Source: Chloroflexota bacterium (GTDB lineage: Bacteria > Chloroflexota > Anaerolineae > JAAEKA01). Taken from it: 44,186 bases of DNA. Below the pieces are notes generated by a model. It was not told the DNA's origin, ran no database searches, and saw nothing but the letters and a program-made list of their open reading frames with translations. The DNA is taken from contig JAYELL010000037.1 of NCBI GenBank assembly GCA_034717495.1, positions 1 to 44,186 of the forward strand, read 5' to 3'. Within the stretch, counting starts at the first letter, position 1. Every line of letters starts with the position of its first letter. Positions 1 to 44,186 of the stretch are shown piece after piece. The position numbers and the translations under genes are program-made.

Positions 1-127
1 CAGCCCACCCCTTCAGAGCGAGTGTCTTGGTGATGGCTGCCGTCAAGGTCGTCTTGCCGTGGTCAATGTGACCAATGGTACCAACGTTCACATGTGGCTT
101 CGTCCGCTGGAATACCTCTTTGGACAT
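1..127 (-). CDS. tuf: Elongation factor Tu, N-terminal fragment
   Basis: EF-Tu is the GTPase that delivers aminoacyl-tRNA to the ribosomal A site. Only the first 42 codons lie in the window; the gene runs off the left edge. The visible protein begins [20 protein letters not shown] and continues into the G1/P-loop IDHGKTTLT, the EF-Tu signature. The ATG at 127 is supported by AGGAG eight bases upstream and by the canonical EF-Tu N-terminus. It is last in the rpsL-rpsG-fusA-tuf order, the usual str arrangement, but it has its own promoter about 250 bp upstream (384-412), so it is probably also expressed independently of fusA. Confidence 0.97.
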
Positions 128-383
128 CAGAATTCTCCTATTTTTGTACTGCTACCTGGCAATTATGATGACCCCGCTTCGTCGGTGGTCATCACGGCTT
201 TGTTCCAGAATCAACGTGTCTTTTGGACACACAAAAACCCAGAGCATCCACGCGCAAGTGGCAACCCCAGGCTTATCCCGAGTAAATCCTTATGCGCTGG
301 CACCCACCTGACGTGTTTAGGTCACGTTTCGGGCACCTAATGCCATCCGGGTCAGTCGCAATCACTCCGGTGGCAACCTATCG
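128..383 (-). other. Long 5' leader of tuf with small hairpins
   Basis: No gene is visible between the tuf promoter and its start codon. On the minus strand the leader can form a stem of 8 bp with a 13-nt loop (166-194, arms TGATGACC and GGTCATCA) and a small 5-bp hairpin with a CAAAA loop (216-230). Neither is followed by a T tract, so they do not look like terminators. There is no tRNA-like cloverleaf and no convincing short ORF with a ribosome-binding site. A 250-nt leader is long for tuf; whether it is regulatory is unknown. Confidence 0.4.
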
Positions 384-412
384 ATTATAGCACAGACCAA
401 ATACAGTGCCAA
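384..412 (-). promoter_or_regulatory. Predicted sigma-70-type promoter of tuf
   Basis: On the minus strand, TTGGCA (407-412) and a perfect TATAAT (384-389) are separated by exactly 17 bp. Transcription would start near 377, about 250 nt before the tuf ATG. It lies in the fusA-tuf spacer, so tuf can be transcribed separately from the upstream ribosomal genes. Confidence 0.75.
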
Positions 413-479
413 ATTTCGTATCGGTGTCATTCAGGTCGGTTGGGAGGCCGATTCTGCGGCTTTTCCTGCCCGACGCGAC

Positions 480-2555
480 CTAATACGTGCCGCCAAAGAT
501 ACGTTTGCGAACCTCGGGGGAAACCGAAGCATAATGGTCAAATTCCATCGAGAAGGTTCCGCGTCCCTGGGTACCAGATCGCAGGCTGGTAGCGTACCCA
601 AACATTTCCGCTAATGGCACAAACGCCCGAATGGCCTGCAAACCCGACGAATGGGGCTCCATTCCTTCTATCTGGCCCCGCCGGGCGCCAAGTTCACCAA
701 TCACGTCACCGGTAGAAGTATCCGGTACCACGATTTCGACGGCCATGATCGGCTCAAGCAACACCGGGCCTGCCTTCCTCACACCCTCGCGAAGTGCCAT
801 GGATCCGGCGATCTTGAAGGCGAGTTCAGACGAGTCCACATCGTGGTACTTGCCATCAACCAGTTTGACCCTGATATCAACCAGGGGATAGCCACTTGAA
901 CCGCCACTCTCCAGCGCTTCCCGAACTCCCTGCTGGACCGAGGGTATGAACTCTCTGGGTATTGCGCCGCCGCGGATCTTGTCCTCGAATTCGAAGCCCG
1001 ATCCCTGGGGTAATGGTTCCAATTCCAGCTTGACGACACCGTACTGGCCTCGACCTCCTGTCTGCCGGACGTATCGGGCCTCGCTTTCGACGGGCCGTCG
1101 GATGGTCTCGCGGTAGGCAACCTGAGGTCGACCGATATTGGCCCGAACGCCAAACTCGCGCAGCATGCGGTCGATCAAGACCTCCAGATGCAGTTCACCC
1201 ATTCCCTCAATTAACGTCTGGCCGGTCTCTTCTTCATAGCGGACACGGAAGGTTGGATCTTCTTCGGCCAGACGTTGCAGCGACTGGCTGAGTTTGTCCT
1301 GATCAGCCTTGGTACGAGGCTCGATGGCGATTGAGATGACAGGCTCGGGAAAGGTAATTGTCTCCAGAATAATTGGTGCTTCGGGCGAACACAGGGTTTC
1401 CCCGGTGAAGGTGTGCTTCAGACCTCCAACAGCGGCAATATCCCCGGCGCCGACTTCGCTGATCTCTTCCCGCTGGTTGGCCCGCATGCGAACCAAATGG
1501 CCGATTCTCTCCTTGCGTTCCTTGTTGGCGTTCTGGTATCTTTTTCCCTTTGTCATAGTGCCGGAATAGATGCGCAGGTAGGCGAGCCTGCCCAAGTAGG
1601 GATCGGTAGCGATCTTGAAGCAAAGGGCGGCCAGGGGGCCGTCCGGATCGGGTGGCCTGGCTTCTTCCTTGCCTGTGAAGGGATTAGTTCCCACGATGGC
1701 AGGAATATCCAGAGGCGAAGGGAGATAATAGACAACGGCATCGAGCAATGGCTGCACCCCTTTGTTGCGCAGCGCCGTTCCACACAATACGGCCACCAAC
1801 TCTGACTTGATTGTCGCATTCCTCAAGCTCGCCCGAATCTCGTCGGGCGTGATCTCCTCGCCCTCCAGGTATTTGAGCATCAGCTCATCATCGGTTTCCG
1901 CCAGCGCTTCGATTAACCGCTCCCGGTGCAGAGCCACATCGGACTCCATGTCCGCCGGCACCGGCACTTGCTCCGGCTTTGCCCCCAGTTTGTCGGAGAA
2001 AATCCATGCTTGTTCTTCAATGAGATCGACGGCTCCCTGGAACTGGTCTTCCCGACCGATCGGCAGTTGAATGGCGATTGGATTGGCGTTCAATCGTTCT
2101 CGGATCATATCGACGGTTCGCCAGAAGTTCGCGCCTACTCGATCCATCTTGTTGACAAAGCAGATGCGCGGTACCTTGTAGCGATCGGCCTGGCGCCAGA
2201 CGGTTTCCGATTGGGGCTCGACTCCTGCGACGGCATCAAAGACCACGACACCGCCATCCAGCACTCGCAGGCTGCGCTGGACTTCGGCTGTGAAATCGAT
2301 GTGCCCCGGTGTGTCGATGATATTTATCTGGTGATCACGCCAAACACTGGTGATCGCGGCAGCTGTAATAGTAATACCACGCTCACGTTCCTGTTCCATC
2401 CAGTCGGTGACCGTCGTGCCCTCGTCGACGTTGCCCAGGCGATAGGTACGACCAGAGTAGAACAGGATGCGTTCGGTGGTGGTCGTCTTGCCCGCGTCGA
2501 TGTGGGCAATGATGCCGATATTCCGATAGCTGCTTAGCGGATTGGATTCAGACAT
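480..2555 (-). CDS. fusA: Elongation factor G
   Basis: EF-G is the GTPase that drives ribosomal translocation and, with RRF, ribosome recycling. The 691-aa product has the normal family length. The G1 loop AHIDAGKT is at residues 17-24, followed by the switch region with RGITI, DTPGH (G3) and NKMD (G4). Domains II to V follow in order, including the domain IV segment with GGRGQYG near residue 500 and a C-terminal segment ending in KRIFGGTY. The start is an ATG with a distant GGAG about 14 nt upstream, so translation initiation may be modest or coupled. It follows rpsG by 153 bp and precedes tuf. A spare or mitochondrial-type EF-G2 is possible in principle, but its place in the str operon argues for the main EF-G. 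Confidence 0.97.
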
Positions 2556-2708
2556 GATTGAGTTGGTAACTCCGGCAGTGTTTCGGGACCAGAGTCGCTA
2601 CTTCGTTACAATGAAGAACGGACAGCTGAACTCAGCCAGCCGCCCGTCAGGTTTTTACTTTCGATAGGGACAAAGTGGCCGCAAAAGTACGGCTATCTGT
2701 CGGCTGTC

Positions 2709-3185
2709 CTATTTTCTGCCCCAACGGTAATGTGCAAAAGCTCGATTTGCGTCGGCCATCCGGTGGGTGTCTTCCTTTTTCTTGATGGTCGCGCCCGTGT
2801 TGTTGGAAGCGTCCATAAGTTCACTGGCGAGCTTCTGCGCCATGGATTTGCCAGGCCGCCGCCGAGCGTTGCCGATCAGCCAGCGATGGGCCAGTGCCTG
2901 TCGCCGATTCGGAGCTACCTCGATGGGAATCTGATAGGTGGCGCCACCAACACGACGAGGTTTGACCTCGACCGTCGGCGAAGCATTCTGAACGGCCTGT
3001 TCAAATACCTCGATCGGCGGCTTTCCAGTTCGCTCGGCAATGATGTCAAAGGAACCATAGACCACGCGTTGGGCTGTACTCTTTTTGCCGTCAAACATGA
3101 TGCGATTGATGAACTTGGCCAGCGCTGCATTGTTGTACTTGGCATCAGGCAAGATTTCCCTACGGGGAGCTCTATTGCGTCGCAT
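2709..3185 (-). CDS. rpsG: 30S ribosomal protein S7
   Basis: S7 is the primary 16S rRNA-binding protein that organises the head of the 30S subunit and sits near the E site. The 158-aa product begins [10 protein letters not shown] and has the S7 signature [17 protein letters not shown], the [15 protein letters not shown] hairpin and the C-terminal [15 protein letters not shown] helix. Length is typical (about 156 aa). The start ATG has GGAG 11 nt upstream. It lies 17 bp after rpsL, so the two are almost certainly co-transcribed. In Escherichia coli S7 represses its own operon by binding the rpsL-rpsG junction; the 17-bp gap here leaves little room for the same structure. Confidence 0.97.
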
Positions 3186-3202
3186 GAACTACTTTTCTCC
3201 TG

Positions 3203-3622
3203 CTACTTCTTTGGGCGCTTAGCGCCATATTTTGAGCGTCCGCGTTTGCGATCCTCAACTCCGGTACTGTCCAAAGCACCACGAACGATGTGGTAGCGGA
3301 CACCTGGAAGGTCCTTGACACGACCACCACGCACCAGCACCACGGAGTGCTCCTGAAGGCGATGTCCTTCACCAGGAATGTAAGCGGTCACTTCGATTCC
3401 GTTGGAGAGGCGCACGCGGGCGATCTTGCGCAGAGCCGAGTTGGGTTTTTTTGGTGTTGTCGTGCGTACCTGGGTGCATACGCCACGCTTCTGCGGACAA
3501 CCCTTGGGCATCCTGCGGGTGCGAGATTTGATCGAGTTATGGGTGTAGCGAAGCGCAGGGGCCTTTTCCTTGGCCGGCTTTGGCTTGCGGCCCTTGCGAA
3601 CGAGCTGATTTATGGTTGGCAA
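3203..3622 (-). CDS. rpsL: 30S ribosomal protein S12
   Basis: S12 lies at the decoding centre and controls translational accuracy. The N-terminus [12 protein letters not shown] is canonical. The product is 139 aa, about 15 longer than the E. coli protein. The extra residues lie mainly between the N-terminal extension and [11 protein letters not shown], and a similar insertion occurs in several deep-branching phyla. The [12 protein letters not shown] loop, where streptomycin-resistance changes occur, has both wild-type lysines. The start is a TTG codon (3620-3622) preceded by AGGGAG at about six nt. No nearer ATG would give the conserved N-terminus. It follows rpoC after a 267-bp spacer containing two hairpins. 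Confidence 0.96.
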
Positions 3623-3730
3623 GGTCGTCTCCCTAAAATGTGTGTCTTCTGGCGTAACCCAGCATCTGACCGGTCAACTATCGGTTCTGCGATGCATTTT
3701 GATCACGCGTCTTTTGGTTGGGTAATCAAT

Positions 3731-3767
3731 GCGGCATCTGTTCATTCGGAAACGAGCAGAATGCCGC
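3731..3767 (-). other. Stable hairpin in the rpsL leader
   Basis: A near-perfect inverted repeat upstream of rpsL has outer arms GCGGCAT/ATGCCGC (7 bp) and inner arms CTGTTC/GAGCAG (6 bp with one G-U pair). There is a single bulged A and a 10-nt loop. It lies about 110-145 nt before the TTG start. No T tract follows on the minus strand, so it does not look like a terminator. It could be an RNA structure for ribosomal-protein feedback or for transcript processing; that is inference. Confidence 0.5.
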
Positions 3768-3792
3768 CGGTTAACTGTATTAAATCACAAAG

Positions 3793-3824
3793 GTAGGCCG
3801 AACCGATGATCAGATTCGGCCTAC
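3793..3824 (-). terminator. Terminator-like hairpin after rpoC
   Basis: A perfect 10-bp inverted repeat (GTAGGCCGAA / TTCGGCCTAC) with a 12-nt loop lies 66 bp after the rpoC stop. On the minus strand it is followed by CTTTGTGATTTAA, which is only moderately T-rich. It may partly terminate rpoBC transcription or act as a processing site ahead of rpsL. Confidence 0.5.
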
Positions 3825-3889
3825 GATCCATTATTCTAGCACAACTTAAGGGCTCGGTCAAATTGAACTTCTATATGATCCGAATTCCC

Positions 3890-6800
3890 TCAGTCAGCCG
3901 GCTTGTCGGGTAATTCTCCAAAGTCAGGAAGCTGCGAGAGCAGGCCAAGGGCCTCAGCCAGCTTGTCGTCCGTAATGGACAGAAGTTGCCCATCATCGCC
4001 GCCGTCGAGATCCTGTTCCATCGCCGCCGCTTCTTCAGCAGCCAGTTGGGCTTCTCTGGCTTCCTTTTCCTCCGCCAGCTTCGCTTGTCGAGCATGGAAA
4101 CCGGTTCCGACCGGAATCAGTTTACCGATGATGACGTTTTCCTTGAGGCCGCGCAGGTGATCATACTTGCCCCTGACGGCGGCTTCGGTCAAGACCCGTG
4201 TCGTTTCCTGGAAGGAAGCGGCTGCCAGGAAGCTCTCGGTGTTCAACGAAGCTTTGGTTACACCAAGCAGCACAATTTCCGCCTGAGAAGGTTCACCCCC
4301 TTCGGCGATGATCTGGTTGTTGACATACTCGAAGATAAAGCGATCGATGAGTTCGCCGGGCAGAAATTCGCTGTCACCTGCCGAAAGCACCTGCACCTTT
4401 CGCAACATCTGGCGCACCACAACCTCGATATGTTTGTCGTGAATGCCAACACCTTGGGAGCGATATACCTTCTGGACTTCTTCCAAAAGATAAACCTGGC
4501 AAGCCTCCCGGCCCTGGATTCGCAGGACTTCCTTGGGATTCTTTGCACCCTCAGTTAGCTGAGTGCCCGCCGCGACCCAATCGCCCTGGTCGACCCGCAG
4601 CCTGGTTGATGGAGGAATCGCTTCACTCCACTCGTCTGTCTCTTCGCGTCGTATTGTGGCAATGATCGTGCCGTCATCCTGTTCTTCAAGGAAGACGGTG
4701 CCATCTGTAATGGCCAGTACTTCGTTGTCCTCACCGAAGCGTGCCAGCAATGTGCCATCCTGGACGCGATCCCCGTCTTTAACCACCAGCTCCGCGCCGG
4801 CAGGGATTTCAATCGTCTTGCGAATGAGACGGGAGTCGGTGACCTTGATCATCCGTTGCTCGCCGTCCCACGGGGCACTTACGATGCCGTCAATCTCACT
4901 GATCACAGCCTCGCCCTTGGGGTTACGAGCCTCAAAGAGCTCCTCAACACGGGGAAGACCCTGGGTGATATCCTCACCGCCGGCCACACCGCCTGTGTGG
5001 AAGGTTCGCAGCGTCAGCTGCGTGCCCGGTTCGCCGATGGACTGCGCTGCGATGGTGCCGACGGCTTCACCCAACTCTACCAACCACCCTCGACCGAGAT
5101 CGCGGCCGTAGCAGTATTTGCAGAGCCCTACCTGGGTTTGACAGGTCAAGGGAGAGCGCACGAATGCTCGCTCGACGCCGGACGCCTCGATCAGGTCGAC
5201 CTCGCTTTCCTCGATCATCTGGTTGCTCTCAACGATTACTTCACCGGTGTTGGGGTCACTGATCGGTGCTGCAGCCATACGACCAACAAGCCGTTCGCCG
5301 AGCTTCTCACCGATTTTTTGACTTTCAGCGGCGCTTATCCATATACCTGCAGTGGTTCCGCAGTCTTCCTCGGTGATGATGACATCCTGCGCCACATCCA
5401 CCAGGCGTCGCGTGAGGTAGCCTGCATCAGCGGTGCGTAAGGCTGTGTCCGCCAAGCCCTTGCGAGCGCCATGGGTACTCAGGAAGTACTCCAGGGCTGT
5501 CAGGCCTTCCCGGAAGTTGGACCGGATCGGCAGTGGGATAATCCGGCCCGAGGGATCGGCCATGAGCCCTCGCATGCCCGCCAGCTGGCGAATAGGGGTA
5601 ACGCCACCCTTGGTAGCGCCGCTGGTCGCCATGGCACCAATTCCCTCCAACGGATCGAGCTGCTCGCGGACTGCCTGTGTGATATCATCGGTGGCGCGGG
5701 TCCACAGTTCGACAACGCGGTTGTACTTTTCATCCTCTGTGATCAGGCCCCGGCGATATTGTCGTTCTGCCTGCTCTACCTCTTTGGCGGTGTTAACGAG
5801 GATGTCCGCTTTAATTTCTGGTACCTCGATATCACTGACAGCGATCGTGAAACCACTGCGGGTCGCGTAGCGGAAGCCCATCTCCTTGACAACGTCCACC
5901 ATCTTGGCGGTTTCTTCCTGGCCAAGAAGGTCGTAGCACTCACCTACCAGGTTGTTGACCTGTTTCTTGTCCAGGACCTCATTGACGAAGTGCAGATTTT
6001 CCGGCAGTCCAAGGTTGAAGATCACCCGTCCTGGCGTGGTCTCGATGAGCCGATCCTTTGGCCACCTGGCAGCCGAGTAGCCATGCGAGCGTAACTGGTG
6101 TTTCAGCTCCTCCAGGCCCTTGGCACCGAATCCACTGATTTCATCGGTCAAAGCGCTATCGCTCTTTTGCGCGAGGGCATCCAGCGCCTGTCCGACGGTG
6201 GAAATGCCGCCGCTCTCGAGAGCATCCAGCACGCGAGAACTCAGTTCGATGGTATCGAGGCCGACCTCGTCCAGCGGCGTCGTGAAGCGAGTTTTGATGC
6301 TGGCCCGAAGATCGACGATGCCAAGGCTTTGGGCCATCAACACCTCGTCAAAATCTGCAAAAACTTTGCCCTCACCCCTGGCTCCCGGCATGACAGTCGT
6401 CAGGTAATAGACGCCTAAAACCATGTCCTTGGAGGGGCCGACGATCGGTTCGCCGCTGGCAGGCTTAAGCAAGTTGCGGGTTGAGAGCATCAGCTCGCGC
6501 GCCTCACGCACTGCCATCTCGGAGAGAGGCACGTGAACGGCCATCTGGTCGCCATCGAAGTCGGCGTTGAAGGCCGTACAGGCCAGCGGATGAAGCTGGA
6601 TGGCGTTACCTTCGATCAGCACTACCTCGAAGGCCTGAATGCCCAACCGGTGCAGGGTTGGTGCGCGGTTCAACAGAACCGGCCTTTCTCTGGTAATATC
6701 ATCCAGCACATCCCAAACGGCCGGGTCGACGCGATCGACCATGCGTTTGGCGCTCTTGATATTGTGGGCATGGTTGAATTCCACCAGCCGTCGCATGACG

Positions 6801-8440
6801 AAGGGTTTGAACAGCTCCAGAGCCATCTTTTTGGGAAGGCCGCACTGGTGAAGCTGCAGATCAGGACCGATCACAATGACCGAGCGACCCGAGTAGTCAA
6901 CGCGCTTGCCCAACAGATTGCGGCGGAAGCGCCCTTGTTTTCCCTTCAGCATATCAGATAACGACTTCAGTTTCCGTTTGCCGCTGCGGCTTACCGCGCG
7001 GCCCCGGCGGCCGTTGTCAATGAGACTATCTACGGCTTCCTGCAACATGCGTTTTTCGTTGCGCACGATTACGTCAGGAGCACCCAACTCCAGGAGCCTG
7101 CGCAACCGATTGTTTCGGTTGATCACTCGACGGTACAGGTCGTTCAGGTCCGAGGTCGCAAACCGGCCGCCGTCCAATTGGACCATGGGGCGCAGGTCTG
7201 GCGGAATGACAGGCAACATTGTCAGGATCATCCACTCGGGCCGGTTGCCCGACTTCCGGAAGGCCTCAACGACGCGCAACTGTTTGGCGGCTTTCTTTCG
7301 GCGCTGCTTGGACCGGCTGGTTTTAATCTCCTGGCGCAGTTCCTTGCCCATCTTCTCCAGGTTCATGCGTGAAACGATATCAAGAACCGCCTCGGCACCC
7401 ATGCCCGCTCGGAAAACATTTCCCCAGCTGTCGGCCAGTTCCTGATAACGGGACTCGGTCAACAATTGCCGCTCCTGAATCGACTTGAGCTCCGCGAGCT
7501 CCTCTTCCATGGAGGTTCGCAGGGCGTCGGCCTGGACATCCCTGGTTTCCTGGATATCCATAATCTCCTGATCGGCGGTATTGCGCACAAGGTCACGCTT
7601 GCCTGCAGTACGTTCCTGCAGCAAGGCTCGCTCGTCGGAAATTTCGGCGTCGATTTCACTTAGTTGTTCCTGGGCAGCTTCGTTGACCATGTCCAGGTGG
7701 GAATGCTCCACCGTCTTCCCGCCCTGAACGATAGGCGAGTCGGTCCAGGAGAGCTGAATCGTTTCCTCCGCGGTTTTGCCCATCCGGTTCTCCAGCTGGG
7801 TGGTCACGTTACGTGTTTCCGTGATGACCGCGTTCGATTCTTGCTCGAGACGCTCGGCCAATTCTGCCAGGTCTTTCTCTTCTTCCTCGTCCAGGGTGGC
7901 AATGGCAGCGTCGCGGCGTTGCTCGATCTCAAGGATCTGGCTGTCGATCTCGCTGTCTAACCGGGTCAGACGCATCGCCAGATCTTTTTCCTGACGTTGG
8001 AGGACCCGATTTCGCTGGTCTTCATCGACATAAGTAATGATGTATTGGGCGAAGTAGAGAACGCGCTCCAGGTTGCGCGGCGAGATGTCCAGCAGTAGTC
8101 CAAGGCGACTGGGGACCCCCTTGACATACCAGATATGGCTGACAGGGCTGGCCAGATCGATGTGGCCCATGCGCTCGCGGCGCACTCTGCTGGGAGCCAC
8201 TTCGACACCGCACTTGTCGCACGTAATTCCCTTGTATCGTACTCGCTTGTACTTTCCGCAGTAGCATTCCCAGTCCTTGGTGGGCCCGAAGATGCGCTCA
8301 CAGAACAAACCATCTCGTTCCGGACGCAGAGTGCGATAGTTGATGGTCTCCGGCTTGGTAACCTCGCCAAAGCTCCAATCCTTGATCTGTTCAGGCGAAG
8401 CCAGAGAGATTCGAATGGCATCAAAATCGTTAACTTCCAC
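3890..8440 (-). CDS. rpoC: RNA polymerase beta' subunit with an alpha-CTD-like insertion
   Basis: Catalytic beta' subunit of RNA polymerase, 1,516 aa (E. coli 1,407). N-terminal zinc ribbon: C59, C61, C74, C77. Catalytic NADFDGD: D627, D629, D631. Rim-helix region near 878-930, bridge helix around [14 protein letters not shown] (988-1000), second zinc site C1027, C1100, C1107, C1110. A charged coiled-coil-type insertion of about 180 residues (142-325) separates the zinc/clamp region from the lid. Residues about 722-795 form a second insertion resembling the alpha-subunit C-terminal domain (see findings). The last 65 residues are an acidic/Ala-rich tail. The start is GTG (8438-8440) with GAGGTG 4-5 nt upstream. 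It lies 74 bp after rpoB, in the same operon. Confidence 0.97.
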
Positions 8441-8514
8441 TTTTCACCTCTTGAATATGGTAGGGCGGTCTGGGCGAAAACTGCACGTTGTGCGAATCTT
8501 CGCTGAACGCCTTT

Positions 8515-11500
8515 CTACCTGCCGGCCATCGGGCCAGGAACACTAATGCTGAAGCCCAGTTTGGGTAATTGCTCTTCGCTGTCATCCTTGCCAAAATGGA
8601 TGACCTCTTCCTTTTCATTGATGACGTCCACCGCCAGCCCCATGGACTGCAGCTCCTTGACCAGGACCCGGAAGGATTCCGGCACACCGGGTGAGGAGAT
8701 GGGTTCGCCCTTGACGATAGCCTCATAGGTCTTGACGCGGCCGGTAACATCGTCCGACTTGACCGTCAGCATTTCCTGAAGCGTATAGGCCGCGCCGTAA
8801 GCTTCCAGGGCCCAAACTTCCATCTCACCGAATCGCTGACCACCGAATTGAGCCTTTCCACCTAAGGGCTGCTGGGTCACGAGCGAATAGGGGCCTGTCG
8901 AACGAGCGTGTACTTTGTCTTCGACCAAGTGGGCTAACTTGAGCATATTGATGACACCTACGGAAACCGGGCGGTCATAGAGTTCACCAGATTTACCGTC
9001 GTAGAGCAACATCTTGCCGGCGGTGGGCAGGCTTTGGTTCTTTGCCAGAGCCGCTTCAACGGCCTCTTGCTCCACTTGCTCGTCACTGAGGTTGGAAATT
9101 CGTTCCATTTCCTCATAGACGGCTTCCTTTTCCGTCTCAGACTCTGGTACCTCAGCGTACCAGATGCGATCGTTGGTCTCCGCCGGTTCCTCGTCCTCGC
9201 TCGCAACTTCGACTTCGATATCGGTTTCGGCATCGAGGTCGGTTTCTGCTTCTTCATCAAGTTCCGGTTCAGCTTCGTCAAAGACCGCCATTCGCATCTC
9301 GTCGCGCCTGGTCTGCTTCAACCATTCCCGCAGGCAGACCCGACGGGCGTTTTCGTTGATCCGCTCGCGCTCTTCCGGTGACAAGGCCTCATAGTCATCG
9401 GACATGATATCGTCGGGATCATATTCCTGAGGCTCTTCGGCCAACCACTCCCGCAGCAAGGCATTGCGCGCATAGGATTCGTCGAAGTAGACAAGTTCGG
9501 GGTCATAGCCACGCTCACCAAGCTCCTCACTCAGGTAAAGAGAACGAATCTCGATGTCGTCAAGCAGTTCTTCGGGATCGATCTCTTTCTCTTCGGCCCA
9601 GGCCCAGGCTCGTTTGGATGCCTTCTCCCATGCACGGCTCATGAGCCACGCGCGTGCTAACTCCGCCTCGATCTCATCCTCGCGCGCGCCGTCAAAGACA
9701 GGGGTTTCGGCGGAGAATCCCAGTTCCTGCGCTGCCCAGCCCAGGTGGGTTTCCAGCACCTGTCCGATATTCATTCGGGCCGGTACACCCAGGGGATTGA
9801 GGATCATATCGACCGGGGTTCCATCTTCCAGGAAGGGCATGTCCTCAACCGGTACGATCCTGGAGATGACACCCTTGTTGCCGTGGCGGCCGGCCATCTT
9901 GTCCCCTTCGCTGATTTTGCGCTGCTGCGCCACCATTACCCGCACCATTTTTTCCACGCCCGAGGGCAGGTCGCGATGATCCTCTCTGCTGAAGACTTTG
10001 ATGTCGACCACCTTGCCCTTTTCTCCGTGGGGCAGGCGCAGGCTGGAGTCTTTGACTTCCCTTGCCTTTTCCCCGAAGATCGCTCGGAGAAGTTTTTCCT
10101 CAGGGGTTAGCTCGGTTTCACCCTTGGGCGTGATCTTGCCAACCAGAATGTCGCCAGGGCCGACCTCGGCACCGATTCGGATGATGCCGTCCTCGTCCAG
10201 ATCCTTCAGGGCATCCTCGCCTACATTGGGAATATCTCGGGTTATTTCCTCGGCGCCCAACTTGGTATCCCGGGCCTCTGTCTCGTGTTTTTCGATATGA
10301 ATGGAGCTAAAACGATCATTCTGAACCAACCGTTCGGAGATCAGGATAGCATCTTCGTAGTTGCCACCTTCCCAGCTCAAAAATGCAACCAATATGTTCT
10401 GGCCCAAGGCCAACTCGCCCCGGTCGGTCGAACTGGAGTCTGCCAGTACCGTGTCCGTTTCAACCACATCGCCCTTGAAGATGATCGGTCGCTGGTCGAT
10501 GCACGTCGACTGGTTGGACCGGTTGAACTTGCGCAGCTCGTAGCTGCGGCGCGTCCCATCCTCCTCCAGAATGGTAATCTCGTTGCTGGTCACTCCAACG
10601 ACCTCGCCAGCGTTCTTGGCCAGAACTACGTGGCCACTGTCCATGGCGGCTCGCCTTTCCATGCCGGTCCCGACAATAGGGGCTTCCGGTTTAAGCAGCG
10701 GCACCGCCTGGCGCTGCATGTTGGATCCCATCAGGGCGCGATTGGCATCGTCGTGTTCCAGGAAGGGGATCAAGGAGGCCGAGATACTCACAATCTGTTG
10801 GGGCGAAACGTCCATATAGTCGATATGTTCGGGTGTTTCGAAAAGAAAGTCCTGGCTGTGCCGTGCCGACACGCGGGAGGATTCGAACTGACCTTGCTCG
10901 TCCAGCTTGGCGCTTGCCTGGGCAATGGAGTGACGGTCTTCTTCATCTGCTGTCAGAAAGATGATGTCGCTGCTTGATTTTGGAATGATCTTATAGGGAC
11001 GTAACGCCCCTTCAGGCAGCGTATCGGTCACCAGAGCTACAACATCTTCGTCGATTACGGTGCCAGCCGGCACGAGGGTCTCGCGAGTGGTCGGATCGAC
11101 GACGGCTTCTGCCAGGGTTGTACCGACGGCATGGGGCAATGTCAGATCCACCTCGTGAAGCACTCGGCGATAAGGGGTTTCGATGAACCCATACTCGTTG
11201 ATCTGGCCATAGCTGGCCAAAGAGCCGATCAGGCCAATATTGGGACCTTCCGGTGTTTCGATGGGACAGATACGGCCGTAGTGGCTATGGTGGACGTCGC
11301 GAACGTCGAAACCGGCTCGCTCGCGTCGCAGGCCACCAGGGCCCAGGGCGCTCAGGCGACGTTTGTGGGTAAGCTCAGCCAGCGGATTGGTTTGATCCAT
11401 AAACTGGCTCAACTGGCTGCCACCGAAAAACTCCCGAGTCGCTGCGACGACAGGCCGGATGTTGATCAGCGACAGTGGTGTAATCTGTTCGGGATCGCGA

Positions 11501-12570
11501 ATGGACATCCGCTCACGAACGACGCGCTCCATGCGCAGTAAGCCGATGCGAATCTGGTTCTGAATCAGTTCACCGACGGTCTTGACCCGGCGATTTCCGA
11601 GATGATCAATGTCATCGGCCGTATCGATGCCGTTGTTGATCTTGATCATGTGCTCGATGACCTTTTGCAGGTCCAGGTTGGTGAGCGTACGCTGACTCAG
11701 GGGCACGTCGTTCATGAGGTCGAGCCTGCGATTTAGTTTGTAACGCCCAACCTTTCCCAGGTCATAACGCCGGGGTTCAAAAATCAGGTTTTGCAGGAAC
11801 TTCTCGGCGTTATCAAGGGTTGGAGGGTCACCCGGTCGTAGTTTCTTGTAGAATTCAAGCAGCGCCTCATCCCGTGTCCGCAGGTTAACGGGCTCTTTTT
11901 CAATGGTTGCAGCCACGTAAGGGTGCTCCGGCATGGTGTCGACATCTTCGAAGAGTTGGAAGATTTCGTCATCATTGCCATAACCGATTGCTCGCAAAAG
12001 AACCGTGACCGGCAGTTTGCGTTTGCGATCAATCTTGACTGTGAGGATATCCCGTCGGGATGTCTCAAACTCCAGCCAGGCGCCCCGGCTGGGAATCAGT
12101 TTCGCCATACACAGGTCGCGTCCGGTAGTGCGGTCCTCATCAACTGTGAAGTACACACCAGGGGAGCGGATGAGTTGGCTGACAACCACGCGTTCCGCAC
12201 CATTAATAATGAAGGTGCCTGCGTCGGTCATGAGGGGGAAGTCACCCATGAAGACTTCCTGCTCAGTGATCTCGCCGGTGTCATGGTTGCGTAGCTGAAC
12301 TTTGACAAACAGCGGTGCTGAAAAGGTGATATCCCGCTCGCGACACTGTTTTTCTGTATATTTGGGTTCGCCAAACCAAAAATCGCCAAAATGCAGTTCG
12401 AGGTTTTTGTTAAAACTTACAATCGGAGAAATCTCGCTGAAGAGATCCTTGAGCCCCTCGCTCTTGAACCAGGCAAATGAATCCAATTGGATTTCTGTCA
12501 ACCTGGGCAAGGGCTGAGCGGTGGGGATGCGAGCATAGCTTTTGCGATCGATGCCGTACTTGGAAGCCAA
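8515..12570 (-). CDS. rpoB: RNA polymerase beta subunit with an acidic insertion
   Basis: Beta subunit of RNA polymerase, about 1,350 aa. The rifampicin-pocket segment [20 protein letters not shown] starts near residue 385. It keeps the sensitive-type residues equivalent to E. coli D516, H526 and S531. Conserved blocks such as GRHGNKGV and [20 protein letters not shown] are intact. Between the clamp-side FDGAREDEI and LYDGKSGE there is an insertion of roughly 200 residues (about 970-1185), with a strongly acidic core near 1100-1130. Start: an ATG at 12576 lies only one base after GGAGG. The in-frame TTG at 12570 sits seven nt from that same Shine-Dalgarno, so I take TTG as the start. The gene is divergent from mraZ. 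Confidence 0.96.
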
Positions 12571-12907
12571 GGTCATACCTCCGGTGTCTAATGCACTGCT
12601 TGTACTGGGCAGTGAGGCCTAATAAAAAAGAGTGGGTCACCTGTTTTTCTGACCAAGAAAGCCAGGCCGTTCATTTACGTATGCACAGACAACGCGTGCA
12701 ATAGGAAACGAACGAATTCCTGGCTTGGATGTTGTTAGTGTTGTCTCTTGTCACACTTCTAAACGCGCCAAATGCCCACCACCAATCGATAGCCTGACCC
12801 GCAGGTCCGGCCATTGGACATGGGCCTCTGTTCTGTTGTGGAACTTACTGTTTTGGTGAGATGATGCCAGTTGAGACTCGCTATTTGTGAAAGCGATTTT
12901 TCCGCAA
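12571..12907 (-). other. Long 5' leader of rpoBC
   Basis: About 330 nt separate the predicted transcription start from rpoB, and no gene is visible there. Near its end, a weak 5-bp stem (GGTCA/TGACC, 12635-12654) is followed five bases later by a run of six T on the minus strand (12624-12629). This resembles a poor attenuator. No L10/rplJ genes are present, so this is not the usual rplJL-rpoBC junction. A regulatory role is possible but unsupported beyond this. Confidence 0.4.
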
Positions 12908-12913
12908 GCTCAA

Positions 12914-12942
12914 ATTCTATCACGAAATGGCGTGTTTGTCAA
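12914..12942 (-). promoter_or_regulatory. Predicted sigma-70-type promoter of rpoBC
   Basis: On the minus strand, a perfect TTGACA (12937-12942) and TAGAAT (12914-12919) are separated by 17 bp. The expected transcription start is near 12907. It is back-to-back with the mraZ promoter, about 120 bp away. Confidence 0.8.
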
Positions 12943-13062
12943 GTCCCAATTTTCCGGGATTCCAGGTGTCGCGCAGGGCCTCTTTCGCAGTGCTTTTCGA
13001 TCGATCTTGCTCGCGTAACCTTAAAATTGGCAGTCAGGTCAATCGGATTGCCAAAATCACGC

Positions 13063-13091
13063 TTGCCAAATCACGGAAATGGTGATAAGAT
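13063..13091 (+). promoter_or_regulatory. Predicted sigma-70-type promoter of the dcw cluster
   Basis: TTGCCA (13063-13068) and TAAGAT (13086-13091) are separated by 17 bp. The expected start is near 13098, immediately before the MraZ boxes. This is the best candidate for the main promoter of mraZ and the genes behind it. Confidence 0.7.
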
Positions 13092-13099
13092 GGCAGGAA

Positions 13100-13125
13100 G
13101 TGGAGGATTGTGGGAGAAAGTGGGG
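13100..13125 (+). promoter_or_regulatory. MraZ operator: three GTGGRR boxes
   Basis: GTGGAG, GTGGGA and GTGGGG occur at 13100, 13110 and 13120, each pair separated by four bases, so the motifs repeat every 10 bp on one face of the helix. A degenerate fourth box (GGTCCA) starts at 13130. Tandem G-rich boxes of this type are the known MraZ binding sites in other bacteria. They lie right at and after the predicted transcription start, which suits repression by road-block. Confidence 0.8.
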
Positions 13126-13241
13126 CATTGGTCCAGACTTTCAATCAGAATCGTAGAGGCAGTGGGACAAGTTGGAGATCATCTGTTCTAATCCTGATTC
13201 CGTCCCTGAGCATTTCTGAGGCTAGAGGTTGTAGTGGCGCT

Positions 13242-13670
13242 ATGTTGATCGGTCAGTTTGAGCATTCCCTGGATACAAAAGGCAGGTTGACCTTGCCGTC
13301 TGGCTTGGCTGGGCAGCTGGCGGCCGGTGTTGTGCTTACCAGTGGACTGGAGGGTTGCATCTACCTGTTTCCTGCCGCGGAATTCGAAAAACTCAGTGGC
13401 CGTATCCGTGAACTCCCTTTTACTGACACCCGGGCTCGTAAGCTGCGCCGTCGCCTCTTTCCCCAGGCGCACGCTGTAGACCCGGATAAACAACGCCGTA
13501 TCCTGATTCCTCAATGGTTACGCGATCATGCCGGCATCACCGACAGGGTGTTGATCGCCGGCATGGATATCTATGCGGAACTCTGGGCACCCGATGCATG
13601 GCGGGAACAGAGTGAGTACTTGTCTGATGAATTGACCGACGAGGAATACTTCGCCGGTCTGGATGTATGA
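13242..13670 (+). CDS. mraZ: Transcriptional regulator MraZ
   Basis: MraZ is a ring-forming DNA-binding protein of the SpoVT/AbrB fold that controls the dcw cluster from its own promoter. The 142-aa product starts MLIGQFEHSLDTKGRLTLP. It carries the two family repeats with DTKGR and DKQRR motifs (near residues 11 and 86), and length is typical. A frame extended to 13110 is open but would start inside the MraZ boxes, so the conserved ATG at 13242 is preferred. The Shine-Dalgarno is weak (AGAGG about 13 nt upstream). First gene of the cluster, 21 bp before rsmH. Confidence 0.95.
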   Translation: MLIGQFEHSLDTKGRLTLPSGLAGQLAAGVVLTSGLEGCIYLFPAAEFEKLSGRIRELPFTDTRARKLRRRLFPQAHAVDPDKQRRILIPQWLRDHAGITDRVLIAGMDIYAELWAPDAWREQSEYLSDELTDEEYFAGLDV

Positions 13671-13691
13671 TTTCCGGAGCAGGACAGCGTC

Positions 13692-14729
13692 ATGGCATCT
13701 TTACCGGCGTTGCCCAACGCTCCACAACCAACCTCTGAGTCGACTGGTACCAGTTCGACTCACACATCTGTGATGCCACAGGAGGTTCTTGACTTCCTGG
13801 GGCCCCGTCCCGACGGGGTCTACATCGACGCCACGGCTGGTGGCGGTGGTCACTCAGAGGCGATATTGCTTGCTTCGTCCTCGGGTGACTCGCTTTCCCT
13901 GGCTGTGGACCCTGCAACCCCTGTGGGTGGCCGGGTCTTGAGTATAGACGCAGACCCGGCAGCAGTCAAGCGTGTCAGCCAGCGATTACAACGATTCGAT
14001 CGACGGACCGTTGTGGTCCATTCTAACTTTCGTCATCTTTCAAGGGTGGCTATCCAGCAAGGGTTTGCCCGCGTAGATGGCATTCTGTTAGATCTGGGGC
14101 TATCCAGTTTTCAGCTCGGCGACCCTGAGCGCGGTTTCGCTCTCATGGCTGACGGTCCCCTGGATATGCGTTTTGATCCTGAACAGGATGTTTCGGCAGC
14201 CGATCTTGTCAACAGGCTGGATGAGAAGGCCCTGGCGGACTTGATCTACCACTATGGAGAGGAACGATACTCAAGGCGGATTGCCAGAGCAATCATTGCA
14301 GCCCGTCCATTATATACCACCGGCGAATTGGCAGCGGTGATCGGAAATACGATTGCCCGGCGCGAAAGGATTCACCCGGCAACGCGGACTTTCCAGGCAT
14401 TGCGAATCGCCGTCAATGAGGAACTGGCTGTGCTGTCGGATGTCCTGCCTCAGGCGGTGAAGCTGCTGCGCCCCGGTGGGCACCTCGTGGTGATATCCTT
14501 TCATTCATTGGAGGATCGCATTGTAAAAAACTTTTTTCGGCGCGAGGCAACCGATTGTATCTGTCCTAAAGAAGTGATTATTTGTGAATGTGGTCACCGG
14601 GCAAGCTTGCGCGTCCTGACCAAAAAGCCTCTGCGCCCAAGTCAAAACGAGGTGACCGTCAACCCTCGTAGTCGAAGTGCCAGACTCCGCGCTGCGGAGA
14701 AACTACCCGATTCCATCCCGGATCGTTAG
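13692..14729 (+). CDS. rsmH: 16S rRNA (cytosine-1402-N4)-methyltransferase RsmH
   Basis: RsmH (MraW) methylates N4 of C1402 in 16S rRNA using S-adenosylmethionine. Motifs: DATAGGGGHS (SAM loop, near residue 50), LSIDADPAA, DGILLDLGLSS, RTFQALRIAVNEEL and the C-terminal VVISFHSLEDR. At 345 aa it is about 30 longer than usual. The excess lies in a Ser/Thr-rich N-terminal stretch of about 28 residues before MPQEVLD and in a short insertion after the SAM loop. AGGA lies seven nt before the ATG. An internal ATG at MPQEVLD would restore normal length, so the first 28 residues are uncertain. Confidence 0.95.
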   Translation: MASLPALPNAPQPTSESTGTSSTHTSVMPQEVLDFLGPRPDGVYIDATAGGGGHSEAILLASSSGDSLSLAVDPATPVGGRVLSIDADPAAVKRVSQRLQRFDRRTVVVHSNFRHLSRVAIQQGFARVDGILLDLGLSSFQLGDPERGFALMADGPLDMRFDPEQDVSAADLVNRLDEKALADLIYHYGEERYSRRIARAIIAARPLYTTGELAAVIGNTIARRERIHPATRTFQALRIAVNEELAVLSDVLPQAVKLLRPGGHLVVISFHSLEDRIVKNFFRREATDCICPKEVIICECGHRASLRVLTKKPLRPSQNEVTVNPRSRSARLRAAEKLPDSIPDR

Positions 14730-14801
14730 GTCGACCCTTTTTGATCGTTTGGTTTCGCTGCTGCGCACCTGCCAACACCTGCGTTAGGAAGGAATGCTAC
14801 C

Positions 14802-15341
14802 GTGATAGAACGGACGGTACTGCCCAGAATCCGGCCCACCGCTCCCTCATCGTCGGCCCTGCAGTCTCAGGATGAGAAGCCCCCAAGGATATCCCGTGAG
14901 ACCCTGCAGTACGGGGGCGTTTTCCTGGGAATCGCGCTGGTAACCCTGATCCTGTTTCTGTACGTGTTGCCCAGCAGCCAGATGAGTGCCGCTGAAGCTC
15001 GAATTACCGAACTCAAGGAAGAAAAAGCCTCGTTGCAACGCATGAATGCCGATGTTATCAGATCGATCACCCAATATTCCGAACAGAAGGTGCTGGAACA
15101 GCGCGCGCGCAAACTGGGCATGGGTCCCCCTCACAACGCTGTCTATCTGCACCTGCTCGCAGAGGGATCTGCCGGCAAGGTCGCCCACCAGGAAGGTGCA
15201 ACGATCGAGTCGCCGAAGGTGTCCGAAAAAGCAGGCGAGCGCAATTGGCTGGCCAACCTCGACGTGACGGGCTGGCTCGAATCGGTGAGACTGGCGGGCT
15301 CGGACCTGGTCGACGAGATCGAGGCGAAGGTTTTCCCATAG
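14802..15341 (+). CDS. FtsL/DivIC-like septum protein
   Basis: A 179-aa bitopic membrane protein in the position of ftsL. The cytoplasmic N-terminus (about 45 aa) is followed by one transmembrane helix (about residues 37-58). Then comes a coiled-coil segment (about 62-105) rich in E, K, L and R. Known FtsL/DivIC proteins dimerise through such coiled coils and link FtsQ to FtsW-FtsI. The C-terminal 70 residues show no recognised motif. Start is GTG with GGAAGGA eight nt upstream. FtsL-family sequences diverge fast, so the call rests on topology and on placement between rsmH and ftsI. Confidence 0.7.
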   Translation: MIERTVLPRIRPTAPSSSALQSQDEKPPRISRETLQYGGVFLGIALVTLILFLYVLPSSQMSAAEARITELKEEKASLQRMNADVIRSITQYSEQKVLEQRARKLGMGPPHNAVYLHLLAEGSAGKVAHQEGATIESPKVSEKAGERNWLANLDVTGWLESVRLAGSDLVDEIEAKVFP

Positions 15342-15370
15342 ACGACCGCTGGCTGCAAGCCAGCAGTCGT
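15342..15370 (+). other. Hairpin between ftsL-like gene and ftsI
   Basis: Directly after the TAG, arms ACGAC/GTCGT and GCTGGCT/AGCCAGC flank a single mismatch and a GCA loop, giving a strong stem of 12 pairs. No T tract follows, so it is more likely a transcript-stability or processing element than a terminator. Confidence 0.45.
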
Positions 15371-15413
15371 GCGAGTTCCCGAAGCTCAAAGTGTCGTAGA
15401 ATAGGCAAATTTC

Positions 15414-17150
15414 ATGGCAGGACGCGATGATCATCCACAAGTGCGTATCGCTATTATCGCTTTTGCGCTCTTTCTCGGTTTCCTGGTTCTGATGGTGCAG
15501 TTGGTGCGCTGGGCGGTGGTGCAACCAAGTCCCCTGGGTCGGGGTTCCGAACCCCATGAACAGGCCCTGGTTGCCGCTGGTCGAGGTGAACAGCGAGGCA
15601 TGATCGTCGACCGTTTTGGTGAACCCTTGGCCTTCGATACCTTCCGATGGGAGATTTGGGTCGAACCCCGGCTCGTACATGATGAGGAAATCGAGGAGCT
15701 GGCTGACAAATTGGTCGAAACGATGGGTCCTGCTCTTGAGATGGACCGCGCAGAGCTGGTCACGATCCTGGCTCAGCAGGGCGCGGGAACGTTTACGTTG
15801 ACCAGGGAAGCTCCCGAAATGGTCGGTGAAGACATCACCGCCTGGCATCGACTTGATGTGGGTACAAGACCGATTCCCACCCGCTATTATCCGCAAGGGT
15901 CAATGGCAGCGCATGTGCTTGGCTTTGTCAACGGTGAACCCCGCGCCTATTACGGCGTCGAGGAGGAGTACGATTCCTTTCTAACCAGCTTGGAAACATC
16001 TTTTTTCCGTTCAGACCCCGGCGTGCAGGCAGCCTACAGCGATCTACCTGATCGATGGCAACGATATCTGCCATCTCCGGTCGGCCAGGACCTGGTCCTC
16101 ACGATCGACCGGCGTATGCAGTATGAAGTCGAAAGGACCCTGGGTGAAGCGATCGGTACTTATAACGCCGTGTCCGGAACCATCATTGTGATGGATCCTG
16201 AAACGGGCGAAATCAAGGCGATGGCGAGTCTTCCGTCATACGATCCCAACCATTTCGGCCGCGCAACCAACACGGTCCTGGCCAATCCGGCGATTACCAG
16301 CCAATATGAACCTGGCTCCATTTTCAAGATTATCACGATTGCGTCCGGAATCGACGCCGGAATCATAACACCCGATTCTGTCCTGACCGACATTCAGAAG
16401 CTTGAGGTCGGCGGGCGAACAATCATGAATTCCGACCGGATGAGCCATGGCGAGGTTTCGATCTGGACTGTGCTCTCGAAATCCTTGAACGTACCCACAG
16501 CCAAAGTGGCACTCGAGTTGGGCGAATCTCGGTTCTACCAGTACGTGCGACGTTTCGGTTTTGGGCAATTGACCGAAGTGGATCTTGCCAACGAAATCGC
16601 CGGTACCGTCAAGGTTCCTGGCGACACCCTGTGGTCGGAGTCCGACCTGGCAACCAATGCCTTCGGGCAAGGGCTGGCGGCAACGCCATTGCAGATGGCA
16701 ACTGCCGCTGCGGCCATCGCCAACGACGGGGTGCTGGTGCAGCCTCACATCGTCGACAGCATGGTTTTCCAGGGACGGGTTATGCGACCATCGGAGGGAT
16801 CGGAGCAAAGGGTAATCAAAGCCGACAGTGCCAAAGCCATGATCGATTTGATGGTGAATGTGGTCGAAGAGGGTGTTCCCCTGGCTGCTGTGCCCGGGTA
16901 TACTGTTGCAGGAAAGACCGGGACGGCACAGGTTGCCATTGAAGGTGGTTATCATCCCACGGCGACAGTGCATTCTTTTGTCGGATTTGCCCCTGCCTAT
17001 GATCCGGAATTTGTGGTTTTGGTGAAGCTGGATAGGCCCACCACCAATCCCTGGTCAATGCAAACAGCAGCACCCACCTTCTCGCGAGTTGTCAAAAAAC
17101 TTCTGCACATGGCACACGTTCCGCCCGAGCAGGTCGCTAACAAACCATGA
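15414..17150 (+). CDS. ftsI: Division-specific penicillin-binding protein (FtsI/PBP3-like transpeptidase)
   Basis: Class B PBP that cross-links septal peptidoglycan. The 578-aa protein has an N-terminal membrane anchor (about residues 11-32) and a PBP-dimerisation region with RGMIVDRFGEPLA near 61. The transpeptidase domain has all three active-site motifs: S302-x-x-K305 (GSIFK), S357-L-N359 and K501-T-G503. No PASTA domain is present. The start ATG has only a weak Shine-Dalgarno. Its stop overlaps the murF start in ATGA, indicating translational coupling. A sporulation-type SpoVD is excluded by the missing PASTA domain and by the context next to ftsL. Confidence 0.93.
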   Translation: MAGRDDHPQVRIAIIAFALFLGFLVLMVQLVRWAVVQPSPLGRGSEPHEQALVAAGRGEQRGMIVDRFGEPLAFDTFRWEIWVEPRLVHDEEIEELADKLVETMGPALEMDRAELVTILAQQGAGTFTLTREAPEMVGEDITAWHRLDVGTRPIPTRYYPQGSMAAHVLGFVNGEPRAYYGVEEEYDSFLTSLETSFFRSDPGVQAAYSDLPDRWQRYLPSPVGQDLVLTIDRRMQYEVERTLGEAIGTYNAVSGTIIVMDPETGEIKAMASLPSYDPNHFGRATNTVLANPAITSQYEPGSIFKIITIASGIDAGIITPDSVLTDIQKLEVGGRTIMNSDRMSHGEVSIWTVLSKSLNVPTAKVALELGESRFYQYVRRFGFGQLTEVDLANEIAGTVKVPGDTLWSESDLATNAFGQGLAATPLQMATAAAAIANDGVLVQPHIVDSMVFQGRVMRPSEGSEQRVIKADSAKAMIDLMVNVVEEGVPLAAVPGYTVAGKTGTAQVAIEGGYHPTATVHSFVGFAPAYDPEFVVLVKLDRPTTNPWSMQTAAPTFSRVVKKLLHMAHVPPEQVANKP

Positions 17151-18595
17151 TGCTTTCCCTGGAGGATGTGTGGCAGGCCCTGAGCGGCCAAACCTTTCCC
17201 TTCGAAGATAGTCGCTTCAAGCAGGGTTTGACCTCAGTGGTGATTGACAGCCGTCTTGCCGAACCTGGAAGCCTGTTCGTAGCACTGCATGGTGAGCGCA
17301 CCGATGGCCACAAATACGTTGCCCATGCCGTCAGCCGCGGTGCCATCGCTGCCCTCGTAGAGGCATCAGTTGATCTCAATTGCGCGCTTATCGATCCACA
17401 ACAGCCCGAGTCCGTGTCACCGATCGCAGCCGAGCAGGCCATCTGTATCAAGGTGGATAATACCCTGGAGGCGCTACAGCAGATTGCAGGCTATTGGCGA
17501 AACCGTTTTTCACCTGTCGTGGTTGGTGTGACTGGCAGTGTCGGCAAGACCTCGACCAAGGAAATCATCGCTGCCGTTCTTTCCCGCCGCTACGTAACCG
17601 GGAAGAGCCGTGGGAACCTTAACAACGAAATAGGTGTGCCCTTGACGCTGCTGGAGATGGATGATCGTTACGAGTATATGGTGCTCGAGATGGGCATGTA
17701 CGATGTGGGCGAGATCGCCGATCTGTGCCGAATCGCCAAACCGTCTATCGGCGTAGTCACCAATGTGGGTCCAGTCCATCTGGAGCGGGCGGGATCGATC
17801 GAGCGGATTGCCCAGGGCAAGACCGAACTTGTGGAAACTCTCCCTCCGAACGGCTGGGCCATCCTGAATGCCGATGATCCATTGGTCAGCGCGATGGTGG
17901 AAAAGACGAATGCCAGACCATTCTTTTATGGGTTGACGGACGATGCCGACCTGTGGGCCGATTCTATCGAGAGTGAGGGGCTGGACGGGATCCGTTTTCG
18001 TTTTCACTATGGAAAGGATGTACTGCACGTCCGAGTACCCTTGATTGGGCGTCACAGCGTTCACACGGCCCTGCGGGCCGCGGCGGTTGGGCTCGTGGCT
18101 GGCTTGAGTTGGGAGGAAATCGTCTCCGGGCTTCAGGATAGCGATGTTCAGCTTCGGCTGGTTGTTGCCCGCGGCCTTCATGGCGCCACTCTTTTGGATG
18201 ACACCTACAATGCCAGCCCCGCGTCGACCCTGGCGGCGCTGAATCTTTTGGCCGACCTTGATGTCGGCCATGGCCGCCGCATTGGCGTTCTGGGCGATAT
18301 GTTGGAGCTTGGCAGCTATGAAGAGGAGGGGCATCGCCTGGTAGGTGCCAGGGCGGCTGACGTGGTCGATGCCCTGATTACGATCGGCAGCCGGGCCAGG
18401 TGGATTGCCGAAGAGGCGGTAGCAGCCGGACTGGTGAAATCCCAGGTCAGGCGGGTGCACGGCATTCCGGCGGCTGTGGCTTTGCTGAGAGAGATGATCG
18501 GCCCCGGGGATGTCGTACTTGTGAAGGGTTCCCGAGGATCTTCCATGGATGAGATCGTAAGCGCTCTCAGCCTGCCGCGAGACGAGGAGCAATAG
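17147..18595 (+). CDS. murF: UDP-MurNAc-tripeptide:D-Ala-D-Ala ligase MurF
   Basis: MurF adds D-Ala-D-Ala to UDP-MurNAc-tripeptide in the cytoplasm using ATP. The 482-aa protein has the N-terminal Mur ligase domain with DSR near residue 35 and the ATP loop TGSVGKTS (129-136). The central domain contains LEMGMYDVGEI, and the C-terminal domain contains LLDDTYNASPAS, which is typical of MurF rather than MurE. Length is normal (about 450-480). It overlaps ftsI by 4 bp and is 5 bp from mraY. MurE, which makes its substrate, is not in this cluster. Confidence 0.95.
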   Translation: MMLSLEDVWQALSGQTFPFEDSRFKQGLTSVVIDSRLAEPGSLFVALHGERTDGHKYVAHAVSRGAIAALVEASVDLNCALIDPQQPESVSPIAAEQAICIKVDNTLEALQQIAGYWRNRFSPVVVGVTGSVGKTSTKEIIAAVLSRRYVTGKSRGNLNNEIGVPLTLLEMDDRYEYMVLEMGMYDVGEIADLCRIAKPSIGVVTNVGPVHLERAGSIERIAQGKTELVETLPPNGWAILNADDPLVSAMVEKTNARPFFYGLTDDADLWADSIESEGLDGIRFRFHYGKDVLHVRVPLIGRHSVHTALRAAAVGLVAGLSWEEIVSGLQDSDVQLRLVVARGLHGATLLDDTYNASPASTLAALNLLADLDVGHGRRIGVLGDMLELGSYEEEGHRLVGARAADVVDALITIGSRARWIAEEAVAAGLVKSQVRRVHGIPAAVALLREMIGPGDVVLVKGSRGSSMDEIVSALSLPRDEEQ

Positions 18596-18600
18596 GGCCC

Positions 18601-19605
18601 GTGGCTTATTCCTTGACGCTGGGCACCATTACCTTTTTCCTGGCCGTGATCTGGGGCCGGCCCCTGATCAACTGGCTGACGCGCAATGGCATGGGCAAGA
18701 AGATTCGCGTCGAGGAACCTGGCGCTCATCAGCTCAAGATGGGCACACCTACCATGGGTGGGCTGATGATCATTATCCCAGTGGTGATTATCACGGGTGT
18801 CCTCAACATTGCGAATCTGCTTGGCTTCACGTTTATCGGCCGATCCATACTGATACCTCTGTTCGCCCTGATATCTTTTGGCATTCTGGGATTGATCGAC
18901 GATCTGGAGGGTGTCCGGGATGTAGGCGTACATGGTGAGGGCATCATGGCGCGCAGCAAGGCGGGTTGGCAATTCGTTTTAGCATTGATCCTGGCGCTGG
19001 TTCTGTTTCTGAGCCCGACCGAATTGAGGAGCGTGGCAATACCGGGCATTGACGAGAAGATACCTATCGGCTGGCTGTACGTACCTCTCACCATGTTCGT
19101 CATTGTTGGCGCGTCGAACGCTGTCAATTTGACAGATGGTCTGGACGGTCTGGCCGGTTCGCTGGCTGCGGTGGCTTTCGCCTGTTATGGAGTCATTGCC
19201 AATCTGCAGGGTCAGGTTTGGCTGTCGGCCTTCTGTTTCACCATGGTTGGTGCTCTGTTGGCCTTTCTCTGGTTCAATGTCCATCCGGCCGACCTTTTTA
19301 TGGGCGATGTTGGTGCATTGTCGATCGGCGCAACTCTGGCTGTTATCGCGTTCATGACGGGACAGTGGTTGTTGTTGCCAATTGTCGGCGCGATGTTCGT
19401 TGCCGAAGCCCTCTCGGTCATCATTCAGGTGGGCTGGTTCAAGATCACAAAGCGTCGCTACGGAGAGGGTCGACGAGTGTTAAAGATGAGCCCCTTGCAC
19501 TACCATTTCGAACTTCTGGGATGGAGCGAGACACAGGTAATGCAACGGTTCTTTCTCTGTGGAATTCTGGCTGGCATGCTCGGCGTGGCTTTGGCGCTCA
19601 TTTAA
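18601..19605 (+). CDS. mraY: Phospho-MurNAc-pentapeptide transferase MraY
   Basis: MraY transfers phospho-MurNAc-pentapeptide from UDP to undecaprenyl phosphate, making lipid I at the inner membrane face. The 334-aa polytopic protein has HQLKMGTPTMGG near residue 43 and LIDDLEG (D100, D101). It also has NAVNLTDGLDGLAG, DLFMGDVG and the C-terminal SPLHYHFELLGW, all MraY signatures. Start is GTG with GAGGAG about 11 nt upstream, inside the end of murF. About ten hydrophobic segments are visible, as expected. Confidence 0.96.
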   Translation: MAYSLTLGTITFFLAVIWGRPLINWLTRNGMGKKIRVEEPGAHQLKMGTPTMGGLMIIIPVVIITGVLNIANLLGFTFIGRSILIPLFALISFGILGLIDDLEGVRDVGVHGEGIMARSKAGWQFVLALILALVLFLSPTELRSVAIPGIDEKIPIGWLYVPLTMFVIVGASNAVNLTDGLDGLAGSLAAVAFACYGVIANLQGQVWLSAFCFTMVGALLAFLWFNVHPADLFMGDVGALSIGATLAVIAFMTGQWLLLPIVGAMFVAEALSVIIQVGWFKITKRRYGEGRRVLKMSPLHYHFELLGWSETQVMQRFFLCGILAGMLGVALALI

Positions 19606-19624
19606 TTGTTTATTTCATTTCATA

Positions 19625-21109
19625 ATGGAGTCTTTCGCCGGCAAGCGGGTCGTCATTCTGGGTCTGGCCCGTCAGGGAACCGCACTGGCAACGTTCTTTC
19701 ACAGCCGCGGTGCCCAAGTGACGATCAGCGATCTTGCCTCGCCCGACCAGTTGGCTGAACCGCTGGCAGCCCTGGCCGGAACCGATGTGCGCCTGGTTTT
19801 GGGCGATCATCCGCCCTCCCTTTTGAACGGCTGCCACATGCTCTGTCTCAGCGGCGGCGTGCCACCTCAGATATCATTGGTTCGGGCGGCGCGCCGGCAG
19901 GGCATTCGGCTCAGTAACGATGCTCTGTTGACAATTGCCGGGAGTCCGGCGCCAACCGTTGGCATTACCGGCTCAAGTGGCAAAACGACAACGACGACTC
20001 TGGTGGGTCTTATGCTGGAAGCCAGTGGTTTGAAGGCTCCCGTTGATGGTCGTCGGCACAGCGGGCCAGGTGCCCACCGGGCCCATGTATGGGTGGGCGG
20101 TAACATCGGAATCCCGCTGATCGACCGGCTGGATCAGGCGGAGCGAAACGATATTCTCGTGTTGGAACTATCCAGCTTTCAACTGGAGCTATTTGACGAG
20201 ATGGCAGGCGGAAGTTCATTGAGCCCCCACATTGCGACGGTCTTGAACGTGACACCAAATCACCTGGATCGACACCCGTCGATGGCCAATTATACAGCCT
20301 GTAAGGCCAATATTCTTCGCTGGCAGCACGCAGATGATGTTGCGGTGTTGGGCAGCGACAATGAAATTACAGGAAGGTGGCTACGGGAATTGCAGGTGAC
20401 CATCGAGGCCGGCCAGGGGCAGCAGGCCCTGAACTTTGCCATCGAGGGTCAAATCGTGGGCTTCGGCTTCCAGCGCAACGCATCCGACGGCTGCTGGCTG
20501 GACGGAGAACAGTTGATGTGGCAGTACCAGGGGCAGGAGCATCCTGTCGTTGATGTAACCGATATTGGGCTTCCAGGCCGCCATAACGTTCTCAACGTCA
20601 TGGCGGCGTGCGCCACAGCAGGCGCTGCCGGTGCATCGTCCGAGGCGATGCGCAAGGTGGCACGTACCTTTGCCGGCGTTCCTCACCGTCTTGAATTGGT
20701 CCGCGAGGCCAATGGCGTCGTCTGGATCAACGATTCTATTGCCACCACCCCGGAGCGTGCGGCGGCAGCACTGCACAGCTTCGATCAGCCGATCATTCTC
20801 TTAGCTGGTGGCCGCGACAAAAAACTCTCCTGGACCGGGTTTTCCAGCCTGGTTCTCCAGAAAGTAAAACACCTGATTCTGTTTGGCGAAGCGGCCGGCC
20901 TGATTTGGGAGTCGGTTGTCCATGCCAGACCTGAACCAGATATCGAGATCGTTCGGTGCGAGAACCTGGCCGATGCCGTTGAGGAAGCAGCCCGGGTAGC
21001 CAGGCCAGGTGACCTGGTGTTGTTATCTCCAGGCGGCACAAGTTACGATGCCTACAGAGATTTCGAGGCGAGAGGTAACCACTATCGCCGGTTGGTGGCA
21101 GCTCTTTAG
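19625..21109 (+). CDS. murD: UDP-MurNAc-L-Ala:D-Glu ligase MurD
   Basis: MurD adds D-glutamate to UDP-MurNAc-L-Ala. The 494-aa protein has an N-terminal Rossmann-type segment (KRVVILGLARQG, residues 6-17) and the ATP loop GITGSSGKTTTT near residue 118. It continues with GGNIGIPL, ELSSFQLE, NVTPNHLDRH and INDSIATTPE. At 494 aa it is about 45-50 longer than E. coli MurD. Part of the excess is a Gly/His/Arg-rich stretch between the P-loop helix and GGNIG (near 141-158). The ATG at 19625 begins right at the conserved N-terminus. There is no visible Shine-Dalgarno; the upstream bases are AT-rich. An upstream start would overlap mraY. Confidence 0.94.
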   Translation: MESFAGKRVVILGLARQGTALATFFHSRGAQVTISDLASPDQLAEPLAALAGTDVRLVLGDHPPSLLNGCHMLCLSGGVPPQISLVRAARRQGIRLSNDALLTIAGSPAPTVGITGSSGKTTTTTLVGLMLEASGLKAPVDGRRHSGPGAHRAHVWVGGNIGIPLIDRLDQAERNDILVLELSSFQLELFDEMAGGSSLSPHIATVLNVTPNHLDRHPSMANYTACKANILRWQHADDVAVLGSDNEITGRWLRELQVTIEAGQGQQALNFAIEGQIVGFGFQRNASDGCWLDGEQLMWQYQGQEHPVVDVTDIGLPGRHNVLNVMAACATAGAAGASSEAMRKVARTFAGVPHRLELVREANGVVWINDSIATTPERAAAALHSFDQPIILLAGGRDKKLSWTGFSSLVLQKVKHLILFGEAAGLIWESVVHARPEPDIEIVRCENLADAVEEAARVARPGDLVLLSPGGTSYDAYRDFEARGNHYRRLVAAL

Positions 21110-21138
21110 GCAGGCGGTCAGAACTACGGGAACGTCCT

Positions 21139-22605
21139 ATGGCGACATTATCGAAGAAACCGTCGAAGTCACGTCAAAAACGTAATACTATCTCAGGAAC
21201 CGAAATTGCCCGCTACGATTTCGTGTTGATGGGCGTGGTAGCCATATTGGTCGGACTGGGCCTGGTCATGATCTTCAGTGCCAGTTTTGAGGAAGCCAAC
21301 CGCACCTGGGGGAAATCAACCTGGTACTTTCTCCGACAGCTCCAATGGCTGGCCGTCGGCGGTGTTGCGATGGTCATCCTGGCCCTGATCGACTATCGAA
21401 TCCTGCACCATTTCGCGCTGCTGATCATGATCGTTACTCTGGGTGTTCTGATCGCCGTGCTGCTTTTTGGCGTGGATAATCTGGGTGCCCGACGGCACCT
21501 GATTGGCACATCTGTCCAGCCCAGCGAGGTCGCCAAGCTGACGATTACGATCTACATCGCCTATTGGCTGAGTTCCAAGGGCGACCGGATAAAGAAGGTG
21601 TCTCTCGGATTGCTGCCGTTCGCGATCTTGCTGGGGCTCGTGTCGTTGCTTATTATCCTGCAACCAGACCTGGGAACCACCATGGTAATCGTGGTCACAG
21701 GATTGATCATGTATTTCGTGGCCGGCGCTGATGGCAAGCAGGTCATCGCTACTATTGTAATCGCAACGATAACCATGGTACTTGCCGTAACGCAGATCGG
21801 CTATGCCCAGAATCGCGTCGACGAATTCCTGGCCGCGATCAAAAACCCCGGAGGCGAGGGAGGGTATCAGGTGTCAGCTGCCCTGGAGGCATTTGCCAGA
21901 GGCAGATGGTTTGGGACGGGGCTGGGCGACGGCGCCAAGGATGTCCCCTTGCCCTTCACCGATAGCATATTCGCCGTCGTCGGCGAGGAACTGGGCCTCG
22001 TGGGTACCCTCCTGGTGGTAGGGCTGTTCATGGCTCTGGCCTATCGCGGCCTGCGAATCGCACTTCGTTCCCAGGATAGGTTTGGAATGGTGCTTGGCTG
22101 TGGCATCACAGGCTGGTTGGCTATTCAGGCGTTCTTCAACATGGCAGTCAATACGGCAACATTGCCGTTCAGCGGTTTGACGCTGCCTTTCATCAGTTAT
22201 GGAGGATCCTCCCTGCTGGCATGCCTGGCCGGGGTGGGTCTGTTATTGAGTATTTCAAGATATGGAACACTTGCAGAGACCTCAAAGAAACCTGCCCGGC
22301 GAGATGACAGCCAAACCGATGCGGTCAATGCGTCTGCTGGTATCGGGCGGTGGGACTGGTGGCCACGTCTATCCAATTTTGGCCGTTCTGGACGCCCTAA
22401 AAAACGGGCAAAGGGAACGGCACGATCAAGACGGGCAGGCGCTACCACCAGCTACGTCGTCAAGGCAGCCAGTTTCGGCCGAGCCGGAAAGCTCGGCGGG
22501 CGCGTTACCAGGACAAAAAGGACCATCGCTCGTCGCACCGGCACAAGCAAGCGAAAGCGCGCTGCCAATGCCAGAGCAGTCAAGAGAATCCCGCGACGAC
22601 GGTGA
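21139..22605 (+). CDS. ftsW: Septal peptidoglycan polymerase FtsW with a long basic tail
   Basis: FtsW is the SEDS glycosyltransferase that polymerises lipid II at the septum with FtsI. The core (residues about 25-378) has ten hydrophobic segments. Signatures include LIILQPDLGT (171-180), the GTGLGDGAKDVPLPFTDSIF loop (259-278), EELGLVG and LPFISYGGSSLL (349-360). The family normally ends near residue 380-400. Here the frame stays open for about 110 more residues (379-488), with some 34 Lys/Arg against about 5 acidic residues. That tail overlaps murG in another frame. Either it is a real cytoplasmic extension or the true stop was lost and the tail is by-product sequence. Confidence 0.93.
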   Translation: MATLSKKPSKSRQKRNTISGTEIARYDFVLMGVVAILVGLGLVMIFSASFEEANRTWGKSTWYFLRQLQWLAVGGVAMVILALIDYRILHHFALLIMIVTLGVLIAVLLFGVDNLGARRHLIGTSVQPSEVAKLTITIYIAYWLSSKGDRIKKVSLGLLPFAILLGLVSLLIILQPDLGTTMVIVVTGLIMYFVAGADGKQVIATIVIATITMVLAVTQIGYAQNRVDEFLAAIKNPGGEGGYQVSAALEAFARGRWFGTGLGDGAKDVPLPFTDSIFAVVGEELGLVGTLLVVGLFMALAYRGLRIALRSQDRFGMVLGCGITGWLAIQAFFNMAVNTATLPFSGLTLPFISYGGSSLLACLAGVGLLLSISRYGTLAETSKKPARRDDSQTDAVNASAGIGRWDWWPRLSNFGRSGRPKKRAKGTARSRRAGATTSYVVKAASFGRAGKLGGRVTRTKRTIARRTGTSKRKRAANARAVKRIPRRR

Positions 22606-23623
22606 GGCGGACGCGATCCTTTACATTGGCATCGATGGTGGCATCGAAGAGCAGTTGGCCCGCGGGGCCGGCATCGATTTTCGCAGCATTCAGAGTGGCC
22701 AACTGAGAGGGATGGTTCCCTGGACTGCGACGGCCAGCCTGTTGAAAATGGTGAAGGGTTCCCGGCAGGCTCGCCAACAGATTGCCGATTTTAAGCCCGA
22801 TGTCGTTTTTGTAACCGGTGGTTTCGTGACGGGTCCGGTGGTCTGGGCCGCCTGGCGAGCCGGTATTCCGGTTTTGATTTACCTGCCAGATATTGAGCCA
22901 GGCCTGGCAATCCGCCGGCTTAGCCGTTTTGCACTGAGTGTGGCGGTCACCTTCCCGGAGGTGGCAGAGCATTTTCCTGGCAAGGCTGTGGTGACAGGCT
23001 ACCCGGTGCGTCCCGAGATTCTGAAAGTGGCCCGCGATCGGATGGCAGCCAGGCACCGTATGGGACTGGCCGGGGAGAAGCCAGTTGCCCTGGTCTTCGG
23101 TGGCAGCCGCGGCGCCCGAAGCATCAATCAGGCCTTGGCCGCAGTCCTGGATGACCTTCTCGATCGTTATCAGGTGGTTCATATTACTGGTACGCTGGAT
23201 TGGCAAGCTATGCAGGATCGAATCGGAAAGCTGACGGAAGCAAAACGTCAACGCTATCATTCCTTTCCCTATTTGCACGATGACATGGGCTATGCCCTGG
23301 CGTCGGCAGATCTGGTAGTGGCGCGGGCGGGCGCTTCGACGCTTGGCGAGTTTCCCGCCTTCGGCCTTCCCAGCATCCTGGTGCCCTATCCCTATTCAGG
23401 GCAGCATCAGGATGTCAACGCCGACTATCTGGTTGACCGGGGCGCAGCGCTCAAGCTGCCAGACGCCAGACTTGAGGCCGATCTGTTGGCAACTGTTGTT
23501 GGGTTGCTTGAAAATCCGGAGAAGATTCGTTTGATGGGCAAGGCTGCCGCGTCGCTGGCTCAACCTGACGCGGCAGGCAAAATCGCCCAGGAGATACGAA
23601 GTTTGGCTGTTGGCGGCCAATAG
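22328..23623 (+). CDS. murG: UDP-GlcNAc:lipid I GlcNAc transferase MurG with N-domain insertion
   Basis: MurG converts lipid I to lipid II at the cytoplasmic membrane face. The 431-aa protein starts MRLLVSGGGTGGHVYPIL, matching the family N-terminus exactly. In-frame ATGs also occur at 22262, 22304 and 22319. None has a Shine-Dalgarno, so translation is probably coupled to ftsW. The C-terminal domain has FGGSRGARSINQ, ARAGASTLGEF and the sugar-nucleotide motif PYPYSGQHQDVNA. Residues 27-95 are a low-complexity insertion rich in P, Q, S, A and E, between the first Rossmann strand/helix and the next strand (AILYIGIDGG). MurG is usually about 350-360 aa. The first 278 bp overlap ftsW in a different frame. 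Confidence 0.93.
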   Translation: MRLLVSGGGTGGHVYPILAVLDALKNGQRERHDQDGQALPPATSSRQPVSAEPESSAGALPGQKGPSLVAPAQASESALPMPEQSRESRDDGEADAILYIGIDGGIEEQLARGAGIDFRSIQSGQLRGMVPWTATASLLKMVKGSRQARQQIADFKPDVVFVTGGFVTGPVVWAAWRAGIPVLIYLPDIEPGLAIRRLSRFALSVAVTFPEVAEHFPGKAVVTGYPVRPEILKVARDRMAARHRMGLAGEKPVALVFGGSRGARSINQALAAVLDDLLDRYQVVHITGTLDWQAMQDRIGKLTEAKRQRYHSFPYLHDDMGYALASADLVVARAGASTLGEFPAFGLPSILVPYPYSGQHQDVNADYLVDRGAALKLPDARLEADLLATVVGLLENPEKIRLMGKAAASLAQPDAAGKIAQEIRSLAVGGQ

Positions 23624-23638
23624 ACAGCGAGGAATCCA

Positions 23639-24283
23639 ATGGATGGCTTTTTTCTATTCGTATTAGCATCCATCATGGCCATCTTTGCGGTCATGGGGTA
23701 TCTGAACGGCACCAGGTGGGCAATCATTTCGCTGATTGTCCTGCTTATCGCTGCGTTTCTTGTCGAGCGGATGCCCGACCTGATTGTTGATACGTTCAAT
23801 GGCATCTACATGGGTATCATGTTGGCTATCAAGGGTGGATTAGGCGATGTCGCCAGTGGCGACCTGAACAGTGCGGGCGCCAAGCTGGAGAGCGTGGAAC
23901 CTCTCTTTTCGGGCGATTCGGAACGGTTTGCACTCTTGCTGGTGATTGGGTTTGCCGTCGCGATTGCCGTAATTCTGGCAATCATCATCAAGGAGAAGTC
24001 GGAGGTTTTTGGCGGCATTCTGGGCCTTTTTTACGGCTACATCTTGGCCGCCGTTAGCATACCGCTGATATTCGGCATCTCTGGAGCTCTCTTCCCATTG
24101 CCCTTCATTCGAAGTGGATCGGGAACAGGTACTGCGTCGGCGACCGTCAGCAGCGCTTCGGTCTTCGATCAATTCATGGCCAGCCTGGCTAACCCGGATA
24201 CCATACGGCTGATCGGGATAATGATAGCAATCGCCATTGCGATTTTTCTTTTCTTCACCGTTCGACGTGGCGTGAAGAGGTGA
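23639..24283 (+). CDS. Unknown membrane protein, dcw-cluster-associated (first of a pair)
   Basis: I do not recognise this 214-aa protein with confidence. It has about five hydrophobic segments (near residues 4-20, 27-43, 97-117, 123-149 and 191-207). A soluble loop (about 44-96) contains a Gly/Asp/Ser-rich part, and a second Gly/Ser/Thr-rich loop lies at about 158-175. The C-terminus is basic (RRGVKR), suggesting a cytoplasmic end. The start ATG has GAGGA five nt upstream. It lies 15 bp after murG and 4 bp before a second small membrane-protein gene of similar topology, so it is co-transcribed with cell-wall genes. A role in lipid II handling or division is inference from context only; CvpA-like topology is a possibility. 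Confidence 0.8.
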   Translation: MDGFFLFVLASIMAIFAVMGYLNGTRWAIISLIVLLIAAFLVERMPDLIVDTFNGIYMGIMLAIKGGLGDVASGDLNSAGAKLESVEPLFSGDSERFALLLVIGFAVAIAVILAIIIKEKSEVFGGILGLFYGYILAAVSIPLIFGISGALFPLPFIRSGSGTGTASATVSSASVFDQFMASLANPDTIRLIGIMIAIAIAIFLFFTVRRGVKR

Positions 24284-24287
24284 GGTC

Positions 24288-24803
24288 ATGGGCCCAATAG
24301 AGGTGTTTTTTCTGGTTGTAATTGGTCTGTTCGGGGCCATTGGCATTGTTCGGGGCTACCAACGGGACCTGGGCGTCACGACCATGTTGTTGCTTGCTCT
24401 CTTTGTACTCACCTTCATCCCAGACTACCTCGGCGATCAGCTGGCCAGCGTCATGACCACCCTGGGCGTTAGCCAGAGCAGTGCGGAGACAGTCTATGCC
24501 ATTTTTGCTACCGTTCTGCTCTGCATTGTTGCTTTCATTTCATACCACGGCGTGGGCCTGCTGTTCCCAGGCTCAGGACGAAACTGGTTTGTCAGCCTGC
24601 TGGTTGGTCTGTTGAACGGCTATCTTTTTGCAGGCAGCATCTGGTGGTATCTGAACGATGCGGGTTGGCCGTTGGACACTGTGGTCGAGACCTACTCGTC
24701 GACCTATCAGTTCTTGATTCAGCTCATGCCGCCGGCGATCTTCAGCTGGCCATACTTTATCTTGTTGGCAGTCGGTATGTTGATTCTTCGCGTTGTACGG
24801 TGA
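24288..24803 (+). CDS. Unknown membrane protein, possibly CvpA-like (second of a pair)
   Basis: A 171-aa protein with four or five transmembrane helices (about residues 5-22, 29-45, 68-92, 99-121 and 150-168). The N-terminal helix pair joined by GIVRGYQRDLG resembles the GYxRG turn of CvpA-type membrane proteins. The similarity is short and the call is tentative. Start ATG follows a GAGGTGAGG stretch. It begins 4 bp after the preceding membrane-protein gene and ends 4 bp before murC-murB, so all are in one transcript. The two proteins may be diverged paralogues or form a complex; nothing in the sequence gives a reaction. Confidence 0.8.
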   Translation: MGPIEVFFLVVIGLFGAIGIVRGYQRDLGVTTMLLLALFVLTFIPDYLGDQLASVMTTLGVSQSSAETVYAIFATVLLCIVAFISYHGVGLLFPGSGRNWFVSLLVGLLNGYLFAGSIWWYLNDAGWPLDTVVETYSSTYQFLIQLMPPAIFSWPYFILLAVGMLILRVVR

Positions 24804-24807
24804 TTCA

Positions 24808-27258
24808 ATGACGGAATGGGCAACAGACGTGACGCGGGCTGATCTTCTGGATCAGAAAACTGCGCCATCGACCCACATTCATCTTGTTGGTGTGGGCGGT
24901 GCCGGCATGTCAGCAATCGCCCGCATCCTTGTGGAGCGTGGATTCCAGGTCTCTGGTTCCGATCTGAATCGCTCTGCGATGAGCGATGAGTTGGCCGAGT
25001 TGGGCGCGACGGTATTCCTTGGTCACCGGGCCAGCCAGGTGTCGGGAGCCAACCTGGTGCTGATCTCGTCGGCAATACCTGAGGACAACGAGGAATCTCT
25101 GGCCGCCCGAGACGCAGGCATTCCGGTCGTGAAGCGCCGGGAGTTTCTTGGACCATTGATGACAGGGTATCGCCAGCTCTGTGTGGCTGGCACCCATGGA
25201 AAAACCACCACCAGTGCCATGCTTGCGACTCTGCTTGATGGCATCGGTGCGGAACCGAGTTTCATCGTCGGCAGCCAGATTCTTGCGTTGGGCACCGCCG
25301 CCAGGTCTGGCCGGCCAGGCGGCCCCTTCGTCGTCGAAGCTGATGAGTACGACCGGATGTTTCTGGGATTGTCCCCTGAGGTTGCACTGGTGACCAACAT
25401 TGAATGGGACCACATTGATTGCTATCCGAAAACCGAGGATTATCAGGCTGCATTTGTCGAATTTGTCGGGCAGGTGTCGCCTGATGGGGTGATCGTTTAT
25501 TGTGGTGACGATGCCGGGGCTGGCGAACTCCGGTCGGTGATCGACTCCGCCGATCACCGGTGGATATCCTATGGCCTGGGCCAGGACAACGACTGGCGTG
25601 CCCGAAGACTCGCGCCCAACGCTACGGGCGGGTCTGATTTCGAGGTCTGGCAGGGTGGCTCCCGTCTGGGTACCTGGTCCTTGCCATTGCCAGGTGAACA
25701 CAATGTTAGAAACGTTCTGGGTTCCGTTGCTGCCGCGGCCGTTGCAGGTTACAACGTTTTCACTGAACCTTACAAAAACCTTAAAATTTCGACAAAAATG
25801 GCCGGAACAGCCCGCAGGTTGGAGCAAAAAGGCAAAAGTTGTGGTATAATCGTGCTTGACGACTACGCGCACCACCCTACTGAGGTGCGAGCAACGCTGA
25901 GTGCGGTACGGCAGCGCTTTCCCCGCCGTGACGTTTGGGTTCTCTTCCAGCCCCATACTTTTAGCCGCACTCGGGCTATGCTAACCGATTTTTACAAGAG
26001 CTTTGAAAACGCTGATCATGTGCTCATCACTGATATCTACGCCGCCCGCGAGCACGATACAATGGGCGTTTCGGCGTCAGATCTGGTAACTGCGCTACGC
26101 CCTGCTGTCGACGCGCGTTACGCCGGCGATCTGGGCAAGGCCACAGGGCTGTTTTTGGAGGAATTGCGGGAAGGAGATGTCCTTATCACGATGGGAGCGG
26201 GCGATGTCACCCGGGTAGGTGATCAAGTTCTTTCCCTCTTGCGAGAACGAGAGCAACATTCGGTTGAAGATGGTTCGGTTCAGAAGCACGTGGCGCTTTC
26301 CACTGAAATTGCCCGGGCAACGGGTCTTGCCGTGCGCCACGACGAGCCGCTTGCGGCACATACCACGATGCGAATTGGCGGTCCCGCGGAGCTGTTTGTG
26401 GTTGCAGGATCATCGGAGCAACTGCTGGCAATCACGCGGCTGGCCACGGAGGTCGGCGTTCCCCATCTCATTCTGGGTGGTGGCAGCAACATCCTTGTAA
26501 GCGATGCTGGTGTCCGGGGGTTGGTGATTTTGAACGCCTCCCGGGAGGTGCGCCGCCATGAAGGGAATGTTGTCTGGGCTGAATCGGGTGTGAACCTCGC
26601 CGGATTGGCGCGTCAAGCCATGCGGTGGGGATTGGCCGGACTGGAGTGGGGAGTTAGTGTTCCTGGTACGATCGGTGGCGCGGTGGTGGGCAATGCCGGT
26701 GCTCACGGTGGCGCCATCGCCGACTGCTTGCTCCGGGCGATGGTGTGGCAAAACGGAACTCTGGTGGAGTGGCCTCTGGCCCGTTTTCAGTACGGGTACA
26801 GGTATAGCAGATTGAAAGAGGCCATTGGAACCGGAGACGGCGATTTCGTCGTGCTTTCCGCGGCATTTGAATTGACACCCGATGATCCCGATGCGATCAA
26901 TGCCCGGGCGGCCGAATACCTGGCACACCGGCGCGCAACGCAGCCCGTTGAGCCCAGTAGCGGCTCCCTTTTCCAAAACCCACCCGGTGACTTTGCCGGG
27001 AGGATTCTCGAATCTCTCGGGTTGAAGGGTCGCCGTTTGGGCAACGCTGGGTTCTCAGAGGTGCACGCTAATTTCGTAGTCAACTATGGCGGAGCCAGCG
27101 CAGCGGATGTCATCGGGTTGATCGATCTGGCTCGGGAGGCTGCCTGGCAGGATATGGGTGTGGAACTGGTGCCCGAGATTCTCTTCGTTGGCGATTGGTC
27201 CCGGCAGCCCTCTTATCAGGAGCTTTCATTATCGGTTGAGCAAGTGAATCAATCATGA
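24808..27258 (+). CDS. murC-murB: MurC-MurB fusion (UDP-MurNAc:L-Ala ligase / UDP-enolpyruvyl-GlcNAc reductase)
   Basis: One 816-aa polypeptide joins two consecutive cytoplasmic steps. MurB reduces UDP-GlcNAc-enolpyruvate to UDP-MurNAc with FAD and NADPH, and MurC then adds L-Ala with ATP. The MurC half (about 1-480) has HIHLVGVGGAGMS (23-35), ATP loop GTHGKTTT (128-135) and LDDYAHHPTE (350-359). After a charged linker (about 480-505) the MurB half has HTTMRIGGPAE (518-528), LGGGSNILVSD and VPGTIGGAVVGNAG. The proton-donor serine is S720 in GSLFQNP, and the glutamate is E790 near the end. All expected catalytic motifs are present in both halves. Start ATG chosen over an upstream TTG at 24793, which would overlap the preceding gene. 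The stop overlaps ddl (ATGA). Confidence 0.96.
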   Translation: MTEWATDVTRADLLDQKTAPSTHIHLVGVGGAGMSAIARILVERGFQVSGSDLNRSAMSDELAELGATVFLGHRASQVSGANLVLISSAIPEDNEESLAARDAGIPVVKRREFLGPLMTGYRQLCVAGTHGKTTTSAMLATLLDGIGAEPSFIVGSQILALGTAARSGRPGGPFVVEADEYDRMFLGLSPEVALVTNIEWDHIDCYPKTEDYQAAFVEFVGQVSPDGVIVYCGDDAGAGELRSVIDSADHRWISYGLGQDNDWRARRLAPNATGGSDFEVWQGGSRLGTWSLPLPGEHNVRNVLGSVAAAAVAGYNVFTEPYKNLKISTKMAGTARRLEQKGKSCGIIVLDDYAHHPTEVRATLSAVRQRFPRRDVWVLFQPHTFSRTRAMLTDFYKSFENADHVLITDIYAAREHDTMGVSASDLVTALRPAVDARYAGDLGKATGLFLEELREGDVLITMGAGDVTRVGDQVLSLLREREQHSVEDGSVQKHVALSTEIARATGLAVRHDEPLAAHTTMRIGGPAELFVVAGSSEQLLAITRLATEVGVPHLILGGGSNILVSDAGVRGLVILNASREVRRHEGNVVWAESGVNLAGLARQAMRWGLAGLEWGVSVPGTIGGAVVGNAGAHGGAIADCLLRAMVWQNGTLVEWPLARFQYGYRYSRLKEAIGTGDGDFVVLSAAFELTPDDPDAINARAAEYLAHRRATQPVEPSSGSLFQNPPGDFAGRILESLGLKGRRLGNAGFSEVHANFVVNYGGASAADVIGLIDLAREAAWQDMGVELVPEILFVGDWSRQPSYQELSLSVEQVNQS

Positions 27259-28364
27259 GCCAGGGCAAACAACGAGTAGGCATTGTATTTGGAGGTCGAT
27301 CGGGCGAACATGAGGTTAGTTTGCAGTCGGCACAATCGGTAATGGAGGCCATCGACACGGCCCGTTTTGAGGTGGTCCCAATTGCAATCGACAAACAAGG
27401 CCACTGGCTGGTTGGTGAAGCCTCTCGCCGGTTCCTGGCAACTACAATGCCGGCAAACAGTGATGCCGGAGATCGTGCGGTGGTTTCCTCCGCTGAAGTT
27501 CAAACCGGTCTGGTGCCGAAGGCCGAGTCGTTGCGAGATATTGATGTCGTTTTCCCTGTGCTTCATGGCCCGTTAGGGGAGGATGGCACCGTTCAAGGTT
27601 TATTCGAGTTGGCAGATCTTCCCTACGTGGGTTGTGGTGTTGCAGCATCGGCCGTGGCAATGGACAAAGCGTTGTGCAAGGATATCTTCGCTGCGCGAGG
27701 CTTTCTTCAGGCTGCTTTCCTGGTCGTCAAGCGTCGGGATTGGCGTGATGATCCGCGGCTCGTGATGGAGACCATCGAGAACCGCCTGGGCTTTCCCGTG
27801 TTTGTGAAGCCAGCGAATCTTGGTTCAAGCGTTGGCATCAACAAGGCTTCCGAACGGGCGAATCTGGCAAGCGCCATCGAAGATGCCGCTCGATACGATC
27901 GCAAGCTGGTCGTTGAAAAGGTTGTGCCCGCAGCGCGCGAACTCGAGGTAAGTGTACTTGGTAACGACGCCCCGATTGCATCACTGCCGGGTGAGGTCGT
28001 GCCGTGCCATGAGTTCTATGATTACGCTGCCAAGTACATTGAACCCGACTCTGAGTTGATCATTCCGGCGCCTATTTCCGATGATCTCACGGTCCATATC
28101 CGGCAACTTGCGATCGACGCATTCCAGGCTATTGATGGTGCCGGAATGGCGCGTGTCGACTTCCTTCTGGACGGTGAGACGGGTGACCTGTATCTGAACG
28201 AGGTTAACACCATTCCGGGGTTTACCGGTATCAGCATGTATCCCAAGCTGTGGCAGGCCAGTGGGTTACCTTATCCAGAACTGATCGACCGGTTGATCGA
28301 CCTGGCATTGGAACGATACGCCGATAAAAGCAGCTCAGAAACATCCTACCGGCCCAAAGGTTGA
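27255..28364 (+). CDS. ddl: D-alanine--D-alanine ligase
   Basis: Ddl makes the D-Ala-D-Ala dipeptide used by MurF. The 369-aa ATP-grasp protein begins with VGIVFGGRSGEHEVSL (Rossmann-type N-domain). It then has HGPLGEDGTVQGLFEL, MDKALCKDIFAARG, FVKPANLGSSVGINKA (nucleotide binding) and the metal site LNEVNTIPGFTGISMYP. Length is typical. It overlaps the murC-murB stop by 4 bp, so translation is coupled. It lies just upstream of ftsQ, the same order as E. coli ddlB-ftsQ. Confidence 0.96.
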   Translation: MSQGKQRVGIVFGGRSGEHEVSLQSAQSVMEAIDTARFEVVPIAIDKQGHWLVGEASRRFLATTMPANSDAGDRAVVSSAEVQTGLVPKAESLRDIDVVFPVLHGPLGEDGTVQGLFELADLPYVGCGVAASAVAMDKALCKDIFAARGFLQAAFLVVKRRDWRDDPRLVMETIENRLGFPVFVKPANLGSSVGINKASERANLASAIEDAARYDRKLVVEKVVPAARELEVSVLGNDAPIASLPGEVVPCHEFYDYAAKYIEPDSELIIPAPISDDLTVHIRQLAIDAFQAIDGAGMARVDFLLDGETGDLYLNEVNTIPGFTGISMYPKLWQASGLPYPELIDRLIDLALERYADKSSSETSYRPKG

Positions 28365-28377
28365 CGGGATAGTCATC

Positions 28378-29217
28378 ATGAAAACCACCGGTGAACGCAG
28401 CCAAAAGAACAGCCGGCGTCGGAAGGCAGGCACCAAGCCTGGCATGCGACGCTATCGTGCCGCATCCAGTCAACCGCTTTCTCTGCGCGGCCGTGAAAGG
28501 CTTCGTCGTTCCAATGTGACAGCGCTACGGGCTGTCGCGGGTCTTCTGCTGCTGGGCATGGTAACGTTGCTTGTATTCCTCTTCGCGGACAACAGTTTTT
28601 TTGTCCAGGCCAGGGAAATACAGGGGATCCGGTTTACCAACGAGCAAGCCATTTACGAACAGACGGAGATTCTGAACTACAACGTTTTTTGGATCGATGC
28701 TCGTGAGGTCGAAGAGCGAATTGAGGGATTGCCCCACGTCAAACATGCGACGGTTAAACCGCAACTGCCCAACAAAGTTTTGATCGACGTGCTGGAGCGC
28801 GAACCGGAAGTCCTCTGGCATGTTTATGGGCAAAACGCCTGGGTTGACGGCGAAGGGGTCATGATGCCGGCGATCTCGCAATTGCCTACGCTGCCTGTTG
28901 TTCAGGACAGGGATGGCAGCAGTATAGGCAGGACAGGCCGGATTGATCCACAGCTTGTGGCTGGCATTCGGGAACTTACGCAACTGCTGCCGGGCATTGT
29001 CGAGTTCGCCTACGATGAACGGCACGGGCTTCATTTTCAGGCCAACAATGGCACGATCGTTTATCTGGGAAGACCCAGTGGATTGCCTTCCCGGGTGAAG
29101 GAACTGGCTGCTATTCAGGATACCCTCTTGAGCCAAGGGCTGAGGGCAAGCGAAATCGATCTTCGCTACGATGGCGGGCATTTTTACAAGCTGGGTCAAT
29201 CCACCTACAGCCAATAG
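28378..29217 (+). CDS. ftsQ: Cell division protein FtsQ/DivIB
   Basis: FtsQ is a bitopic divisome protein linking early and late division proteins. The 279-aa product has a highly basic cytoplasmic N-terminus (about 1-50) and one transmembrane helix (about 52-72). A POTRA-type segment follows directly (FFVQAREIQGIRFTNEQ, with the usual strand after TEILNYNVFWID). The beta domain contains PEVLWHVYGQNAWVDGEGV near 142-160. Length and layout fit the family. Its placement between ddl and ftsA is the classical one. Confidence 0.92.
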   Translation: MKTTGERSQKNSRRRKAGTKPGMRRYRAASSQPLSLRGRERLRRSNVTALRAVAGLLLLGMVTLLVFLFADNSFFVQAREIQGIRFTNEQAIYEQTEILNYNVFWIDAREVEERIEGLPHVKHATVKPQLPNKVLIDVLEREPEVLWHVYGQNAWVDGEGVMMPAISQLPTLPVVQDRDGSSIGRTGRIDPQLVAGIRELTQLLPGIVEFAYDERHGLHFQANNGTIVYLGRPSGLPSRVKELAAIQDTLLSQGLRASEIDLRYDGGHFYKLGQSTYSQ

Positions 29218-29269
29218 CCGCCGTCGATCGAATCGATGGCCTCACTTAACGAATCAGGAATTAACCAGC

Positions 29270-30496
29270 GTGTCTGATACTATTTGTGCGATAGATGTAG
29301 GAACCACCAAGGTCACGGCATTGATCGCCGAACTTATAGACGACGAAACCCTGGAGGTCGTTGGTTTTGGCAAGGCGCCCTCGGAAGGAATGGCCAAGGG
29401 GGTCGTTACCAACGTAGCCGCCGCTACCGCTTCGATTGGCCAGGCAGTTGAGGAGGCCGAGCATGCCGCGGATCGATCCATAGCCAGGGCCTACGTGGGC
29501 ATCGCAGGAAGCCACATCCAGGCCCAGCAGAGCAAGGGCGCTGTTCCGATCAGTCGTAGCCGGGTTGTGACCTCCGAGGATGTGGGCAGGGTCAAGGAAG
29601 CCGCACGGGCCGTAGTCCTATCTCACAATCGCGAGATCATCCATGTGGTGGCGCGCAGCTATGCTGTAGATGAACAGGAGGATCTGCAGGATCCCCTGGG
29701 AATGCATGGCTTTCGGCTTGCCGTCGATGCTCAGGTGATCACCGGCGCCACCGGCGCCGTACGCAATCTCTTGAGCTGTGTGCAGACGCATGGCATCGAG
29801 GTGGAAGAGCTGGTGCTTGAGCCGCTGGCGTCAGGGCAAGCTGTATTGACCGATGCCGAACAGGAAATGGGCGTAGTGGTCGTGGATATAGGCGGCGGAA
29901 CCACCGATGTGGCCATGTTCATGAAAGGCAGTCTGTGGCACACAGTTGTGCTGGATATCGGCGGCCAGCACTTGACCCAGGATTTGGCGGTCGGTTTGGG
30001 AGCACCGTTCGATGCCGCCGAGGAACTTAAGATTCGCCATGGGCATGTGCAGGCCAATCGGGTTGCTCAAGATCAGGAAGTCGCGATAGAACTTTTCGGC
30101 GAAAATGGCCCCCAGACAGTCCCGCGTCACCTGGTCGCAGAGATACTCGAGGCGAGGGCCGAGGAGATGATCGAGCTGATTCTCAGGGAGATCAAGCGCT
30201 CTGGATATGAAGGGCTGGTGCCGGCAGGGCTGGTGTTCACAGGTGGCTCTTCCCAGTTGACCGGTTTCAGGGATCTGGCGCGCAGGATGACCCAGGTTCC
30301 CGTTCGTGTGGGCACGCCGCGAGGGGTGCATGGGTTGATAGGCAAGCTCATGATACCTGAGAATGCCACAAGCATTGGTTTGCTCTTGTGGGCCCAGCGC
30401 ACCCAGTGGGATGAGGCAGTCTACGGGGCGCAAAGTTCAGAAAGCCCCTTCACGCAGCGGATCATGCGCTGGCTTGGCAACTTTTTGCCAGGTTGA
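29270..30496 (+). CDS. ftsA: Cell division protein FtsA
   Basis: FtsA is the actin-like ATPase that tethers FtsZ to the membrane. The 408-aa protein has ICAIDVGTTKVTALIAE at its start (phosphate 1). It continues with the SHIxx subdomain 1C region, VVVDIGGGTTDVAMF (phosphate 2) and LVFTGGSSQLTGF (adenosine motif). The C-terminal amphipathic stretch RIMRWLGNFLPG fits the membrane-targeting helix. The frame is open to an ATG at 29171 inside ftsQ, but the GTG at 29270 with AGGA ten nt upstream gives the conserved FtsA N-terminus, so I chose it. ftsZ follows after a 96-bp gap. Confidence 0.94.
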   Translation: MSDTICAIDVGTTKVTALIAELIDDETLEVVGFGKAPSEGMAKGVVTNVAAATASIGQAVEEAEHAADRSIARAYVGIAGSHIQAQQSKGAVPISRSRVVTSEDVGRVKEAARAVVLSHNREIIHVVARSYAVDEQEDLQDPLGMHGFRLAVDAQVITGATGAVRNLLSCVQTHGIEVEELVLEPLASGQAVLTDAEQEMGVVVVDIGGGTTDVAMFMKGSLWHTVVLDIGGQHLTQDLAVGLGAPFDAAEELKIRHGHVQANRVAQDQEVAIELFGENGPQTVPRHLVAEILEARAEEMIELILREIKRSGYEGLVPAGLVFTGGSSQLTGFRDLARRMTQVPVRVGTPRGVHGLIGKLMIPENATSIGLLLWAQRTQWDEAVYGAQSSESPFTQRIMRWLGNFLPG

Positions 30497-30592
30497 TAAC
30501 CTCAAGATATCAATCGATGATGCTAAACGTGTGTGCAATATACCAGGGAAGTCATTCAGATGTGTGTGGAAAACCGGAGGTGTGATTGAGCA

Positions 30593-31936
30593 ATGACAGC
30601 AGACTTTGAACAGCCGACAATTCGGGACCCATTGGCCAACGTGCCCAGGAGTGTGTCTTCGATAGACACAACTGAGTCTGTGGGCCAGCGGTTCCCGCAA
30701 GAGAGCGAATTCTCAGCCGATTCGCCAGATATCGATCGTAGGGATTCAACCAAGCGCAATCCGCCGCAGGAAAGCGGCATCAATCAGCGAGCAAGGAGTG
30801 ATAACATGGCTCGAAAATCTGCAAGAGAAGCACAACCGTCCTACGTTGACAACTTCGCCAAGATTCGAGTTGTCGGGGTGGGCGGCGGCGGCAGCAATGC
30901 CGTGAACCGCATGATCGACGCCGGAATCCAGGGTGTGGAGTTCATTGTCATCAATACCGATGCGCAGGCACTGCTGGAAGCCAATGCACCACAGCGCATG
31001 CGCATTGGCGACAAGCTGACCCGCGGCCTGGGGGCTGGCGGCGATCCCGAGCTGGGCGAGAAGGCCGCCCTCGAATCTGCCGAAGATGTTGTGTCAGTGG
31101 TCGACGGTGCTGACATGGTGTTTGTAACTGCCGGCATCGGCGGTGGCACCGGCACCGGTGCGGCACCGGTCGTGGCTCGGGTCGCTCGAGAAGCCGGAGC
31201 CCTGACCATCGGCGTCGTTACGCGTCCCTTCTCCTTTGAAGGAACGCGTCGCCGGCGAGTTGCCGACGAGGGCATCATGCGGCTGAAGGAAGAAGTCGAT
31301 ACCCTGATCGTCATCCCCAATGACCGGCTGCTTCAAATCGTGGACAAAAAAGCATCCATTCGGGAAGCGTTCACGGTAGCGGATGACGTGTTGAGGCAAG
31401 GTATCCAGGGAATCAGCGAACTGATTACGATCCCTGGCCTTATCAACCTGGACTTCGCGGATGTGCGAGCGGTGATGCAGGACGGCGGCTCTGCGTTGAT
31501 GGCCATTGGTACGGCCAACGGTGAAAACCGGGCACAGGAGGCAGCCGAACAGGCCATTGCCAGCAAGCTTCTGGATGTCAGCATCGACGGCGCCCAGGCA
31601 ATTCTGTTCAACGTAACTGGTGGCATGGACATGACCCTCCACGAGGTCAACGAGGCGGCGGAGATCATCCGGGCCACGACTCACCCCGAGTCCAATATCA
31701 TCTTCGGTGCTGTTCTCGATCCGACGATGGAGGATGACGTGCGGGTGACGGTCATCGCGACTGGTTTCGATCAGGCCGCCGATGCCCAAAAGCCAATCAG
31801 CACGATCGCCCCTCTGCCCGCGGAGACGGCCACCGAGCGAAGCGAAAAAACTGTTCCCTTCCCGGTCAGGACCTACAATCCGGACGACCTGGAGATTCCC
31901 GCGTTTCTGCGGCGAAAGCGCCAGCAGCAAGCCTAG
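30593..31936 (+). CDS. ftsZ: Cell division protein FtsZ with possible N-terminal extension
   Basis: FtsZ is the tubulin-like GTPase that forms the Z ring. The GTPase core begins [18 protein letters not shown] and has NTDAQAL, the tubulin signature [12 protein letters not shown] and the synergy-loop region DFADVRAVM. The C-terminal peptide [13 protein letters not shown], which binds FtsA, is intact. From the ATG at 30593 (GGAGG 12 nt upstream) the protein is 447 aa, with a 71-residue polar, disordered-looking leader before [11 protein letters not shown] second in-frame ATG at 30806 has AAGGAG seven nt upstream and gives a standard 376-aa FtsZ. Both starts are plausible. The long form is annotated so that no sequence is lost. 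Confidence 0.95.
30793..30808 (+). promoter_or_regulatory. Strong internal ribosome-binding site and start codon in ftsZ
   Basis: AAGGAG (30793-30798) lies seven bases before an in-frame ATG (30806-30808), which is better spaced than the site for the longer form. It could be the true ftsZ start or could produce a second, shorter FtsZ. Confidence 0.6.
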
Positions 31937-31976
31937 CGACTGGCAGCCCGTCAGGGTTGTACAACGCGCCTTCTGA

Positions 31977-32040
31977 CACGCGACAGACTGGACCTGGTGA
32001 TAGAGCAGTGTTTCAAGCTCCAGGTGTGGTCTGTCGTGTG
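31977..32040 (+). other. Long imperfect hairpin after ftsZ
   Basis: An inverted repeat 41 bp after the ftsZ stop has outer arms of 12 pairs (centred on CGACAGAC/GTCTGTCG, including one G-U) and inner arms ACCTGG/CCAGGT, separated by a short internal loop. No T tract follows, so it is not a standard intrinsic terminator. It could be a transcript end structure or a processing site for the dcw message. A 10-bp palindrome (31956-31965) precedes it. From here to 32201 nothing else is recognisable. Confidence 0.45.
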
Positions 32041-32201
32041 GTGCCACCTGTTATCGACCCCGAATGTTACCCCCAAGGTATTTGTTTTCGTTCCAGTCCT
32101 TGACGGCAATTGCTCTCCGGCAGGTGCGCCAGCTCGTTTTTGCGAAGCTGACAAAAACCTTAAAATCTCCTCGATTCCATCCCGGAATAGCTCCAATCCC
32201 C

Positions 32202-32230
32202 TTGCAATTCGATCTGTTCTATGGTACAAT
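32202..32230 (+). promoter_or_regulatory. Predicted sigma-70-type promoter of nrdR
   Basis: TTGCAA (32202-32207) and TACAAT (32225-32230) are separated by 17 bp, and the start is expected near 32237. It would drive nrdR and probably the following genes, with a leader of about 255 nt. Confidence 0.75.
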
Positions 32231-32247
32231 TCTCACCGCTGTCGAAA

Positions 32248-32292
32248 CTACAATATCTAGTGTCTGCCCGATGTCCAAGCACAACATAGTGT
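32248..32292 (+). promoter_or_regulatory. Candidate pair of NrdR boxes
   Basis: The 16-mer at 32248-32263 matches the published NrdR box consensus (ACACWATATATWGTGT) at 13 positions by my count. A weaker copy at 32277-32292 matches at 11. They are 29 bp apart start to start, near the roughly three-turn spacing (31-32 bp) seen for paired NrdR boxes but not exact. They lie just downstream of the predicted start, which suits repression by NrdR. From 32293 to the nrdR start no further element is recognisable. Confidence 0.55.
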
Positions 32293-32493
32293 GATTTACC
32301 GGGCAGAGTTCCACAGCCTTGACACCGTTCTTCCCATCCAATGCCAAGGAGCCTGCGCCCATAAGTCCCATGTGCTTTCCAGCGGTCGATCTGATTTCAG
32401 GAGGCGTCCGCTGCCCGTTTTTTTCGAAAGCACAGGTCAGGCGTGGAGCACAGTTCTAATGGCTCGCGGCCATACTCGAGTTTCAGTTAGATA

Positions 32494-32940
32494 ATGATTT
32501 GTCCACACTGCGGTGATCTCAATTCTCGTGTTGTTGATACCCGGTCCACCGGCGACGGCATTCGCCGAAGGCGCGAATGTCAGATATGTCACCGACGGTT
32601 TACCACTTACGAGAATGTTGCAGCGTCGCTCTTGATCGTGAAAAGTAATGGCCAGCGGGAGCCCTATGACCGCCAGAAGCTCATGCATGGGATTTTGGTG
32701 GCGTGCGCCAAGCGGCCAATCTCCCAGGTCGCCATCGAAGACATGGTGGACTCCATCGAGGATGGGCTGGCTCGCCAGGGCAGGGCAGAGGTCAAGAGCG
32801 ATGTGGTCGGAACTCTGGTGCTGGATCATTTACAAAGACTGGATGCCATGGCGTACATTCGATTTGCCATGGTTTATCTTCAAATGAAGGATCTCGAGGC
32901 GCTACAGGAGCATATTGGTCGTTTGCTCCTGTCTCGTTAG
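32494..32940 (+). CDS. nrdR: Ribonucleotide reductase repressor NrdR
   Basis: NrdR is a zinc-ribbon/ATP-cone repressor that senses ATP and dATP and shuts down ribonucleotide reductase genes. The 148-aa product begins MICPHCGD. It has the zinc ligands C3, C6, C29 and C32, the basic IRRRREC and RFTTYE motifs, and an ATP-cone (about 47-137) starting IVKSNGQREPYDRQKLMHGI. Length is standard. No clear Shine-Dalgarno precedes the ATG. It is followed by a two-gene signalling module and then nrdJ, its likely target. Confidence 0.96.
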   Translation: MICPHCGDLNSRVVDTRSTGDGIRRRRECQICHRRFTTYENVAASLLIVKSNGQREPYDRQKLMHGILVACAKRPISQVAIEDMVDSIEDGLARQGRAEVKSDVVGTLVLDHLQRLDAMAYIRFAMVYLQMKDLEALQEHIGRLLLSR

Positions 32941-32956
32941 CGCCTGATATACCGCC

Positions 32957-33805
32957 ATGCGTCTTGTTTTGGCGGCTGAAGATGGGCTGAACGTCGTATC
33001 CTGTGATCGCCTGGTGGCCCGTCTTGCTCAGGAAAAGGCCATCTCGGCGCCTGAAATCACCATCGATCTTCGGTCCGCAGCCTTTGTTGATCCCTTCGGC
33101 GCCGCGTTCCTGGTGCTGATTGTCCGGCAAATTGCGTCCCGCGTCCCGCGGCTGGTCTGTGTACTGCCGATGGCTGAACGAGCCCAACGATCCGTGGTGC
33201 GAATGGGCCTTGTACGATTGCTTGGTCAGGTTGCCGAAGTGCGAAACCTGCCATCCAGCCGGGATCACTTTGGCCAGGGAATTACGTTACCTTTGAGCGC
33301 GATTCGCACTCGAGTTGATGTCAAGAGCTTGCTCGAATTTTTTATCGAACAAGCCAGACAAAAACTCGGTTACGATCTGAGCGATGTTCTGGATGCGACC
33401 AAGGTCGTTTCGGAACTCTGCTACAATGTGGTGGATCATAGCGGAAGTGAAGGACTGGCAGTTGCCCAGGTTGCCCAGGATCGACGAGGGCAGCGATTCG
33501 TTTCTCTGGCAGTGGTCGATCCCGGTGTCGGGATCAGGGCCAGCCTCGCAAGGCGCTTTCCCGAGGCTGCTGAATGGCAACACGGGGAAGCGATCGATCG
33601 GGCTCTGGGTGGCCTGAGCAGCCGGCCCAAGGGTGGTGGCGTGGGCCTGCGTAGCGTCGAGACTGTGGTGCGACGCTACGGCGGTCGCCTGACCATTCGC
33701 TCCGGTGATGATCGATTGCTGATTTCTGCGGAACGACGAGCACGGATCATATCGACAAGCGAGTTTTACGGTACCCAGGTCGGAATTAGTTTTAGCCAGA
33801 AATAG
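32957..33805 (+). CDS. STAS-like / HATPase (anti-sigma-type kinase) protein
   Basis: A 282-aa soluble protein with two parts. Residues about 1-98 look STAS-like: EITIDLRSAAFVDPFGAAFL sits where anti-sigma-factor antagonists have their D-S-S-G loop. Here it reads DPFG, so the usual phosphorylated serine is missing. Residues about 118-280 are a GHKL/HATPase_c domain: N-box E153-x3-N157 in SELCYNVVDHSG, G1 box DPGVGI (188-193), G2 box GGGVGLRSV (226-234). No transmembrane helix or receiver is visible. It begins 16 bp after nrdR and is followed 54 bp later by a STAS/wHTH gene. A partner-switching role with that neighbour is inferred from domain logic; the target is unknown. Confidence 0.75.
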   Translation: MRLVLAAEDGLNVVSCDRLVARLAQEKAISAPEITIDLRSAAFVDPFGAAFLVLIVRQIASRVPRLVCVLPMAERAQRSVVRMGLVRLLGQVAEVRNLPSSRDHFGQGITLPLSAIRTRVDVKSLLEFFIEQARQKLGYDLSDVLDATKVVSELCYNVVDHSGSEGLAVAQVAQDRRGQRFVSLAVVDPGVGIRASLARRFPEAAEWQHGEAIDRALGGLSSRPKGGGVGLRSVETVVRRYGGRLTIRSGDDRLLISAERRARIISTSEFYGTQVGISFSQK

Positions 33806-33859
33806 TTACCGTCGGGCGGTGGACAGACCGTCAACACATCAACTTAATGGTGGAGAGCG

Positions 33860-34396
33860 ATGCCTTTGCAGGAAATACAGGTTGAATTGGTAGGCCCAAT
33901 TTTGGGCGGCCGCGATAGCGAGACCAAGGATAGTCTGCTGGCCAAGTTGACAGCACTGCCAGCGAATTCTTTGCTGGTTCTGGACTGCAACAACGTGCAG
34001 TTTATGGACTACTCTTGGGCCGACGAAGTCGTGGCAGGTCTGTTGGAAGCTTCTCGAAAGGCGCGTTCACCACGCTTTGTGGTGGTACGCAGCCCCACAG
34101 AGAGCGTGCGAGAAAGTATTGCCGCGGCAGTTTCCATTCATGGATTGACCTGCGTACAGGTTGATGGCGGTGGCACTCCCACAGTCTTGGGCAATCTGAG
34201 CCCTGCGCTACTCAAGACCTACAATCTGGCCGTGGTCCGGGGACAGATAAGTGCCCAGGACCTGCCCGATTCGCTGTCGCCAAGTACCAAGAGCAATCGA
34301 CTGAAGGAATTGGAGCGTAGACGACTCCTCTATCGGGTAGGTGAAGAGGTCATCGATGGAGGGGGCAGGCGCTTTATTTACGAGCCTGTGCGTTAA
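33860..34396 (+). CDS. STAS-like / winged-helix DNA-binding protein
   Basis: A 178-aa protein. The N-terminal half (about 1-100) has LVLDCNNVQFMDYSWADEVV, which fits the DUF4325/STAS-like family (a D-x-S-x-A-D-E signature). S52 is in the loop where SpoIIAA-type proteins are phosphorylated. The C-terminal 55 residues (about 120-178) look like a winged helix: SPSTKSNRLKELERRRLLYRV is the recognition-helix region, followed by a wing ending GGGRRFIYEPV. GGAG lies five nt before the ATG. Paired with the preceding HATPase protein it suggests a switch that controls transcription, with the HATPase acting on this protein. This is inference; no experimental relative is known to me. Confidence 0.7.
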   Translation: MPLQEIQVELVGPILGGRDSETKDSLLAKLTALPANSLLVLDCNNVQFMDYSWADEVVAGLLEASRKARSPRFVVVRSPTESVRESIAAAVSIHGLTCVQVDGGGTPTVLGNLSPALLKTYNLAVVRGQISAQDLPDSLSPSTKSNRLKELERRRLLYRVGEEVIDGGGRRFIYEPVR

Positions 34397-34414
34397 AGCA
34401 CCTTTATTTTTTTT
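34388..34414 (+). terminator. Weak terminator-like element after the STAS/winged-helix gene
   Basis: GTGC/GCAC (4-bp stem, 6-nt loop), overlapping the stop codon, is followed by TTTATTTTTTTT. The T tract is good but the stem is short, so termination would be partial at best. Confidence 0.35.
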
Positions 34415-34503
34415 CTGTGTCGATTTCATTCTCAGACCGTTAATTCGGCCTGGGGGATGTGGTATGGGTGACGCGGGGGTCGCTTTGCCACGTGAAAGAC
34501 ATT

Positions 34504-34524
34504 TTATCAATTAATTTGTGATAA
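34504..34524 (+). promoter_or_regulatory. Inverted repeat just upstream of nrdJ
   Basis: TTATCA and TGATAA flank a 9-bp AT-rich spacer, immediately before the nrdJ Shine-Dalgarno. It does not match the NrdR box. It may be an operator or a small RNA hairpin; I could not find a convincing separate nrdJ promoter. Confidence 0.3.
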
Positions 34525-34539
34525 CCGGAGGATATGATT

Positions 34540-37113
34540 GTGAGTACTGTTCCAACCGTCGACGCTCAAACATCGCAGCACACGTCACCGACTGCTTGGT
34601 TTGACAATATGGATCGACCTATCAGAATCGGGCCGAATGGGCTGGATGTGTTGCAACGCCGTTATATCCGAAAAGGGCCCGATGGGGAACCGATTGAGAC
34701 GGTATCTGAGATGTTTTGGCGGGTGGCCTACAACGTGGCGTTACCCGAGGAAACCTGGGGCGAGCAACCAGAGAGCATTGCAGGCAGCTTCTATGATCTG
34801 TTGACAGATCTACGGTTTTTCCCCAATTCTCCCACGTTCACCGGCGCAGGAACCCCGTTGGGGCAATTGGCTGCCTGTTTTGTCCTGGCCATCGACGACG
34901 ACATGGGCAAGGACTCGGCTGAAGGCATTTTCAGCACGCTTCGCACTGCGGCATTGATCCAGCAGACCGGTGGCGGTAACGGGTTCAGCTTCAGCCGTCT
35001 TCGGCCCAAAGGTGATCCTGTGAACAGCAGCGCCGGCGTGGCAAGCGGGCCTGTTGGCTTCCTCAAGGTATATGATGCCGCGTTTGGCGAGATTGCTCAG
35101 GGTGGTACGCGACGCGGCGCCAATATGGGTGTGCTGCGCATTGACCATCCTGATATCGAAGAATTCATCGCAGCCAAGGCGGAAGAAGGCTCTGTGACCA
35201 ACTTCAATATTTCGGTCGGTGTCACCGATGTCTTCATGGAAGCCGTGCAATCGGATGGGGATTTCGATCTGGTGAGTCCTCGCTCTGCTGTCCCGATCCG
35301 CTCGGTGCGGGCACGGGACCTTTTCGCTAAGATCGTCCATCATGCCTACCGCAACGGGGAGCCAGGGGTGCTTTTTGTTGACGCCGCCAACCGCAGTAAT
35401 CCGGTCCCTCACCTGTACGAGCTCGAGGCCACAAACCCGTGTGGCGAGCAGTGGCTGGGACCTTATGAAAACTGTTGCCTGGGTTCTGTCAATCTTTCGG
35501 AACACGTTACCCGGGAGGGGCAGGTTGATTGGGATAAACTGGAGCAGACGGTCCTGTTGGCCACCCGCTTTCTCGATGATGTTGTCAGTGCGAATAAATA
35601 TGTGCCGGCGGTGTCAGCATTGAAGGAGGCTGCCCACCGGGTTCGACGCATTGGGTTAGGCATTATGGGCCTCGCGGACATGATGTATAAGCTTCATGTA
35701 CGCTATGGATCCGACGAATCGATCGACCTGGCAGGGCAGGCCATGGAGTTTGTACGTTTTCATGCCATGCGAGCCTCCATCGATCTGGCCAGGGAGCGGG
35801 GAGCATTTCCGGCAATCACCGGATCAATCTACGATCCCGAGAACCTTCAATGGCAACCACCCACACCGCTCAAGCCCTACACCTCCAGCTATGGACGCCC
35901 GGAATTGGATTGGGGTGCCATTGAAGCCGGCATCAAGAGCCACGGCATTCGTAATGGGGCACAGACCACTGTGGCTCCTACGGGGACCATTGGCACTGTG
36001 ACGGGCTGTGAAGGTTATGGTTGTGAGCCGGTATTTGCACTGGCCTACACCCGCTACGTCAAAGAGCAACAGGGTGACGTTCCCCTGACCTATGTGAGCC
36101 CTCTCTTCATGGCTGCACTGGACGGGGCGGGGCTTTTGGCTGAAGAGCGCCAGGAAATCATCGATAGCATTCTTCTGAACGGTACCTGCCAGCAGGTCGA
36201 AGGGCTTCCGGAGGATCTGCGAAACACCTTTGTCGTCAGCCAGGACGTCACTCCTGCCGAGCACGTGATGATGCAGGCAGCGCTGCAACGATTTGTGGAC
36301 AATAGCATCTCCAAGACCTGTAATTTTTCACCGGATGCGGTCCCCCAGGATGTTGAAGCTGCCTATATGATGGCGTGGGAGTTGGGTTGTAAGGGATTGA
36401 CCGTCTACGTGACCGGCAGCCGATCCGACGTGGTTCTCGAGATCAATGCAACGGCGCAACGCAGGGCACTTTCCCAATCGGAGCAGAACATGAACGGTCA
36501 GGCCTCGCTGGACGAGACGCTAAATGCGCTGCCTCACGAGTACGATTCTCCGGTTGGCCTGGAAGGGGATGCACCAGAATCATCGAACGCTGTAGAACTG
36601 TTGCCGTACGATGCCAAACGGCCGCGGCCACGGCGCTTGCATGGCAGTACCTACCGGCGGTTGACCCCTCTGGGCACCGCGTATGTCACGGTCAACGACA
36701 CCGAGGACAATGAACCCTTCGAGGTGTTCATGAATGTGGGTAAGGCCGGCTCTGATGTGGCCGCCGTCAGCGAGGCCCTGGGTCGGCTAATAAGCCTGAT
36801 CCTGCGCATCCCAAGTTCGCTCACGCCCACTGAACGTATACAACAGGTGGTTTATCAGATGAACGGCATCGGCGGTGGACGCCATCTCGGCTTTGGCCCT
36901 CATCGGGTTCGCAGCCTTCCCGATGCCATCGCTCAGGTTCTGGAAGATCATTTGTCGGAAGCGCCGCCACCCCCGCCTGAACCCGCTGGTGAACAGCTGA
37001 CCTTGCCCATGCCACGCCAGATCGGAGATCTCTGTCCCGACTGTGGGAACAGTACTCTTCTGAATGTGGAGGGCTGCCGCAAGTGTCACGTGTGCGGATA
37101 CAGCGAATGCTAG
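34540..37113 (+). CDS. nrdJ: Class II (B12-dependent) ribonucleotide reductase
   Basis: Reduces ribonucleotides to deoxyribonucleotides using adenosylcobalamin to make the active-site radical, so it works with or without oxygen. The roughly 857-aa protein has [11 protein letters not shown] near 96 and the first redox cysteine in QLAACFVL (near 113). It also has [15 protein letters not shown], the active-site NPCGE (near 300) and [21 protein letters not shown]. The C-terminal region carries a TSCPD-like domain and a zinc-type Cys cluster, CPDCG...[12 protein letters not shown]. No N-terminal ATP-cone is visible, so dATP control may rest on NrdR. Start: ATG at 34534 is only two nt after GGAGG, while GTG at 34540 is eight nt away and is preferred. 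Confidence 0.96.
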
Positions 37114-37143
37114 TGGCGTAGGCAGGAATGAAGTTGATTCAAT

Positions 37144-37182
37144 GCCCCGGCAGGCGCCTGACGCTCGCCGGGGCTTCCTTTC
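37144..37182 (+). terminator. Intrinsic terminator of nrdJ
   Basis: Arms GCCCCGGC and GCCGGGGC form an 8-bp GC-only stem with a 15-nt loop that itself contains a small palindrome. TTCCTTTC follows. It lies 30 bp after the nrdJ stop. Confidence 0.75.
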
Positions 37183-37196
37183 AAAACCCCCTTTGG

Positions 37197-37226
37197 TTTA
37201 CCGATTCCCTCGAAACACTGTATAAT
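37197..37226 (+). promoter_or_regulatory. Predicted promoter giving a leaderless message
   Basis: TTTACC (37197-37202), an 18-bp spacer and a perfect TATAAT (37221-37226). The ATG at 37233 is seven bases past the -10 box, so transcription would begin at or next to the start codon. Confidence 0.55.
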
Positions 37227-37232
37227 CGTGCG

Positions 37233-37859
37233 ATGAGGCGCTTGCTTAAGGTCATTGTTACAATGACCTCGTTGTTCATTGTTTTATCCTGTCTTGGGCT
37301 GGCACTTTTAGGTTGGCAGATCAACCTGCTGGGAAGCCAGGAGAACGCTCAACCAGCTGATGCGATTGTGATCCTTGGCGCCGGCGTGAATTCGGACGGA
37401 AGCCCCGGTTCTGATCTGTTGAGCCGTACTTATCACGGCATGGACCTGTACAATGAGGGATTGGCGCCCGTTGTATTGTGTGCCGGCGGTGCAGCGGGAG
37501 ACCGGCTCTCGGCTGCTGCCGTAGCATGCCGCTTTGCTGTGGAAGAGCTCGGCCTGCCACCTGGCAGCGCGCGGATTGTCCCGGATGCCGATGCCTGGAC
37601 CACGGCGCAGGAAGCTGCTGCTGTGGCAAAGCTGGCAGAACAAACGGGTTGGAGTTCGGTTATCCTGGTCAGCCATCCGTTGCATCTGTTTCGGGCCCAA
37701 TGGCTCTTCGAGCGCGAGGGATTGGACGTTTTTTCCAGTCCGACCAACACCAATCTGAACCGCATTTTTCCGCCCCTGCGCGCCTGGTATACCTTCCGGG
37801 AGGCCGGAGGGGTGATCTATGAATCGCTGGAAGACTTACGGGATGAGTTGGATATGTGA
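37233..37859 (+). CDS. DUF218 / YdcF-SanA-like membrane-anchored protein
   Basis: A 208-aa protein with one N-terminal transmembrane helix (about residues 3-30) and an extracytoplasmic DUF218 domain. Family features: DAIVILGAGVNSDGSPGSDLLSR after the anchor, LCAGGAAGD, and the C-terminal VSHPLHLFRAQWLFEREGL. Relatives (SanA, ElyC/YdcF) affect envelope integrity, but their reaction is unclear. The frame is open back to 37128, but that stretch is the nrdJ terminator. The ATG at 37233 follows a TATAAT directly and has no Shine-Dalgarno, so it is probably leaderless. The next gene starts 21 bp after its stop. Confidence 0.85.
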   Translation: MRRLLKVIVTMTSLFIVLSCLGLALLGWQINLLGSQENAQPADAIVILGAGVNSDGSPGSDLLSRTYHGMDLYNEGLAPVVLCAGGAAGDRLSAAAVACRFAVEELGLPPGSARIVPDADAWTTAQEAAAVAKLAEQTGWSSVILVSHPLHLFRAQWLFEREGLDVFSSPTNTNLNRIFPPLRAWYTFREAGGVIYESLEDLRDELDM

Positions 37860-37880
37860 TGGCTGGAATGGGATATCGAC

Positions 37881-39650
37881 ATGACCTGGGAACAGACTGC
37901 TGAATCGTTGCGAATATTGGAAAGGGAGAGGGGGACGATCATCAAGGATTGGGGTGGTAAGTTGCCCATCGTCCTGGCTTACCCCAATACTTATTATGTC
38001 GGTATGTCCAGCCTGGCACTGCAGATTCTTTACCGTCGATTCAATGAGCCTTCGAACACAGTTTGCGAACGGGTTTTTTGGGACAAGGGAGGCGCGGAAG
38101 CTGGAAGATCGCTGCTCTCCCTTGAGACCTCTCAGCCGGTGGATGAATTCGCCGTCTGGGCCTTCACCATTTCCTATGAGATGGACTATTTCAATGTGGT
38201 CGGGATGTTGCGTCAGGCCGGGGTGCCTGCTTTGGCCGTTGATCGCGATGAACGCTGGCCGCTGCTGATCGCGGGTGGTCCGGGCATTACCATGAACCCC
38301 GAGCCCATGGCGCCATTCTTCGATGCCATCGTGGTGGGTGAAGGGGAGGAAGTGGTCGATACGTTGGTGGACACGATTCGCGATGTTGGGGATGAGGATC
38401 GAAGCGATCTGATTGCCGCGCTGGATCGAATCGAGGGTGTTTACGTCCCTGCTCTGGTGCCCCAGTATTCGGCAACACCTGGCTCGCGCCAGATCAAACG
38501 GTTGTGGGTTCGCCGGCTGGAGAACTATTCGACCGTCAGTTCCCTGTATACGCCGGACACCGAGTTTGGTGGTTTGCACCTGATGGAGATCGCTCGAGGT
38601 TGCGGACGGGGTTGCCGTTTCTGCCTGGCAGGCTACGTCTACCGTCCACCCCGCGAACAGCCGCTGGAGCAACTGCTGGAATGGGCACGCCAGGGACTCG
38701 AGCACCGGGAGCGGATCGGGCTGGTTTCAGCGGCTGTATCTGATCACAGCCAGATCGACGAGTTGGCTGTACGACTGCGGGAGTTAGGCGCCAAACTCAG
38801 CGTCAGTTCCATGCGGGTCGATCCGATTTCCGTGCCGTTGGTCACAGCCTTGCGGGAGAGCGGCACGCGTACGTTGACGATTGCCCCCGAGGCTGGCAGC
38901 ACCCGGCTGCGCAATGTGATCAACAAAACACAGACCGAGCAGCAGATTCTCGACGCGGTCGATCTGGCGCAGTCACTGGGATTCCCGCAGCTAAAACTAT
39001 ATTTCATGATTGGCCATCCTGGCGAAACCGATGAGGATATCGAGGCCCTTGTCGATCTGACCATGGAGGCCAGAGGGCGATTCAAGCGGCGCCTGGTGAT
39101 CAATGCCACTCCCTTTGTGCCCAAAGCGCATACCCCGTTCCAGTGGGAGCCCATGACCAAAGTTGATACGCTCAAGCGCCGGCAGCGGGTTATCCAGCGA
39201 AGCCTGGCTCGCCAGGGCGTGGATGTGCGCTCCGAATCGGCTCAATGGGCTGCGGTTCAGGGTGTGTTGGCCCGGGGCGACCGGCGCCTGGCGCCGGTGC
39301 TGCTGTCGATGGACAAACTTTCCATCGGCAACTTCAAGAGGGCTTTGGCAGAGAATGGCCTCAGCATGGAGGACTATCTGGGTCCAAGGCAAGCGGGAAC
39401 GGCACAGCCCTGGGACATCGTGGAAAGCGGTGTGTCCACCAACTACTTGCTGTTCGAACACCGGCACGCCCAACGGTTTGAGACTGGTTTGAGCTGCCCG
39501 CCCGACTCCAGTGGATGCCTGACGTGCGGTTGTTGTGATACCGATTGGGCCTATCGCGCTGCCAACGGGGTTCCCTTCAGGAGCAAAGGACCGTGGCGGG
39601 CACAGGACTGGCGTCCCGCCTCAGGCCCGACCTCTCTGCCGGACGGTTGA
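37881..39650 (+). CDS. B12-binding-type radical SAM protein (TIGR03960-like)
   Basis: A 589-aa radical SAM enzyme of unknown reaction. The N-terminal region (about 28-190) has the layout of a cobalamin-binding-like domain (LAYPNTYYVGMSSL, then GGPGITMNPEP and VVGEGEE). The radical SAM core starts at IARGCGRGCRFC with cluster ligands C241, C245 and C248. It continues with APEAGSTRLRNVINK and MIGHPGETDEDIE. The C-terminus carries a further Cys motif, CLTCGCCD, near residue 550. The pattern fits the uncharacterised family often annotated TIGR03960. In other phyla relatives pair with a DUF2344 protein, which is not visible here. The neighbouring nrdJ also needs B12, but no functional link is shown. 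Confidence 0.85.
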   Translation: MTWEQTAESLRILERERGTIIKDWGGKLPIVLAYPNTYYVGMSSLALQILYRRFNEPSNTVCERVFWDKGGAEAGRSLLSLETSQPVDEFAVWAFTISYEMDYFNVVGMLRQAGVPALAVDRDERWPLLIAGGPGITMNPEPMAPFFDAIVVGEGEEVVDTLVDTIRDVGDEDRSDLIAALDRIEGVYVPALVPQYSATPGSRQIKRLWVRRLENYSTVSSLYTPDTEFGGLHLMEIARGCGRGCRFCLAGYVYRPPREQPLEQLLEWARQGLEHRERIGLVSAAVSDHSQIDELAVRLRELGAKLSVSSMRVDPISVPLVTALRESGTRTLTIAPEAGSTRLRNVINKTQTEQQILDAVDLAQSLGFPQLKLYFMIGHPGETDEDIEALVDLTMEARGRFKRRLVINATPFVPKAHTPFQWEPMTKVDTLKRRQRVIQRSLARQGVDVRSESAQWAAVQGVLARGDRRLAPVLLSMDKLSIGNFKRALAENGLSMEDYLGPRQAGTAQPWDIVESGVSTNYLLFEHRHAQRFETGLSCPPDSSGCLTCGCCDTDWAYRAANGVPFRSKGPWRAQDWRPASGPTSLPDG

Positions 39651-39708
39651 GGGTCCCATGTCATCGATTGCTCACATCAAGGCGTAGTCGAAGGTTCAGG
39701 AGGTAGGT

Positions 39709-40503
39709 ATGGACGTGCCGACTCCTTCTTTACTGCACTTCCCGAGCCTGGAAGCGCACTCAGGGCTTGTCCATGGCGTTAGCACCAGACAGGGCGGTGT
39801 GAGCACCGGTCCCTTTTCCAGCCTCAATCTGGGCTGGACGGTAGGGGATTCACCTGAAAACGTCGAGGCCAACCATGGCCGATTGGCTCGGGCGCTGGCG
39901 GTACGCCGGCAGCATCTGACCACCACCTGGCAGGTGCATAGCAATCGGATTCTGAGGGCAGAGATGGCCGACCGGGGCACCATGATCGATAAGGCTGATG
40001 GCATCGTGACCAATGTGCCTGACCTGCCGTTGAGCCAACGCTTTGCCGATTGCACGCCGTTGCTTGTGTACGATCCAGGACAGCACGCGGCCGGACTGGC
40101 CCATGGAGGCTGGCGGGGCACAGTTGCCAACGTAGCCGGGTCGTTGGTAGCCGCGATGGTGGAAGCCTTCGACAGCCGACCAGAAGAACTGCTGGCGGTA
40201 GTAGGACCGGCCATAGGTCCATGTTGCTATGAGGTTGGGCCAGAGGTGATCGCAGCCGTCACGGAGCGCTATCCGCATAAATCGCGCCAGCTGTTGCGCT
40301 CCGGCAATGGGCGCCGGTCAAAAAATGGCCGAGCCTGGTTTGATCTATGGGAAAGCAATCGCTGGCAGCTGGCCGAGGCAGGAGTCGAGCAGATCGAGGT
40401 GTCCGCTATCTGTACAGCGTGCCATCGCAATCGTTTCTATTCCCACCGTGCCGATGGTGGAAGGACTGGTCGCTTTGGCGCTGTCGTGATGCTCAGGGCG
40501 TGA
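39709..40503 (+). CDS. pgeF: Peptidoglycan editing factor / laccase-domain protein PgeF (YfiH family)
   Basis: Zinc- or copper-dependent YfiH-family enzyme. E. coli PgeF removes wrongly built UDP-MurNAc-L-Ser, while relatives are reported as purine nucleoside phosphorylases. The 264-aa protein has VSTRQGGVS near 26 and the metal-site motifs QVHSN (His), ADCTPLLVYD (Cys) and HGGWRGT (His), followed by GPAIGPCCYEVG. A strong AGGAGGT precedes the ATG. It sits upstream of yggS-proC-yggT, the usual arrangement, and its proposed editing role fits the nearby mur genes. Confidence 0.92.
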   Translation: MDVPTPSLLHFPSLEAHSGLVHGVSTRQGGVSTGPFSSLNLGWTVGDSPENVEANHGRLARALAVRRQHLTTTWQVHSNRILRAEMADRGTMIDKADGIVTNVPDLPLSQRFADCTPLLVYDPGQHAAGLAHGGWRGTVANVAGSLVAAMVEAFDSRPEELLAVVGPAIGPCCYEVGPEVIAAVTERYPHKSRQLLRSGNGRRSKNGRAWFDLWESNRWQLAEAGVEQIEVSAICTACHRNRFYSHRADGGRTGRFGAVVMLRA

Positions 40504-40530
40504 TTGCCTGCTTTTCAGTGTGGAGGTGAT

Positions 40531-41268
40531 GTGTCGAATCAGGTCGTTGATATCGCAGCCAATTTGCGGGATATCCGGGAGCGAATGGCTGGCGCGGCAG
40601 GCCGTGTCGGGCGACAGCCCGGAGAAATCAGCCTGGTTGCTGTGAGCAAGACCATTCCAGTGGAGTCGATCCTGGCTGCACTGGAGCAAGGTCAGATCGA
40701 TTTTGGTGAGAATCGGGTGGAGCAGGCCTGGCGGAAATTCGTCGATCCGCAGGTGAGCGATTCTCTGACAAACCTGATCGGGCCCGATCAGACATTTCGC
40801 CTGCACCTGATTGGGCCGATCCAGAGTCGCAAGGCAGCTCTTGCCGTTGCCTGCCAGCCAACGCTGGTACATGCAGTCGACCGGGTTAAGATCGCCCGCC
40901 GCCTGGATCGTGTGGCTCAGGAAGCCGGGGCTTTAATGAACATCCTGCTCGAGGTCAACGTCTCTGGCGAGATGAGTAAGTTCGGATTTGCGCCGGAGCG
41001 GATTGAAGAATCAGCCAGGGAGATCAACAGTCTTTCGGGGCTTCGCATTTCCGGCCTGATGACGATGCCTCCCTTTGACCCGGATCCCGAGATGGCCCGC
41101 CCCCATTTCGCGGCTCTGCGAGATCTGCGGGACCGTCTGTCCCAGGGGTTGCCTGAAGCGGACTGGCATCATCTGAGCATGGGCATGAGTCACGATTTTG
41201 AGGTCGCCATCGAAGAGGGAGCTACCATTGTTCGAGTGGGTACCGCGATTTTCGGTTCCCGGTTATAA
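40531..41268 (+). CDS. yggS: PLP homeostasis protein (YggS/YlmE family)
   Basis: A pyridoxal-phosphate-binding TIM-barrel protein that buffers PLP and affects amino- and keto-acid balance; no catalytic reaction is established. The 245-aa product has SLVAVSKT with the PLP lysine (near residue 38) and FGENRVEQAWRKF. It also has HLIGPIQSRK (the usual HFIGxLQxNK is altered), and MSHDFEVAIEEGATIVRVGTAIFG at the C-terminus. Start is GTG at 40531 with GGAGG four nt upstream; a TTG at 40504 would add nine non-conserved residues. It lies 27 bp after pgeF and just before proC. Confidence 0.93.
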   Translation: MSNQVVDIAANLRDIRERMAGAAGRVGRQPGEISLVAVSKTIPVESILAALEQGQIDFGENRVEQAWRKFVDPQVSDSLTNLIGPDQTFRLHLIGPIQSRKAALAVACQPTLVHAVDRVKIARRLDRVAQEAGALMNILLEVNVSGEMSKFGFAPERIEESAREINSLSGLRISGLMTMPPFDPDPEMARPHFAALRDLRDRLSQGLPEADWHHLSMGMSHDFEVAIEEGATIVRVGTAIFGSRL

Positions 41269-41310
41269 TCTTTGAACGGAGTGACTCGCAATCAATTGTT
41301 GAGGTGCAGC

Positions 41311-42144
41311 ATGGAAGAGAACACAACCATCAGTTTCATCGGCGCAGGCGCCATGGGCGAGGCGATGATCAAGGGTATTTTAACGCAGAATCTGGTGCCC
41401 GCGGAAGGGATCATTGCGTCCGATCCCCGGCAGGAGCGAGGGGATCAGCTACGCGGGAAGTATGGCATCGGTTTCACCACCGACAACAGGGAGGCGGCCG
41501 ATTTCGGCGAGACCGTGGTGTTAAGTGTGAAACCTCAGGTGCTGCCAGCGGTCATGCCTGATCTGCGAGGCCACCTGGGCCGCGGTTCGCTGTTGCTGTC
41601 CATTGTGGCTGGTGCTCGCATCAGTGCCATCCTCTATGGTACAGGCCATCCTGCAATTGTGCGCTCGATGCCCAACACGCCTGCCCAACTGGGAAAAGGC
41701 ATGACCGTCTGGACCTGCACAGCGGATGTAGACGCAACCCAACAGGAACATACGCGGGCGATCCTGGGTGCCCTGGGCGATGAACACTATGTGGCGGACG
41801 AGGGCTACCTTGATATGGCAACCGCGTTGAGCGGTACTGGACCGGCCTACGTCTTCCTTTTTATGGAAGCCCTGATCGACGCCGGTGTGCACATGGGATT
41901 TTCAAGACACGTGGCTGAGAAGTTGGTTTTGCAGACCATGGAAGGTTCTGTGGCAATCGCGCGCCAGTCGGACATCCACCAGGCCGAATTGCGAAACAAG
42001 GTAACCTCGCCCGGCGGCACTTCTGCCGAAGCCATCTACGAACTGGAGAAGGGGGGGATGCGCACGATTCTCTCCAAGGCGGTCTGGGCCGCGTATAACA
42101 AGTCCAAATACCTGGGCGACCTTTCGGAAAAATCGGAGAGTTGA
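41311..42144 (+). CDS. proC: Pyrroline-5-carboxylate reductase
   Basis: Last step of proline synthesis: reduces pyrroline-5-carboxylate with NAD(P)H. The 277-aa protein has the Rossmann start FIGAGAMGEAMIKGIL and SMPNTPAQLGKGMTVW. The substrate-binding signature is VTSPGGTSAEAIYELEKGGMR, after ALSGTGPAYVF. Length is standard. The ATG at 41311 has GAGGTG four nt upstream. A TATAAT (41264-41269) overlaps the yggS stop, but no good -35 partner was found, so a separate promoter is doubtful. Confidence 0.95.
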   Translation: MEENTTISFIGAGAMGEAMIKGILTQNLVPAEGIIASDPRQERGDQLRGKYGIGFTTDNREAADFGETVVLSVKPQVLPAVMPDLRGHLGRGSLLLSIVAGARISAILYGTGHPAIVRSMPNTPAQLGKGMTVWTCTADVDATQQEHTRAILGALGDEHYVADEGYLDMATALSGTGPAYVFLFMEALIDAGVHMGFSRHVAEKLVLQTMEGSVAIARQSDIHQAELRNKVTSPGGTSAEAIYELEKGGMRTILSKAVWAAYNKSKYLGDLSEKSES

Positions 42145-42145
42145 T

Positions 42146-42400
42146 ATGGATAGTTTGATACTTGTCGTTGTTCGTCTGCTTGACTTTTATCTGATAATTC
42201 TTTTTTTGCGGGTGATGCTGACCTGGATTCCCAATCTGAGTCCGGACAATCCCATCGTGCGCGTATTGGGCACGCTCACCGACCCTGTGCTTGAAATGGG
42301 CCGCAGGGTTATGCCACCCAAAGGCGGCGTAGATTTTTCGCCCATGCTGGTTTTTTTCGCCATCATGATTTTTCGGGAGATTCTCACTCGGCTTGTTTGA
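42146..42400 (+). CDS. yggT: YggT-family membrane protein
   Basis: An 84-aa protein with two hydrophobic segments (about residues 3-25 and 64-82) joined by the family core LRVMLTWIPNLSPDNPIVRVLGTLTDPVLEMGRR. YggT proteins are widely conserved next to yggS-proC-sepF and have been tied to envelope or osmotic stress and, in some lineages, division; the reaction is unknown. It starts 1 bp after proC, so it is co-translated. Only one YggT repeat is present (E. coli YggT has two). Confidence 0.88.
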   Translation: MDSLILVVVRLLDFYLIILFLRVMLTWIPNLSPDNPIVRVLGTLTDPVLEMGRRVMPPKGGVDFSPMLVFFAIMIFREILTRLV

Positions 42401-42492
42401 TGAGATACTCAAGTGAACAATGACCACCGTTGCAGCGTGTAATTCGTAGCCTGGCACCGGTGGGTGTTGACCGACACTTTTGGAGGACACTT

Positions 42493-43302
42493 ATGTGGAA
42501 AAGACGATCCCTTTCCCTGGCGTTGATGGGAATCATCATATCGATGTTGGCCGCGTGTGGACCTGAAGGGATTGGCAGCAACGCTGCCAGCCCGGAGCCC
42601 CCGCCTGTTGTGGGGGTTCGTAGTGCGGCCTCCACGCCTGAAAGCCTGGAAATCGAAAAGCGGCCAACCATTGCCCAGACGCCTGAGGTGGTGGAGCCTG
42701 TCTTGTCCAGATCGGTTTCAGAAGTGGCCGCAGCCGCCAGCGCTCAGCGCTTGATTTCCGCCGTCGCCATAAACGATCTGTCGCAACGATTGGGCGTTTC
42801 CACGGAGTCGATTGAGGTAGTGGAGGCCGCAGAGATGGAGTGGCCCGATGCGAGCCTGGGCTGTCCCGCGCCAGACATGGGCTATGCTCAGATGCTTACC
42901 AACGGAATGCAGGTCGTTCTTCAGGTCGAGGGCAGGACCTATGCCTACCATGGGCGATCTCCCAACGATCTGTTTTTGTGCGGCCCTGATGGTCCCGTGC
43001 AGGCGGGCAAGGCGCCAGTTTCATTGGAAGATGGGGATCAGGATCAGCAGACGAAGATCGTGGCGACAGTAGCCGCTGATTTAGGCAAAAGGCTGACGGT
43101 GTCTACTGAGGAGATCGAGGTTGTTTCAGTCCAGTCGAGGGATTGGCCCAATTCCGGGCTGGGCTGTAGCCAGCCCAACCAGCGGGTCATGGATGTGATC
43201 ACGCCGGGCTATCAAATCGTTCTGCAATCTGGTGATACGACTTTTACCTACCACACCGATTTGAAGGGCAATTTCGTGCTCTGTGAAAAGGGCAAGCCGT
43301 AG
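42493..43302 (+). CDS. Lipoprotein with two copies of a WP-x-SLGC-type domain
   Basis: A 269-aa predicted lipoprotein: basic MWKRR, hydrophobic core and lipobox LAAC with C22 as the lipidated residue. After a Pro/Ala/Glu-rich spacer come two tandem domains of about 74 residues (90-163 and 192-264). Each follows the pattern xDLxxRLxVSTExIEVV, WP-x-x-x-LGC, then QxVLQ, TYxYH and LC. Each copy has two cysteines (C124/C163 and C225/C264) that could form a disulfide. The function is unknown; similar repeats occur in secreted proteins of filamentous Chloroflexota as far as I recall. GGAGG lies six nt before the ATG. It is the last plus-strand gene of the window. Confidence 0.85.
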   Translation: MWKRRSLSLALMGIIISMLAACGPEGIGSNAASPEPPPVVGVRSAASTPESLEIEKRPTIAQTPEVVEPVLSRSVSEVAAAASAQRLISAVAINDLSQRLGVSTESIEVVEAAEMEWPDASLGCPAPDMGYAQMLTNGMQVVLQVEGRTYAYHGRSPNDLFLCGPDGPVQAGKAPVSLEDGDQDQQTKIVATVAADLGKRLTVSTEEIEVVSVQSRDWPNSGLGCSQPNQRVMDVITPGYQIVLQSGDTTFTYHTDLKGNFVLCEKGKP

Positions 43303-43332
43303 CGCCGGCTGTCGGGGGGCACGGGGACACGG

Positions 43333-43690
43333 CTTCCAGAAGACCGCAGACGACGGACGGCTTCCAGAAGACCGCAGACGACGGACGGCAGACCGCTTCC
43401 AGGGGACGCGGGGACACGGCTTCCAGAAGACCGCAGACGACGGACGGCAGACCGCTTCCAGGGGACGCGGGGACGCGGCTTCCAGAAGACCGCAGACGAC
43501 GGACGGCAGACCGCTTCCAGGGGACGCGGGGACGCGGCTTCCAGAAGACCGCAGACGACGGACGACAGACCGCTTCCAGGGGACGCGGGGACGCGGCTTC
43601 CAGAAGACCGCAGACGACGGACGACAGACCGCTTCCAGAAGACGGCGGTCTGCGATGCAGGGACGCGGCTTTCAGAAGACCGCAGACGGA
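43333..43690. repeat. 59-bp tandem repeat array
   Basis: Four complete head-to-tail 59-bp units start at 43361, 43420, 43479 and 43538. A 28-bp partial unit precedes them at 43333. A partial copy follows at 43597, and degenerate copies run to about 43690. Each unit contains CTTCCAG twice, plus GACCGCAGACGACGGAC and GGGGACGCGG. Differences between copies are few (GGACAC/GGACGC and GGACGG/GGACGA), so the amplification looks recent. Units abut without unique spacers. Because 59 is not a multiple of three, long frames on both strands here are artefacts of the repeat, and no gene is called between 43303 and 43780. Confidence 0.9.
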
Positions 43691-43695
43691 AGATG

Positions 43696-43758
43696 GCGGT
43701 CCGCGGTCTGCGGTCAACGGTCATCCGGCGGCGGTCCGCGGTCGGTGGTCAGCGGTCC
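43696..43758. repeat. 7-bp GCGGTCN tandem repeat
   Basis: Nine consecutive heptamers in perfect register; eight fit nYGGTCn and most read GCGGTC plus one variable base. The fifth (TCCGGCG) is degenerate. It directly follows the 59-bp array and sits 22 bp beyond the end of the minus-strand gene. Confidence 0.85.
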
Positions 43759-43780
43759 TCCGAGCTGTCTGCCGCAACAC

Positions 43781-44186
43781 TCAGTTGGCGGTGCGGTACA
43801 TGACCCGGACGTAACCAACCTTGCTCGGGTCCCAGTAGTCCTGGGTTGCCAGACCATAGCGCACGCCATGGTCGTCGTCAGACGTCAGGATGAAGCCGTA
43901 GTTAGGAGCGCCGCGCACGATATCCTCGGCGATCTCGGTGATGTCAAGACGTAGCCAGGTGCCGATCTTGCCCGAGCCGATGTGGTTGGTATCGACGACG
44001 GGGCCGAAGTCGCCGCCGGGCGCCGACCAGGGCATGACCCAGTTGGCCGGGTAGGGCAACCACTCGGTGCTGAGGGCATGGACACTGGCGTTGATCACCG
44101 AGCCGGGCCACATGTAGAAGCCCCGTCCCTCGGTGATGTAGGTGTAGAGATAGCCGACGTCGATGGCTGCATCGCCCGGGATGCCA
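43781..44186 (-). CDS. C-terminal part of a probable secreted protein (DNRLRE-like domain)
   Basis: The frame is open to the right edge, so only the last 134 codons are seen; the start lies outside the window. The visible part has beta-rich sequence such as VGYLYTYITEGRGFYMW, then WLRLDITEIAEDIVRG, NYGFILTSDDDHGVRYG and a final VGYVRVMYRTAN. The D-I-T-E-I...W/V-x-G followed by NYGFxL resembles the end of DNRLRE domains, which sit in secreted surface or carbohydrate-active proteins. That assignment is by eye and moderate. It is convergent with the lipoprotein gene across the repeat array. Confidence 0.6.
   Translation of the reverse strand, partial: GIPGDAAIDVGYLYTYITEGRGFYMWPGSVINASVHALSTEWLPYPANWVMPWSAPGGDFGPVVDTNHIGSGKIGTWLRLDITEIAEDIVRGAPNYGFILTSDDDHGVRYGLATQDYWDPSKVGYVRVMYRTAN

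Follow-up and report, generated by a model that had tools for sequence, protein, structure and literature searches.

The ftsW-murG locus

The window, a stretch of 44,186 nucleotides from a 5.0 Mb draft genome of a Chloroflexota bacterium (contig JAYELL010000037.1), carries the essential cell-wall genes ftsW and murG on the same strand, with the end of the first gene lying inside the second. The ftsW gene (21139..22605, + strand) encodes 488 amino acids and ends, as the earlier note had read from the letters, at 22605, with a TGA (22603-22605). Its membership of the SEDS family is given by the FTSW_RODA_SPOVE domain (PF01098, residues 32-375, E 1.4e-85), the end of which agrees with the previous placement of the conserved core boundary near codon 378. 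The murG open frame spans 22262 to 23623, in frame +1 with respect to ftsW. The start conserved among relatives in the alignment is the ATG at 22328 (MRLLVSGGGTGGHVYP), which defines a gene of 431 amino acids (22328..23623, + strand), and the identity of the product as MurG is established by the N- and C-terminal GT28 domains (PF03033 and PF04101), the GGGTGGH loop and the PDB matches 1f0k and 3s2u.

The out-of-frame overlap (22328..22605, + strand) measures 278 nt when counted from the murG ATG shared with relatives, and 287, 302 or 344 nt if the in-frame ATGs upstream (22319, 22304 and 22262) are considered, which bears out the first estimate of about 280-345 bp. Each murG codon starts on position 2 of an ftsW codon, so that third-position changes in ftsW are second-position changes in murG.

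The C-terminal tail of FtsW (codons 379-488, 22273..22602, + strand) contains 34 K/R, the very number first tallied among its 110 residues, and 5 D/E. Residues 388-484 are predicted by AlphaFold to be disordered, and a search of the tail alone against Pfam gave no domain match. Part of this tail is read from the DNA of the glycine-rich loop of MurG (GGGTGGH, 22346..22366, + strand), which in the ftsW frame belongs to GRWDWWPRL here and is Arg-rich in most relatives. The distal part is hosted by a MurG insert (residues 37-92, 22436..22603, + strand) that the AlphaFold model presents as a disordered loop (pLDDT around 30, below 50), the remainder of the protein being mostly above 90. The insert sits between helix 1 (11-34) and strand 2 (96-101) and finishes where ftsW finishes, a position close to that of the low-complexity insertion perceived earlier. 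This coincidence is not accepted as proof of selection on the FtsW tail, because the GA-starting Glu and Asp codons that precede strand 2 are natural sites for a stop in the ftsW frame. The G/C content of third positions is equally uninformative: over 22406-22602 it amounts to 55% for murG and 60% for ftsW, near the 58-59% counted before in both frames, and favours neither.

Conservation within the order

The comparison set consisted of six genomes of the family, which are all those available for the order; they represent three genera, four of the genomes belong to one genus, and all are fragmented draft assemblies. A scan of the genome contigs with MurG matched only two loci. The overlap is kept, in the same frame, in the six genomes; measured from the beginning of the glycine loop, the FtsW stop falls 191-290 nt downstream.

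The FtsW tails can be aligned across the three genera, and all six finish in R[IV]PRRR. In the window this terminus is RIPRRR (22585..22602, + strand), and the same DNA is read in the murG frame as an SRDDGE-type sequence here and an AAAE-type sequence in relatives; that is, the end of FtsW persists while the MurG residues that overlap it change. A second motif, VTRxxRTIARxTG, is common to five of the six tails in the FtsW alignment of the order, and corresponds to VTRTKRTIARRTG in the window (22504..22542, + strand) and to RLVRVRRSLARRPA in genome G001. The MurG insert is of low complexity and varies freely across the order. The alignment of related pairs that the earlier note had recommended thus reveals a tail frame that is open in every genome of the order and constrained in the insert; relatives with an FtsW that stops near codon 380 and an unconstrained tail frame, which would have counted against overprinting, were looked for in this comparison and did not appear.

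Selection in the two reading frames

Selection was evaluated by the four-class counting scheme of OLGenie (PMC7531306) on an alignment made from the nucleotides only, which kept it independent of both proteins. In the part of the overlap that encodes the glycine loop and helix 1, dN/dS is 0.09 in the murG frame (P<0.001) and 1.36 in the ftsW frame. In the insert, the ftsW frame is the constrained one (dNN/dSN 0.46, bootstrap P<0.001) and the murG value is not significant (dNN/dNS 0.81, P 0.09). The free sites are near saturation between genera, and a dN/dS estimate of this kind is rough there. The controls gave the expected values, 0.24 for the FtsW-only part, 0.26 for the MurG-only body and 1.00 for a sham ftsW frame in that body, and the method therefore recovers the known frames. 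Counted by ftsW codon position (1/2/3), differences are 0.44/0.10/0.05 for the loop part; for the insert the figures are 0.31/0.24/0.39. Together with the dN/dS values, this pattern shows that constraint lies first on MurG, is taken over by FtsW inside the overlap and falls on MurG again downstream of it.

A second approach consisted of recoding the inserts of both genomes compared, with the MurG protein kept, and scoring the alignment in the FtsW frame; the reverse was also run. The MurG-preserving recodings gave FtsW-frame scores of 27-30 (sd around 11) and never matched the observed similarity (121-158, z 9.0-11.7). When FtsW was preserved and MurG scored, z was 1.0-2.9. The openness of the frame has less weight. 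With the MurG protein and the codon usage of the region fixed, the probability that the ftsW frame stays open that far by chance is 0.012 here (GC3 0.62), and 0.24-0.66 in GC-rich relatives; since between 24 and 66% of the recodings are open in the latter, an open frame was rejected as proof of coding, and it is the comparative tests that decide.

Taken together, the comparisons indicate selection on the FtsW tail, for which the MurG insert, predicted to be disordered, is a permissive host loop. Purifying selection is detected in each frame in a part of the overlap, not throughout: by this evidence constraint is divided along the shared DNA, MurG ruling the first part and FtsW the second.

Distribution in the Chloroflexota

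The overlap was then viewed in a sample of ftsW-murG pairs drawn both from the class, Anaerolineae, and from the other Chloroflexota classes, of which 136 were scored. In 108 of them FtsW extends beyond the MurG glycine loop, without exception in the same frame (6/6 in the order, 79/98 in the rest of the class, 23/32 in other classes). About a fifth (28/136) have no overlap past the loop, which implies that some lineages can do without the tail, and the overlap state changes nine times on the tree of pairs. The length of the MurG loop correlates with the end point of FtsW (Spearman 0.61), and several lineages have long FtsW tails within MurG inserts. One independent lineage of another class, f81 (five genomes), shows ftsW constraint in the insert (dN/dS 0.10, P<0.001), as does f38. 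As a whole, f31 shows no ftsW constraint in the insert (dN/dS 1.07), which means that selection does not act on all long tails. What had been described as a local overlap is indeed present, but its true extent is wider, reaching across the phylum, with constraint divided along the DNA.

Some features of individual loci can be mentioned at this point. In the f81 loci L107, L108, L110, L112, L113 and L128 the FtsW stop lies inside the MurG insert, at a distance of 251 or 185 nt beyond the loop. Two f31 members, L045 and L046, carry tandem repeats (GQGAGGR-type) in the MurG insert that are read in both frames. In L059, L060, L062 and L071 the helix 1-strand 2 loop of MurG has inserts positioned after the FtsW stop, some of them repeat-like (VILSEAKN...RSAQSD in L059, FDYAQG in L071); the presence of long inserts beyond the stop makes this site a general insertion hotspot.

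Codon choice in the glycine loop

The histidine codon of the glycine loop is CAC in the window (22364..22366, + strand), and its third base is the first base of FtsW Arg410 (CGT), a residue that is invariant in alignment A1. The choice between the two synonymous codons consequently decides an FtsW residue: CAC gives Arg and CAT gives Cys. Other factors also shape codon usage close to the beginning of genes (PMC12725619), and for this reason the non-overlapping pairs matter as controls. CAC is used in 105 of 107 overlapping pairs, where 62.3 are expected from the usage of each genome; among the 28 pairs without overlap it is used in 14, against 16.7 expected. When the overlapping pairs were thinned to 46 at <60% MurG identity, all 46 had CAC. 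In a matched control, made with the 29 overlapping pairs in which a second conserved MurG histidine was readable, CAC was found 29 times at the loop and 11 times at the other position, with 0 and 9 changes by parsimony, respectively. A tree-based contrast of overlap against CAC points in the right direction (3.6 pairs versus 0.1), with too little statistical power (median p 0.125).

The third base of Gly3 follows the same trend, favouring Asn or Asp in FtsW in 85 of 108 overlapping pairs (38.6 expected) and in 12 of 28 non-overlapping ones (12.6 expected). Only these two codons differ between the two groups in their bias toward FtsW. The Arg runs that lie opposite the glycine codons were considered as a sign of selection and discarded, for the third bases of Gly1, Gly2, Gly5 and Thr are no more Arg-favouring in overlapping pairs.

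Origin of the overlap

With a high degree of confidence, based on these comparisons, the locus can be interpreted as a genuine and old same-strand overlap, in which a selected FtsW tail is encoded inside murG and both readings are preserved. The stop of ftsW inside murG would give FtsW a basic, disordered, cytoplasmic C-terminal tail, the first part of it coded by the DNA of the MurG glycine-rich loop. The tail would have lengthened in the order and in other Chloroflexota lineages as the permissive loop between helix 1 and strand 2 of MurG grew, and within the insert FtsW is the constrained product and the MurG loop a tolerated by-product. Both proteins are presumably made from the shared DNA, and MurG probably by its own initiation inside ftsW, since 278 nt is far too long a distance for termination-reinitiation. 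A broader proposal, which we consider probable with less assurance, is that across the Chloroflexota, in most of the lineages sampled, a selected FtsW tail is encoded out of frame in the active-site glycine loop of MurG, and that several lineages independently grew the MurG loop chiefly as a coding host. If this is true, a protein loop may be kept for what its DNA encodes in another frame.

The earlier note had left the choice between overprinting and a lost ftsW stop codon; the former stands, by virtue of the selection on the tail and its conservation in the six genomes, and the latter does not. According to the lost-stop explanation, the tail would be junk that runs on until murG happens to offer a stop in that frame, and the insert of MurG would be ordinary. 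It accounts for the commonest end point, because the signature GGGTGGHVYP cannot hold a stop in the ftsW frame and an FtsW without its stop would be carried 47 nt or more beyond the beginning of the loop; it is also in keeping with the frequent chance openness of the frame in GC-rich relatives and with the unconstrained long tail of f31. It is nevertheless very improbable, in view of the purifying selection that the tail frame shows within the insert, the recoding scores (z 9-12), the RIPRRR end conserved over changing MurG residues and the fixation of CAC, phylum-wide, in overlapping pairs only; for this order and for f81 it is already contradicted.

Somewhat less probable still is that the overlap is a translational device, which sets the FtsW:MurG ratio or couples the translation of both genes, the sequence of the tail being secondary. 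The usual overlap of ftsW and murG in E. coli is 4 nt, and short overlaps do support termination-reinitiation, but the efficiency of reinitiation drops steeply within tens of nucleotides (PMC10666635) and the ftsW stop is 278 nt past the murG start. Moreover, the trait conserved in the order is the amino acid sequence of FtsW, not a distance that goes from 191 to 290 nt. Coupling is therefore an unlikely purpose of the overlap, given that reinitiation works only over very short distances. An assembly or sequencing frameshift, or a misannotation such as that assigned to all 715 co-directional overlaps >60 bp in one survey (PMC2478687), is hardly credible and already contradicted, because six separately assembled genomes and more than 100 others have the same frame relation and both frames align to homologues through the region.

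Relation to known overlaps

Same-strand overlaps are a known kind of arrangement; what is unusual in this one is its length, its spread in the phylum, the essential nature of the genes and the division of constraint. The ftsW-murG junction of the dcw cluster of E. coli has the same gene order and strand, but there the last base of ftsW is 99647 and the first of murG 99644, in a different frame phase from that found here. Long phase-1 overlaps described in surveys (PMC2542354, PMC3887535) are likewise on the same strand and compatible with a 3' extension of the upstream gene. In those surveys composition explains them without selection; the products of ftsW and murG, by comparison, are both selected, each in its own part of the shared DNA, and the spread is phylum-wide. 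There is also a superficial resemblance to class iii of PMC2478687 (3' extension of the upstream gene, >60 bp). That class is defined by an upstream gene longer than its orthologues, whereas the FtsW orthologues of the order carry the same tail. Among the papers searched, none on a long ftsW-murG overlap was found.

Long bacterial same-strand overlaps have been largely dismissed, and the present pair stands in contrast to those judged misannotated (PMC2478687), as it involves two essential, well-understood genes and selection can be detected in both of their frames. Since close relatives are available in which the overlap is short, long or absent, it is a natural test case for the origin, lengthening and loss of overlapping genes. 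It also follows that the MurG insert and the synonymous codons of the glycine loop are not to be read as MurG adaptations, and that annotation pipelines that trim long overlaps would remove the FtsW tail.

Possible role of the FtsW tail

The C-terminus of FtsW is cytoplasmic. It could be speculated that its basic and disordered tail serves for electrostatic docking to a cytoplasmic partner at the division site, and the candidates may be the acidic C-terminal peptide of FtsZ, the anionic membrane, or the MurG/MraY machinery. The binding of FtsW by FtsZ in M. tuberculosis requires acidic residues at the FtsZ C-terminus (reviewed in PMC3989709). The FtsZ of the source genome also has an acidic stretch in its C-terminus, and the FtsW tail differs here in being coded inside murG.

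Elsewhere in the window, the FtsZ at 30593-31936 has a long N-terminal extension, its GTPase domain beginning at residue 90, and at 24793-27258 murC and murB are apparently fused into one ORF of 821 amino acids.

Follow-up and report, generated by a model that had tools for sequence, protein, structure and literature searches.

Between nrdR, the gene for the ribonucleotide reductase (RNR) repressor, and nrdJ, for an adenosylcobalamin-dependent (class II) RNR, a Chloroflexota contig (JAYELL010000037.1, assembly GCA_034717495.1; the 44,186 nt analyzed are called the window here) carries two additional genes, designated A and B (Table 1). Both open reading frames and both flanking genes had been recognized from the sequence alone, and these assignments are confirmed. 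What are a STAS-kinase protein and a STAS-winged-helix protein doing in an RNR operon? On balance, they are probably a kinase-repressor pair of the CapK/CapS kind that has been captured into the nrdR-nrdJ operon, with nrdJ as presumed target: B would repress it, and A would relieve the repression.

Table 1. Features of the nrdR-nrdJ region, in window coordinates.
Feature	Position	Strand	Basis or remarks
Sigma-70-like promoter, TTGCAA-17-TACAAT, extended -10	32202..32230	+	Upstream of nrdR
NrdR box 1	32248..32263	+	Exact core match; paired, 31-bp step
NrdR box 2	32279..32294	+	31 bp from box 1
nrdR, RNR repressor	32494..32940	+	TIGR00244, 165.9 bits, above cut-off
A, CapK-like STAS-GHKL kinase without HTH	32957..33805	+	Domain search, residues, model
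A boxes: N-box E153/N157/H161; G1 D188-G190-G192; G2 G227-G230			Sequence comparison
B, CapS-like STAS-winged-helix protein	33860..34396	+	S52 phosphoacceptor candidate; wing G168-G169
Candidate B operator, TTCA-N11-TTAA	34425..34443	+	B-nrdJ gap; dyad comparison and held-out loci
nrdJ, adenosylcobalamin-dependent (class II) RNR	34534..37113	+	TIGR02504, 629 bits, above cut-off

A (282 aa; one copy in the window genome) had been described as a STAS-like domain joined to an intact HATPase, with the STAS serine lost, and this was borne out: HATPase_c passes the Pfam cut-off (E 5e-9) with the N, G1, and G2 boxes intact, STAS is a match below cut-off (STAS_2, E 0.025), and direct reading gives the STAS motif as FVDPFGAA, without the usual serine. 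Missed at that stage was that the phosphorylatable serine lost from the STAS domain of A is kept in that of B, as S52. The structural model of A is confident (mean pLDDT 81.9); its top Foldseek match is a response regulator of Leptospira (E 1e-4), ahead of STAS and GHKL proteins. As a separate observation, A and a relative in another Chloroflexota family (L061, 4946-5917) give weak matches (E down to 9e-8) to the N-terminal part of the PADLOC DrmA model, which hints that DISARM DrmA might have a comparable STAS-HATPase region.

B (178 aa) likewise has STAS matches below the Pfam cut-off (STAS_2, E 0.0022; STAS, E 0.0069), and the same search yielded neither an HTH nor DUF4325; the proposed label “DUF4325-type” suits several relatives of B, but fits B itself only loosely. 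The winged helix proposed for B is supported because relatives match HTH_24 above cut-off, the best PDB match of the B profile is the solved Vibrio cholerae CapS (9z72, E 0.022), and residues 106-178 of the predicted model align with ArsR-type winged helices (Z 9.9). That model has a mean pLDDT of 68.7, with block means of 75-89 from residue 121 onward; residues 2-102 align with RsbV (Z 10.2). The fold library searched with B extends to 2026-04-08, and solved CapS entries were not among the matches. Searches of PDB sequences by phmmer with A and B, and of the PDB with the A profile, returned nothing useful, and PADLOC assigned B to no defence family.

The closest described pair is CapK/CapS (Controller of associated pathways; EMBO J, June 2026; PMC13373217), which according to that paper places immune and stress operons under the control of DNA damage. 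In that account the GHKL kinase CapK, activated by single-stranded DNA (ssDNA), phosphorylates CapS, a STAS-winged-helix repressor, at S54; phosphorylation separates the two CapS subunits, and the neighboring operon is released. CapK W68 is needed for activation by ssDNA, and deletion of the CapK HTH has no effect (PMC13373217). The two-gene layout, at first taken for a new one, is thus already published and widespread, and the kind of mechanism has been known since June 2026 (PMC13373217). The RNR setting and its conservation are new, as is the TTCA-N10/11-TGAA site described below. The operons named in the main text of PMC13373217 are immune ones, with no nrd operon among them, and ribonucleotide, nrdR and Chloroflex go unmentioned there. 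The literature search turned up no paper joining nrdR, nrdJ, and STAS, and only PMC13373217 for CapK with CapS.

The accession given for Enterobacter roggenkampii CapS (WP_001567865.1; PMC13373217) is that of the B gene of one of the plasmid loci collected here (L127), so residues could be compared directly. Profile-profile alignment (hhalign) of A with CapK (98.1%, E 9.4e-14, 221 columns) and of B with CapS (96.2%, E 2.4e-9, 155 columns) supports homology of both proteins. An alignment was made of 26 A and 21 B proteins picked from the loci examined, leaving out the frame-broken B of G034 and, as same-genus copies, A and B of G003 and B of G004 (where A is split). CapS S54 corresponds to B S52, a serine in 21/21 B proteins, and the catalytic N218 of CapK to A N157, an asparagine in 26/26 A proteins. 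Of the CapS DNA contacts, K151, G169, and G170 are kept as K149, G168, and G169 in B; N145 corresponds to T143 by MAFFT and faces a gap by hhalign. The column of CapK W68 holds G10 in A, in a region where the alignment is weak and which hhalign leaves uncovered. The N-terminal HTH of CapK is missing from A, which begins at the STAS domain (282 aa vs. 368). In the tree, the window A forms its own clade with those of G001, G002, G005, and G034 (100/100), separate from a CapK clade of six plasmid sequences (100/99); because A lacks the HTH and the tryptophan and falls outside the latter, the pair is called CapKS-like rather than CapKS.

The original proposal that the kinase acts directly on a DNA-binding protein thereby gains a precedent: the logic would be that of CapK/CapS (PMC13373217), with serine and catalytic asparagine both kept, and by this analogy A probably phosphorylates B. 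A could instead hold B by binding, in RsbW/SpoIIAB-style partner switching that involves a phosphatase or a further STAS protein, and B might even activate nrdJ. The STAS domain of B does align best with RsbV, A has a STAS domain of its own, and the sign of regulation by B is one we infer; CapS, however, is a repressor that phosphorylation releases (PMC13373217), and the flanking genes identified include none for a sigma factor, which makes such switching unlikely beside phosphorylation of a repressor.

The promoter upstream of nrdR has 9/12 matches, with TG before the second hexamer, and aligned upstream regions show its -10 region to be conserved. Boxes were sought with what we take to be the NrdR consensus: the window has four core matches, against 0.88 expected, and tandem boxes with a 31-bp step lie upstream of nrdR in 7/7 loci with the pair (0/500 shuffles each) and, among the best-scoring loci, in 19/23 relatives without it (at most 3/300 shuffles). 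Candidate NrdR boxes in the B-nrdJ gap were at chance level in all seven loci and were discarded.

B is found in all six genomes of the order examined, and outside the family only in G034, among 100 genomes searched (its own and relatives); a single-protein scan of genome contigs found no relative, and a profile scan found five loci. The order nrdR-pair-RNR, whose conservation had been raised as a question, holds in 7/7 genomes with the pair (the six of the order plus G034). It is contiguous in five, namely the window, G001, G002, and G005, where the last gene is nrdJ, and G034; in G003 and G004 the locus is cut by contig ends, consistent with nrdR-A-B-nrdJ. In G034 the gene after the pair encodes an RTPR-like RNR with an ATP cone, not orthologous to the window nrdJ (25% over 281 alignment columns), and the linkage has therefore outlived a change of target gene. 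The B gene of G034 is frame-broken, in an assembly that contains Ns, and a PF02867 search of this genome gave nothing at threshold. In each of G001 to G005, nrdJ is the sole PF02867 gene found; the window genome has a second on another contig (C1). Intein-like insertions were noted in nrdJ of G003 (L033, 4040-9067) and G004 (L035, 93-3767), with matches to intein models and split RNR matches; the window nrdJ has none.

For comparison with relatives lacking the pair, the best-scoring 30 nrdR loci were taken (7 with the pair, 23 without), out of the 52 genomes, of 60, that gave a match. In 20 of these 23, nrdR is followed within 1.5 kb by nrdJ (about 1.3 kb away in two); within that stretch nrdJ was missed in the other three (L115, L117, and L119), two of them short. 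The pair was therefore inserted into an older nrdR-nrdJ unit. Two points temper the weight of its position: conservation within the order represents a single ancestral insertion event, which counts against the favored explanation, and several of the genomes also conserve other operon neighbors (ftsZ and a radical SAM gene). Comparisons inside genus g3 give dN/dS values of 0.06-0.12 for B, 0.04-0.06 for nrdR, and roughly 0.2 for A, whose more distant counterparts, like those of the other genes, approach saturation; by these values B is under strong purifying selection.

A shared inverted repeat, which it had also been suggested to seek upstream of loci with the pair, is present between B and nrdJ as a candidate operator. 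TTCA-N11-TGAA is the sole dyad with 4-bp arms (spacer 0-14) common to the B-nrdJ gaps of G002 to G005; G001 has it exactly, any such shared dyad arising in 7/2000 shuffles, and the window has a version with one change at the equivalent place (15/2000 shuffles within 8 bp). Spacings of 10 (PMC13373217) and 11 (Caldilineales) were fixed before held-out loci were examined. The held-out set was enlarged stepwise, from four Chloroflexota loci (these two spacings only), along with an exact-form scan of eight plasmid loci, to 13 and then 16. Within 150 bp after the B stop codon, the strict motif (spacer 10-11) occurs in 4/16 held-out B loci (G251, G183b, Sphingobium, and Cytobacillus) against 0.14 expected (P 5.7e-6), is missing in the other 12, and occurs in 0/22 of each of two sets of coding control stretches. 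A looser form, TTMA-N10/11-TKAA, is found in 13/22 loci overall, counting the near-identical Vibrio atlanticus and V. gigantis twice, and in 7/16 held-out loci against 0.90 expected, with 1/22 and 0/22 in the controls. The dyad is absent in G034, the closest outside relative, and the B-nrdJ gap of the window has no sigma-70-like promoter match.

Of the two CapK/CapS palindromes, the wide one (TTAA-N10-TTAA, which separates capS from its target) is absent from the window in exact form and present there as the related TTCA-N11-TTAA; the narrow one (TTAA-N-TTAA, which separates capK from capS) was not found in the 54-bp A-B gap, which has one lone TTAA. The same kind of scan did recover both published sites, TTAA-N10-TTAA and TTAAATTAA, in L127, an E. 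roggenkampii-type locus that served as positive control. Inverted repeats with arms GCTTCAC/GTGAAGC and ACTTC/GAAGT lie in the A-B gaps of two g3 genomes (L036, 3678-3867; L035, 4400-4518) and may be a second B site.

Plasmids of Nostoc, Enterobacter, Citrobacter, Sphingobium, Acinetobacter, Vibrio, and Cytobacillus carry related pairs, in several cases directly upstream of multiubiquitin/ThiF operons. On a Vibrio gigantis plasmid (L133, 1-6648) the pair comes before small genes and an operon for type I restriction-modification. The B-like genes of Pseudomonas Leaf58 (L130, 5001-5573) and Acinetobacter TGL-Y2 (L129, 5037-5552) have no A-like gene annotated immediately before them. Within the Chloroflexota, A-B lies upstream of a ThiF-domain gene in another family (G183b, L061, 4946-10058), and TTCA-N10-TGAA follows B, so that a CapS-like protein may control a ubiquitin-like operon there; in G251 (L062, 1-6128), A-B is followed by TTCA-N11-TGAA and four co-directional ORFs without Pfam match. 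Two phage records were matched by tblastn, although a viral contig scan with the A profile gave no match. In Marinitoga phage MPV1 and Gordonia phage Phishy (L135, 2480-3833; L134, 2462-3313), A-like kinases lie near integrase genes, followed in MPV1 by a STAS-like protein of 123 aa in which the serine is conserved. A tight nrdR-nrdJ-A-B operon was found in a genome of another class (G126, L063, 4845-9319). It was set aside as independent proof of an nrd link, because the winged helix is missing from its B and the pair occurs in just 1/11 genomes of its family.

Might the window pair, then, be a passenger, a mobile CapKS-like module that regulates only itself and hitchhikes in the nrd operon? 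Its relatives on plasmids, in phages, and near integrases would fit, as would the sporadic G126 arrangement. Retention in all seven genomes, strong purifying selection on B, the adjoining RNR of another type in G034, and the placement of the candidate operator before nrdJ rather than before A all argue otherwise, and this origin seems quite improbable.

Under the CapKS-like scheme that we infer, a B dimer would bind the dyad and hold back the RNR gene; activated A would phosphorylate B at S52, the phosphorylated dimer would fall apart, and nrdJ transcription would rise. The nrdR promoter, repressed by NrdR at high dATP, would also transcribe A and B, so that RNR would have two inputs: nucleotide level via NrdR and a second signal via A. 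The pair would probably thereby control an essential housekeeping enzyme. The likeliest guess for the second signal is replication stress or ssDNA, but with W68 missing, activation by ssDNA is not carried over from CapK to A. Of the originally suggested role in deoxynucleotide or DNA-damage control, the damage-sensing part finds no support here, because A does not conserve the ssDNA-stacking tryptophan of CapK. A broader proposal is tentative, and somewhat doubtful: that domestication of a damage-responsive defence-type switch gave RNR a second control, independent of SOS, with TTCA-N10/11-TGAA as the general operator of the CapS-like family outside its enterobacterial members. Replication or DNA damage would then activate A, A would phosphorylate B, and dNTP supply would rise, which would parallel in bacteria the control of RNR by checkpoint kinases in eukaryotes. 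The pair suggests a link between phospho-control and RNR in bacteria, and a vertically kept relative in an essential dNTP-supply operon suggests that the CapK/CapS module is a general stress switch. The conserved dyad offers a route to the targets of other CapS-like proteins and a cheap, concrete binding test.

Among known systems, CapK/CapS shares with the window a kinase gene directly before a STAS-winged-helix gene, both upstream of a presumed target; the catalytic asparagine, the phosphoserine, two wing glycines, and the equivalent of K151; and a spaced dyad between second gene and target. It differs in that neither the N-terminal HTH nor W68 is present in A, which branches outside the CapK clade; in its half-sites, TTAA/TTAA as against TTCA/TTAA in the window, where there is no TTAA palindrome between the two genes; and in its target, an immune operon rather than a chromosomal RNR gene. 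VapK/VapS/VapC, as described in PMC13373217, shares an HTH-less STAS-GHKL kinase and a STAS protein with a conserved Ser/Thr. The absence of an HTH from A, as from VapK, could suggest a toxin-antitoxin remnant that has lost its toxin, but B has a DNA-binding winged helix instead of the short VapS tail, and the next gene encodes an RNR, with no PIN-domain nuclease (VapC) beside the pair: gene content largely refutes this derivation, which is very improbable. SpoIIAB/SpoIIAA and RsbW/RsbV share the GHKL kinase and a STAS substrate with conserved serine, and the modeled STAS domain of B superposes on both SpoIIAA and RsbV; in the window, however, the STAS substrate carries the output domain as a fusion, and no sigma-factor gene is among the flanking ones identified. 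Streptomyces coelicolor nrdRJ (PMC9110341), finally, is an RNR operon under NrdR repression: it has nrdR and a class II nrdJ together behind tandem boxes with the same 31-bp step (GC positions 9/18 and 40/49), whereas in the window two regulatory genes sit between them.
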